Shown piece after piece: positions 1-48,022 of a stretch of 48,022 nt of DNA. Source of the stretch: an uncultured Mycoplasmatota bacterium (GTDB lineage: Bacteria; Bacillota_I; Bacilli_A; RF39; UBA660); contig CAMLWN010000004.1 in NCBI GenBank assembly GCA_946490195.1, positions 1-48,022 of the forward strand, read 5' to 3'. Under the pieces are notes generated by a model. The model had not been told where the DNA came from. It saw only the letters and a program-made list of their open reading frames with translations, and searched no databases. Positions within the stretch are counted from its first letter, which is position 1. The number at the start of each line of letters is the position of its first letter. A program made the translations under genes and the position numbers.

Positions 1-21
1 CAAAGTTTTTTACAGACTCTG

Positions 22-52
22 TGTTACAAATCTTTGGCTGTGAATTGTAACA
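22..52. repeat. 8-bp inverted repeat downstream of the M23 gene
   Basis: TGTTACAA at 22-29 is mirrored exactly by TTGTAACA at 45-52 with a 15-nt loop. It lies just beyond the stop of the M23 gene and could be a weak terminator or mRNA 3' structure, but no U-tract follows it in the minus direction, so the role is open. Confidence 0.35.
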
Positions 53-65
53 AAAAAAGAAGAAA

Positions 66-842
66 CTATTTAATTTCAATCGCATCAATAGCTCTTCCAT
101 AAATCCCAGCATAACCCTGATTGGTATCATCTACTTTACTTACCCAAGGAAGCCAAGTTCCATTTTTTAAATGTACACGGTAAGTAGCGTTCTCTATTTG
201 TACTCCATCAATATCATTTCCCAAATTTCCAGCATAATCATTTCGATTTTCTACCCAAGGAAGCCAATAACCTTTTTTCATGTCATGCACACGCATTCGA
301 TATTGATCAGCATAAATGCCTCCAATAGGATTTCCAAAATTTCCAGCATATTCACCTGATGCAACCGCGACATTTGGAAGCCAATATTTTTTCACATTAT
401 CATAAGCTTGATAGAAAATATTTCGGTCATCATTTGGCAAATCAGCATCTAAATAAGGCTCTGGATCAATACGAACATCATAAGTATTTCGAACTTCAAA
501 ATGAAGATGTACCCCGTACGCATTTCCAGTATCTCCCATATATCCAATTTGCTGTCCTTCTTGAACCATATCTCCTTTTTTTACATAAACATCCTTTAAA
601 TGAGCATATAAAGTATAATACCCATCTCCATGTTTTAGTTTAACAAAATTTCCATAACTTGCATTTCCAGTAGAACCAGGATTGTTTTTTTGTCCAGTTT
701 GAACCATAATAACTGTTCCAGCACTATGAGCGATTATAGCATCTTGTTGATACCATTTTTTAACTACATCTACTGCTTCATGAACATTTTTACGATAACC
801 ATTCGTAATCTGATTCTCACCTTCATATAATATTCGACTCAT
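66..842 (-). CDS. M23-family (LytM) peptidoglycan endopeptidase with C-terminal W-P-W repeats, endolysin-like
   Basis: A 258-residue zinc metallopeptidase that would cut peptide cross-links of peptidoglycan. The M23 core occupies about residues 10-130: H21 and D25 (NVHEAVDV), YAHL in the middle and the HLHFEV metal-ligand motif are all present. Residues about 150-258 hold three imperfect repeats of about 35 residues built on WLPWV...YAG..G..IDG, resembling the wall-binding repeats of clostridial and phage lysins. There is no signal peptide: the catalytic domain starts almost at the N terminus. The start is set by AAAGGAG placed 6 nt before ATG. It is monocistronic, 90 bp from rpoZ. Lack of an export signal suggests lysin use (holin-dependent or released on lysis) or a non-classical route. 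The enzyme class is secure; the phage origin is inference. Confidence 0.85.
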   Translation of the reverse strand: MSRILYEGENQITNGYRKNVHEAVDVVKKWYQQDAIIAHSAGTVIMVQTGQKNNPGSTGNASYGNFVKLKHGDGYYTLYAHLKDVYVKKGDMVQEGQQIGYMGDTGNAYGVHLHFEVRNTYDVRIDPEPYLDADLPNDDRNIFYQAYDNVKKYWLPNVAVASGEYAGNFGNPIGGIYADQYRMRVHDMKKGYWLPWVENRNDYAGNLGNDIDGVQIENATYRVHLKNGTWLPWVSKVDDTNQGYAGIYGRAIDAIEIK

Positions 843-932
843 AAAATACTCCTTTCATGAGTAATTTATGAATTTTACAAATTTTTGCTTGTTTTTTTAT
901 CACAAAAAATTTTTTTTTGCATAAGAAAAGAC

Positions 933-1142
933 TTATTCTTTATCATGCGTGATAACTTTAATAAGTCCATTATCTAATTCTTCTAAAGCTCTACCAATTG
1001 TTCGTTTATTCTTATACTCATTCTCTGCCATTTGAAAATGATGATTTTCTAGCATTTGTTTACTTCTTATAGAAGCCACATGAACAAGTTTATACTTTGA
1101 ATCAACGACTTTTAACAATTTGTCAATAGAAGGGTATAGCAT
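933..1142 (-). CDS. rpoZ: RNA polymerase omega subunit
   Basis: A 69-residue omega subunit, which helps fold and hold beta' in RNA polymerase. The N-terminal block LYPSIDKLL, the DSKYKLVHVASIRSKQM segment and the following KNKRTIGRALEEL match the rpoZ family. I start it at the ATG at 1142 rather than the in-frame GTG nine bases upstream, because AAGGA lies about 9 nt before the ATG but abuts the GTG. It is a single gene here, whereas in Bacillus rpoZ follows gmk. Confidence 0.9.
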   Translation of the reverse strand: MLYPSIDKLLKVVDSKYKLVHVASIRSKQMLENHHFQMAENEYKNKRTIGRALEELDNGLIKVITHDKE

Positions 1143-1228
1143 AGATATCACGTCCTTACACTAATATCATACGATATTCTTATATATTCATACAACAAAT
1201 ATTCACTTTTTTTGACGCGCTTTTTACA

Positions 1229-3088
1229 TTACATGACTAAAGTACGTAAAGCGCGCAAAATTAAAACCATACTCCATGTATCTTGTGTACAATAGGTAAT
1301 CAATGCTTGATAATTTTTATCAAATTCTTCTTTACTCATTCGATTGTAATTCGCATACACAATAATTGCTTCTGTTCCATTTTTCACATCCAAATCTTTA
1401 TAGGATAAAGATGAAAAAACTGGTAATGTCTTTTTAATAGAAAAAGAACCACTTAATCTTTCATCATAAAAATTAAACGTTTCTAAATCCTTCTCTTTAA
1501 ATCCTTTCTCTTGATAAAATTCTTTACGATTATTAATAATCCAAAGTAAATCGATACTTCGGTTATACAAATGCAGTAAATCTTCTTGATATTCTGGAAA
1601 AATAGAAGCAAGTTCCTTAATTCTTCCTTTTTCAAAAGCAACATTCTGGGCAAACAAAGTTCCTTTATGAACATCAACATGTTCAAGTAAGCATTTAATG
1701 AGTTCTTCCCTTTCATCATTCATTGTCTTAGCTAAAAAAACAACATGATCCTTTTCTATATCACATACACCAGGTTTCGTTTCAATATGCAAACTAAATT
1801 CAAATGGACTTTGTGTATATGGGTGTTCTCCTCTAAATCTTGGAAGTGGACAAGGAAAAGTTTCAAAATCCAAATGATAAATCGGATATTCTAAAGAATC
1901 TAAGGCAGCTTTAATTTTCTCTTTATTTACATACTGTGTATGATTTTGATAACACTCTCTTTGAATTTTATGATTCTCTTTAGTAATCCATTTTTCATCA
2001 ATATCTAACATATCATAATACCCAGCATTAATAAGCTCTAGTCCTTTAAGTCGTTTGCCATCTTCAAAAACAAAGCCAAATCCATTATTTACATAATTCA
2101 AAACACTATTGGTAACAGGAATATCTTTACCACATACTGTTTTGAAAAATTTACATCCATTGACCTTTTTATATCCGCATGCACTACCAAGAGGACACAC
2201 GATATCCTGAGGGTTTTGTAACCTATCAATAAGCTCATCTAAAGAATTTTGAATATCCTTCTGTAATTCTTGAGTAAGTTGGTCTGCATGAAAAAAAGTA
2301 ATAAGTTCCTCACCTTTTTCATCCTTCTCATACAAAGGTTTACCATCAACATACTTTCCAGAAAAAGTATAAGCATCATTTAATACGCCTAGGTAATAAT
2401 GAACAGAAATTTCCTTCTTTTGTTCTTTAAAAGCATTTTCAATAACAAATCTTTGAAAAGCTAAATCCCAAAAATATTGTCCAAGACCAAATCGATCTTT
2501 TAATTTAGCTTTTTCACGTTCATAATTTTTTAAAGGCATTTCACTTTCTATATCCATACCGAGTTCATCTTTAAGAAAATATATATTTCCTCTTTTTTTA
2601 AAAATCGAATGTTTCCATTTTTTAGGATATCCAGAACTTAATTCCAAGTATTTTTTAGAAGTTGTAGCCTTTATTTCAATAATATTAATTTCTTTTTTAT
2701 TTTCATTATAAATATCAACATAACAAAGAAGAGGTACACCATGATAAAGAAAAGAAAAAGATTTTTGATTCATAGTATCCTCACTATACAATGTTGTCCC
2801 TTCAAAAAGCTTGCAAACAAGTCTTCCAGCTTCTAACTCTACATCTTTATAATACTCTAACATGGCTTCTAATTTTTTATCTACTTCAAAAGTTTTATCA
2901 ATCAAATTTCCTTCATCATCTACTTCAATCATCGCATCCATTAATTCTTTTAACTTAGACCTTTTTTCTTCTTCAAAATATTCTTTTGCTGAGCAAACTT
3001 CTTCTAAAGCATTTTCTTTTACTTTTTCTAAAAAAATATACCGAGGACATCTGGTATATTCTAAAAATTTAGTTTTGGTAAGTGCCAT
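1229..3088 (-). CDS. DUF2779 protein: PD-(D/E)XK-like nuclease plus DEDD-like exonuclease domain
   Basis: A 619-residue member of the DUF2779 family. The N-terminal part looks like a Cas4/RecB-type PD-(D/E)XK nuclease: C14 (RCPRY), an IIEIKA motif near residue 135, and a cysteine cluster near residues 297-318 (CPLGSACGY...GCKFF..VC) that could hold an iron-sulfur cluster. The C-terminal half carries HLDFETFP near residue 400 and a late YCTQDTWSMV, typical of DEDD 3'-5' exonuclease folds. The ATG overlaps the stop of the upstream pilin-like gene (TAATG), so the two are translationally coupled. Function is unknown; a DNA repair or processing role is inferred from the nuclease motifs. No CRISPR array or cas gene is nearby. 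Confidence 0.75.
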   Translation of the reverse strand: MALTKTKFLEYTRCPRYIFLEKVKENALEEVCSAKEYFEEEKRSKLKELMDAMIEVDDEGNLIDKTFEVDKKLEAMLEYYKDVELEAGRLVCKLFEGTTLYSEDTMNQKSFSFLYHGVPLLCYVDIYNENKKEINIIEIKATTSKKYLELSSGYPKKWKHSIFKKRGNIYFLKDELGMDIESEMPLKNYEREKAKLKDRFGLGQYFWDLAFQRFVIENAFKEQKKEISVHYYLGVLNDAYTFSGKYVDGKPLYEKDEKGEELITFFHADQLTQELQKDIQNSLDELIDRLQNPQDIVCPLGSACGYKKVNGCKFFKTVCGKDIPVTNSVLNYVNNGFGFVFEDGKRLKGLELINAGYYDMLDIDEKWITKENHKIQRECYQNHTQYVNKEKIKAALDSLEYPIYHLDFETFPCPLPRFRGEHPYTQSPFEFSLHIETKPGVCDIEKDHVVFLAKTMNDEREELIKCLLEHVDVHKGTLFAQNVAFEKGRIKELASIFPEYQEDLLHLYNRSIDLLWIINNRKEFYQEKGFKEKDLETFNFYDERLSGSFSIKKTLPVFSSLSYKDLDVKNGTEAIIVYANYNRMSKEEFDKNYQALITYCTQDTWSMVLILRALRTLVM

Positions 3089-3429
3089 TATTCTACAATC
3101 TCCACAGTATATTCATCAGAGCCTTCTGGATGCGTTACTTTAAAACGAACAGTATTATATCCAAGTTCTTCTACATCAACCAAAAAATGATTTTCTACTA
3201 AATCGCTTCCAAAAAAGTAAGTCTCAGCTTCTTGAAATTTATCTTTATGTAAAGAAACATAAGCCTCTGCTGCTGTTTGTAAACTATTATTTCTCATCTG
3301 AGCAAGTTCTTCTTCGTTATCAACTTGCTGATAAGCAAAACTTACTCTCGTAATAGCAAAAGTAAAAACAATTCCTAAAATAGCAAATAAAATAATCAAT
3401 TCTTTAACTGCATAACCTTTTTGATTCAT
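3088..3429 (-). CDS. type IV pilin-like (pseudopilin) membrane protein
   Basis: 113 residues. The N terminus KGYAVKE followed by a 20-residue hydrophobic helix is a class III prepilin signal: cleavage after G5 would leave Y+1 and the conserved E+5 (E10). The remainder is a small, acidic, soluble domain I cannot assign. A promoter with extended -10 TGGTATACT lies at 3460-3467, about 35 bp upstream of the start. Its stop codon shares a base with the DUF2779 start. Pseudopilins normally act with a prepilin peptidase and assembly ATPase, neither of which is in this window. Confidence 0.65.
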   Translation of the reverse strand: MNQKGYAVKELIILFAILGIVFTFAITRVSFAYQQVDNEEELAQMRNNSLQTAAEAYVSLHKDKFQEAETYFFGSDLVENHFLVDVEELGYNTVRFKVTHPEGSDEYTVEIVE

Positions 3430-3476
3430 CTGACTACACCTATCCTTAAATCTATAAAAAGTATACCATAAATAAA

Positions 3477-3511
3477 GAAAAAAAAGAAGACTTTACCGTA
3501 AAGAAATCTTC
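3477..3511 (-). terminator. rho-independent terminator of the 172-residue orphan gene
   Basis: The hairpin has arms GAAGA/TCTTC and CTTTA/TAAAG and is followed in the minus direction by eight Ts. It overlaps the last codons of the gene at 3493. Confidence 0.7.
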
Positions 3512-4011
3512 TCACTTTTAAGAGGACGAAATGAAGAAGATGCTTGCAAAATACGACTGATATTTTCTGGCATAGATAAAGCATCTTTATAAATAGCATA
3601 ACTGTTTACTTTTCGAAATTTTTTCAAATCTAAAAGAGTAACTTTCTTATGATATAAGCGGATTCTTCTTAATAGCAAAAAATATTTTTCAATCAGCTTT
3701 ATATCTTCTTTAGTTAAATAATTTGAAAACCCACATAATGCCAAATAATCATCTATACTACATGCTCGATTCACTATAAAAGAAGTCGTAAAACAAGCTT
3801 CATCATTACTAAAATTCAAAATAGGATATAAAGATACATGAGAATTTAATAAATCAACACCCAATAAATTTTGACTCGGTTGAAACAAAATATTCCGAGT
3901 TTCCCCAACAAAAGGTAAATTTATCAAACCATTTGAATTTCGAACCAAATAAGAATTTTTATGAACTTGTCCTATATATAAACTATCACGTAAAAACTTT
4001 TTTTCTTTCAT
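3493..4011 (-). CDS. uncharacterised 172-residue protein
   Basis: I do not recognise this protein. It has no signal peptide or membrane segment. The N-terminal half is beta-rich (SLYIGQVHKNSYLVRNSNGLI) and the C-terminal half is basic and helical. AAAGGA lies 9 nt before ATG, supporting the start. It follows the greA terminator by about 20 bp, so it depends on read-through or on a promoter I could not see, and it ends in its own terminator. It may be lineage-specific. Confidence 0.55.
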   Translation of the reverse strand: MKEKKFLRDSLYIGQVHKNSYLVRNSNGLINLPFVGETRNILFQPSQNLLGVDLLNSHVSLYPILNFSNDEACFTTSFIVNRACSIDDYLALCGFSNYLTKEDIKLIEKYFLLLRRIRLYHKKVTLLDLKKFRKVNSYAIYKDALSMPENISRILQASSSFRPLKSEKISLR

Positions 4012-4028
4012 TCAACCAATTCCTTTCC

Positions 4029-4055
4029 AAAAAAAATAACGCGAATGGCGCGTTA
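4029..4055 (-). terminator. terminator of the ireB-greA operon
   Basis: A perfect 7-bp stem TAACGCG/CGCGTTA with loop CCATT is followed by eight Ts in the minus direction. The greA stop codon is part of the stem. Confidence 0.85.
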
Positions 4056-4514
4056 CTTTACATCTTTTAATAAAATGGTATAAAAGCCATTTGGACTTGA
4101 TACTTCTAACTCTTCACCTTTTTTATGACCAATGACTGCTTTACCAATTGGACTTTCATTTGAAATTTTATTTTCTAATGGATCAGCTTCCATTGAACCA
4201 ACGATCTTAAATTCTTCAACATCGTCATCATCATATTCAATAACAACAGTAGAACCTATAGAAGCTACACCTTCACCTTGAGATTCAGCAATTCTACTAT
4301 GCTCTAATTTATACTCCAATTCCTTTATTCTTGCTTCTACTTGAGCTTGCTCATCTCGAGCAGAATCGTAATCAGCATTTTCAGATAAATCTCCTTGTGC
4401 ACGAGCATCTTTTAAATCTTTTATCACACGTGGTCGAACCACTGTCTTAAGCTCATTAAGTTCAGTTTCTAATTCTAAATATCCTTCAGGAGTTAAAATT
4501 ATTTCATCTTTCAT
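4053..4514 (-). CDS. greA: transcription elongation factor GreA
   Basis: 153 residues from the preferred start. GreA binds the RNA polymerase secondary channel and stimulates cleavage of backtracked transcripts. The N-terminal coiled coil (about residues 1-75) ends in the conserved tip region DLSENADYDSARDEQ with the acidic residues that act at the active site. The C-terminal FKBP-like part holds the family motifs SIGSTVV, NKISNESPIGKAVIGHKKG and GFYTILL. I choose the ATG at 4514 over the GTG at 4523 because AAAGGA lies about 11 nt before the ATG and only about 2 nt before the GTG. It is the last gene of the operon, as in Bacillus, where greA follows yrrO (with udk between them). Confidence 0.95.
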   Translation of the reverse strand: MKDEIILTPEGYLELETELNELKTVVRPRVIKDLKDARAQGDLSENADYDSARDEQAQVEARIKELEYKLEHSRIAESQGEGVASIGSTVVIEYDDDDVEEFKIVGSMEADPLENKISNESPIGKAVIGHKKGEELEVSSPNGFYTILLKDVK

Positions 4515-4552
4515 TTTTATCACTTTCCTTTTTCACATTCCAAAACATATTA

Positions 4553-5743
4553 CTATAAATCCCTATCTTTGTCAAATAATTTTACACGCATAATGTCAAA
4601 TTTTTCTAAAGGGACTTCCATTGGTAAATAAACAATCATATTTGGATGATTCGCTACTTCAATACTTTCACCCAAATCATTTTCTATTTTATGAACTTCA
4701 TAAGAAAAAGTTTCCATATTCGGTCCAAAAAATTCTACAACATCTCCAACTTTAAAATAATTTCGCTGTTCAAGTTTCACTTTTTTCTCATCCGGATTAT
4801 AATCCAAAACAAGCCCTAAAAAATCTTGATTAGATACTTCTTCTCTTCCTAAAAAATATTGTTCTTGTTCAGTTGGAAATTTATGAAAAAATTGAGGAGT
4901 ACTTTCTCTATTTGCTACTCGATTTAAAACTTTCAAATAATAATTTTTTTCTTCACTGGTTAAAGAATTTTGAAGAATTTTATCAATAATCTTTCGATAA
5001 GTTAAAATAACTGTTGCAATATAATAGATGCCGCGCATTCTTCCTTCAACTTTAAAAGAATTGACTCCAATATGCATCATTTCTTCAATAAATTCAATCA
5101 TATTTAAATCCTTACTTGTCATACTAAAAGAAGGACTATCATCTGTATCAAAAGTAAACCGGCATACCTGAGCACATCCCCCACGATTCGCATCTCGATT
5201 CGTGACTACATTAGATAAAACACAACGACCTGAAAAAGAAGTACACATAGCACCATGAACGAAGCACTCTAAATCTAATCCTGTTTTTTCTTTAATTTTT
5301 TTTATATCATTCGCACTCGCTTCTCTAGCAAGAACAATTCTTTTTACTCCTCTTTTTTTATAAAATAAAGCAGCACTCTCATTCAACACACTTGCTTGAG
5401 TAGACAAGTGAACTTCTAAAGATAAATGAAATTCAGTAGCTAACTGAACTACATATAAATCACTAACAATAATGGCATCTACACCAATTTTGTCTAATTC
5501 TTTTAAATATTTTTCTAACCCCAAAACATCTTCTTCATGAAAAATAATATTCACAGTTACATAAACTTTTTTTCCTAAAGAATGAGCATAATTCACACCT
5601 TCGCGTAAATCTTCTAAAGAAAAATTTTTAGCATTAGCTCGAAGACTATAATTTTGACCTCCAACATAAACAGCATCTGCTCCATAAAGTAAAGCAAATT
5701 TTAATTTTTCTAAATCTCCTGCTGGAGCAAGTAATTCAATCAT
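4553..5743 (-). CDS. U32 family protein, tRNA 5-hydroxyuridine synthesis (TrhP2/YrrO type)
   Basis: 396 residues. U32 TrhP proteins are needed to make 5-hydroxyuridine at wobble U34, using prephenate and probably an iron-sulfur centre. The family hallmarks are present: LLAPAGDLEKLKFALLYGADAVYVGG at the N terminus and the signature ECFVHGAMC..FSGRCVLS with downstream C residues (GGCAQVCRF) around residues 160-195. A C-terminal beta-barrel region (about 310-396) follows. The start is decided by GGAGG 7 nt upstream; its ATG overlaps the stop of the preceding gene as TAATG. It lies between a second U32 gene and greA, the same order as yrrN-yrrO in Bacillus. Confidence 0.88.
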   Translation of the reverse strand: MIELLAPAGDLEKLKFALLYGADAVYVGGQNYSLRANAKNFSLEDLREGVNYAHSLGKKVYVTVNIIFHEEDVLGLEKYLKELDKIGVDAIIVSDLYVVQLATEFHLSLEVHLSTQASVLNESAALFYKKRGVKRIVLAREASANDIKKIKEKTGLDLECFVHGAMCTSFSGRCVLSNVVTNRDANRGGCAQVCRFTFDTDDSPSFSMTSKDLNMIEFIEEMMHIGVNSFKVEGRMRGIYYIATVILTYRKIIDKILQNSLTSEEKNYYLKVLNRVANRESTPQFFHKFPTEQEQYFLGREEVSNQDFLGLVLDYNPDEKKVKLEQRNYFKVGDVVEFFGPNMETFSYEVHKIENDLGESIEVANHPNMIVYLPMEVPLEKFDIMRVKLFDKDRDL

Positions 5744-6534
5744 TAGACACCTCCTTTAGGCGGTAACCGATAAATAGTTTTTCGATATAAAAAACCATCT
5801 GTTGTATTAGGATAATCCTTTCCTTTCAAAAAATCTTCCATAAAAGCTTTAATCGAAGAAACATTTTCTAAATGAAGGTCAATAAGAAAATAAGAAACAT
5901 CTTTTTCTAACAATTCTCTACCATCAAAAACACATGTATCATAAAACATGGTTCCAAACTCATCTTCCACAACTAAAAACTCTTTTTTACTTACCTTTTC
6001 TTTTATAATCCTTTGCTTTTTATCTTCTAAAGAAAAATGCTTACGATAATTTGTAAGTAAAGTTCTTCTTGAATACATGTAAGGCAAATGTCCAAAAATG
6101 TTTAATCCAACCTTTTTTGTAACATGTTCTAAAATTTCATCAATTTCTTCTTTAGTAATATCATTAGAAAGAATAACCGTATCTACATCACGAAGCAAAC
6201 TATTTGCTGTATAAGAACTACAGACTCCATGAGTTCCATAAAAAATAGTTTCTACTGCAATAGAATTTTCTTTTAAAACATTTAAAATTCCTAAATCTTC
6301 AAAAACAATTCCTCTGACTTTTTTAGAAAAAAGAGGAAGAAGTTTAGTAAATTCCTCAATTCCTTTTGAATCAAGCAATCGATTGACATAAACATAAGAA
6401 TAATCTGGAATACTTTCTAAAGAAAATGTTCGTTCCATTCCAACACAAAAACCTTGTAAAGGAAAAAGAAAGTCACAATCTGAAACTTTCTCTAAAGCAA
6501 ACTTACCTGGAATAATCAAAAATTTATTTTTCAT
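5743..6534 (-). CDS. divergent U32-like protein at the TrhP1/YrrN position
   Basis: 263 residues from the chosen ATG. By position between trmR and the second U32 gene it corresponds to Bacillus yrrN (trhP1). It is very divergent: it keeps a barrel-like pattern and a U32-like segment GLNIFGHLPYMYSRRTLLTN but lacks the cysteine-rich signature of its neighbour. It therefore may act as a non-catalytic partner. It overlaps the end of trmR by 11 bases and has no clear SD, implying translational coupling; an in-frame GTG at 6546 is a possible alternative start. Assignment rests mostly on synteny. Confidence 0.6.
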   Translation of the reverse strand: MKNKFLIIPGKFALEKVSDCDFLFPLQGFCVGMERTFSLESIPDYSYVYVNRLLDSKGIEEFTKLLPLFSKKVRGIVFEDLGILNVLKENSIAVETIFYGTHGVCSSYTANSLLRDVDTVILSNDITKEEIDEILEHVTKKVGLNIFGHLPYMYSRRTLLTNYRKHFSLEDKKQRIIKEKVSKKEFLVVEDEFGTMFYDTCVFDGRELLEKDVSYFLIDLHLENVSSIKAFMEDFLKGKDYPNTTDGFLYRKTIYRLPPKGGV

Positions 6535-7120
6535 TTTTACGCACACTCACAGATAACCCATCACCAATATCATAAAAATGAGTTTCAAATTCTTCATTAG
6601 ATTTCAAAAATTCTACATAATTCTCAATCTTTGTTACTAATTGTCGTAAATTTTTACTTTCAATGGTATCAGATTTTCCAACATAACCATGAAATTTTAA
6701 ATTATCCGTTATGATTGCGCCACCTGGGGCTAAAAAATATTTATATTTTTCGAAAAAATTCTTATATTGACCCTTTGCAGCATCAATAAAAATTAAATCA
6801 AACTGTGTTCCTTCTGCTAAATTAAGTTCTAATGCATCTTGAAAAACAACATTTACTTTTTGCTCAAATGAGCATTTTTTAACATTTTTTAAACACTCCA
6901 TATAATTTGTCTCATCACGTTCAATTGTAGTCACTTTTACATCTGGACTACTTGAAGCCATTAAAATTGCAGAATAACCAATAGCACTTCCAATTTCTAA
7001 GACGCTTTTTACATTATTGGCTTTAATAAATTTCATTAAAAATGCAATTCCATCTTTTTCCATAATTGGAATATTTTTTTCTTTAGCATATTCTTCCATT
7101 TCAATAATCAAATTTTTCAT
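6524..7120 (-). CDS. trmR: tRNA 5-hydroxyuridine methyltransferase (class I SAM O-methyltransferase)
   Basis: 198 residues. TrmR methylates 5-hydroxyuridine at tRNA position 34 to 5-methoxyuridine, extending wobble decoding. The SAM-binding motif VLEIGSAIGYSAILMA, the acidic motif TIERDE and FDLIFIDAAKGQYKNFFEKY with metal-binding D/N residues (TDNL) match the YrrM/catechol-O-methyltransferase-like family. I start at ATG 7120, with AAAGAG about 8 nt upstream; an in-frame GTG lies 9 bases earlier. It sits directly upstream of the two U32 genes that would make its substrate. Confidence 0.88.
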   Translation of the reverse strand: MKNLIIEMEEYAKEKNIPIMEKDGIAFLMKFIKANNVKSVLEIGSAIGYSAILMASSSPDVKVTTIERDETNYMECLKNVKKCSFEQKVNVVFQDALELNLAEGTQFDLIFIDAAKGQYKNFFEKYKYFLAPGGAIITDNLKFHGYVGKSDTIESKNLRQLVTKIENYVEFLKSNEEFETHFYDIGDGLSVSVRKNEK

Positions 7121-7138
7121 GAACTTCACTCTTTCTAT

Positions 7139-8209
7139 TTAATTTGCTGCACAACTATTACTTAATTCTATATTTTTTTGATAAAATTCTTCACTAGTAG
7201 TTTGAAAAAATACTTCACCAGTGCAAACATTTGCAACAAAATAATAATAATGGGTATCACTAGGGCTTAAAGTAGCCGCGATACTTATAATACTTGGATT
7301 ACAAATTGGTCCAATAGGTAGTTTACCATTCATCGAGCCATCTGTCAAACGAGTGTTATATGGATTAGAATCATTAAGCTCATTCCAAGTTAATTCATCT
7401 ACCCCAATTTCTTTATGTGCTCCATAATAAGTAGTAACATCACTTCCTAATGACCAATTTTCTCGAAGACGAGTTAAAAATACTTGAGCAACAGTCTGAC
7501 GATCACTTTCACTATTTGCTTCCTTTTCTATCATAGAAGCTAAAGTTAAGATTTCATGAAAAGTATACTCACTATTCAAAATAGATTCTTTATAAGGTTC
7601 CAATTTGGTCTCTGTATGATTAAGTAAAGTTAAAATAACTTCTTTTGGGCTTGCAGTTTCCAAAAATTCATACGTATCTGGATACAAGTATCCTTCCAAA
7701 GGATAATACAACTCTTCATTCAAAATTTCATTAGTTAAAAACCAATAATCACCAGTAGAAACAAGTTCTTCTAAAAATGCTCGATCATTTGCTTGAGTCA
7801 AAAACTCTTCTGCAGTAAATTTTAAATTTTCTGACAAAACATCAGCATAATCGGTTAAACGTTTCCCTTCTACCAAGGTAACTTGCAATGAATGAATAAG
7901 TACATCTCCATCAACAAATTTCTGAATCATATCAGTTGGTTTCATGTTCGTGCTTAATTCATATTCTCCTGCTTGAATATTTCCTCCACTAAAGAACAAA
8001 TAAACTAACAAAGGATATTGACTTCGAATCAAACCAGCATTTTCTAAATTTTTCACTACATCACTTTTACTTGTACCAGGTTCAATCACAAAAGTCTTTA
8101 TTTCATTCTCATTAGAAACAGCGCCCATACCCCATACATAGAAAGCACCTAAAGAACATACTAGAACAAGCAAAATAACTAAAATAATAAGAATAATCTT
8201 TTTCTTCAT
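7139..8209 (-). CDS. mltG: endolytic murein transglycosylase MltG (YceG)
   Basis: 356 residues from the MKKKIIL start. MltG is an inner-membrane lytic transglycosylase that cuts nascent glycan strands and sets their length. It has an N-terminal membrane anchor (about residues 2-26), a LysM-like stretch with EPGTSKSDVVKNLENAGLI, and the catalytic domain with LASMIEKEA (catalytic Glu), DVTTYYGAH, NPYNTRLTDG and LPIGPICNPS. An upstream in-frame ATG at 8224 is an alternative start; both overlap or abut the DUF1292 stop. It sits between a DUF1292 gene and trmR as in Bacillus (yrzB-yrrL-yrrM). It is a partner of the PBP1-type synthase at 25135. Confidence 0.93.
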   Translation of the reverse strand: MKKKIILIILVILLVLVCSLGAFYVWGMGAVSNENEIKTFVIEPGTSKSDVVKNLENAGLIRSQYPLLVYLFFSGGNIQAGEYELSTNMKPTDMIQKFVDGDVLIHSLQVTLVEGKRLTDYADVLSENLKFTAEEFLTQANDRAFLEELVSTGDYWFLTNEILNEELYYPLEGYLYPDTYEFLETASPKEVILTLLNHTETKLEPYKESILNSEYTFHEILTLASMIEKEANSESDRQTVAQVFLTRLRENWSLGSDVTTYYGAHKEIGVDELTWNELNDSNPYNTRLTDGSMNGKLPIGPICNPSIISIAATLSPSDTHYYYFVANVCTGEVFFQTTSEEFYQKNIELSNSCAAN

Positions 8210-8213
8210 GAAT

Positions 8214-8498
8214 TTACTTCTCATCCTTTTCTTCTAACTTGGCCAAAATAGCTTCAACGGTATTCCATTCTTCCTCGGTCTCTAAAGGTAACAGTTCTCG
8301 GCTATTTCCATTTTTATCATAAACATTTGCATAAACTTTCAAAGCTCCAACTTCATCTTTCGTATTATCTGTATATACAATGTAATTTTTATTAGTTTCT
8401 GGAGATTCAAATGTAAACAAAATCTCACATTCTATACTATTTCCATTTTCATCTTTAACAGTAAAAACATTATTAGTTACTGGTTTTTCTTCATTCAT
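8214..8498 (-). CDS. DUF1292 family protein (YrzB-like)
   Basis: 94 residues, acidic and soluble. The block NVFTVKDENGNSIECEILFTFESPETNKNYIVYTD and the later ALKVYANVYD and TEEEW are typical of DUF1292 proteins, whose function is unknown. Its start overlaps the ruvX stop by 8 bases. The ireB-ruvX-DUF1292 trio is conserved across Bacillota. Confidence 0.85.
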   Translation of the reverse strand: MNEEKPVTNNVFTVKDENGNSIECEILFTFESPETNKNYIVYTDNTKDEVGALKVYANVYDKNGNSRELLPLETEEEWNTVEAILAKLEEKDEK

Positions 8499-8919
8499 TT
8501 TCTTTTTTCCTTCCTTTTAAAAATGTATCTAAAATAAGAGACGAAGCGACATTATCAATCACTTTTTTTCTTTTTTTTCTACTCTTATCACTCAATAGCA
8601 AAATTTTTTCAGCTTCAACCGTACTTAATCTTTCATCAACTAAATGAACAGGTAAAGAAAAATACTCTTCAAGAATTTTTTTAAACTCTAAACTTCTTTC
8701 ACTAGCAAAACCCAAAGAATTGTTCATATTTTTAGGCAAACCCAAAACAAAATCTGTAATCTCTTTTTCTTTGACAATCTTTTCAAGACTTGCTAAGACA
8801 CTTAAGTAATCTTGTTCTTTAAAATGAAGAGTTTCATATGGAGATGCAAGAGTATTAGTCTTATCACTTAAAGAAAGACCTAAAGTTTTTGTCCCCAAAT
8901 CTAATCCTAAATATCTCAC
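8491..8919 (-). CDS. ruvX: RuvX/YqgF-type RNase H-fold nuclease
   Basis: 142 residues. YqgF/RuvX proteins are implicated in 16S rRNA 5' maturation and proposed as Holliday-junction resolvases. The N-terminal YLGLDLGTKTLGLSLSD with the catalytic Asp, the central FVLGLPKNMNN and the VHLVDERLSTVEAE motif are all present. The start is GTG, overlapping the ireB stop as GTGA, so translation is coupled; GAGGG lies about 10 nt upstream. Confidence 0.92.
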   Translation of the reverse strand: MRYLGLDLGTKTLGLSLSDKTNTLASPYETLHFKEQDYLSVLASLEKIVKEKEITDFVLGLPKNMNNSLGFASERSLEFKKILEEYFSLPVHLVDERLSTVEAEKILLLSDKSRKKRKKVIDNVASSLILDTFLKGRKKENE

Positions 8920-9155
8920 TTTAAATATTCCCTCAATATATAAGCTAAAATTTCAGAACGCTCAATGCTCATGATTTTATCACGAGCACCTTTGTAACTG
9001 GAAATATAACCTGGGTCTCCACTCATAAAATAACCCACTAATTGATTAACTGGATTATAGCCTCTTTCTTCTAACAAACTGCATACCTCTTTGATGACAT
9101 TTTTAACGTTTGCACTTTCTAAAACAGAAACATCAAACAATGTCGTATTTTCCAT
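8916..9155 (-). CDS. ireB: IreB family regulatory phosphoprotein (YrzL)
   Basis: 79 residues. IreB is a small dimeric phosphoprotein, substrate of the PASTA kinase IreK in enterococci, affecting cell-envelope stress responses. The block LEERGYNPVNQLVGYFMSGDPGYISSYKGAR is diagnostic. AGAGG lies 6 nt before ATG. It is first gene of the eight-gene operon that ends with greA. Confidence 0.93.
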   Translation of the reverse strand: MENTTLFDVSVLESANVKNVIKEVCSLLEERGYNPVNQLVGYFMSGDPGYISSYKGARDKIMSIERSEILAYILREYLK

Positions 9156-9179
9156 ATTCCACCTCTTAAGTACACATTA

Positions 9180-9208
9180 ATTGTACCAAAAACCATCAAA
9201 CATTACAA
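9180..9208 (-). promoter_or_regulatory. sigma-A promoter of the ireB-greA operon
   Basis: In the minus direction, -35 TTGTAA and -10 TACAAT are separated by exactly 17 nt, with an extended -10 TGG. It lies 25 bp upstream of the ireB start. Confidence 0.8.
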
Positions 9209-9213
9209 GCCAA

Positions 9214-9239
9214 GAAAAAAGTCTATATTCTAGACTTTT
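9214..9239 (-). terminator. terminator after the broken surface gene
   Basis: AAAGTCTA and TAGACTTT form a stem with loop GAATA, followed by Ts in the minus direction. It separates the broken surface gene from the ireB promoter. Confidence 0.75.
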
Positions 9240-9244
9240 AAAAT

Positions 9245-10775
9245 TTATAAATGTAATTGATAAGGATCATCCTGACTTCCTGTTCCACCTGAAACCTTAA
9301 CACTAGAAATCAAATGAACAACTGGCTTAAGTATAGGACTTTCTGTCCAATTATACGACAAATTATAATAATAAATTCCACCTTCTCTACCAATAACTGT
9401 TGCATAATCATCTCTATATCCTTCAGGAGTAGAAGTAATAAGCCATGTTAATTTATCAGGATTATACAACCAATTATTTTGAAAGCAATCATTATAATTA
9501 TCGCCTTGATCAGTATTCCAAAAATACAAATCTGTATTTAAACAAGTATCTCGATCTGTTGTACTTCCTCCACTTGTTGCATATCCATAATCACTTTGGG
9601 TATAAAACGGCTACATTTCCTTTCCAAGTATTTGAACCACTAACACTTGAATTATTACGCTCATATATATAAATATTAATCGTAGAAATATTTATGGTTT
9701 CAGTTCCACCTAAATTCCATGTAGTATCAGAAATCATCGCTTTCGCACTTTCTGATAAATTTACTTCTGTAAAATCACAAGGTACAGTTGTATAATTATC
9801 CGCTTGTAAATAATTACACGTTTTACTCGCTCCGTCCCAATATCCTGAATCATTTAATAACGATTTTAACTGAGAAGAAGCCCAAATGCTCGAATCTTCT
9901 GAAAAACTATACTCTCCAACAGACTCATTCCGAATTATTTTTACTTTTTGACCTTCTAAAGTATTTACTAAACCAACAATTCTCCATAATTCATTATTAA
10001 AAGACACATAGTTATTTGGATTAAAACCAGCAAATCTTAGTTCTGATCGCTTATAATTATCTCCTGTTAAAGTATCTTCATTATGACTAACTTCATACAT
10101 TCCACTACCGTTGGTTACAACAGGCAAAGACCGTAATACTTCGGCTAAAGTTGGATCAGTATGTATATCTTGACTTTCATGTACTAGTCCAGTCCCTTCA
10201 ATTTTATAAGACAAGACTTTAGAAATATCTTCATTCGTAACTAAACTTTCATCTATAATTAAGGATACACTGTAAACTGTGGTACTATTTTGTTCCATCT
10301 CTTCATCTTCTATAAGTATTCCATCTACTAATTCACTTACTATTTTTCCATTTTCATATCCACTTACGATTTGAAAACTTTCTCCTTCTTGTCTTCTTAA
10401 AACCACTTTTAACTTATTTGCTTCTATTGTGTTTTCTTCATTTGCAATTAATCGTAAGGTGTATGCTCCTTTTAAGCTTCCTGTATTTTGTACACTTAAT
10501 TTATAATCACATGTTCCTAAATAGAGTTTCGTTTCTTCTGCACTCATTGGCATGAAACAACTTTCTTTTCCTTCTGATGTAATGGTTTGTGAAGAATTTT
10601 CATAGGTGAATACTAAATCTCCTGCTTCGACTACTTGATTTTTACTATTTCCATCTATTTTGAAAAACATCGCATAAGAAAGGCTTAATACAACAACAGT
10701 TAAACAAATAACAATATATGTTGCTAATTTTGTTTCTCGTTTAAATATATTTTTAAAACTTAAGTTATCGTTCAT
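9245..10775 (-). pseudogene. anchored surface protein interrupted by a single-base frameshift
   Basis: Two frames together encode one protein of about 510 residues. The first part (394 residues) has an N-terminal cytoplasmic stub and membrane helix (about 19-41), a SipW/TasA-like stretch with two cysteines, then domains such as NELWRIVGLVNT, ending VAVLYPK-stop. The next frame carries on without a gap: QSDYGYATSGGSTTDRDTCL, then WLITSTPEGYRDD and VKPVVHL-type ending GGTGSQDDPYQLHL. Removing one A from CCAAAGTGAT near 9592-9600 restores YPSDYGYATSGG. An identical domain style (W-LL-G...VVIAI...GDGTQSNPYEI) ends the intact protein at 33199. It has a -10 TATAAT about 30 bp upstream of the start and its own terminator. 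It could be a pseudogene, a phase-off allele or an assembly error. Confidence 0.8.
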
Positions 10776-10821
10776 AACATCACCTATACTCTATAAATAT
10801 TATAGACGATTTTGTGATGTT
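10776..10821. repeat. inverted repeat bracketing the -10 box of the surface gene
   Basis: AACATCAC at 10776-10783 mirrors GTGATGTT at 10814-10821. Between them lies a second palindrome, CTATAAATATTATAG, that contains the minus-strand -10 TATAAT. The proximal arm overlaps the SD (AGGTGA). The arrangement fits an operator or local regulatory structure, but a transcript from this -10 would lack the distal arm, so an RNA hairpin is unlikely. Confidence 0.4.
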
Positions 10822-10851
10822 TTAAAAGTAAAAATTCCTAAACCATACAAT

Positions 10852-10876
10852 TAAAAAAGTCATTTATTCAATGACT
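10852..10876 (-). terminator. terminator overlapping the alaS stop codon
   Basis: AGTCATT/AATGACT (7 bp, loop GAATA) is followed by TTTTTT in the minus direction. The stem uses the last alaS codons and its TAA, so transcription is designed to end here. Confidence 0.8.
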
Positions 10877-12609
10877 CCTTTAATTCTTCTAACTCCAGCA
10901 CTAGAAGATTCCTCTTTTTTTATCTTAAAATGACCTATTTCCTTTGTATTCTTAACATGTGGTCCACCACATAATTCTTTTGAAATATCTCCTATCGAAT
11001 ATACGGTTACTTCATCTGGATATTTATCAATAAACATACATTCTGCGCCACTTTTAATCGCGTCTTCTTTACTCATTGTTTCTTTAATAACTGGTAATCC
11101 TTCATCAATCCATTGATTAACCAACTCTTCAACTCTTTGTTTTTCTTCATCTGTTAATTTATGATCGCAAGGAAAGTCAAAACGTAATCTCTCTTCAGTA
11201 ATATTACTTCCAAGCTGATGAACATCTGAACCAATTACCTTTTTTAAAGCTGCATTAAGTAAATGAGTAGCTGTATGATATTTCGTTTCTATTTCACTAT
11301 TTCCTGATAATCCACCTTTAAATTTTCCTTTTGAAGCTGTTCTGGATTTTTCTTGATGTTCTAAAAATCTAGCCTTAAATCCCTCTTCATCAACTTTCAT
11401 ATTTCTTAAACTTGCTTCTTCTTTAGTAAGTTCGATTGGAAAGCCAAACGTATCATATAAATGAAATGCTGTTTCTCCATCAATAAAATTTGAATTTTGA
11501 GCCACTTTTTCAAAAACTTTTAATCCTTTTTCTAAAGTACGACTAAACTTATTTTGTTCATTTTTTAAAACTTCTAACACAACATTCTTATTTTGAGAAA
11601 GTTCATGATAATAATTTTGATATTCTTCAATTACTACTAATGCAAGCTCTTCTAAAAAATTAGAATGAATATCCATATCAAGTACCCTTGCATAACGAAT
11701 AGCTCTTCGAATTAATCTTCGTAAAATATACCCTTGATCCGTATTACTAGGTTTAATACCTGCTGGATCGGCTGCAATAAAAACACTCGTTCTTACATGA
11801 TCCAAAATAATACGCATAGCCTCTTCATTGCCGTAATATGTTTTACCACTAATGCTTTCTAACTTTTCACGCATATTTTTCCAAATACTCGTTAAATAAT
11901 TATCATCCACACCTTCTAATACAGCAACTACTCTTTCTAGACCCATGCCTGTATCTACATTTTTTTGCTTTAATTCTGTTACATTTCCATCTTTATCTTG
12001 ATAAAACTCCATAAAAACGTTATTCCAAATTTCAACCCAACGATTATCTTCTGAATCAAAAACTTTAGGAATTTCATCCTCACTTCTCCAATAGAAAATT
12101 TCAGTATCTCCACCACATGGACCCGAATCACCTGGAATCCAAAAATTATCATCTTTACCTAAATAGGCAATTCTTTCTTTAGGAATTCCTAAATTCATCC
12201 AAGCTTCAGCCGAAACATCATCTCTTGGGATTTTTTCATCACCCTCATAAACAGTAATGGCAAGTCTCTCCACTGGAATGTGTAAAACTTTAGTTAAAAA
12301 CTCAAAACTATAGCCAATACTTTCCTTTTTAAAATAATCGCCTAAACTCCAATTACCAAGCATCTCAAAAAAAGTATGATGGGTCTTATCACCAATTTCT
12401 TCTAAATCAGTTAAACGTACACATTTTTGATAATCACAAAGTCTCTTTCCATAAGGATGCACCTCTCCCATTAAATAGGGAATTAAAGGTTGCATTCCAG
12501 CAGTGTTAAACAACACAGATGGATCATTTTCTGGAACAATTGGAGCACTTGGAATTTGTTTATGTCCCTGACTCACAAAATAATCAATAAATAAATCTTT
12601 TAAATTCAT
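10864..12609 (-). CDS. alaS: alanyl-tRNA synthetase, short form without the C-Ala domain
   Basis: 581 residues against the usual 870-880. The class II catalytic domain starts at residue 1 (FVSQGHKQIPSAPIVP, motif FEMLGNWSLGDYF) and is followed by the tRNA-recognition helical domain (TDQGYILRRLIRRAIRYAR). The editing domain is present with YHTATHLL (HxxxH) and ELCGGPHV (CxxxH), and the protein ends just after SSAGVRRIKGVIE. The linker/C-Ala domain that normally helps bring the catalytic and editing sites together on the tRNA is absent, and no remnant lies downstream. Its ATG overlaps the upstream kinase stop by 4 bases. Expression is predicted to depend on the T-box leader at 13145-13330. Truncation looks genuine because a terminator overlaps the stop. 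Confidence 0.95.
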   Translation of the reverse strand: MNLKDLFIDYFVSQGHKQIPSAPIVPENDPSVLFNTAGMQPLIPYLMGEVHPYGKRLCDYQKCVRLTDLEEIGDKTHHTFFEMLGNWSLGDYFKKESIGYSFEFLTKVLHIPVERLAITVYEGDEKIPRDDVSAEAWMNLGIPKERIAYLGKDDNFWIPGDSGPCGGDTEIFYWRSEDEIPKVFDSEDNRWVEIWNNVFMEFYQDKDGNVTELKQKNVDTGMGLERVVAVLEGVDDNYLTSIWKNMREKLESISGKTYYGNEEAMRIILDHVRTSVFIAADPAGIKPSNTDQGYILRRLIRRAIRYARVLDMDIHSNFLEELALVVIEEYQNYYHELSQNKNVVLEVLKNEQNKFSRTLEKGLKVFEKVAQNSNFIDGETAFHLYDTFGFPIELTKEEASLRNMKVDEEGFKARFLEHQEKSRTASKGKFKGGLSGNSEIETKYHTATHLLNAALKKVIGSDVHQLGSNITEERLRFDFPCDHKLTDEEKQRVEELVNQWIDEGLPVIKETMSKEDAIKSGAECMFIDKYPDEVTVYSIGDISKELCGGPHVKNTKEIGHFKIKKEESSSAGVRRIKGVIE

Positions 12610-13130
12610 AACGCATTCTCCTCTACAATATTAAGTAATATTTCTTTCATTTCTTCTTCATTTTTATTTTGAATTACATAATCAAAATCATTATAATGAT
12701 CTAAAGCATGTTCTGTTTCATGAGCTTCTTGTTCTTTTGTTAAATCGTAGCTTTGCAAATCATTTGAAACCTTAATTTTAATCGGATGAAACTCTTGTAA
12801 CTCATCTAATTCTTTTGGCATTCTCACATCACTAATAATTACAGCATCAACAAAATGTTCATAAATATGCAAATCTTCTTTCATTCGTTCAACAAAATAA
12901 ATATCTGTATTTAACGTACGAACATACTCACCCATTTCTTGCAAAAAACTCCGTGGTTTAGGTTCACTTACCATATCCCAACCTAACAAGTCTTTTGCAA
13001 AAAGTTTTATATACTTACTATATTCAGTAATGACTACTTTTTCCTTTTTTTCTTCCAAAATCTTTTTCAAAATGTGAGCAGCTTTTGTCTTACCACTGCG
13101 TGCTTTTCCAGCAATTAAAATGACTTTCAT
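12606..13130 (-). CDS. P-loop nucleoside/nucleotide kinase-like protein in the alaS operon
   Basis: 174 residues. A Walker A motif (IAGKARSGKTKAA) opens the protein, followed by an LID-like arrangement with DVRMPKELDEL and a DLTKEQEAHETEHALD segment; the pattern is of the adenylate-kinase/dNMP-kinase/phosphomevalonate-kinase-like superfamily. The substrate cannot be told from sequence. GGAGG lies about 7 nt before ATG. It is the first gene after the alanine-type T-box leader and overlaps alaS by 4 bases, so it is co-regulated with alanine tRNA charging, an unusual partner for a kinase. Confidence 0.7.
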   Translation of the reverse strand: MKVILIAGKARSGKTKAAHILKKILEEKKEKVVITEYSKYIKLFAKDLLGWDMVSEPKPRSFLQEMGEYVRTLNTDIYFVERMKEDLHIYEHFVDAVIISDVRMPKELDELQEFHPIKIKVSNDLQSYDLTKEQEAHETEHALDHYNDFDYVIQNKNEEEMKEILLNIVEENAL

Positions 13131-13144
13131 CTAATTCCTCCATA

Positions 13145-13330
13145 AAAATAAAAAGGACGATACCAAAGGAGTCTATTTTAGACGGTACCATCCTTACTTT
13201 AACTTAATTCGCGATAACGGGCTTCACCCAAAAATCTCCTCAAGCAGCACAAGCAATTTTTCTTTTGTAGAATTTCCACCAACATCTACTCTCTATTAAA
13301 ATACTTAAAAGCCGTTTCATGAATCAACAA
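13145..13330 (-). promoter_or_regulatory. T-box leader controlling the kinase-alaS operon
   Basis: The minus strand carries T-box hallmarks: AGAGAGTAGATG and GTTGGTGGAAA in the stem I distal part, several GCT/GCA alanine-type triplets around TTGCTTGTGCTGCTTGAG, then GGGTGAAGCCC, and the antiterminator T-box AAGGATGGTACCGTC. The competing terminator pairs AAGGATGGTACC (13182-13193) with GGTATCGTCCTT (13152-13163), then TTTTTATTTTT. Uncharged tRNA-Ala would favour antitermination. The exact specifier triplet is my inference; the terminator/antiterminator pairing is seen directly. Confidence 0.85.
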
Positions 13331-13340
13331 TTTCTTAATA

Positions 13341-13369
13341 ATCATACCAAAAAACATTTTTTTTTACAA
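13341..13369 (-). promoter_or_regulatory. promoter of the T-box/kinase/alaS transcript
   Basis: In the minus direction -35 TTGTAA and -10 TATGAT are separated by 17 nt, with extended -10 (TGG). Transcription would begin about 13333, just before the T-box stem I. Confidence 0.75.
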
Positions 13370-13370
13370 G

Positions 13371-15333
13371 TTATTTTTTTCCATAAATACTATAAAAATC
13401 TACATAGATATATCCACCAGCATCATCATAGTTATCTCCAGCACCCACTTCTAATATTACATAATATTTTCCTTCAAAACTTGAAACATCATAAGTAGAA
13501 TTCAAATTATTTGCAACAACTGGAGTATTTGGAATTGAATCTCCTGGTTGATCATATTGATAAATAACTCGTCTAGTCGAAATCCCAAATGTAGAACCAC
13601 AATGACAACACCCAGGAGTCAAATCTTTTATTTCAGAAGTTGCTGGTTTTACAGCAACAGTTACATCTACATCTCCAGCACTTGTTACTGAGTAATTTAA
13701 ATAAATTGTATTAATATCTGTCAAATCTACAGCTTCAGATGCTAAATAAATTGTTCCATAACCCGACGTATTATCATCATGCACCGTATAATCATCATGT
13801 GCATGCAACCACAAATGACTTGAAGTTACTTCCCATTGAGAACACTCTTGAATATAAAGTGGCTTCCAATTTCCCAAAATTCCTTTAGATTTATCATATA
13901 AAATTACTCCTGTTTCAACAGTTTTTTTAGCACTAACTACACTACTTTCTCTTCCTGCATTATCTACCACTTTTACATAAATTGTATACGTTCCATCTGC
14001 TAGTCCAGAGAATGTATACGTATTTTTACTTGAACTATACCAAGTTTTATTATCTTTACTATATTTATAACTTGCTATGCCACTGTGTGAATCACTACTT
14101 CCATTTGCACTTACTGTAATAGTATTTTCAGATGTGCTTAAACTTATCTTTGCTGTAGGATTTGTCGTATCTACTTTGTAAGCACTTGAGCATACTTTAC
14201 TACTGGTTCTTCCAGATTTGTCAGTAACATTTGCACATACTTTCTGAGCACTCGCATTACTTCCTAAAGTAACAGTAAATTGATTATTACTTATCCTTGC
14301 ACTCGTACTTGGCGTACACGTAGAACCAGTTGTTGTACAGTATTTTGCACTAGCAACTCCACTGTGACTATCCCCTAAACTCGCTTTTAAACATAATGCT
14401 TTATACCAGCCATTTGAACCACTCGTACTACTATTTACACTAATACTTGCACTTGGATTTGCTTCATCTACCTTATAGGCACTGGAACAATATAGGTCAC
14501 TTACATTTCCTGCTTTATCAATTACTCTTGCACATATTCTTTGCGCACTAACATTACTACTTAATTTCTTACTAAACCGATTATTACTTACTCTCTCAAC
14601 ATTACTTGGTTCACATGTTTTCTCTGTTGTTACACAACTAATTACTCTGTCTATTCCACTACCATTCTCTTCAAATACGCCTCTTATTGTAATTGCTTGA
14701 TACCAATCATTACTTCCCTTAGTTTGACTTTCTATCTCATATTTTATTCTGTCTTTCGTTTGATCTACATTTTCTACTTTAAAATAAGTCTCTCTTGTTT
14801 CCTCTTCATTACTGACATTTCCTACTTTATCTTTTACACAGATATAATATTCTCCATTATTTAAATAGACTTTTTCTACTCCTCCTTCACTACTTTGCTT
14901 ATTTTCTTCATACTCTATACTTTCACAATTCGTACTGCTTATTATTGCATATTCCTTTATTCCACTTCCATTGCCATCGCTTATCTCAAATTCTACTTCT
15001 CTTTCATTCACACTCGATAAGCTTCTTTTAGTTTATATCCTACATAAACTTTATTCTCTTTTAACCAATTTGTTCCTTCTATACTTTCTATCTCTCTACC
15101 GTCTTCATATTCCAAAACCAATTCTACAATTCCATATAAATTTTCTAATTCTTCTAGACTATAACAAGTACTACTCTCCGTGATACTTACTTCATATCGT
15201 TGCTCTTTATATACAGCATTTATAACATCACAGCGCATGTCTCTTCCAGTTCTCGGATCTACATATATTCCTGTTTCATTATCTGCACTTATTTTTTCAT
15301 TCGAACCCTCTTATTCTTTCCACAGTTTATCAT
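13371..15333 (-). pseudogene. broken repeat-rich surface protein with Ig-like repeats
   Basis: The main reading block (546 residues, from GTG at 15011) has at least three tandem Ig-like repeats with the pattern ...GWYKA...GSGI....C.TT...C.P.....ISNN.F.V.L..N.SAQ..CA.V.DK.G..S, a fibronectin-like unit (TYTFSGLADGTYTIYVKVVDNAGRES) and a C-terminal jelly-roll-like domain. The upstream frame (15008-15300) encodes GIYVDPRTGRDMRCDV...YVGYKLKEAYRV-stop. Removing one TG from CGAGTGTGAATG at 15001-15012 rejoins the frames as AYR-VNEREVEF. A second lesion lies near 15300-15320: an SD plus ATG at 15333 reads only 14 residues before a stop, and no pilin-like or signal N terminus is left. Thus at least two lesions; it is probably dead. 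Confidence 0.8.
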
Positions 15334-15405
15334 AATTCTCCTTCTTTCACATCAACCAGAGACCACGCTATTTTATACAATACATAAATTATATTAAAAA
15401 AATAT

Positions 15406-15540
15406 TTATGCATGTATTAAGGCAACGCGGAAACCATGCTATATCGTCACACTATCGTTTGTATCATTAAAAGCAAATACATTGACATTTTAAACCGCCT
15501 GTATAAAGATCTCTACATCCAAATCACAATGTATATGAAC
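15406..15540 (-). pseudogene. degraded tail of an FGE/C-type-lectin-fold surface protein
   Basis: The minus strand reads ...NVFAFNDTNDSVTI-stop-HGFRVALIHA-stop, aligning with the C terminus of the intact protein at 30585 (TFAFGSTYGSVLNSIGFRLILTP). Upstream a CRDLYTGG-like piece appears in another frame. Stops and shifts show that it is a relic. The rest of the 15334-15848 gap holds no gene I can support. Confidence 0.6.
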
Positions 15541-15804
15541 TAACAAATAACCCTAGCTGACATGCCAATTACCTATTTTTCAGGTTTGAAGTATCACTCT
15601 CATCAAATAATTCTATACGTAAACAATTGTAGCTATGTTTGTTTTAAAACAAATTGTCAATAACCTATAATACAATTAATATAACCCAAAACAAGCGAGT
15701 TTATTTTTAACATAAACACTACCTCTCTCATACATAGTATAAAACATTGTTTAAAATTCAAACAACATTCCTTACTATCGGATTTATTACGATAATATTT
15801 TAAC

Positions 15805-15844
15805 ATAAAAAAAGAATTTCCAAAAGTTAATCTTGAAAATTCTT
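15805..15844 (-). terminator. terminator of the AI-2E-type permease gene
   Basis: AAGAATTTTC and GGAAATTCTT pair over 10 positions (one G-U) and are followed by TTTTTTT in the minus direction, just past the stop at 15849. Confidence 0.7.
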
Positions 15845-15848
15845 CAAA

Positions 15849-17015
15849 CTAATCTTTTATATGAATTTCTGGTGTATCATTTTCGTGAAATAAATTATAT
15901 TTTTCTTTAAAAAATTTCCAAACAACCTTTCCAAGTGCAATACAAGGTGTTGCCAAAATCATACCAATGATACCAAAGAAATGTTCAAAAATAAGCAATC
16001 CTACAATTATAGTTACAGGATGCAATTTCATTGTTTTACTCATAATAATTGGTTGTAAAATATTATTTTCAATCAATTGAACAATAATCACGACAATTAA
16101 AGTTAAAAAACCAGTCAATGGACTTTGAGCAAATCCAATTATAACAGCTACAGCGCCCCCAATATAAGGACCAACATATGGAATAATATCTGTTATACCA
16201 CATAATAAACCAAACAATAATGGAGCCTGTAAGCCAACAATCCAAAAGCCAATACTATCACATATGAAAACCATAGTAGCAACCATAAGAGTTCCATTTA
16301 CACTTTTTCTAACCTCAGTAGAGATATTAGTAATAAGTAAAGATGCTTCAAAACGATTTTTCTTAGGTAATAATTGTAATAAATGACCATTTATAGAATC
16401 AAAATCAATCAACATATAAATACCAATAACTAATCCAAAACAAATAGTCACAATACTAGAAAATAAGCCACCAGCAAAATTCATGATAAAAGATGGAGCT
16501 GAAGTCATGAATCCATTTAAAGATGTCGTTATGGTATCTAAAATAGAATTTTTAAGTCCTTCAATATCTATTCCCTGAATATCTCCAAATTTAGAAAATA
16601 AACCATTAATAAAATTCTCTAACTCTCTAAAAATCGAAGGTAAATTACCAATTAATACTTGTAATTGTTCATAAATCAAAGGAATTAAAAAGCAAATAAA
16701 CAATAAAATAACAAGCAAGAACACTGCATAAACAATTAAAGTTCCAATAGTTCTTGGTATTTTTTTCTTTTCCAGTCGAGTAACAATTGGATTCATAAGC
16801 CATGCAAGGACAAAGCCAATAAAAAATGGAGCTAAAACAGATAATATACTTAATAAAAACTGTAAAATTCCCCATTCGCGAACAATGATAGTCACAATTA
16901 AAATCATTGCTATTACCATGGCTATATAAAATAAATGCAAAATTTTCTTTGTTAAACTAACAACTTCATTCACTTCTTCAACATTTAATTTATCATTTTG
17001 TCTAAATAGTTTCAT
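15849..17015 (-). CDS. AI-2E family (UPF0118/PerM) membrane transporter
   Basis: 388 residues with seven or eight hydrophobic helices. The family features are clear: two N-terminal helices (LFYIAMVIAMILIVTI and LAPFFIGFVLAWLMNPIV), a long amphipathic central part, and the C-terminal block GLLCGITDIIPYVGPYIGGAVAVIIGF with the later QLIENNILQPIIMSKTMKLHPVTIIVGLLIFEHFFGIIGMILATPC. Family members export AI-2, ions or other solutes; the substrate here is unknown. GGAGGG lies 5-6 nt before ATG and an extended -10 (TGCTATAAT) lies at 17037-17044. Confidence 0.9.
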   Translation of the reverse strand: MKLFRQNDKLNVEEVNEVVSLTKKILHLFYIAMVIAMILIVTIIVREWGILQFLLSILSVLAPFFIGFVLAWLMNPIVTRLEKKKIPRTIGTLIVYAVFLLVILLFICFLIPLIYEQLQVLIGNLPSIFRELENFINGLFSKFGDIQGIDIEGLKNSILDTITTSLNGFMTSAPSFIMNFAGGLFSSIVTICFGLVIGIYMLIDFDSINGHLLQLLPKKNRFEASLLITNISTEVRKSVNGTLMVATMVFICDSIGFWIVGLQAPLLFGLLCGITDIIPYVGPYIGGAVAVIIGFAQSPLTGFLTLIVVIIVQLIENNILQPIIMSKTMKLHPVTIIVGLLIFEHFFGIIGMILATPCIALGKVVWKFFKEKYNLFHENDTPEIHIKD

Positions 17016-17063
17016 AAAGTTCCCTCCATTAATGGTATTATAGCATAAACTTTTAAAAATATT

Positions 17064-17088
17064 AAAAAAAGAGTGTCAATAGACACTT
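17064..17088 (-). terminator. terminator downstream of the membrane-anchored acidic protein gene
   Basis: AGTGTC/GACACT with a 4-nt loop is followed by seven Ts in the minus direction. It sits immediately after the gene at 17107. Confidence 0.85.
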
Positions 17089-17106
17089 CTTTAACTTTTT
17101 TTATTC

Positions 17107-17886
17107 CTAACGAAAGATAATATCATCATTTTTTTCTTCGATAATAGGCTTAACTACTTCATTAGTAGAATCAGATTTTTTAGGTAAATCCATCTTTTTA
17201 GGTAATTCAATTTCTGGTTTTGCAGAAGTAACAGGTTTTGATTCTTGAACTTTTGGTTCTTCTTTTTCACGATTCACATAAACAGAACTGAAAACAGATG
17301 GCATTACAGGTTTAGGTTTTTGAACTTGAGAAACTTCCTTAGGCATTTCTGGAGAAACAGCTTGTAAATGAACAGGTTCTACAGTTTCTTTAATTACAGG
17401 AGCTTCAACTTTTGGTAAAGACGGTTCAGGTTCCTCAACATTTATATTTTTTTCCATATCTGCAAGTTCTTTACTGATTGCATCAGCTAAAGCATCAAAA
17501 TCAAATTCTTTTTTAGGTTCCTCTAATGGAACTTCCTCTTTAGAAACAGAAGAAGTAAAATCACTATTTAAAACATCATTAGTTGTCGGAGCAACATCAC
17601 TAACAGCTTTAAACTTTTCTTCATCAACATGAACTGGCTCTACCGGTTTAACTTCTTCACCACTGTTTTCATGAGCTTCTAAAGAAGTCGTTGGAGTAAC
17701 TTCAGCAAAAGCATCTCTATTAGAGATTTTTGTTTGTTCCAATTTTTCTTCTAACTCTTTTCTTTTCTTCTGGTCTTTTTTGCCAAAAAATAAAACTATT
17801 AAAAAGAGAATAACTAATATTCCTATAATAACAAATAAATAAATACCAAAGTTTTCGATGCTATATAAACTCTCTAAAAAATCCAT
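17107..17886 (-). CDS. single-pass membrane protein with a long acidic/proline-rich cytoplasmic tail
   Basis: 259 residues from ATG 17886; AAAGG lies about 11 nt upstream, while the GTG at 17898 abuts the SD. A single N-terminal helix (IYLFVIIGILVILFLIVLFF) is followed by a KKDQKKRKELEEKLEQ basic/coiled segment that predicts N-out, C-in topology. The remaining 200 residues are low-complexity, rich in E, P, V and K, with repeated ...KPV.P/EEPKV... phrases. I do not recognise a family. The layout resembles bitopic scaffold proteins of division or envelope machinery (ZipA/EzrA-like logic), but that is only an analogy. Confidence 0.65.
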   Translation of the reverse strand: MDFLESLYSIENFGIYLFVIIGILVILFLIVLFFGKKDQKKRKELEEKLEQTKISNRDAFAEVTPTTSLEAHENSGEEVKPVEPVHVDEEKFKAVSDVAPTTNDVLNSDFTSSVSKEEVPLEEPKKEFDFDALADAISKELADMEKNINVEEPEPSLPKVEAPVIKETVEPVHLQAVSPEMPKEVSQVQKPKPVMPSVFSSVYVNREKEEPKVQESKPVTSAKPEIELPKKMDLPKKSDSTNEVVKPIIEEKNDDIIFR

Positions 17887-17911
17887 TTCACTAATCACCT
17901 TTTATTCTTTT

Positions 17912-17973
17912 CTAATCTAAAAATAGGATATCATAGACCGCATAGTAAGTCAATATTTTTTTATTGACTTACT
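17912..17973 (-). promoter_or_regulatory. promoter and palindromic operator upstream of the bitopic membrane protein
   Basis: A perfect 11-bp inverted repeat, AGTAAGTCAAT (17944-17954) and ATTGACTTACT (17963-17973), has an 8-nt spacer. In the minus direction its proximal arm contains -35 TTGACT, followed 17 nt later by -10 TATCCT. No U-tract follows on either strand in a terminator arrangement, so I read it as an operator overlapping a promoter. Additional TTGTCA/TAAAAT promoter-like hexamers lie further upstream (about 18020-18060). Confidence 0.5.
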
Positions 17974-18109
17974 AAAATATATTCTAAAAAATTCATTTTA
18001 TATCTTGACAATTTTTTTAAGATAAAAACAAGAAATTTTAATCAAAAAGACAATTTTTGACAATTATGAACGACAAAAAAATGTCAATTTATCTAACTAT
18101 CATATTTAA

Positions 18110-18379
18110 TTAAATACAACCCCTCTTTGCTATTGCATAGGTATCATTAATAGCAACCAACTCTCCTGGAGAACTCCCTGTACTATCAGGAGCTTTTATA
18201 GCATGCATTCTTTTTGCATAGCTTTCTGCTTTAGCTAAAACTTCTTTAATTTTACTATCATAGATATTTTCATTGATGTTTTCACTAACTCCATTGTAGA
18301 TAGGAACTGCTATCAACAAGATTACTGCTAATATCACAATCGTTGCCATGATTTCTACCAGTGTAAAACCCTTATTCAT
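18110..18379 (-). CDS. small type IV pilin-like protein
   Basis: 89 residues from ATG 18379, chosen because AAGG lies 8 nt upstream; the GTG at 18388 is too close. MNKGFTLVEIMATIVILAVILLIAVPIY is a textbook class III prepilin leader: cleavage after G4 and E at mature position 5. The following helix NINENIYDSKIKEVLAKAESYA is typical of pilin alpha-1. The C-terminal domain is only about 40 residues and ends KRGCI, short for this family, so it may be truncated. Confidence 0.7.
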   Translation of the reverse strand: MNKGFTLVEIMATIVILAVILLIAVPIYNGVSENINENIYDSKIKEVLAKAESYAKRMHAIKAPDSTGSSPGELVAINDTYAIAKRGCI

Positions 18380-18472
18380 TACTTTCACCTTAGTATAAGA
18401 ATAGCATAAAAAGAAAAAAAAGACTAGTAAGTTTAATAAAGTGTTAATTAAAATTTAATAACTTTAAGAATA

Positions 18473-18502
18473 CAAAAAAAACTAGAAATAAAAATTTTCT
18501 AG
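18473..18502 (-). terminator. terminator of the rny-yneF operon
   Basis: CTAGAAA/TTTCTAG stem with an A/T-rich loop is followed by eight Ts in the minus direction, directly after the yneF stop. Confidence 0.8.
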
Positions 18503-18505
18503 CTT

Positions 18506-18715
18506 TTACATATATCGATTCATTTGATTCATAACTTGACGAACTTGTTTTTGACTAGGTTTTCTACCCATACTGCTCATCATAACTTCAATCATTTTTT
18601 CATTAATAGGTGGATTTTTTTTCATATATCTTTTCATCACATACCTAGAAAGGAAAAAACCAATTACAAGTCCAATAAGTAAACCAATTATAACTAATAA
18701 TATATCTCCCCACAT
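18506..18715 (-). CDS. YneF family (UPF0154) small membrane protein
   Basis: 69 residues. One N-terminal helix (ILLVIIGLLIGLVIGFFLSRYVMKRYM) and the conserved NPPINEKMIEVMMSSMGRKPSQKQVRQVMNQM match the UPF0154/YneF family, of unknown function. It follows rny by 14 bp with GGAGG near the start, so the two are probably co-transcribed. Confidence 0.88.
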   Translation of the reverse strand: MWGDILLVIIGLLIGLVIGFFLSRYVMKRYMKKNPPINEKMIEVMMSSMGRKPSQKQVRQVMNQMNRYM

Positions 18716-18729
18716 AAAATTTTCCTCCT

Positions 18730-20283
18730 TTATTTAGCTTCTTCTTGAGCTCTTGACTCACGAATCACAATAATCTTTACCGTACCAGGATACTGCATTT
18801 CACTTTCAATTTTTTCTTTCATTTCACGAGCAATTTTAAATGCTTTCGTGTCATCAACTTCATCAGGCTTAACCATAACTCGTACTTCTCTTCCAGCTTG
18901 CATAGCAAAAGTCTTTTCAACTCCCTCAAAAGAATTACCAATTTCTTCTAATTGCTCTAGACGTTTCATGTAATTATCAAGGGAATCATTACGAGCTCCA
19001 GGACGAGCTGCAGATAAAGTATCAGCAATCTGAACCAATACAGAAATAATTGTATGAGCATCACTATCTCCATGATGAGACATTATTGAATCAATAACTA
19101 CTTCATCCTCATGAAATTTTTTAGCGATATCTGCTCCGATTTCAACATGACTACCTTCCATTTCATAATCAATAGCTTTTCCAATATCATGTAACAAACC
19201 AGCTCTTTTAGCTAAAATGACATTTTCTCCTAACTCGGCTGCCATAAGACCACATAATTCTCCAACTTCTTTTGAATGTTGTAAAGCATTTTGACCATAA
19301 CTTGTTCGAAAATTAAGTTTTCCAACTAAATTTACAAGTTCAGGATCCATTTTAGTAATCCCAAGTTTATAACAAGCTTCATTACCAAGTTCCGTAATTT
19401 TATTATTCATATCTTTACAAACCTTATCATAAACTTCTTCAATTCTAGAAGGATGAATTCTTCCATCTTTAATTAAAGTTTCAATAGTAATTTTAGCTAT
19501 TTCTCTTCTTAATGGATCAAAAGAAGAAATAACTATCGTTTCTGGAGTATCATCTATAATCAAATCCACCCCTGTAACTGCTTCAATTGTTCGAATATTT
19601 CTTCCTTCTCGCCCAATTAAACGTCCTTTCATATCATCGTTTGGTAAATCAATAGTACTAACAGTTTGTTCAGTTGCTACATCCTCAGCATAACGTTGCA
19701 TTGATTCAACAAGCAAATTTCTAGCATTTTCAGAAGCATTTAATTTTGCTTCATGCTCTTTTTCTTTCATAAAAGATGCGATTTCTTCAGCCATTTCTTC
19801 TTCCGTACGTTGCATAATTAAATCATGAGCTTTTTCTTTAGAAAAATGGGCAATTTTCTCCAAACGACTCATCTCATCTTTTAACATTTCATCCAACTTC
19901 TCATTCTTAGATTGCAAATCTTTTTGAGACACTAATAAATGATTTTCTTTTTCTTCTAAACTAAGTTCTCTTTTTTGAAGCATTTCATCTCGTTTATCTA
20001 AACTGTTTTCTCTTTGAAGTAAACGATCTTCAGTAGCTTTCAATTCTTCTTTTTTTTCTTTTAACTCACGTTCAGTTTCTTGTTTTAATTTATATCCTTC
20101 TTCTTTAAGTTCTAAAATTCGATCACGTTTTTGTTTCTCTGCTTCTTTTTTTGCTTCTTCAATCATCTTATTAGCTTTATTAGCAATACTATTTCCTCTT
20201 ATATACGCAAAGAAAACAGTAAGGCCTACTCCAGCTGCAATACCAAGAAGTAAAGTAAGTATGGATGGTAAAAATTGTTCCAT
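18730..20283 (-). CDS. rny: ribonuclease Y
   Basis: 517 residues. RNase Y is the membrane-bound endoribonuclease that starts bulk mRNA decay in Bacillota. The order is: N-terminal helix (about 5-25), a long charged coiled coil (about 30-200), a KH domain (GRLIGREGRNIRTIEAVTGVDLIID) and an HD domain with ARRAGLLHDIGKA-type HD residues (KRAGLLHDIGKAIDYE) and ILVQIADTLSAARPGAR. GGAGA lies about 8 nt before ATG. The length and motifs are normal. Confidence 0.96.
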   Translation of the reverse strand: MEQFLPSILTLLLGIAAGVGLTVFFAYIRGNSIANKANKMIEEAKKEAEKQKRDRILELKEEGYKLKQETERELKEKKEELKATEDRLLQRENSLDKRDEMLQKRELSLEEKENHLLVSQKDLQSKNEKLDEMLKDEMSRLEKIAHFSKEKAHDLIMQRTEEEMAEEIASFMKEKEHEAKLNASENARNLLVESMQRYAEDVATEQTVSTIDLPNDDMKGRLIGREGRNIRTIEAVTGVDLIIDDTPETIVISSFDPLRREIAKITIETLIKDGRIHPSRIEEVYDKVCKDMNNKITELGNEACYKLGITKMDPELVNLVGKLNFRTSYGQNALQHSKEVGELCGLMAAELGENVILAKRAGLLHDIGKAIDYEMEGSHVEIGADIAKKFHEDEVVIDSIMSHHGDSDAHTIISVLVQIADTLSAARPGARNDSLDNYMKRLEQLEEIGNSFEGVEKTFAMQAGREVRVMVKPDEVDDTKAFKIAREMKEKIESEMQYPGTVKIIVIRESRAQEEAK

Positions 20284-20348
20284 ACACTTTCTCCTTACTA
20301 TTTTATTTATAGAAAATTAATAGAATGTATTAAAATATCTATACATTA

Positions 20349-20377
20349 ATTATATATGAGTTTATAAAATTTTACAA
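20349..20377 (-). promoter_or_regulatory. promoter of rny
   Basis: In the minus direction -35 TTGTAA and -10 TATAAT are separated by exactly 17 nt, about 65 bp upstream of the rny start. Confidence 0.75.
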
Positions 20378-20437
20378 GAGCTATTCGCGCTAAGAAAAAA
20401 CCTTAACCATTCATATTTGCACAAAGCAAACATCAAC

Positions 20438-20462
20438 TAAAAACCGCATATATTTATGCGGT
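20438..20462 (-). terminator. terminator of the broken SipW/TasA-like gene
   Basis: ACCGCATA/TATGCGGT is a perfect 8-bp stem with a 4-nt loop, followed by TTTTT in the minus direction. The restored reading frame stops inside the stem. Confidence 0.85.
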
Positions 20463-21106
20463 ATTAGTAAGCCATACTTTTTGAATATAATAAGATGTAT
20501 CGCAATTACTTAAATAAACATAATAATTTGAATTTGTAACGGATGACAAATCTAGAGTAAAAGTAGTATAGTTTGTAACATTTCCAAGTTTATCACTATT
20601 TGAATAAAGAATAATATCATAATTTTTTAAAATATTATTAGCTACCCCTATACTATCAGATGTAGGAGACGATTGAACTCCAAATCGTGCAACATAATAA
20701 GTACCATATGAAGAAACTTTTGAAGCTCTTGCAGTTACCTTTAAATAGCGATAATTGTTATTAATAGCACTAGAAAAAGAAAGCGTTTTATTATATTCTG
20801 CTTGTAAATATATATATGAAGAAGCAAGAGTGATTGTACCTCCTGCGGATTATTCTTTTTATAAGAATAATTAGCAGTTCCATTATTATAAATAATATTA
20901 TCAGAAGCAACTGTTGCTCTTATGGGATATGCTTTATCAAAAGTGATTCCTTCACTTTCATTGATCATCGTTAATTCAAAGCATTTACTTCCCAATGTAT
21001 TAAAGTCCTTTTGTTTACCTGTAAACAACCAACTTGCATAGCTGATGCCTAGAATACTGGTTAGAACAATTAATACTAATAGAATGAACAAAACTTTCTT
21101 CTTCAT
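20454..21106 (-). pseudogene. SipW/TasA-like secreted or anchored protein with a one-base deletion
   Basis: The start frame encodes MKKKVLFILLVLIVLTSILGISYASW, a signal/anchor segment, then a TasA/camelysin-like stretch to TANYSYKKNNPQ, and then runs into nonsense. The next frame continues GGTITLASSYIYLQAEYN...RYLKVTARASKV...YYVARFGVQSS...YIQKVWLTNTA-stop, a plausible beta-sandwich ending at 20454. One base is missing around AATCCGCAGGAGG (20845-20855). The restored protein would be about 217 residues. SD is AAGAGGGATGCT before ATG. It could be decay, an off-phase allele or a sequence error. Confidence 0.75.
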
Positions 21107-21271
21107 AGCATCCCTCTTTATGTAGTATGGTCTTTTTTAGCCTTTATACTCTTATCACATTATATCAATATTTCATCAGTTTTTCTACTCTTCTTAGCCA
21201 AAAAAATTATCATAGGAAACTATGATAATTTTATCATAATATTTGCATATTACATCAATTTACGTACAAAT

Positions 21272-22288
21272 TTATTCTTCTTTTTTTCCAAAACCATAAT
21301 GCTCTCTGATTTTTGTTTCTAATTCTTGAGCTAACTCTTTATTTTCTTTTAAATAAAGTTTTACATTTTCTTTTCCTTGTCCAATTTTTTCACCATTATA
21401 AGCATACCATGCCCCAGACTTATCCAAAATATTCAAATCAGAAGCAATATCAATAATCTCTCCTTCACGAGACACACCAGTACCATACATAATATCTACA
21501 GAAGCTGTTTTAAAAGGTGGAGCGACTTTATTCTTAACAACTTTAATATTGGTTTTATTTCCTAAAATTTGATCTCCAACTTTAATTTGTTCACCACGAC
21601 GAACATCTAATCGAATCGTAGCATAAAACTTTAAGGCTCTTCCTCCGGGAGTTGTTTCTGGATTTCCAAACATTACTCCAACTTTTTCTCTTAATTGATT
21701 AATAAAAATTGCAGTAGTTTTAGTTTTATTAATTGTTCCAGATAATTTTCTTAAAGCTTGACTCATTAATCTTGCTTGAAGACCTACGTGACTATCTCCC
21801 ATATCTCCTTCAATTTCTGCTTTAGGAACTAAAGCAGCAACAGAATCCACAACAATAATATTTACTGCTTCACTACGAACTAAAGCCTCACATATTTCTA
21901 AAGCTTGTTCGCCTGTATCAGGTTGCGATAATAAAAGCTCATTAATATCTACTCCTAAATTTTTAGCATAAACAGGATCCAAAGCATGTTCTGCATCAAT
22001 AAAAGCGGCACGCCCTCCTTCTTTTTGAACTTCTGCAATTGCCTGTAAAGCAAAAGTGGTTTTTCCAGAAGATTCAGGTCCATAAATTTCTATAATTCTT
22101 CCTTTAGGATAACCTCCTACTCCTAAAGCTATATCTAAAGCTAAAGAACCACTGGAAGTTACATCAATTTCCATATGTTCCTGAGCTCCGAGTTTCATAA
22201 TCGCACCTTTACCAAATTGCTTTTCAATATCAGCTAAAACTTGTTCTAAAGCTTTATCCTTATCTTTTACATCTTTTGTTGTTTTCAT
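21272..22288 (-). CDS. recA: recombinase RecA
   Basis: 338 residues. RecA forms filaments on single-stranded DNA for strand exchange and triggers SOS. Walker A ([10 protein letters not shown]), the IDAEHALDP segment, Walker B ([16 protein letters not shown]), loop L1 ([19 protein letters not shown]) and loop L2 ([26 protein letters not shown]) are intact. GGAGGA lies 6-7 nt before ATG. The C-terminal acidic tail is short. Regulated by the promoter and LexA-type boxes at 22318-22369. Confidence 0.98.
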
Positions 22289-22317
22289 AAAAATCCTCCA
22301 ATTTCTTTGCTAAATTC

Positions 22318-22346
22318 ATTTTATAATAGAAAAAAACGTTTGTCAA
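22318..22346 (-). promoter_or_regulatory. recA promoter
   Basis: In the minus direction -35 TTGACA (22341-22346) and -10 TAAAAT (22318-22323) are separated by 17 nt, 30 bp upstream of the recA start. Confidence 0.85.
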
Positions 22347-22369
22347 CTCATTTTGCGAACAAACGTTTT
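22333..22369. promoter_or_regulatory. LexA/DinR-type SOS boxes at the recA promoter
   Basis: CGAACAAACGTTTT at 22356-22369 fits the Bacillota SOS box CGAACRNRYGTTYC at 13 of 14 positions. An inverted second copy, AAAACGTTTGT at 22333-22343, overlaps the -35 box, giving an 11-bp perfect inverted repeat with a 15-nt spacer. LexA binding at either would occlude RNA polymerase. The pair with the following Ts might also serve as a weak terminator for the upstream transcript. Confidence 0.75.
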
Positions 22370-22451
22370 ACAATGATTTTTTTGCAAATTTTCAAAATTT
22401 CTTAAACAGAATTTATATTTTTTTCAAAGAAAAATAGCAATTTTTTAAAAT

Positions 22452-23045
22452 TTAGTCAAATTTTAATTGTTCTTTTGCATGAATAAAATATAAAACAGCC
22501 GAAATCACAGACAAAATAGTTGCAATAGAAACAAGCAAATCTGCAACATAGATTCCCCAAATTTCAAAAGGTAAGTTATAAAATAAAAGTAAAGATACTC
22601 CACACATCATAAATACAGTTTTTACTTTTCCCCATTTACTTGCCTTAATAATCACTTTATTTTTTGCAGATAATACTCGCAAAGCATCTACACAAATATC
22701 ACGCAAAACAATAACAATAGGAATGATTATCGAAATAAATCCTTGATAAGCTAAAATAATCAAAACTCCGTTAACCAAAATTTTATCAGCAATAGCATCT
22801 AAAGTAGCCCCAAAATCACTTGTCATTTTTTCTTTACGAGCAATAGAGCCATCTAAATAATCTGTTACACAGGCTATTACAAATAAAAATCCTGCTATAA
22901 GATATCGAATATCTACTAAAACTTTTCCCATTACATAAAAGCTTGGAATAGAAATACCAAAATCTTCAAAGGGAATTAATAAAATTAATAAAATAATCAC
23001 TGCCATAACGATTCTACTTATCGTTAATTTATTTGCTAAATTCAT
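22452..23045 (-). CDS. pgsA: CDP-diacylglycerol-glycerol-3-phosphate 3-phosphatidyltransferase
   Basis: 197 residues. PgsA makes phosphatidylglycerol phosphate, first committed step of anionic phospholipid synthesis. The CDP-alcohol phosphotransferase motif D..DG.AR...G..D...D is seen as DYLDGSIARKEKMTSDFGATLDAIADK, within a five- to six-helix membrane protein. AAGGAG lies 5 nt before the ATG at 23045; the longer frame upstream is ignored. It follows a RodZ-like gene by 10 bp, the same pair as ymfM-pgsA in Bacillus. Confidence 0.93.
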   Translation of the reverse strand: MNLANKLTISRIVMAVIILLILLIPFEDFGISIPSFYVMGKVLVDIRYLIAGFLFVIACVTDYLDGSIARKEKMTSDFGATLDAIADKILVNGVLIILAYQGFISIIIPIVIVLRDICVDALRVLSAKNKVIIKASKWGKVKTVFMMCGVSLLLFYNLPFEIWGIYVADLLVSIATILSVISAVLYFIHAKEQLKFD

Positions 23046-23055
23046 GTGTACTCCT

Positions 23056-23532
23056 TTACATATAATTAAAATTTTCAAAAAAAGGTTCTAGATACCTTGA
23101 AATGGTAATTTGATGAATGCTCCAAAAAATAACAACAATTGCAAGCAAAATCAAAATCACATATAAAATAACATAATACTTCGCTGGATATTTTTTCATC
23201 GGCTTCGTATAAGGTGAAACGATAGGATCCGCTTCTTTTTCTTTATTTTGCTCCATGACCTTTTTTTCAATATCTTTTAAAGGAATTTTTGAAGTATATT
23301 CAAACATATACTCATTAAATTCATCCAAAATTTTATTTTCATCAAGCCCTAAGTATTTAGCATAAGTACAAAGATATTCTTTTAATTCAAAGATATCCTT
23401 AAAAGAGCCAATATTTCCTTCTTCAATATTTTCTAAAATAACACTTTTAATTTGAATATCTGCAGAAGCCTCTTCTAAAGAAACTCCTGTCTTTTCTCTT
23501 GCTTCCTTTAAAGAATTTCCAATCGCAAACAA
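23056..23532 (-). CDS. RodZ-like helix-turn-helix membrane protein (YmfM type)
   Basis: 158 residues. The N-terminal HTH_25 domain (GNSLKEAREKTGVSLEEASADIQIKSVILENIEEG...LKEYLCTYAKYLGLD) is the RodZ fold that connects MreB to the membrane. A single helix (YYVILYVILILLAIVVIFW) lies near residues 122-145, with only a short outer tail. I start at TTG 23532: AAAGGAG lies 8 nt upstream of it, whereas the GTG at 23541 directly abuts the SD. It is co-transcribed with pgsA. Confidence 0.8.
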   Translation of the reverse strand: MFAIGNSLKEAREKTGVSLEEASADIQIKSVILENIEEGNIGSFKDIFELKEYLCTYAKYLGLDENKILDEFNEYMFEYTSKIPLKDIEKKVMEQNKEKEADPIVSPYTKPMKKYPAKYYVILYVILILLAIVVIFWSIHQITISRYLEPFFENFNYM

Positions 23533-23562
23533 GATACTCACTCCTTTATAAAATAAAAAAAT

Positions 23563-23903
23563 AATAACTAATAAGCCTTGTTCTGTCCGTAAAATATACG
23601 GGGCAAATATTTATCTACCATTGCTGGTCCACTGCATCGTTCATTTACTAGCAGTAGCTCCCCTACCATAATTTGGGTTTCTCGCTTGCGGGGTTTACCA
23701 CGTTCCACTTCCAAGGTTTCCCTTTTCTTCGTCACTTTGGCACTTTTATACCTACTAAAACCAGTTAAGGTTCGTTTGGAGCCTTTAGTTAAAAACTACC
23801 TTAGGTTATTTTTTCCCTAAGCACAATCACTACAACCATCTCAGGCTGTGCGAGCAAGGACTTTCCTCAACATAACAAGTATGCCGCATTTGCCTTAGTT
23901 ATT
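23563..23903 (-). ncRNA. rnpB: RNase P RNA, class B
   Basis: About 340 nt. The RNA subunit of RNase P cleaves tRNA 5' leaders. Seen on the minus strand: GAGGAAAGTCC near the 5' end, AAACCCCGCAAGCGAGAAACC in pieces, GTAGGGGAGC, and the 3' segment GACAGAACAAGGCTTAT, all conserved core elements. The terminal P1 helix can be drawn: AATAACTAA (5', 23895-23903) with TTAGTTATT (3', 23563-23571). The 5' strand of P1 overlaps the last bases and stop of gpsB. gpsB-rnpB order is that of Bacillus. Confidence 0.95.
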
Positions 23904-24230
23904 ACTCATTTTACTATAAACTATTTTTTCAAGCTGACTAATTCTTCTTAACAAATCTACATTATTAATATTAGAAGAACTAGAACTGCTTTCCTGTGCT
24001 TCAAGTTCAGTTTGAAGCTTTCTGATTTGTTGTTTTAGCTTAGAATTCTCATCACTCATACTTTGTAATTCACGTTCATAACCGCGAATTAACTTAATAA
24101 ACTCTGAATAATCTTTAATAATTAAATCTAAAAAATTATCCACTTCTTGAGGACGGTAACCACGCGCATCAACTTTAAACTCCTTCTCGTAAATTTCTTC
24201 AGGGCTTAATACGATTTTCTCACTTAACAC
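23895..24230 (-). CDS. gpsB: cell division/elongation coordinator GpsB (DivIVA family)
   Basis: 111 residues from the GTG at 24230, chosen because AGAAGG lies 8 nt upstream; another GTG at 24239 overlaps the SD. The DivIVA lipid-binding head has SPEEIYEKEFKVDARGYRPQEVDNFLDLIIKDY, followed by a coiled coil (to about 75), a serine-rich linker and a short C-terminal helix (VDLLRRISQLEKIVYSK), the normal GpsB plan. GpsB links PBP1 to division and elongation machinery; ponA lies divergently 900 bp away. Confidence 0.92.
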   Translation of the reverse strand: MLSEKIVLSPEEIYEKEFKVDARGYRPQEVDNFLDLIIKDYSEFIKLIRGYERELQSMSDENSKLKQQIRKLQTELEAQESSSSSSNINNVDLLRRISQLEKIVYSKMSNN

Positions 24231-24317
24231 ATTTACCACCTTCTTAAATCATATTAACAATTGTTTTAGTTTTTGTCAATTCCTCATTACCAAACTACCA
24301 AGAATTTCCTAAAATTT

Positions 24318-24428
24318 TTATTTTATTCTTTTTTCTTTCAAAACATCCTCTAAAGCTAAACAAGCAATATGTAAATCTACTTCTTTTAAATTTTCTAACA
24401 ACTGAGTAAAAATCATATCAAAAGACAT
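24318..24428 (-). CDS. 36-residue small protein, unknown
   Basis: MSFDMIFTQLLENLKEVDLHIACLALEDVLKEKRIK in two pieces: an acidic amphipathic front and a basic end; no membrane helix. GGAGGG lies about 9 nt before ATG, which is the main support. It lies in the 340-bp divergent gap between gpsB and recU, where nothing else is annotated. No family recognised. (Sequence quoted only as MSFDMIFTQLLENLK... for identification.). Confidence 0.45.
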   Translation of the reverse strand: MSFDMIFTQLLENLKEVDLHIACLALEDVLKEKRIK

Positions 24429-24526
24429 TTTTTATTCCCTCCACAAATATTTTAAAAAAAGAAAAAGTAGAAAAACAGCCTTTCGACAAAACCTGTCAAA
24501 TAAAACTCCAAAAACACTTCTATCTT

Positions 24527-24554
24527 TAAAAAAAGAAACATTTATTGTATAATG
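24527..24554 (+). promoter_or_regulatory. promoter of recU-ponA
   Basis: A perfect -10 TATAAT at 24549-24554 has a weak -35 TTTAAA 17 nt upstream; the recU start follows 17 bp later. Confidence 0.6.
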
Positions 24555-24570
24555 TATAAAGGTGATCTAT

Positions 24571-25131
24571 ATGTTGTACCCAAACAAACTCACAAAAACT
24601 GGATACAAAACAGTAAATTATAGCAACCGAGGAATGAATTTAGAAAACCTAATTAATGAAACAAATGAATATTATATTGAAAAAGATATGGCATTAATTT
24701 ATAAAAAGCCTACTCCTATCGGTATCAGCGAAGCTGTCTATACCGAACACGGAAGAATTATAAAAAATGGATATTTTAAAGCTCCATCAACTCTAGATTA
24801 CAATGGAATATATAAAGGAAAGTATATTGAATTCGAAGCAAAAGAAACTCAAAAAAAAACATCATTTCCTTTAGCAAATTTTCATGAACATCAAATAAAA
24901 TATATGAGAAAAGTAATAAATCATGGAGGCATTTGTTTTGTAATAATAAAAATGAATAATCAAAATTATCTGCTAAAAGGAGAAGATTTAATAAAATTTA
25001 TAGACGAAAATACAAGAAAAAGTATTCCTTATGAATATCTAAAAGAAAAAGGAATTGTTATAAAAGAAAGTTATAATCCAGCATTAGACTATTTAAAAAT
25101 AGTTGATGAAGTTTATTTAGAAAGGATGTAA
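24571..25131 (+). CDS. recU: Holliday junction resolvase RecU
   Basis: 186 residues. RecU is the Bacillota Holliday-junction resolvase. The family motifs NYSNRGMNLENLINETNEYY, the nuclease core DYNGIYKGKYIEFEAKETQKKTSFPLANFHEHQIKYM (D, E and K catalytic residues) and the GG-I-FVII segment are all seen. AAAGG lies 8 nt before the ATG at 24571; the frame's earlier GTG at 24562 overlaps the SD. Followed by ponA after 3 bp, the classic recU-ponA operon. Confidence 0.94.
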   Translation: MLYPNKLTKTGYKTVNYSNRGMNLENLINETNEYYIEKDMALIYKKPTPIGISEAVYTEHGRIIKNGYFKAPSTLDYNGIYKGKYIEFEAKETQKKTSFPLANFHEHQIKYMRKVINHGGICFVIIKMNNQNYLLKGEDLIKFIDENTRKSIPYEYLKEKGIVIKESYNPALDYLKIVDEVYLERM

Positions 25132-25134
25132 AAA

Positions 25135-27999
25135 ATGGCAAAGAAAAAATTAAAATTAAAAAATTTAGGAGAAATTAAAGAATCTGTAAAAAAAACAAAA
25201 CCAAAAACCAAAAAAACAACAACGAAAAAAGAAACGATAGAAAAGAACCCTAAAGACAAAAAGCCAAAGAAAAATCGTCATATTGGAACAAAAATATGTA
25301 TGGTATTTATTACAATGGGTATTGCTATAGCATCCGTTGTAATCGCGTTTGGTCTTTATATTGTTTTTACTTCACCAGAATTTACTGCAGAACAACTATA
25401 TGAAGCCGAATCTTCAATCATCTTTTGGGGTGATGGAACAGAATTAACAAGAATTGGTACTGAAGATCGAGTTATAAAAAATTATGAAGATTTTCCTCAA
25501 GTACTCGTCGATGCTTTAGTCGCAACCGAAGACTCAAGATTTTTCCAACACAGTGGTTTTGATGCAGCCCGCTTCTTAATGGCCAGTGTTGGACAAGTTC
25601 TAGGAAGAAGCGGAGCTGGTGGAGCCTCAACCCTTTCTATGCAGCTTTCTAAAAACTACTTTACATCTTATGAAGATTCGGGTATTGAAGGAATCATTCG
25701 TAAATTTCAAGATATTTATATGGCAGTTTTCAAAATCGAAAAAAATTATACTAAAGAACAAATTATTGAAATGTATTTAAATTCTTGGTGGTTTGCAGTT
25801 GGAAACAACAATGTAGATTCCATTAATGGTGTTGAGCAAGCTAGTCAATATTATTTTGATAAAACAGTTTCTGATTTATCTTTACCAGAATGTGCTTTAT
25901 TAGTTGGTATGGTAAATAACCCTTCTTTATACAACCCTTATACATACCCAGAATATGCAAATGAAAGAAAAAATACAGTTTTAAGTTTAATGAACCGCCA
26001 TGGTTACATTACTGAACAAGAAATGAAAGATGCTCAAAGCATTCCAGTAGAATCATTAATCGTTCCTCAACAATCCTCTTCTACTCCATATCAAGTACTA
26101 ATTGATTATGTTGTTGATGAAATTAAAGACAAACAAGGAATAGATATTTCAAGAGGTGGATACGAAGTTTATACAACATTTAATAAATCTGTTCAAGATG
26201 TCATAAACAATATGCAAAATGGTGCTGCTACTGAATGGCGAGATGACAAAATTCAAGTAGGTGTTGCCGTAACAAGTGTCACTGATGGTTCAATCACTGC
26301 ATTAGGTCCAGGAAGAAACTATGTTAAAACAGGAGATAACCGAGCACTATTCAGAAGACAACCAGGTTCTACTGCTAAACCACTGATAGACTATGGTCCA
26401 TTAATTGAATACAACAATGCTTCTACTGGTCAAATGTTTATCGATTTCAAATATGCTTATAATGGTGGAGGATATTTAAATAACTGGGATAATTCCTTTA
26501 AAGGAGTTATGACTCTTAAAGATGCCCTATCCGCTTCAAGAAACACAACTGCTCTAGAAGCTTTCCATCAAACAACAGAAGAAAACAAAAAAGAATTCTT
26601 AAATAATTTAGGTATTGATGAAGACAATTATATGGATGCAGATGGTAACACAGGACTACATGAATCTTACTCAGTTGGTGGTTGGCCACAAGGTATCTCA
26701 CCATTAGAAAGCTCAGCAGCTTATGCTGCATTTGCTAGAAGTGGTTACTACATCGAACCTTATTCCTATACAAAAATTGTAAATACTCAAACTGAAGAAA
26801 CTATTGAATATAAATATGAAAAAACACGAGCAATGAGTGAAGAAACAGCTTGGATGATTACGGATGTTTTACTTCAAGCAACAAGCGAAGGTGTTGGTGG
26901 ACCAATCAATTGGAATCTACGTGGTTCTATCGCTTCTAAATCAGGTACAACAAACTATGATGAAGCTACTGCAGCCGAAAAAGGAATACCTTACTATGCA
27001 ACTCCAGAACATTGGGTAAACACATACAACACAGAATACTCTATTTCTATGATTTACGCGTACGATAAAAAAGATGAAGATTCCACTCATTATTTAACAA
27101 GTAGCACAGGTTCTCCTACTCGAGGAAAAATAAATGCATATTTAGCAAATAATATTTTAACGAAAAATGAAAAATTCGCAAAACCAGATACAGTAGTAAG
27201 TGTTACAGTTGAAGCAAACACACTTCCAACCAAACGAGCAAGCGAATATACTCCAGATAATATGAAATACACAGCCTACTTTAAAGAAGGTACTGAACCT
27301 AGTGAAACATCAACAAGATTTTCTAAATTAGCTGATGCTTCAAATGGAGATAGCGAAATTGATGGAAATACAATTACCCTTTCATGGGATGCAGCCAAAT
27401 CCCCTGATGCTCTAGACACAAATGCTGTACGTACAGAATTTGCAAATTACTTTGCTAACTACAAAAAAACATATAGTCATAGCTACGAATTATTTGAAAC
27501 CGAATACATGAGAATTTATGAATCATATAACAATTCTTCAATAGGAACATTCGGATATCAAATATATTTAAAAGATAAAAATGGAAACTTAACAAACTTA
27601 GGATGGACAGATAAAACAAGTTATACATATAAAGCTTCAACTAGTGGAGAATATACTTTTGTAGTAAAAAGTGCTTATAGTATTTTTAAAACAAATCAAT
27701 CAAATGGTATAGAAATCAAAGCTTCAATAAAAGGCGATTCAACAGAAGAAAATAAACTCAAAGCCACAGCTTCAACCATTTGCGTTCCTGTAAATGGAAC
27801 TGTTGATGCCAAAAAAGCAATCAAAGCTACCTATGATGGTGTGGATGTTACAGATGAAGTTACAATAACTGCTAGCGAAGTAGATACTTCAACCACAGGA
27901 GAAAAAACGATAACCTACACAGTAAGTTATCAAGGAAGTCAAATAAGAGTTTCTGGAAAAATAACAGTTTCAAATACTTGTCCAAATGAAGGAACATAA
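25135..27999 (+). CDS. ponA: bifunctional class A penicillin-binding protein 1 with C-terminal Ig-like extension
   Basis: 954 residues. It polymerises and cross-links peptidoglycan. A Lys/Thr-rich cytoplasmic tail (1-50) and one membrane helix (about 55-80) lead to a GT51 domain (ATEDSRFFQHSGFD with catalytic Glu; GGASTLSMQLSKNYF). The transpeptidase has PGSTAKPL (SxxK), SASRN (SxN) and ASKSGTT (KTG-like). Beyond about residue 680 lies an extension with two or three beta-sandwich units, the last with a cysteine pair (STICVPV...SNTCPNEGT) in a DUF5011/Ig-like style. SD is GAAAGGATG before ATG. RecU overlap-style spacing and downstream bidirectional terminator define the operon. Confidence 0.95.
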   Translation: MAKKKLKLKNLGEIKESVKKTKPKTKKTTTKKETIEKNPKDKKPKKNRHIGTKICMVFITMGIAIASVVIAFGLYIVFTSPEFTAEQLYEAESSIIFWGDGTELTRIGTEDRVIKNYEDFPQVLVDALVATEDSRFFQHSGFDAARFLMASVGQVLGRSGAGGASTLSMQLSKNYFTSYEDSGIEGIIRKFQDIYMAVFKIEKNYTKEQIIEMYLNSWWFAVGNNNVDSINGVEQASQYYFDKTVSDLSLPECALLVGMVNNPSLYNPYTYPEYANERKNTVLSLMNRHGYITEQEMKDAQSIPVESLIVPQQSSSTPYQVLIDYVVDEIKDKQGIDISRGGYEVYTTFNKSVQDVINNMQNGAATEWRDDKIQVGVAVTSVTDGSITALGPGRNYVKTGDNRALFRRQPGSTAKPLIDYGPLIEYNNASTGQMFIDFKYAYNGGGYLNNWDNSFKGVMTLKDALSASRNTTALEAFHQTTEENKKEFLNNLGIDEDNYMDADGNTGLHESYSVGGWPQGISPLESSAAYAAFARSGYYIEPYSYTKIVNTQTEETIEYKYEKTRAMSEETAWMITDVLLQATSEGVGGPINWNLRGSIASKSGTTNYDEATAAEKGIPYYATPEHWVNTYNTEYSISMIYAYDKKDEDSTHYLTSSTGSPTRGKINAYLANNILTKNEKFAKPDTVVSVTVEANTLPTKRASEYTPDNMKYTAYFKEGTEPSETSTRFSKLADASNGDSEIDGNTITLSWDAAKSPDALDTNAVRTEFANYFANYKKTYSHSYELFETEYMRIYESYNNSSIGTFGYQIYLKDKNGNLTNLGWTDKTSYTYKASTSGEYTFVVKSAYSIFKTNQSNGIEIKASIKGDSTEENKLKATASTICVPVNGTVDAKKAIKATYDGVDVTDEVTITASEVDTSTTGEKTITYTVSYQGSQIRVSGKITVSNTCPNEGT

Positions 28000-28002
28000 A
28001 AA

Positions 28003-28037
28003 AAGTCAGTCTTGAAAAAAAGACTGGCTTTATTTTT
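28003..28037. terminator. bidirectional terminator between ponA and nth
   Basis: AAGTCAGTCTT (28003-28013) pairs with AAGACTGGCTT (28020-28030), loop GAAAAA, with A-rich and T-rich flanks. It serves the convergent ponA and nth transcripts. Confidence 0.85.
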
Positions 28038-28659
28038 TATTTTTAAAATATTTACAAAATTCTTTAAGCTTACAATCCTCACATTCAGGTTTTATAGCTT
28101 TGCATTTATAACGGCCAAAAAGAACTAGTTGATGATGTAATCTACTCCACTTTTCTTTTGGAAACTTTTTCATAAGCTTACGTTCAACAACAAAAACTTC
28201 ATCATTTTTATAAGCCAAACCTAATCGCTTTGATACCCTTTCCACATGTGTATCAACCGCGATAGCTGGGACATCATAAATATTAGATAATACTACATTA
28301 CACGTTTTTCTTCCAACGCCGGGCAAACTTTCTAAATAATCACGATTATTAGGAACATGTCCTTCATAATTTTCTACTAAACTCTTAGCAATAGAAATTA
28401 AATAACTTGCTTTTTTTGTATAAGAGCCAACCGGACGAATAATACTTTCAATATCCTTTTGATTAGCTTTTGATAAAGAAAAAATATCATAATTTTCCCA
28501 AAGAACTTTAGTAACTTCATTTACTCTTTTATCAGTACATTGTGCAGATAAAACTGTTGCAATTAAAAGCTCATAATCTTCTGTATAATTAAGCTCACAA
28601 CGAGCATCAGGGTAAAGTTCATCTAAATAAGAAATAATTCCTTCAATTTTATCCTTCAT
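28030..28659 (-). CDS. nth: endonuclease III
   Basis: 209 residues. Bifunctional DNA glycosylase/AP lyase removing oxidised pyrimidines. The HhH motif with catalytic Lys (ESLPGVGRKTCNVV), the catalytic Asp (IAVDTHVERVSKRLG) and the C-terminal [4Fe-4S] ligands C-x6-C-x2-C-x5-C (CKAIKPECEDCKLKEFC) are intact. It overlaps dnaD by 11 bases, the dnaD-nth pair of Bacillus. Confidence 0.96.
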   Translation of the reverse strand: MKDKIEGIISYLDELYPDARCELNYTEDYELLIATVLSAQCTDKRVNEVTKVLWENYDIFSLSKANQKDIESIIRPVGSYTKKASYLISIAKSLVENYEGHVPNNRDYLESLPGVGRKTCNVVLSNIYDVPAIAVDTHVERVSKRLGLAYKNDEVFVVERKLMKKFPKEKWSRLHHQLVLFGRYKCKAIKPECEDCKLKEFCKYFKNKK

Positions 28660-29287
28660 CTTCTAACCAATTATAATCAAAAAGTTTTGGAGATACTTCT
28701 GATTCCTTTCTTCGATTCGTTAACCCACTTTCTACCTCAGTCATATTATGATATCCTTTTTTCTGCCACTCATACAATATTTTATCAATATAACGTAAAC
28801 TACTTACTCCATTATAAACCGCTTCTTTTAAAGCTCCCAAAACAAGTTCTTCACTAAACCCTTTCAAAAGCCAAGCATTAATAATTTCATATTCCATAGG
28901 AGAAATACTTCTTCCAAGTTCTTTTTGAAACAAATCAAAAATCGTTTCTTTTTTCTTTTCTTCTTGTTTCTTAACTTTCTTTTCATAAATATTACGATAT
29001 AAAGGCTCTAAACTGATTACTTCACAACATTTATTTGTTTCATCTTTACAAGCTTCCAATTCAATAAAATTTAAAGAAAGCAACCGATTAAAAGAAACCA
29101 AAACATCTTTTTCTTCTATTCCTAAAATCTTACTAATTTTATCTACATTAAAAGTTTTATCTTCCGCATCTTCAAAATACATTAAAAGTAAAAATTCTAC
29201 CAAAGAAAGATGGTTTTCAACAGCTACTTGAATCAAATGAGTAGCTAAAGTAAATCTTTTTTCTGTTAAAAACTCAATATTTGGCAT
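28649..29287 (-). CDS. dnaD: DnaD-like primosomal protein
   Basis: 212 residues. DnaD loads the replicative helicase with DnaB/DnaI at oriC and restart sites. An N-terminal winged-helix region (FTLATHLIQVAVENHLSLVEFLLLMYFED) and a C-terminal DnaB_2 domain (FDLFQKELGRSISPMEYEIINAWLLKGFSEELVLGALKEAVYNG..LRYIDKILYEWQKKG) match the family, including the YxxxI-like end. GGAGG lies 8 nt before ATG 29287. It follows cca by a few bases. Confidence 0.9.
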   Translation of the reverse strand: MPNIEFLTEKRFTLATHLIQVAVENHLSLVEFLLLMYFEDAEDKTFNVDKISKILGIEEKDVLVSFNRLLSLNFIELEACKDETNKCCEVISLEPLYRNIYEKKVKKQEEKKKETIFDLFQKELGRSISPMEYEIINAWLLKGFSEELVLGALKEAVYNGVSSLRYIDKILYEWQKKGYHNMTEVESGLTNRRKESEVSPKLFDYNWLEDEG

Positions 29288-29292
29288 CCCTT

Positions 29293-30360
29293 TTACCTCC
29301 ACTCTTTTACAAATTTTTGAATACTTTCTTCAGTATTCAATACTTTTTTTAATACAATTTTTTCTTCTAAATCTTTTAGAAGCTTACCTAACATCTCACC
29401 TTTCACACCACTAAAGATTTGAATTTCATCCGCTGTTAAAACAATATCTTTTCTTGAGTGAATAGACATATTCTGATACATTTTTTCCAATTTTTTTACA
29501 GGAAATTTCAAGATTTTAGCAACCGTTAAACATTGATAAAATCCAAAATAATACAAATCAAGCACCTTAATTGTACCACACTTTAATTGCTCTGCAATAC
29601 TTTTTTGACGAATTTTTAATTCTTTTTCCACCACATATTCACGGTTAGTTTTTATTTGTGCCCAAAGCCCTGAAAGGTCTTCCACAAAAACTACTTTTTG
29701 ATTCATAATTCCAAGCTCTTTTAAGAGTCCAAGTTTCTTCAATAAAGAAAAACCATCTGCAAGTAAAATCCCGTCAAGCTCTTTACGAATCTTTACTATA
29801 GAAGCATTTTCTAAATTCTTTTTCGTCTTTAAAATAGCTTTTTTCAAAGATTTATCCATTTCCAAATGATACATTGAAGCAAAACGAACTGCTCGTAAAA
29901 TTCGAATAGGATCTTCTTCCAATCGTAAAACCGGATTACCAATCATTTTTAGTTTTTTCTCTTTCAAATCTTTTCTTCCATCATAAAGATCAATAATTTC
30001 TTCGTTTTTATTCATATATATAGCATTCATAGTAAAATCTCGTCTCTTTGCATCCTCAACCATATTTGACGAATAAACCATTTCACTAAGACGCCCTTTT
30101 TCATAACGAATTTCTTTACGATAAGTTGTAATATCAATAGTATACTGTTCTATTTTCAAATGATAAGAACCATACATTTCAGTTTTCAAAGAAGGACCAA
30201 ATAAAATAGTTAAATCTTTAGGTAAAGCATTCGTTGCAATATCTATATCATTTGTTTTACGATACAATAAAGCATCTCTTACAAAACCGCCAACCAAATA
30301 TGCTTCAAAACCACTTTGTTCAATTTTAACTAACAAATTTTTTATTACACCTGGTATCAA
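29293..30360 (-). CDS. cca: CCA tRNA nucleotidyltransferase
   Basis: 355 residues. Adds or repairs the 3'-CCA end of tRNAs. The class II nucleotidyltransferase head is clear: YLVGGFVRDALLYRKTNDIDIATNALP, with the DxD pair, then RRDFTMNAIYMN, LYDGRKDLKEKKLKMIGNP and EDPIRILRAVRFASMYHLEMD. The start is TTG at 30360 with GGTGAT about 6 nt upstream; no ATG fits. It is immediately upstream of dnaD. Confidence 0.93.
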   Translation of the reverse strand: MIPGVIKNLLVKIEQSGFEAYLVGGFVRDALLYRKTNDIDIATNALPKDLTILFGPSLKTEMYGSYHLKIEQYTIDITTYRKEIRYEKGRLSEMVYSSNMVEDAKRRDFTMNAIYMNKNEEIIDLYDGRKDLKEKKLKMIGNPVLRLEEDPIRILRAVRFASMYHLEMDKSLKKAILKTKKNLENASIVKIRKELDGILLADGFSLLKKLGLLKELGIMNQKVVFVEDLSGLWAQIKTNREYVVEKELKIRQKSIAEQLKCGTIKVLDLYYFGFYQCLTVAKILKFPVKKLEKMYQNMSIHSRKDIVLTADEIQIFSGVKGEMLGKLLKDLEEKIVLKKVLNTEESIQKFVKEWR

Positions 30361-30500
30361 AATATCACCACTTACTTAATTCTATTATAAACCATTTTGA
30401 AAAAGAAACTGAAAGAAAAACCATTTTTTGACAAATGATTGGCAATAAATATTTTTTTTCTTAAAAGCTACATAAAAAAATGCTAAATTGCCCAAATATA

Positions 30501-30509
30501 TGCTACAAT
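30501..30509 (+). promoter_or_regulatory. extended -10 promoter of the FGE-fold surface gene
   Basis: TGCTACAAT is an extended -10 (TGn plus TACAAT) 76 bp upstream of the start; no good -35 is present. The 220-bp gap 30361-30584 shows nothing else I can support except a TTGACA at about 30427 without a clear -10. Confidence 0.45.
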
Positions 30510-30584
30510 AATAACGTAATAAATACGATAATACGATTAAAAAACACAATTTATTTACATAATAAAAGATAGGAATGATGAATT

Positions 30585-32246
30585 ATGAAATTAGAAAAAT
30601 TTAAACCAAAAGACCCAAAGAAAACTGGAATAATTATATTTACTGTAGTATGTGTTTTATTAGTAGCAGGAGTATTTTTCTATACTTCATTTGCATCATT
30701 TCAAGTACAACAAGATTTTAATATCATTGAAGGAACTGTAGGAAGTAATGGAGACTTATATTTTGCATTTTATGTAGATAATGAAATAAGTAGTAAAATG
30801 CCAGGTAAAGGCGAAGGATATGTACTCGATAAGGAAAAAACAAATTGTACCAAAGGAGCAAGTGTCGAATTTAATGAAACAGATTGGTCAGTTAAAGTCT
30901 TAAATATGACAGAAAGAAATACAAAATGTACTTTATACTTTAAAAAAAGTTATAGTGAGACCATCTTAAATGGAGCAGACCCAGTGTTAAAAGAACCATT
31001 AATACCTGTGACAATTGAAAATGACGGGACAGTCAAAAGAGCTGACTTATCATTAGAATGGTACAACTATGAAAACAAAGAATGGGCGAATGCAGTAATA
31101 CTTTTTGATGAAAGTACAAATTCTAGTTATCAAGCTGGAGATACAATTCCAGAAAGTGCTATAGAATCTTACTTTGTCTGGATACCAAGATATCGATATC
31201 AAATCTTTGACGATGGGAACTATACAGATTTAACAAGTACAGAAAATTCTACTCAAACTATCCAAATTGCTTTTGAGAATAAGGATACACCAGTAAGTAA
31301 TGGAAGTGCTGTTGGAAGTTGGTTAACCCACCCTGCTTTCACTGCTTTCAATTCTAATGGTATGTGGGTAGGCAAATTTGAAACAGGAACAACTTTAACA
31401 AGCGATTATAATGTACGAAATGGAGATGCTATTCAAATCAAACCAAATGTAGCTTCATGGAGAAGTATCCAAGTAGCTAATGCATTCTACACATCTTATG
31501 ATTACAAACGAAATTTAGATAGTCATATGATGAAAAATACCGAATGGGGTGCTGTAGCTTATCTACAGCATAGTATTTATGGTTCTCAAGCAAGTGTACG
31601 AATTAATAACAACTCATCTTATATTACAGGTTATCAAGCAAATAATGAACCGACATGTGGATATACAGGAACAAACGAAGAATGTAATAGATATTGTAAT
31701 GATGGAACCTGTAATACAGCTTATCCAAATAGTGTACTAGCAAGTACCACAGGAAATATCACAGGAATTTATGATATGTCCGGTGGCGCTTGGGAATATG
31801 TGATGGGAGTCATGGTAGATGAGGAAGGTAATCCAATGAGTGGAAGAAATAGCATCTATAATTCTGGTTTTAATGGAACATTTGGATGCCCTACTTGTAA
31901 TAATGACACTTCAGGTTTAACTGAATTAACAAATGGTTACAGCTGGCCAGAAAACAAATATTATAATACATATGCTTATGCTACAGTTGATGAACAATAT
32001 CAAAGAAGAATACTTGGAGATGCAACAGGAGAAATGGGTCCATTTGCCTCAGCAACTTACTTAACTCAAACCAGACAGATAAATAGTTGGTATTCCAACT
32101 TATCTAGTTTTGTTTTTTCTAGTTTACCATGGTTTATGCGTGGTGCAACTAATACAGATGGTATATACACAAATACGTTTGCTTTTGGTAGTACATATGG
32201 TTCCGTACTTAATAGCATTGGCTTTCGCCTCATTCTAACTCCATAA
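30585..32246 (+). CDS. membrane-anchored surface protein with a C-terminal FGE-sulfatase/C-type-lectin-like fold
   Basis: 553 residues. A short basic N terminus and one helix (IIIFTVVCVLLVAGVFFYTSF, about 16-36) lead to an outside domain with two cysteines in each of several small units. The C-terminal half is of the formylglycine-generating-enzyme/SUMF1 fold: SYFVWIPRYRYQIF, GMWVGKFETG, MKNTEWGAVAYLQHSIYG, IYDMSGGAWEYVMG, and the end WFMRGATNTDGIYTNTFAFGS...GFRLILTP. It is unlikely to make formylglycine; many such proteins are binding proteins and some are targets of diversity-generating retroelements. The last 30 codons have that look (see findings). SD AGGAAT about 9 nt before ATG. Confidence 0.75.
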   Translation: MKLEKFKPKDPKKTGIIIFTVVCVLLVAGVFFYTSFASFQVQQDFNIIEGTVGSNGDLYFAFYVDNEISSKMPGKGEGYVLDKEKTNCTKGASVEFNETDWSVKVLNMTERNTKCTLYFKKSYSETILNGADPVLKEPLIPVTIENDGTVKRADLSLEWYNYENKEWANAVILFDESTNSSYQAGDTIPESAIESYFVWIPRYRYQIFDDGNYTDLTSTENSTQTIQIAFENKDTPVSNGSAVGSWLTHPAFTAFNSNGMWVGKFETGTTLTSDYNVRNGDAIQIKPNVASWRSIQVANAFYTSYDYKRNLDSHMMKNTEWGAVAYLQHSIYGSQASVRINNNSSYITGYQANNEPTCGYTGTNEECNRYCNDGTCNTAYPNSVLASTTGNITGIYDMSGGAWEYVMGVMVDEEGNPMSGRNSIYNSGFNGTFGCPTCNNDTSGLTELTNGYSWPENKYYNTYAYATVDEQYQRRILGDATGEMGPFASATYLTQTRQINSWYSNLSSFVFSSLPWFMRGATNTDGIYTNTFAFGSTYGSVLNSIGFRLILTP

Positions 32247-32320
32247 GTCATTTTTAAAAAAACGATTATGCTTAATTTGGATCGTGCTTTCGCCTCATTC
32301 TAACTCCATAAGTCATTTTT
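32221..32320 (+). repeat. 35-bp direct repeat of the surface gene's 3' end
   Basis: The 35 bases at 32221-32255, covering the last codons GFRLILTP, the stop and 8 bases beyond, occur again without mismatch at 32286-32320. The spacer holds CTTAAT at similar distance and low similarity upstream. It is a partial duplication of the gene's tail. Confidence 0.9.
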
Positions 32321-32340
32321 TTCGATTTTCCTTAGGATTA

Positions 32341-32369
32341 TTGACATAAAAACAATAATTTAGTATAAT
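32341..32369 (+). promoter_or_regulatory. strong rpsD promoter
   Basis: Consensus -35 TTGACA (32341-32346), 17-nt spacer and consensus -10 TATAAT (32364-32369): the best promoter in the window. Confidence 0.92.
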
Positions 32370-32375
32370 TTATCT

Positions 32376-32519
32376 TGCTTAGAAGTTTGGCAGCGAAATG
32401 CCCTTTATAATGTGTAATTAGACCAATGGATTCACGAGTATACTCTGCCAGTAGAAAGTGTTAATAATTACTCCCTATAAAAAGGTATTTCAAATAACTT
32501 TTAGCAAATAAAACAGAAA
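32376..32519 (+). promoter_or_regulatory. rpsD leader RNA (probable S4-binding autoregulatory element)
   Basis: About 145 nt of untranslated leader separates the promoter from rpsD. It contains complementary blocks (TTTGGCAG with CTGCCAG; CCCTATAAAAAGG), and conserved-looking loops such as TAGACCAATGGATTCACGAG. In Bacillota, S4 represses its own mRNA through such a leader. The family match is by position and appearance, not by model. Confidence 0.6.
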
Positions 32520-32529
32520 GGAGAAAATT

Positions 32530-33132
32530 ATGGCAAGATATACAGGACCTCAATACAAAAAATCACGTCGTTTAAACTTTTCTACATTAGAAAATGGTAA
32601 AGACATCGCTCGTCGTCCTTATGCACCTGGAATGCATGGAACAGACCGTCGTAAAAAATTAAGCGAATATGGTGTTCAATTACAAGAAAAACAAAAAGTT
32701 CGTATTTTATACGGTTTAAACGAAAAACAATTCCACAGAATATTTGATAAAGCTTCAAATATGTCAGGAATTACTGGTGAAAACTTATTATTCTTATTAG
32801 AAAGTCGTTTAGATAACTTAGTATATCGTATGGGACTTGCTACTACTCGTCGTGGAGCTAGACAATTAGTTAACCATGGACATATTACTGTAAATGGTAA
32901 AAAAGTAGATATTCCTTCTTATACTTGCAAACCTGGAGATGTTATTGCAGTTAAAGAAAACTCTTTAAATCATCCAGCAATCTTAGCAAGCTTAGAAGCA
33001 ACAACAAACACTAAAGCTTTTGTTGAATTTGATAAGAAAAAAATGTCTGGTACTTATGTAAGACGTCCAGATCGTTCAGAATTAAATCCTGAAATCAATG
33101 AAGCATTAATTGTTGAGTACTACAACCGTTAA
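32530..33132 (+). CDS. rpsD: 30S ribosomal protein S4
   Basis: 200 residues. S4 nucleates assembly of the 16S 5' domain. [14 protein letters not shown], the S4 RNA-binding domain [37 protein letters not shown], and the C-terminal [21 protein letters not shown] are typical. AAAGGAG lies 7 nt before ATG. It is a monocistronic unit with strong promoter, leader and UUCG-loop terminator. Confidence 0.98.
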
Positions 33133-33133
33133 T

Positions 33134-33161
33134 AAAAAAAGCAATTCGTTGCTTTTTTTTT
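33134..33161 (+). terminator. rpsD terminator
   Basis: AAAAAAAGCAA-TTCG-TTGCTTTTTTT: an 11-bp stem with a stable UUCG tetraloop and T-tract. Confidence 0.92.
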
Positions 33162-33198
33162 CATTCTTATGTATAATTTTATAAGAGGAGAATAAATT

Positions 33199-34305
33199 AT
33201 GGATAAATTATTAAAAACATTAAAAGAAAACAAGAAAAAAGTACTTATATATGGAGGAATTGCTCTTTTAACGATAATCTTACTCATCATACTAATTGTC
33301 ATTCTTATCAATATCTTTAAACGATACGATTATCAAGAAATTGAAACAATAATGGTAGATGAAACAAAAAGTTATTTAAATAGAAACACTTCCCTACTTC
33401 CTACAGAGGAAAATCCTTTAACCACTATTGAAGCTTCTACTTTAATAGCTGAAGAATATATGAAAGATTTTTCAAAACTTAGTAAAGATACGAATTGTAC
33501 AGGTTCTGTAGATGTAATTTATAACAACGGATATCTTCGTTACATTCCTTATCTATCCTGTTCAAATTATGAATCAACCTCTTTAAATGACTTTATTCTT
33601 CAAAAAGAAAATATAGTAACAGAAAGCAATGGTTTATACGAAATAAATGAATATTATACCTATCGTGGAGAATATGTAAACAATTATCTAAATTTTGCAA
33701 ATGAAAACTGGCGTATCTTAAAATTTAATGAAAATGAAATGTATCTGATTTTATCAGACACTGCAAATAATATGGATCCAGTTGTTTTTGATGATCGATA
33801 CAATGAAACATTAAACAGTAACCGTGGATATAACTCTTTTGAATCAAGTCGTATCGAAGAATCCTTAACTCAAATTTACAATAGCATTTTTGCCAATTAT
33901 AAAAATTATTTACTAACTATGAACGCATGCGTTCACACAAGAAGCGAAAGCGATTACGATAATTCAGGAGCTATCGAATGCTATACTACATATGAAACAC
34001 CAATCAGTCTTCTACCTGCCTATGATTATATTAATGCTTCCATAGACCCATTATGTAAAACCGTTTCATCTGGAAACTGTACAAATTATAACTATCTTGC
34101 TCCTGCTTCAAATGACTGGTGGCTATTAAATGGCACAAATGAAAACACTTATGATGTATATCGAGTAAATACACGAGGAACTATTGCTTTAGAAAGAGCA
34201 AGCGTGAAAAATCATTTACGAGTAGTCATTGCTATACCAAGTAATATTTTATATAAAAGCGGTGACGGAACACAATCAAATCCATATGAAATTTATCCAT
34301 ACTAA
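33199..34305 (+). CDS. membrane-anchored surface protein of a lineage-specific repeat family
   Basis: 368 residues. A basic N terminus and one helix (VLIYGGIALLTIILLIILIVILINIF, about 16-41) precede an external domain with scattered cysteines. The second half has ENWRILKFNENEMYLILSDT, then CVHTRSESDYDNSGAIECY and a closing DWWLLNGTNENTYDVYRVNTRG...LRVVIAI...SGDGTQSNPYEIYPY, the same architecture as the broken gene at 9245-10775. I do not know the function. GAGGAG lies 10 nt before ATG and TATAAT lies 30 bp upstream. It is convergent with the HerA-like gene. Confidence 0.65.
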   Translation: MDKLLKTLKENKKKVLIYGGIALLTIILLIILIVILINIFKRYDYQEIETIMVDETKSYLNRNTSLLPTEENPLTTIEASTLIAEEYMKDFSKLSKDTNCTGSVDVIYNNGYLRYIPYLSCSNYESTSLNDFILQKENIVTESNGLYEINEYYTYRGEYVNNYLNFANENWRILKFNENEMYLILSDTANNMDPVVFDDRYNETLNSNRGYNSFESSRIEESLTQIYNSIFANYKNYLLTMNACVHTRSESDYDNSGAIECYTTYETPISLLPAYDYINASIDPLCKTVSSGNCTNYNYLAPASNDWWLLNGTNENTYDVYRVNTRGTIALERASVKNHLRVVIAIPSNILYKSGDGTQSNPYEIYPY

Positions 34306-34332
34306 AAGAAGCCCTTAAAAGCTTCTTTTTTA
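34304..34332. terminator. bidirectional terminator between convergent genes
   Basis: AAAAGAAGC/GCTTCTTTTT stem with an 8-nt loop; A and T tracts on both sides serve both strands. Confidence 0.8.
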
Positions 34333-36081
34333 AAACCATAAATTAGAAACATTAACATTACTACTAAGTGGAGATGGATCCGGCATATCTAATTTTGCAA
34401 GTGCAGGCAAAGGTATAGCACTTCCAAATACTAAAGCAATTCCTCGTCTCAAAGTCTTTAATCTTTCCAACTCTTCCGTTGTGATACTAGAAGTTATAGA
34501 ATCAATCATTTTGTAATCTTCTGGATGAAAAATTCGAAAAACTAAAAAATTTGAACACTGAGATAAAGCTGTTTTAGAAAGTTCACTAGGTCGCTGCGTA
34601 ATAAATCCCATTAAAACACCATACTTTCTTCCCTCTTTAGTAATTCGATCAAAAATATTATAACCAATTACTTCCGCATCATGATCATTATTTACATATC
34701 GATGAGCCTCTTCCAAAATAATATTAATAGGAAATGAACCTCGATTTTCTAAAGAGGTAGCAAAATCAAAAAACAACTTAGAATACAACTTAGTTAAAAT
34801 TTTTGCAAATCGGTCTTCCATCGAATCCAAATTCACATTAACAATTTGAGCAGTTTCCCCATTTTCTACACGAAATAAACTTTCAACATAATCTTTTTTA
34901 CTAATAACATAAGGATATTCAAAAAACTTCTTATAAGGACCATTAATTAGTTGATGTAAATGAATTTTTAATGTAATTGCCCTTTCATACATAGATACGC
35001 TATTATATACTCCTTCACTTAACAAAGCGAATTCTAAAGCATCATAAATATCTTCTAAAGTATAAACCAAATTAGGAACAACAGCATACTGTTCAGAATT
35101 CGTAAGCTTAAATTGATTAAAAAAATCAATAACTCGACTAATTGCATTAATTTTACCTTGTTCATCAATATTTAAACATTGCCTTACTGTCCTTGTATAA
35201 CCAGGCTCCTTAATTAAACTATTTTCATTTAATTCTTCCGTATGATATTTAGCTAAAATAGATAAGATTTGATCTCGAATCTGACTAGCTTCTTTTCCAC
35301 TTGCTAAAACTTCTAGTAAACAAGTAGCAATAATACTATTTTTATAAGAAACCGCATTTGGATCATCGCTCTTAAAAATTCCAACATATTGTAAAGCCTT
35401 TTCCAAAATCGGAATCAAAAAAGGATCTTCAACATTTAATAAAATTGCTAAATCATCCGCATCTAAAAAATATGGAGGAATAGTAATTACATTAGCAATA
35501 TCCTCTTTTTTATTTTGAAAATTCTTCACATGAATTCCAGAAATATTTGGAAAATTTTTAAAAGCATTTTGATACTCTCCATATACATCAAACAGAATGA
35601 TATGAGCATTTTTAGGTGGATTTTGATTAAAATAAAAAACATTTTGAATTAATCTAGCAACTCCACAAGATTTACCAAAACCAGAATTTCCTATAATAGC
35701 AAAATGATTAGAAAAAAAATCATTTAAATTTACTGTAACTTTAAAATTATCATATAAAGTCGAAGTTCCAATCAAAAGTGTATCTTTACTATGATAATTC
35801 TGCTTACCAATAAAAGTTTCTAATTCTTGAGCAGTAACAATTCGAGGGGAACTGGTTAATTTAGGAGCTTTATAAATTCCTGCAATAAAACCACCATTTA
35901 CAATTTCACCAATCAAAAAGATAATAAAATGTTCTTTTTTTACTTCAACAATTTTACCAATAATTATCCGATTATCTTCAGCAAAAGAAACATGTATTCC
36001 TTTTAAAAATAAAGGAATCTGCCCACTTAAATTTTCTATTGTAATTGTATTTTCACTTGCATTAAGAATTTTTCCAAACAT
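34330..36081 (-). CDS. HerA/DUF87-type ATPase
   Basis: 583 residues. HerA-like ATPases are hexameric DNA translocases, in archaea acting with NurA nuclease in end resection. An N-terminal HAS-barrel region (about 1-100) precedes Walker A (AIIGNSGFGKSCGVARLI), a HerA-style ILFDVYGEYQNAF, Walker B (INIILEEAHRYV) and the arginine-finger region KEGRKYGVLMGFITQRPSELSKTALSQCSNFLVFR. ATG 36081 follows AGGGTGATTGGTT; a TTG two codons upstream is unlikely. It is monocistronic; no NurA, Sir2 or restriction-type partner adjoins, so its role is open. Confidence 0.85.
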   Translation of the reverse strand: MFGKILNASENTITIENLSGQIPLFLKGIHVSFAEDNRIIIGKIVEVKKEHFIIFLIGEIVNGGFIAGIYKAPKLTSSPRIVTAQELETFIGKQNYHSKDTLLIGTSTLYDNFKVTVNLNDFFSNHFAIIGNSGFGKSCGVARLIQNVFYFNQNPPKNAHIILFDVYGEYQNAFKNFPNISGIHVKNFQNKKEDIANVITIPPYFLDADDLAILLNVEDPFLIPILEKALQYVGIFKSDDPNAVSYKNSIIATCLLEVLASGKEASQIRDQILSILAKYHTEELNENSLIKEPGYTRTVRQCLNIDEQGKINAISRVIDFFNQFKLTNSEQYAVVPNLVYTLEDIYDALEFALLSEGVYNSVSMYERAITLKIHLHQLINGPYKKFFEYPYVISKKDYVESLFRVENGETAQIVNVNLDSMEDRFAKILTKLYSKLFFDFATSLENRGSFPINIILEEAHRYVNNDHDAEVIGYNIFDRITKEGRKYGVLMGFITQRPSELSKTALSQCSNFLVFRIFHPEDYKMIDSITSSITTEELERLKTLRRGIALVFGSAIPLPALAKLDMPDPSPLSSNVNVSNLWF

Positions 36082-36186
36082 AACCAATCACCCTATTTAT
36101 TCTCCTAAATTGTATCATACTTTTCTTCTAAAGAAAACACTTACTTAAAAAATTCCTTTTCGAACATTTTAGCTAAAAGCTCTTTT

Positions 36187-36231
36187 TTTTATAAAAAAAT
36201 GCAACGAAAAAGAAGGTATTCCCTTCCTCGT
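36187..36231 (-). terminator. terminator of the small membrane protein pair
   Basis: AACGA-GGAAGG ... CCTTC-TTTTTCGTT can pair with a small internal loop and is followed by TTTTTTT in the minus direction. Confidence 0.6.
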
Positions 36232-36350
36232 TAGAATAAGATTCCACCTAGAATAATTGCAAGTAAGATATATAAAACCAAGATAATAAACGCACTAGTG
36301 TGACATCCAGTTCCACCACATCCTGGTTCTTTATTTTTGCAGCAATTCAT
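36231..36350 (-). CDS. 39-residue YjcZ-like small membrane protein
   Basis: A Cys/Gly-rich head (MNCCKNKEPGCGGTGCH) is followed by one hydrophobic helix (AFIILVLYILLAIILGGILF). This is the plan of YjcZ-family small proteins, often annotated as sporulation-associated. GGAGG lies 7 nt before ATG. It forms a tandem pair with the next entry, with the same MNCC start. Confidence 0.75.
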   Translation of the reverse strand: MNCCKNKEPGCGGTGCHTSAFIILVLYILLAIILGGILF

Positions 36351-36380
36351 AAGACACCTCCTTTTTAATAATTTAAAGAC

Positions 36381-36470
36381 TTAAATGAATGCTCCTACAA
36401 TTAAGATTAGTAAAATAAATAATACCAAAATGATTGCAGGTCCAAGTTCATTTTCACGACAGCAGTTCAT
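36381..36470 (-). CDS. 29-residue YjcZ-like small membrane protein
   Basis: MNCCRENELGP followed by a single helix (AIILVLFILLILIVGAFI), close to YjcZ-type sequences. GGAGGG lies 8 nt before ATG. It is 30 bp upstream of its 39-residue paralogue; both share the MNCC start and the ILVL.ILL helix core, suggesting duplication. Confidence 0.75.
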   Translation of the reverse strand: MNCCRENELGPAIILVLFILLILIVGAFI

Positions 36471-36599
36471 AAAACTCCCTCCTTTATTTGTCTTTTCAAT
36501 ATAGTTTATGGTTAATTTTTTAAATGGTGCATACATAAAAACTTGTATTTCTAAAGGCAAATTGATATAATATTTATGTTTTATGAATGGAGTGAAATA

Positions 36600-37613
36600 A
36601 TGAAAAACAAAACAAAAAAAATTGTCATTCTTGGTGCTTGCACTCTTCTATTATGTGGATGTGGAAAAGAAATTCCTACACTATCAGATGGTAGTCAAGC
36701 TGTTGTAAGTTTTAATGAAGGTACGGAAAGCATCTCAGCTAATCAATTATACGAAAAAATGAAAGAAAATTATTCATTAAATGCCATTTTAACATTAATG
36801 GATACAGAAATTCTAGAAAAGAAATATCCTGATGATTTAGAAGATGCAAGAGAACAAGCAAAAAGTACTATTGATTCTTTAATAGATACCTACGGTGAAA
36901 ATCAAGTCATTGCAATGTATGGTTCTACTGAAAGTGGTGAAGAAACACTTTATTTAAGTAATTTAAGAAACAAAGCTATTTTAGATTATGGAAAATCTCT
37001 AGTAAATGAAGATGAAATTAATTCATATTATGAAAAAAACATTTACGGAGATGTAACTGTTGATCATATTTTAATTACAACAGGTGTAACTGAAGATACT
37101 TCAGATGAAGATAAAACAAAATTAGAAGAAGAAGCAAAAAATAAAGTAAACACAATTATTTCTGAATTAGATAAAGCAGAAGACAAATTAGCTAGATTTA
37201 AAGAACTTGCAGCCGAATACTCAGAAGATGAAGCGACAAAAAATAACGGTGGTAGTCTAGGCGCTATTAACACAGGAACTTTATCAAGTAGTTATGATGA
37301 AATTTTAGAAGCTGCAAGAAAACTAAATGATGGAGAATATTCTAAAGAAATCATTACAACAAGTTTAGGATATCATGTTATCTTCCGTGAAAGTAGCAGC
37401 GAAAAACCTTCTTTGGAAGATAAAAAAGATGAAATTACAGAAACATTAGCAAACGAAAAATTATCAGATGATCAAACTCTTCAAGTAACTGCTTTAGATG
37501 AACTTCGTAAAGAATATGGAATGACAATTAACGATACAGATATTGCAGATAAATATTCAGCTTATATAACTAATCAAATCGCAAGTATCAAAGCACAATC
37601 TTCAAGCAATTAA
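36600..37613 (+). CDS. PrsA-like foldase lipoprotein with parvulin domain
   Basis: 337 residues from ATG 36600 (GGAG 7 nt upstream; the longer frame from 36576 lacks an SD). A signal peptide with lipobox-type TLLLCGC would lipidate the Cys near residue 20. After an N-terminal SurA-like helical region, a parvulin peptidyl-prolyl isomerase domain spans about 140-240 (VDHILITTG, FKELAAEYSEDEATKNNGGSLGAINTG, ITTSLGYHVIF). PrsA folds exported proteins at the membrane-wall interface. A terminator follows. It is single and divergent from the small membrane pair. Confidence 0.88.
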   Translation: MKNKTKKIVILGACTLLLCGCGKEIPTLSDGSQAVVSFNEGTESISANQLYEKMKENYSLNAILTLMDTEILEKKYPDDLEDAREQAKSTIDSLIDTYGENQVIAMYGSTESGEETLYLSNLRNKAILDYGKSLVNEDEINSYYEKNIYGDVTVDHILITTGVTEDTSDEDKTKLEEEAKNKVNTIISELDKAEDKLARFKELAAEYSEDEATKNNGGSLGAINTGTLSSSYDEILEAARKLNDGEYSKEIITTSLGYHVIFRESSSEKPSLEDKKDEITETLANEKLSDDQTLQVTALDELRKEYGMTINDTDIADKYSAYITNQIASIKAQSSSN

Positions 37614-37617
37614 AAAG

Positions 37618-37641
37618 ATGGTTAATAAAACCATTTTTTTT
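37618..37641 (+). terminator. terminator of the PrsA-like gene
   Basis: ATGGTT/AACCAT stem, loop AATAA, then eight Ts, just after the stop. Confidence 0.8.
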
Positions 37642-37705
37642 ATTCAAAAATTTTCTCTATTAATTTTCTCTTACAACGGAAAATGATAGAATTTTTTATA
37701 AAAAA

Positions 37706-38365
37706 TTATTCTTCTATAAAATCTTTTAATTTTCTTGTATTCCTAGGATGCCTCATTTTAAGTAATGCTTTTTTCTCTTGTCTTGCTATTACAGATTGAG
37801 AACATCCAAATATCTCTGCTACTTCCTCTTGCGTTTTTTTATATGTTTCATCAAGACCATATCGCAATAAAATAATTTGTTGTTCCCTAGATGTCAAACA
37901 TTGTAGAGCTTCGCGAACAATATCTATTTTTATTTCAGATATTACATCTTCTATTAATTGTTCAGTATCAGTACCAACAAGCTCTTCAATTCTCATTTCC
38001 TTTCCATCTTTGTTTTGACCTATTGGCTGATCAAAACTTAATACATGACTGTGTTTATGATATTTTTTCAATTCCATCTTCATACAATTTTCAATTGCTA
38101 CGGAAATATAAGAAGTAAAACCTTCAATAGCTCTTTCTTTATAATCAAACTTATTGATCGCATTTAACAAACCTACATTACCAGCTGATTGTAATTCTTC
38201 GAATGTTAAACCTTTTCCCATATATTTTTTAGCAAAAAAAACGACCAATCCACTATTACTAATTATTAGAATTTCTAAGGCATTTTTATCATTAAGTTCT
38301 CGCCATGCTCTCAAACACTTATTTGTTTCATCGAAAGTTAATATTTTAGCCATTACTTTCATCAT
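37706..38365 (-). CDS. sigma-70 family RNA polymerase sigma factor
   Basis: 219 residues. Region 2 (GLVVFFAKKYMGKGLTFEELQSAGNVGLLNAINKFDYKERAIEGFTSYISVAIENCMK) and region 4 (ALQCLTSREQQIILLRYGLDETYKKTQEEVAEIFGCSQSVIARQEKKALLKMRH) are clear; region 3 is reduced. It is close in plan to sporulation-type or phage-type sigma factors of 200-240 residues. Starts at 38365, 38362 or 38353 are possible; all overlap the upstream gene and none has a strong SD. It is last of a three-gene cassette. Confidence 0.88.
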   Translation of the reverse strand: MMKVMAKILTFDETNKCLRAWRELNDKNALEILIISNSGLVVFFAKKYMGKGLTFEELQSAGNVGLLNAINKFDYKERAIEGFTSYISVAIENCMKMELKKYHKHSHVLSFDQPIGQNKDGKEMRIEELVGTDTEQLIEDVISEIKIDIVREALQCLTSREQQIILLRYGLDETYKKTQEEVAEIFGCSQSVIARQEKKALLKMRHPRNTRKLKDFIEE

Positions 38366-39404
38366 TCTTTCTTTTTCTTATTAATCTTTTCTGAAAACCT
38401 AGCTCTTCAGCTTTAGCACCAACTGCCTTTGATGTCCTTCCTAGAACCTCTGCTATTTCTGAATAAGTCATATTTTCATAATTTTCTCTTAAGTATTTTA
38501 ATTCTTTACCCTTCCAAAATTGTGGAAGCATATAACTGTACCCCATATTTCTAAGCAAATTTGCAACTGACCATTCACTTCTGTTTATAATTCTAGCAAT
38601 TTCTACATAACTCTTACCAGATTCAAATAAATTTCCTGCTTGTTTTATTTCTTCTTCAGTCCATTTGCGATACCAAAGAGGATTTTCTTTAATATCCCTA
38701 ATTCTTTTTTCTTTTAACCATTCAGGTTCAATACCAAGCATATTTTTTTCAACACATCTAGAATCCCATTCATTTTGATTATTCTCTAAAAAATCCATTA
38801 AATCATTCCACGAAATAACATAATATGTCATATTATTCGTTAACCTTTTCTTTTTTAAATTTAACCCTAAGTCAACCCATGTAGTTGTAATTCTATCACG
38901 AGTAACATTGAGTAAATCACACATATCAGATACTGTAATAAGTTCATAATTATTTCTAATCATAGGTCCAAGACCCATTCTTACTGCTTTAACTTTTAAA
39001 GAAAAAACTGTTCTTTTCATATTTTTTGCTATAGTTTCAATGGAAGTAGTTCCCCATAAATCAGATAATAAAGTTTCTTCCTCTTCTGTCCATTTTCTTC
39101 TGTCTTGTATTAAAGTTATTCCCAATTTTCTGGCTTTTAGATAAATAGCATTTTCCGTTTTATTCATAATTTTTGCTATTTCAGAGTAATGATATTTATC
39201 AGATAACAATTTTAATGTTTCTATCTCTTCCTTTGTCCACTCTTTAGATTTAGGTATTTCTAACCCATGCTCTTCGGCTATTTTACAAACTGCGTACCAA
39301 GTACAGCCAAACTTCTTCTTCATACTATGTGGAGATTCCTTTCCCCAATTACTTATTATATATTGTATTTCCGCATCTGTAAATTCATATGGTTTTCCAC
39401 GCAT
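38346..39404 (-). CDS. Myb/SANT-like multi-HTH DNA-binding protein
   Basis: 352 residues from ATG 39404 (AGAAGG about 10 nt upstream; the GTG before it overlaps the SD). It has five or so trihelical repeats of about 45 residues: W(T/K).EE....L.....Y.EIAKIMN(K/R)(T/S).......R.LG. The clearest are at about 6-50, 55-95, 102-145, 242-285 and 293-335 (KWTEEEIKQAGNLFESGKSYVEIARIINRSEWSVANLL; SEIAEVLGRTSKAVGAKAEELGF). A central MerR/excisionase-like helix-turn-helix (ITVSDMCDLLNVTRDRI) lies near 155. Many repeats in one chain suggest an extended binding site. It overlaps the sigma gene. Confidence 0.7.
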   Translation of the reverse strand: MRGKPYEFTDAEIQYIISNWGKESPHSMKKKFGCTWYAVCKIAEEHGLEIPKSKEWTKEEIETLKLLSDKYHYSEIAKIMNKTENAIYLKARKLGITLIQDRRKWTEEEETLLSDLWGTTSIETIAKNMKRTVFSLKVKAVRMGLGPMIRNNYELITVSDMCDLLNVTRDRITTTWVDLGLNLKKKRLTNNMTYYVISWNDLMDFLENNQNEWDSRCVEKNMLGIEPEWLKEKRIRDIKENPLWYRKWTEEEIKQAGNLFESGKSYVEIARIINRSEWSVANLLRNMGYSYMLPQFWKGKELKYLRENYENMTYSEIAEVLGRTSKAVGAKAEELGFQKRLIRKRKNDESNG

Positions 39405-39419
39405 AAAATACACACCTTC

Positions 39420-40223
39420 TCAATATTTTTTTATTTTTTCAATAACTCTTTCGTAAGATAACTCCTCATTATTATATTTATCAATAGCATCATATATAGT
39501 TTCAGAATAAACTTTATCTGTAGGTAATCCAACTTCAAACAATAAATTTTGAGGTATACCTTCACAATTATAATTATATTCTAACAAATATTTTTTTAAA
39601 GTATCATGTACAATTGATTCCCCTTTAGGTTTAAAAGACAAATTATAAATATGTTGTAACTCTATAAAATTTAAAAATTCATATCCCTGATACATATCTA
39701 CAAGTTCACGAAGAGCATCAATATTAGCTTGTCTTTCAAAATAAGCGTGTTCATTTATTCTTAATAAATTGATTTGAAGTCTTATTGCTTTCAAAATCTC
39801 TTTTAAAGGAAAGCGCCTAAGACAACTGGTATCATGATGTAATCTATTAATTTCTGAATACATCTCTAATCCGTTTTGCTGCCAGCTATGAGAACACTCA
39901 TGAAATATTATAAGTAATGCTATAAAATTACAATATTTACTCATGTTTTTATCTGAAAAATCCGAAAACCAATCTTTGACATTTATTTTAATATATTTCA
40001 TAAATAAATCTATATGAAAATACATTATTCCAAATTCTGTAAATGCTACTCTTCCTTTTTTTTCATCTACAAATTTATATTTTAATGATTGTTTAAAAGC
40101 TTCTTCTTTTTGTATTGTTATTAGAATTTCATTTATAAAATTCACATCAACTAATTGATTTCTTTTTTCATAATAATCACGAATATCTATAATTTTCTCC
40201 TTTGTTGAAGTTGACAGAATCAT
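39420..40223 (-). CDS. HExxH zinc metalloprotease-like protein
   Basis: 267 residues from ATG 40223 (AAGGAGG 7 nt upstream). IIFHECSHSWQQ is an HExxH zinc site, and EHAYFERQANIDALREL about 65 residues later offers the third ligand (ExxA/D pattern), as in ImmA/IrrE or neutral zinc peptidases. No signal peptide or membrane helix, so it acts in the cytoplasm. First gene of the cassette with the Myb-like and sigma factor genes; the logic (protease plus DNA-binding protein plus sigma) recalls ImmA-type relief of repression, but that is inference. Confidence 0.7.
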   Translation of the reverse strand: MILSTSTKEKIIDIRDYYEKRNQLVDVNFINEILITIQKEEAFKQSLKYKFVDEKKGRVAFTEFGIMYFHIDLFMKYIKINVKDWFSDFSDKNMSKYCNFIALLIIFHECSHSWQQNGLEMYSEINRLHHDTSCLRRFPLKEILKAIRLQINLLRINEHAYFERQANIDALRELVDMYQGYEFLNFIELQHIYNLSFKPKGESIVHDTLKKYLLEYNYNCEGIPQNLLFEVGLPTDKVYSETIYDAIDKYNNEELSYERVIEKIKKY

Positions 40224-40245
40224 TTTCATTCCTCCTTGGCTATCT

Positions 40246-40274
40246 AGTATAACAACATTTTATAAACAAGTAAA
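40246..40274 (-). promoter_or_regulatory. promoter of the metalloprotease-Myb-sigma cassette
   Basis: In the minus direction -35 TTTACT and -10 TATACT are separated by 17 nt, with extended -10 (TGT). It lies 23 bp upstream of the metalloprotease ATG. Confidence 0.7.
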
Positions 40275-40725
40275 TCATTAATTTTTTTAGGTTTAATCAA
40301 CCTAAAATTCACAGCATTTTCAGTTACTAGTGTAAAATTCAAAAAATATTATTCTGTTAACAACAAATGCTATTTAATTAAATTTTCTATTACAAATTCA
40401 CCTGATTGTAACGTTCCATCTTTAATTTTTTGCTTTAAAGCATTCTAGTTTTGAATCTATCAATTTAATATTGTTCTACTAAGCAATTTTAGAGATTTGA
40501 ACAGATATTTTAAATAAACAAGTTCATTCCAAGTTTTTATTTTAATATTCTTTCTTAACTCCTTGATTTTCTATTCAGTTCACTAAAATTTTTACTCCTC
40601 TTTCTTTTACCACTTATTCCCAAAATCTTATTCCCTAATAACTCTATAGTGTATAGAATTTTTTATTAAAATATCCATACACAATTAGCAACTTTAGTAC
40701 AATTATCTATCTCATAAAATAACAA
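40275..40725. other. 450-bp non-coding gap with a possible gene remnant
   Basis: Very A+T-rich. Minus-strand bases about 40380-40450 read ALKQKIKDGTLQSGEFVIENLIK before a stop, a protein-like tail without start or SD, possibly a relic. I see nothing else supportable here. Confidence 0.3.
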
Positions 40726-41487
40726 TCATTCTTTTTCAAAAATTTTTTCAATCTCTTCACTACTATATCCTCTTTGATAAAGTTTTCTTTTAACTTGCCA
40801 AACAAGTGCATTTCCATCATATTTAGAAGAAAGTTTTTTCAAATACTTTTCCTTTTCTTTAAGTAACACATTCTCATCTATCTCTATAGAATAATTTTCC
40901 AAAATAGACTCAATCATACTCATACTATATCCATAAGTATAGATATACATTATGAGTTTCTTTTTAAAAAGTTTTTCACTTTCTTTCTTTTGAATTCCTT
41001 CTCTCTTTTTTACAATCTTTAAAATTCGTTCTTGCCAAACTTTATCAGAAATTTCATCAAGTAAAGAGTAATCTAAAATTCCTAATTTTTCTAATTCTTT
41101 TTTGATTTTAAAAGGACCATTTAAAGTTAAAGACAATTGATCATGAAGAAAAGCCTCTAAAAATTTTTGGTCATTAACATAATCCTCTTTTTCTAATTTT
41201 TCTAAAACAAAATCTCGACACTCTTTAGAATATTCTTTTCTTTTTAAAAAATCATCTACTTCTTTTCTACTACGCATTTTTCTAGTTAAATATTTCAAAG
41301 CTTCATAGTATCCCTCTAACAAAAAATTTTCTTTCTTTATTTTTTCTAATTCTTTATCCGAAATATTTTTTTTAAGAAGCAAATCATATTTTAAAACAAG
41401 TTCTTCATAAATAGATATTTCACTATGATTATTTAAAAAAGCCGTATATAAATTTTTCTTTTCTTTTTTCCATTTAAGTATTTGCAT
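40726..41487 (-). CDS. recX: RecA regulator RecX
   Basis: 253 residues from ATG 41487 (GAGGGA about 6 nt upstream; the longer frame is ignored). RecX modulates RecA filaments. The family pattern of three-helix repeats is visible: ALKYLTRKMRSRKEVDDFLKRKEYSKECRDFVLEKLEKEDYVNDQKFLEAFLHDQ, and later WQVKRKLYQRGYSSEEIEKIFEKE, with long form similar to Bacillus RecX. Confidence 0.87.
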   Translation of the reverse strand: MQILKWKKEKKNLYTAFLNNHSEISIYEELVLKYDLLLKKNISDKELEKIKKENFLLEGYYEALKYLTRKMRSRKEVDDFLKRKEYSKECRDFVLEKLEKEDYVNDQKFLEAFLHDQLSLTLNGPFKIKKELEKLGILDYSLLDEISDKVWQERILKIVKKREGIQKKESEKLFKKKLIMYIYTYGYSMSMIESILENYSIEIDENVLLKEKEKYLKKLSSKYDGNALVWQVKRKLYQRGYSSEEIEKIFEKE

Positions 41488-41518
41488 AATATCCCTCGTA
41501 TAAAGTATAGAAAAAAAG

Positions 41519-41547
41519 AGAAAAAAAAGCAAGCGATTAGCTTACTT
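41519..41547 (-). terminator. terminator of the FAD/2Fe-2S redox operon
   Basis: AAGTAAGC/GCTTGCTT stem (one G-U) with loop TAATC and eight Ts in the minus direction. Confidence 0.85.
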
Positions 41548-42696
41548 AATAGGAACTTCAATTGTCACGTCACTCAAGGGATAAGTCACACATGGATGAA
41601 TATAATGAGCTTCTTTATCAGCTTCATGAACACAAGAGTCCTCTGTTTTTACTTCACCACTTAAAAGTTTACTTCTACAAAATCCACACTCTCCAACCGT
41701 ACAATGAGCTAAAGTTTTTACTCTTCCCTTTTCCATACTTTGAAGTAAAGTTTCTTTTCCATTACAAGGAATTGTAAGGGTTTTATCATTCATTTTAATA
41801 GTCAACTGAAAATTCTGTTCAACTAAATCTTCTGGAATTTCCCTAAAAATTTCATGACGAATAAATTTATTAGGTATATCCAATTTTTTAAAAATTTCAT
41901 TTAATGAAAAATACATTTTAATAGGTCCACTTACAAAAAAACTTTTATTTTCAACGCCTACTTGTAAAATTTTCTCTTCATCAATAAATCCATAAGCATA
42001 ATCACTTCGTTTTTGTTCACTTAATACATATATCACTTTAATTTTTTTGTTTTTAGAACATATCTCATCAATTTCTTTTTTAAAAATCAAATCAAATTCA
42101 CTTTTTGCACCATAGAACAAAGTAAGAGAATGAATTTTTTCTAAAAATTTCTGATTTTGTAAAAAAGCCATAAAAGGAGTTATTCCACTACCACCCGCAA
42201 GAAAAACTACGTCTTTACTATCACGTAAAGGCTGATATGTAAAATGTCCAAAAGGACCCAAAAGATTAAAAGTACTTCCAACTTCACATTCATGAAATAA
42301 ATAAGTAGATACTATACCATTTTTTTCTTTTTTCACAGTAATTCGATACATTTCTAAAGAATTTGGAGAACTACTAATTGAATAAGGTCTTTTATAAGTT
42401 CTACCATCAATAGTAACAGCTAAAGTTACATACTGTCCAGCTAAAAAAGGTGGCATAGATTCTAATTTAACCGGTTTTAAATAAAAAGATTTTGTATCTT
42501 CCGTTTCCTTAACAATATGAAAAACTTGAACCTTTATTCCTTTTGGATGCAAAATTCCAGCTAAAGTATTCGTTAAAGAAGAATCTTTAACCGAAGTACT
42601 CGCCGATTTTTCAATTTCTTTTTCTCTTTCTTCACCTAAATTCTTAAATTTTAGCATATCAAGCTTTGCATTCATACCAATTTTAAACTCTTTCAT
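41542..42696 (-). CDS. ferredoxin-reductase-type flavoprotein with C-terminal 2Fe-2S domain
   Basis: 384 residues from ATG 42696 (GGGGAG 7 nt upstream). After an N-terminal 50-residue extension, the FAD domain has RTYKRPYSISSSP (RxYS), the NAD(P) domain has FLAGGSGITPFMAFL and FFVSGPIKMYF, and the C-terminal plant-type ferredoxin domain has AHCTVGECGFCRS and a later IHPCVT (C-x4-C-x2-C...C). This is the layout of HCR/flavohemoprotein-like NAD(P)H oxidoreductases that pass electrons to a partner oxygenase or desaturase. It overlaps the upstream FAD gene by 14 bases, so the adjacent FAD enzyme is the likely partner. Confidence 0.9.
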   Translation of the reverse strand: MKEFKIGMNAKLDMLKFKNLGEEREKEIEKSASTSVKDSSLTNTLAGILHPKGIKVQVFHIVKETEDTKSFYLKPVKLESMPPFLAGQYVTLAVTIDGRTYKRPYSISSSPNSLEMYRITVKKEKNGIVSTYLFHECEVGSTFNLLGPFGHFTYQPLRDSKDVVFLAGGSGITPFMAFLQNQKFLEKIHSLTLFYGAKSEFDLIFKKEIDEICSKNKKIKVIYVLSEQKRSDYAYGFIDEEKILQVGVENKSFFVSGPIKMYFSLNEIFKKLDIPNKFIRHEIFREIPEDLVEQNFQLTIKMNDKTLTIPCNGKETLLQSMEKGRVKTLAHCTVGECGFCRSKLLSGEVKTEDSCVHEADKEAHYIHPCVTYPLSDVTIEVPIK

Positions 42697-44200
42697 TTTC
42701 CATCTCCCCAAGTGTTTTTAAAGCTTCCATTTCTCCATTAATATAAGTTGAGCTATACCCACTTAACCTGGAACCAAAGCCTCCACAAAATCGAAGACCT
42801 TTAATAAATACTTCATTTTCTTCATTCATAATTCTAGGTAATAAATTATCATGTGAAGTGGCTAGATACCCATAAATTACACCTTCAGGATGTCCTGTAT
42901 AACGCGCAAAAGTTACAGGTGTAGCAACTTCAATTTCTTCAATTGCATCATGAATATTCACACCTGTTACTTTTTCGAAAGAAGAAACTAAAGACTCAGC
43001 AAGTTTTTCTTTAATTTCAAAATAATTTTCCTTAGTCACCAGCTTATCAAAAGCATCTCCAAAAATAAGATTTGTTAAAACTAAACTAGAAGTATCTGGA
43101 GAAGTATTTTTTAAAGTTGCGGCTAAATTACCTGAAAAAATATCATGCATTCTTTTAAATTCTCTATCACTATCCAAAGAATGATATACAAAATATGTGG
43201 AATTTTCTAATCCAAGCTCTTTCATAGTTTTATTTAATCCCAAATACACGCTTACCCCACGTGCCCCAAAATTTCGCAAATTAGTTAAAGATTTAGCTTT
43301 ATCAGGAACAAAATCGTTTTGAATAAGCTGACCATATACAACATTAGGAGAAAGATTTGCTAAAATATGTCTCGTCAAAAATTTCTCATTACTATCCGTA
43401 ACAACACCAATTACTTCATTATTTTGAGTCAAAATCTCTTTAACACCAGTTAAACATTTAAGTGTACCTCCATTTTTGACAAACTCTTCACTTAACAATA
43501 AAGAAATAGCATGGCTACTCTTCTTAAAAATGACAGGTCCTTTCGTAATATAAGAATATACCATAGAAGCGTAATGAATAAAACTAAGTTTAGAAGCTGG
43601 ACTTCCTAAATAACTCCAATAAGAACATAAAATCTCTTGAGCCTTTAAAGGCATATCAATTTTTTTCAAAACTTTTTCTATACTATAAGGAGCTACTACC
43701 ATAAAATGAGGATATTTTTCCATTAAAACTTCTGTTTCAGGATGTCCCTTACTTTCATTTAAATAAGAAAGTGCAGCTTTTGTTTCTTCACATAATGAAA
43801 AAAATTCTTCCATGCTTTTTGTACTACCAGGAACATATTCTTCCATTTTTAAAAGAAAGGCATCTTTACCAACAGGCATCACATATTTTTCTTTATGTTC
43901 TAAAGTATACACTGCAAAAGTTTCAGGTAAAGCTTCAACCGATATCTTATCTACAATTTCTAATCTTGAAAACAAATCATATACTGCATCAGAATCTTCT
44001 TTCGTTCCAAACTCACAAAGTTGATGTAAACTTGTATCAAACTCAAAACGTCCTCGAATAAAGGAAGATGCAAGTCCCCCAACAACTCTTCCCTTTTCTA
44101 ACAAAAGAACTTTTTTCCCCTTTTTTTGTAAAGTCAAAGCAGAAACTAATCCAGCATTTCCTGATCCAATAACGATTACATCATATTCTTTATTTTCCAT
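42683..44200 (-). CDS. FAD-dependent CrtI/CrtISO-like oxidoreductase
   Basis: 505 residues. N-terminal dinucleotide motif (YDVIVIGSGNAGLVSALTLQKKGKKVLLLEKG) with RVVGGLASSF, and the C-terminal FAD-binding GLRFCGGFGSRLSGYSSTYINGEMEA are of the phytoene desaturase/carotenoid isomerase/retinol saturase family. The substrate is probably a polyene or unsaturated lipid, but no carotenoid genes are near. Its stop overlaps the 2Fe-2S reductase start, making an apparent electron-delivery pair. Confidence 0.87.
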   Translation of the reverse strand: MENKEYDVIVIGSGNAGLVSALTLQKKGKKVLLLEKGRVVGGLASSFIRGRFEFDTSLHQLCEFGTKEDSDAVYDLFSRLEIVDKISVEALPETFAVYTLEHKEKYVMPVGKDAFLLKMEEYVPGSTKSMEEFFSLCEETKAALSYLNESKGHPETEVLMEKYPHFMVVAPYSIEKVLKKIDMPLKAQEILCSYWSYLGSPASKLSFIHYASMVYSYITKGPVIFKKSSHAISLLLSEEFVKNGGTLKCLTGVKEILTQNNEVIGVVTDSNEKFLTRHILANLSPNVVYGQLIQNDFVPDKAKSLTNLRNFGARGVSVYLGLNKTMKELGLENSTYFVYHSLDSDREFKRMHDIFSGNLAATLKNTSPDTSSLVLTNLIFGDAFDKLVTKENYFEIKEKLAESLVSSFEKVTGVNIHDAIEEIEVATPVTFARYTGHPEGVIYGYLATSHDNLLPRIMNEENEVFIKGLRFCGGFGSRLSGYSSTYINGEMEALKTLGEMENERV

Positions 44201-44245
44201 GATATTCCCTCTCTATTCTTTCTAAGTATACCATAAATAAAAAGG

Positions 44246-44276
44246 AAAAAAAACAACATTCGCAAGCGAACATTGT
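44246..44276 (-). terminator. terminator of the ferritin-like gene
   Basis: ACAATGTTCG/CGAATGTTGT stem (two G-U pairs), loop CTTG, then seven or eight Ts in the minus direction. Confidence 0.8.
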
Positions 44277-44764
44277 CATAAATTCTCTTTTAATTTGCCA
44301 AAAATTTCTAAATGTAAATATTCATCTTCTAAAATTCGTGCAATATTTTCTTTCAAGTAAATATCATCAATTACACTTAATACCATTTGATAATTATAAA
44401 TAGCTTGTTGCTCACTTTCGATATTAATATCTAAAATCGTTTTTAAATCCATATCATAATAGACATAATCTCCATTCCAATAAAGAATATCATGATAATT
44501 ACAATCTGCATATATTGGTCGACACCCTAACGCTTTAATAAGCTTACCCAAAATTTCTAAATGATGCATCTCAACTACGGCAATTGCCTTTAATATAGAA
44601 GTAATTTCCTCATTATCTAAAACCATAGTTTGATAACTATATTGCATAATTGCATTTAATTCGCTTTCATTTGAAGCATATAAATGCGTCAGTATTTTCG
44701 CGTTTTCTAAAGATTTTTTTTCAACTCGAATTTTAGGATAAGGTCTATTTACTTGACATTTCAT
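44276..44764 (-). CDS. ferritin-like/rubrerythrin-fold diiron protein
   Basis: 162 residues. Four carboxylate/His helices are apparent: SNESELNAIMQYSYQ, VVEMHHLEILGKL (ExxH), NIESEQQAIYNYQMV and ILEDEYLHLEIFGKL (ExxH). The spacing suits a four-helix diiron site as in rubrerythrin erythrin domains or ferritin-like family proteins. No rubredoxin domain. It may scavenge peroxide or bind iron; the exact role is unknown. It sits between the redox operon and a VOC protein. Confidence 0.75.
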   Translation of the reverse strand: MKCQVNRPYPKIRVEKKSLENAKILTHLYASNESELNAIMQYSYQTMVLDNEEITSILKAIAVVEMHHLEILGKLIKALGCRPIYADCNYHDILYWNGDYVYYDMDLKTILDINIESEQQAIYNYQMVLSVIDDIYLKENIARILEDEYLHLEIFGKLKENL

Positions 44765-44819
44765 ATCTTCACCTAATGAAGTATATGAAAAAAAGCATGG
44801 AATTATTTATATTCAAAAA

Positions 44820-45200
44820 TTAATTTGTGAATCTAAGTAAGTATCCATCTGGATCTTGAAGTAAGAATTCTTTATCCTCATAAATTTCATCGTTTACTTG
44901 ATATATATTACACATCAAAGGTTTAAAAAAAGAAATATTTTTATCTTTTAACTTTTCGTAATAAGAATCAATATCTGAAACACTCATACTAAGATTAATT
45001 CCCCTACCAAAAGGATATTCTAACTCTCCAACATTCCAATGGTCATTAATTTCTTCAATCATAATTTGATTTTCTTCTAATTCTAAAAAATAAAATTTTT
45101 CTCTTTGATATTTTATTTCAAACCCCAAGTTTAAATAAAACACTTTACTTTTTTCTACATCCGTCACACTAAGTTCTGGAATTAAACTATTAAACTTCAT
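44820..45200 (-). CDS. VOC superfamily protein (glyoxalase/bleomycin-resistance fold)
   Basis: 126 residues. IPELSVTDVEKSKVFYLNLGFEIKYQRE, GRGINLSMSVSDIDSYYEKLKDKNI and FLLQDPDGYLLRF are the standard two-betaalphabetabetabeta-module signs of bleomycin-resistance-type VOC proteins. Metal/ligand residues are not diagnostic. SD AGGAG before ATG. The 45201-45372 stretch upstream holds no gene I can support. Confidence 0.88.
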   Translation of the reverse strand: MKFNSLIPELSVTDVEKSKVFYLNLGFEIKYQREKFYFLELEENQIMIEEINDHWNVGELEYPFGRGINLSMSVSDIDSYYEKLKDKNISFFKPLMCNIYQVNDEIYEDKEFLLQDPDGYLLRFTN

Positions 45201-45372
45201 AAATCTATCTCCTAATCTATATATTTAAACTTTCAAAAATTTTCTAACAATTTCTTCTTACACCTAATAATTAATACAAGTTTTTTTTCATAATTAAATA
45301 GTCATATTTTTTTTGAATTAATACTTATATTAACATAAAAAAAGATTTTATACAAATATAGCTTTTTTAAAT

Positions 45373-45425
45373 AATGACATTGTCATTACAACGTCATTGG
45401 CAAATTTTGCTTTTTATTATACAAT
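45373..45425 (+). promoter_or_regulatory. promoter and palindromic operator of the DinJ-YafQ module
   Basis: AATGACATTGTCATT (45373-45387) is a perfect palindrome, and another half-site ACGTCATT follows. Immediately downstream are -35 TTGGCA (45397-45402), a 17-nt spacer and -10 TACAAT (45420-45425). This is the usual site of autorepression by antitoxin-toxin complexes. Confidence 0.75.
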
Positions 45426-45450
45426 ATATATGTATCAAGGAGAGATAATT

Positions 45451-45743
45451 ATGAACAATATTCCAAACACAACAAACTTAAATGTTCGTGTAGATAGCAC
45501 TTTAAAAAAGGAAAGTGACATCCTATTTAAAAAACTAGGTTTAAATATGAGCACTGCTATTAATATGTTTTTAACCAAATGTGTAAACACTTCTAGCATT
45601 CCTTTTGAGATATCTACACCAAAACCAAGTAAAAATTTAAAAAAGCCTTAAAAGAAGCTGATTATATTGCTAAACACCCAGAAAAATTCAAAGGCTATAC
45701 TAATATCGATGACCTTTTCGAGGCTTTAGACAGTGAAGATTGA
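45451..45743 (+). pseudogene. RelB/DinJ-family antitoxin with an A-tract frameshift
   Basis: AAGGAGAG precedes ATG 45451. The first 66 residues (NLNVRVDSTLKKESDILFKKLGLNMSTAINMFLTKCV...IPFEI) are the RHH dimerisation/DNA-binding part of DinJ. Frame stops at 45651. The +1 frame continues KALKEADYIAKHPEKFKGYTNIDDLFEALDSED-stop at 45743, the toxin-wrapping part. One A is missing in AAAAAAGCC near 45636-45643. DNA-binding would survive; toxin neutralisation probably would not. Confidence 0.85.
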
Positions 45744-46037
45744 ACTTGAAACTAAGTTAAAATATACAGTTAGTTTTTCTAGTGATTTTAAAAAGCAATA
45801 TAAAAAATTAAAAAACAAGGCAAAGACATAAATAAACTAAAAGAAATAATTAAACATTTAGCTAATTTAGAGGATTTAAAACCAAAATATCGCAATCATA
45901 TGCTTAATGACAATAAGTACTACAAAAATTGTGGTGAATGTCATATTGAACCTGATTGGTTACTCGTTTATAAATATATAGATGAGCAATTGATTTTACT
46001 TTTAATAGCAACTGGAAACCATAGTGAACTATTTTAA
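45733..46037 (+). pseudogene. YafQ-family mRNA interferase with an A-tract frameshift
   Basis: GTG 45733 overlaps the antitoxin end. KLKYTVSFSSDFKKQYKKLKN runs into a stop at about 45829; the next frame gives GKDINKLKEIIKHL...RNHML...GECHIEPDWLLVYKY...GNHSELF-stop at 46037. All YafQ catalytic-type residues (H, ECH, DW, terminal H and F) remain in the second frame. One A is missing in AAAAAACAAGGC at about 45810-45821. With the antitoxin also broken, the module is off in this copy. Confidence 0.85.
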
Positions 46038-46127
46038 AAAAGCACATTTGAACTGCCTTTTTAGAGTAAATATCAAAAAAATGACACTTTAACTAGAATA
46101 AGTGACTAACTTAATATATATTGGGTA

Positions 46128-46162
46128 AACATTCAACTTGACGAACCTGAATGTTCTTTTTT
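46128..46162 (+). terminator. terminator of the DinJ-YafQ module
   Basis: AACATTCA/TGAATGTT stem with 12-nt loop and a following CTTTTTT on the plus strand. Confidence 0.7.
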
Positions 46163-46200
46163 ATTTTATGCAAGTTTCCTTGACATATTCATAATAGCAC

Positions 46201-46229
46201 AAAAAAGAACTTTTAACGAGTTCTTTTTT
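46201..46229. terminator. bidirectional terminator-like hairpin
   Basis: AAAAAAGAACT/AGTTCTTTTTT, an 11-bp perfect stem with a 7-nt loop, useful to either strand. Confidence 0.75.
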
Positions 46230-46267
46230 ATTAAGTGCTTTTATATTAAGTTCAAATAGTTCGAATA

Positions 46268-46326
46268 ATTTCCCTATGGTGGCCTAATTGAAGAATTACA
46301 GCAACTTCTTGAACAAAAGAAATAGT
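46268..46326 (+). pseudogene. possible 3' remnant of a lost gene
   Basis: Plus strand reads FPYGGLIEELQQLLEQKK-stop after an in-frame stop, with no start or SD. A plausible protein tail, too short to name. The remainder of 46230-46387 is featureless. Confidence 0.3.
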
Positions 46327-46387
46327 TAGTAATAACTATTAACTAATTATAGTTATACTCACCAATTTTATTAGTATGTTATTTTTT

Positions 46388-47635
46388 TTACTTTTTTATA
46401 TTTAGTTGTTTCTTTTCAATAAGAATTCCTTCAATGATTGTAGGAATTTCACTCCAATTAGATGTTTGATATCCGGTATAATTCGGATTATATGACCCGT
46501 ATAAAATAGGAATTACGCCCACTGATTCAGCTTCTTCAATATATTTCATATCATTATCTATTAATATATCATAATCATGTTTATTCAAAAATTCCTTTTT
46601 TGAATAAAAACCTAAGTTCATATAATCATAATTTATATTTGTATTTTCAAAATGTTCTACCATTTTTTTCTTTAATGAAGCATATTTTTCTAATGGTCTT
46701 GCTGATAACAAATCAATTCTATATCCCATAGATAATAATTTATTCAATGTTTCCGGAGCATCTTGTTTTGGTTTCCCAAAAGCTATTTTTTCTCTATATT
46801 CGGCCCAAAATCTAGCTAATGTAGGATTTCCCCAAGTATATTCTTCGGCGGGATTAATATCAGGGTTATCCATTAAAAAAATATTCCAATAGTATTCTTC
46901 TAATTCCTTAGTGCATAATAATGTATCATCTATATCTACTGCTATTTTCACTCTTTTATCATCTTCTATTTTTATTTGTTCTAATCTTATTAATTCTTTT
47001 TTTATAAATTCAACAGTATCATCAATATATTTAACAAAATCATTAATATCAAATACTTCTGATTTTTCTTCATTTTCTCCAGGCATAAGGTTATTATTAA
47101 TATAGCTTAACGTTCCATTTGAGCCAAATAAACCATTTAGATTTAATTCATCTATCTCACATTTAAAATTTGGAATACTTTTCACCTCAGTTGGAAGTTT
47201 ATCTAAATCATATATTTTACATAATAGTTTTTGTATTTTTAAATCTTCGTAATAGCTATACCAGTCTTTATCTTCTCGTAAAGTTCCATCTTTTAATCTT
47301 ATTTTACTAACACCATCTTCTACAACAAAATATTTTGAATCTATATATGTTTTCCAATATTGATCTGTAATAAGATGGATTAAATAACCAAAATAAAATG
47401 GGTTTTTTAATTCTCTATAATATTTTAAATAAAATTCTTCATAATTATTAGCTTGCTTATTTTTTATTCTAAAATTCCAAAAATGTGTTAAATATTTATC
47501 TTTTACTCCAGAATTTGTTTCAACATTTCGCCAAGAGTCAGGAGATACTGTTCCTATTCGTAATAAAACATCATCCATTTTGTAATCTTTATTTATTTTT
47601 CTAGCAATTGCTTCGTGTATCCTTGCAGAAGGCAT
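46388..47635 (-). CDS. fusion of a zinc-PLC-like helical domain and an HAD 5'-nucleotidase-like domain
   Basis: 415 residues. Residues about 1-220 begin MPSARIHEAIARKI and contain DVLLRIGTVSPDSW, THFWNF and GYLIHLITDQYW, His/Asp/Trp spacing typical of zinc-dependent phospholipase C-like helical proteins. Residues about 228-400 are an HAD hydrolase of the 5'-deoxyribonucleotidase type: IAVDIDDTLLCTKE (DxDDT), DLLSARPLEKY, KHDYDILIDNDMKYIEEA, GVIPILYG. I have not seen this fusion. No signal peptide, so it is cytoplasmic. AAGGAAG precedes ATG by about 8 nt, and an extended -10 TGCTATAAT lies at 47661-47668. Confidence 0.75.
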   Translation of the reverse strand: MPSARIHEAIARKINKDYKMDDVLLRIGTVSPDSWRNVETNSGVKDKYLTHFWNFRIKNKQANNYEEFYLKYYRELKNPFYFGYLIHLITDQYWKTYIDSKYFVVEDGVSKIRLKDGTLREDKDWYSYYEDLKIQKLLCKIYDLDKLPTEVKSIPNFKCEIDELNLNGLFGSNGTLSYINNNLMPGENEEKSEVFDINDFVKYIDDTVEFIKKELIRLEQIKIEDDKRVKIAVDIDDTLLCTKELEEYYWNIFLMDNPDINPAEEYTWGNPTLARFWAEYREKIAFGKPKQDAPETLNKLLSMGYRIDLLSARPLEKYASLKKKMVEHFENTNINYDYMNLGFYSKKEFLNKHDYDILIDNDMKYIEEAESVGVIPILYGSYNPNYTGYQTSNWSEIPTIIEGILIEKKQLNIKK

Positions 47636-47747
47636 ATAAACACTTCCTTATCTATTAATAATTATAGCATATTTTATAATGTTTTAATTACTATCACATG
47701 CATAACAATTGTGTCATTATGCAAGTGTGTTTCTAAATTGACAAAAT

Positions 47748-47782
47748 AAAACTACTTTCAATTAAATTTGATAGTAGTTTTT
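47748..47782. terminator. bidirectional terminator hairpin
   Basis: AAAACTACT/AGTAGTTTT outer stem with inner TCAA/TTGA pairing, A- and T-tracts on both sides. Nothing else in 47642-47747 is supportable apart from the promoter noted for the fusion gene. Confidence 0.75.
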
Positions 47783-47814
47783 ATATTTAATCTCGAAAAT
47801 TCGAATTTCCTATC

Positions 47815-47875
47815 AATCTGGTGCCTTGAGGGGTTAGATACTAAACCCCAGATTAAGTCGGTACCATCATCTCAG
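47815..47875. other. structured non-coding segment of unknown type
   Basis: CTGGTGCC...GGGGTTAG-ATA-CTAAACCCCAG gives nested pairing: GGGGTT(A)G-type stem inside CTGG/CCAG, followed by AAGTCGGTACCATCATC. It is markedly more GC-rich than its surroundings. No tRNA, tmRNA or SRP hallmark. It may belong to a gene beyond the window end; 47876-48022 shows no gene. Confidence 0.4.
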
Positions 47876-48022
47876 TAAGTAACAATATATCATACATTTT
47901 TGCGATAGTGAACAATTTTTTAACAATATTCTAACATTAATATAACAAATTTTGCCATAAAATATTTTTGTTACAGTTTTGTGAGACACACAGAAAAAGA
48001 GTGAAAAATTAGAGTTTCACCT

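Follow-up and report, generated by a model that had tools for sequence, protein, structure and literature searches.

A surface protein gene of an uncultured Mycoplasmatota bacterium with a C-terminal cassette that probably descends from a diversified retroelement target

The window (the whole 48,022-nt stretch of DNA analysed here) is contig C4 of a 1.01-Mb genome assembly, G000, that is 80% complete. One of its genes ends in a sharply bounded hypervariable cassette, which we read, with a probability of about 0.78, as a variable region (VR) of the type rewritten by diversity-generating retroelements (DGRs), carried by a dispersed member of a large anchored surface protein family and representing a frozen descendant of a diversified target. 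That the protein descends from a DGR target has good support: the family is homologous to known DGR targets and shares their fold, the same genome encodes a reverse transcriptase (RT) and Avd and carries template units, and a target gene on contig C12 has diverged from a template on contig C21 in an adenine-limited manner.

The hypervariable cassette and its protein

The gene end proved to be as the earlier note had described it, with a 553-AA open reading frame at 30585-32246 (+) and a C terminus resembling a DGR variable region. Comparison with a paralog encoded on C12 of the same genome showed 89% amino acid identity up to the cassette boundary and 45% inside. By block, identity fell from 88% at residues 488-503 to 44% at residues 504-519, and the three 16-residue blocks after residue 503 gave 44%, 38%, and 44%. 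The identity drop places the start of the cassette near 32091, directly after the SWY motif and about 8 codons before the 32115 proposed earlier. The location of the variable segment was thus correctly recognized and its start was not, nor was its extent, given as the last 30 codons, since 32115-32246 comprises 43 codons and a stop. Coordinates of the features are collected in Table 1.

Divergence from the C12 paralog at codon positions 1, 2, and 3 was 0.07, 0.07, and 0.38 upstream and 0.47, 0.27, and 0.47 in the cassette, i.e., it rose about sevenfold at the first position and fourfold at the second, with little change at the third. The claimed bias for T or C at the third base is real: NNY codons make up 70% of the interval 32115-32246 (p=0.014) and 73% of 32091-32243, compared with 51% in the remaining gene (p=0.0025). 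The drop in identity, the elevated divergence at first and second codon positions, and the NNY bias indicate that the original observation stands. The cassette aligns with VRs of relatives having matching templates, and the usual AG of the family's xAGxFAF stretch is replaced in it by TN.

Table 1. Positions of the features (window coordinates unless a locus is named)
Feature	Position	Strand	Basis
Multicopy membrane-anchored surface protein family member, 553 AA, C-terminal FGE/C-type-lectin-like domain	30585..32246	+	ORF, family matches, homology, fold
N-terminal hydrophobic helix, residues 11-36, IIIFTVVCVLLVAGVFFY	30615..30692	+	sequence; low-confidence four-sequence model (pLDDT 36)
Hypervariable cassette homologous to DGR variable regions, residues 503-553	32091..32243	+	identity drop, ortholog comparison, VR alignment
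35-nt perfect direct repeat, copy 1: cassette 3′ end, stop codon, and 9 nt beyond	32221..32255	+	sequence
30-nt spacer between repeat copies; without short-loop hairpin; absent from G013 ortholog	32256..32285	+	sequence, ortholog comparison
35-nt repeat, copy 2, non-coding	32286..32320	+	sequence
Group II intron / RT loci	L032 6195-6237 (G000:C12 27694-27736); L267, L265 (G013:C24, C64); L266 (G013:C84)		

No confident family was found for the protein in Pfam, NCBIfam, or PHROGs. Its N-terminal helix is probably a membrane anchor. A model of residues 189-553, built from an alignment of 34 homologs, reached pLDDT 75 and pTM 0.84; the best PDB match of the C-terminal domain was TaqVP, a DGR variable protein of Thermus aquaticus (5vf4; E=1.4e-6, probability 1.00), followed at weaker E-values by human FGE and Mtd variants. 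These matches bear out the FGE fold predicted for this region. The family profile matched VR-bearing ORFs adjoining RT genes in dozens of DGR loci of gut Bacilli and Clostridia, with E-values down to 6e-281, so that the window protein is homologous to variable proteins encoded beside DGR RTs. With fragments counted, the own genome gave 20 family matches, each of the 24 other same-genus genomes covered by the first search gave 2 to 48, and 15 genomes from other genera gave none. Named relatives come from rabbit-gut and other MAGs, many of them labelled uncultured Bacilli.

In its FGE/C-type-lectin-like C-terminal fold and in the placement of the variable segment at the very end of that fold, the window protein resembles TaqVP, Mtd of BPP-1, and TvpA of Treponema denticola. 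It differs from them in its N-terminal anchor, in its sequence (about 16% identity to TaqVP), and in having no matching template. Its variable face presumably binds a putative ligand.

Retroelement machinery in the same genome

The earlier note had seen no reverse transcriptase or template repeat in the window. An Rfam scan of it gave no template-RNA family, the sole match being RNase P, a bacterial class B RNA at 23568-23901 (-). The DGR machinery lies outside the window, elsewhere in the genome: a DGR-type RT, for which a genome search had been proposed, was found together with Avd on C12. The order on this contig is three template-like cassettes, the target gene, a MutS-like ORF, avd, and the RT gene truncated by the contig end. 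The C12 Avd scored 75 bits against PF22296 (cut-off 40), and that of a same-genus genome, G003, is above the curated cut-offs of both NF033474 and PF22296. The RT family carries the motifs IGNYTSQ and YMDD.

An additional template unit is located on C21. Between this unit and the C12 target VR, 9 of 36 template adenines and 2 of the 111 remaining bases are changed (p=5e-5), and this adenine-limited change identifies the family as a DGR target family. Template/VR pairs of other genomes showed the same pattern, with differences at 17/30 adenines vs. 6/109 other bases in G003 (p=2e-9) and 20/36 vs. 3/102 in G009 (p=1e-11). An adenine-limited pair, an RT with the (I/V/L)GxxxSQ motif, and Avd are thus found at the C12 and G003 loci. 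The template units of the own genome have common conserved 3′ flanks including a hairpin, the paired arms of which covary between units and genomes.

Relative to G013 (another species) and G043, a G-run of the MutS-like ORF on C12 is longer by two G, and an A-run of the RT gene is one base short; these frameshifts may be either real damage or assembly error. The RT gene also appears to be interrupted by an intron at YMDD. In G013 as in the own genome, YMD of the RT is followed by a GTGCG start. The 3′ part of the G013 RT lies on another contig, after a group II intron domain V, and joining the exons at the intron ends gives YMDD. In two species a group II intron splits the DGR RT at YMD|D; a further copy of the intron occupies a comparable site in a different RT. 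At L117 2484-2630 (G013:C24), a hybrid of a template 5′ flank and a VR 3′ end, with a hairpin, is found where the target gene would sit, as if recombination between template and VR had deleted that gene. A separate 279-AA RT (RVT_1) at L033 1168-2007 (G000:C20) is retron- or defence-like by appearance; it adjoins no family member or template unit found and was set aside as DGR machinery.

The window gene as a present or former target

Like an active target, the window gene has a C-terminal variable segment in a C-type-lectin/FGE fold. Comparison of this VR with all templates collected revealed no adenine bias; between it and the best template, 14/34 adenines and 34/110 non-adenines differ (p=0.18), compared with 2-6% non-adenine differences for the most recently rewritten VRs. 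No closer template was detected in a DNA search of 37 same-genus genomes (the own and 36 others), in which the best match, at 70%, was to a VR within a G043 gene. A near-copy of the segment differing at template adenines, which the earlier note had proposed to look for, was therefore not obtained.

This result, together with the divergence of third codon positions (0.47) and the existence of a large paralog family able to recombine, would be compatible with ordinary diversifying selection or gene conversion between paralogs, with no DGR involved. We regard such an origin as very improbable, as rewriting at template adenines is demonstrable for homologous positions in this family, the own genome contains DGR machinery, and a DGR variable protein heads the list of fold matches.

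The signals at the gene end also differ from those of rewritten copies. The 3′ end of the window VR (IMH), GGCTTTCGCCTCATTCTA, does not match that of the own-genome templates, AGTTTCCGCGTTGTTTTG. No stem-loop follows the stop codon; the best candidate was a 4-bp TTTT/AAAA pairing (shuffle p=0.70). DGR-adjacent VRs have a compact hairpin at or just after the stop, ACGCC(GTGA)GGCGT in C12 (shuffle p=0.008) and G043 and one of the AGGGG(TTTA)CCCCT type in G003 and G009. A stem-loop after the VR is not strictly needed in BPP-1 (PMC12875486). Many dispersed VRs have no short hairpin, among them L158 of G003, which differs from an array template at 14/30 adenines and 7/109 other bases (p=1.2e-6). 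As this copy looks recently rewritten, the absence of a hairpin is no proof of inactivity.

The gene end is followed by a second copy of its last nucleotides (32221-32320), a repeat that the earlier note had not mentioned. The second copy starts 65 bp downstream of the first, and the duplication is absent in the G013 ortholog; copy 2 is possibly a remnant of a duplicated VR end. The repeat was also considered as a deleted template; its similarity to templates is short. The syntenic ortholog in G013, L176 (G013:C41 6311-7811), lies upstream of rpsD and is broken by internal deletions. About half of its VR matches that of the window gene, compared with near identity for the adjacent rpsD.

Could the window gene nevertheless be a live target served in trans, its template with a matching 3′ end (GGCTTTCGCCTCATTCTAAC) residing in the unassembled fifth of the genome? 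With the own assembly 80% complete and contigs of several genomes breaking at template units, the template may indeed be missing from the data, and its absence from this assembly is weak evidence for inactivity. The NNY bias is still present in the cassette, and dispersed VRs of G003 (L158 and L167, the latter with p=6.8e-8) show adenine-biased differences to array templates. We nonetheless consider a live target unlikely, given that a matching template is absent from the 36 other genomes as well, that the window copy is changed at residues usually fixed in the family, and that the own MutS-like and RT genes are frameshifted relative to relatives, the RT being interrupted at YMDD.

Since the window VR has neither a matching template, a template-like 3′ end, nor a hairpin, carries TN in place of AG, and has a broken ortholog in G013, we read it as a frozen descendant. 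Of the earlier proposal that the segment is a DGR target or descends from one, the second part holds on the basis of homology, fold, and the Avd, RT, and templates of the genome, and the first finds no support in template, 3′ end, or hairpin. The C12 DGR would copy template RNA with errors at adenines and rewrite C termini of this kind, the mutagenised cDNA homing into the 3′ end of the target. The window gene would then have arisen from a diversified target by duplication or dispersal, have lost the homing signals or lacked them from the outset, and retain a frozen variant that drifts through ordinary mutation.

Template arrays and the surface protein repertoire

DGRs are usually described with one template and one or few targets. 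Among 80 RT loci of public genomes, most of those having detectable repeats had one VR and one template. A long template array was seen, among these loci and the genomes of the genus, only in the window's genus. On G003:C5 (L116; CANQZD010000005.1), 11 tandem template repeats with a period of about 367 bp extend over 475-4371, between the target gene end and the MutS-like, avd, and RT genes (RT at 5254-6282). In G043, G022, G019, and G047, contig ends carry partial arrays, and the own genome has additional units.

Compared with the template consensus, the array-adjacent VR of G003 is changed at 20/34 adenines and at 7/105 of the remaining positions. Differences at adenines occur also among the templates: 23% of adenine cells differ inside the template vs. 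11% in the flanks (p=1.4e-7), whereas for other bases the values are 8.5% inside and 12.7% outside. With TR1 as reference, about half of its differences to the other templates fall at TR1 adenines, and far fewer do so in the reverse direction. The simplest reading of these alignments is that the templates would also receive mutagenised cDNA, or were reseeded from VRs. An assignment of one template to each target was discarded, as most G003 VRs do not single out any one template. Likewise, the by-eye impression from own-genome units of a promoter before every template was dropped after a scan of the G003 array gave 18 vs. 17.9 in shuffles, i.e., no excess.

The Rfam family RT-14 (RF02921), listed merely as sRNA, coincides in G003 with the template-unit spacer and is repeated along the array. 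In L116 638-4529, seven units matched it in one search, two of them above the gathering score and the others below, and further units did so in a second search, so that most of the 11 templates are followed by a match. The match covers about 135 nt located 3′ of the template repeats, a region with a consensus structure in which 8 pairs are changed on both sides in some unit. The coincidence suggests that RT-14 represents the spacer portion of the RNA that serves as DGR template.

The C12 and G003:C5 loci resemble the BPP-1-type cassette: each unites a VR protein, Avd, RT, and a template whose downstream RNA is conserved, and a hairpin follows the VR of DGR-adjacent targets. Unlike in BPP-1, avd-RT of the window's genus is preceded by several to 11 template units in tandem, an extra ORF with MutS domain I lies before avd, and the family has dozens of dispersed members. 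DGRs with remote variable proteins or with multiple templates have been reported before (cyanobacteria, PMC7517822; the MetaCSST survey, PMC6642488; T. denticola, PMC4891356), and two TRs with six VRs are on record (PMC6642488). In the openly licensed papers searched, we found no description of an 11-module tandem template array with adenine-biased template differences.

We tentatively propose, at somewhat less than even odds, that in this genus of gut Bacilli a single DGR reads an array of up to 11 modules, each made up of a template repeat and an RT-14-like RNA, that the same process diversifies these templates at adenines, and that the array supplies and seeds a genome-wide repertoire of dozens of variable surface proteins, the window gene being one of them. 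If true, this would constitute diversification at two levels, a mutable template library and mutable targets. A tandem array with adenine variation at the template level would show how a DGR can build up a standing repertoire instead of just one variable protein, in genomes of about 1 Mb with dozens of target paralogs, and would give the RT-14 family a plausible role. The window gene illustrates a possible fate of the dispersed members, in which the variant is retained and the signals for rewriting are not.
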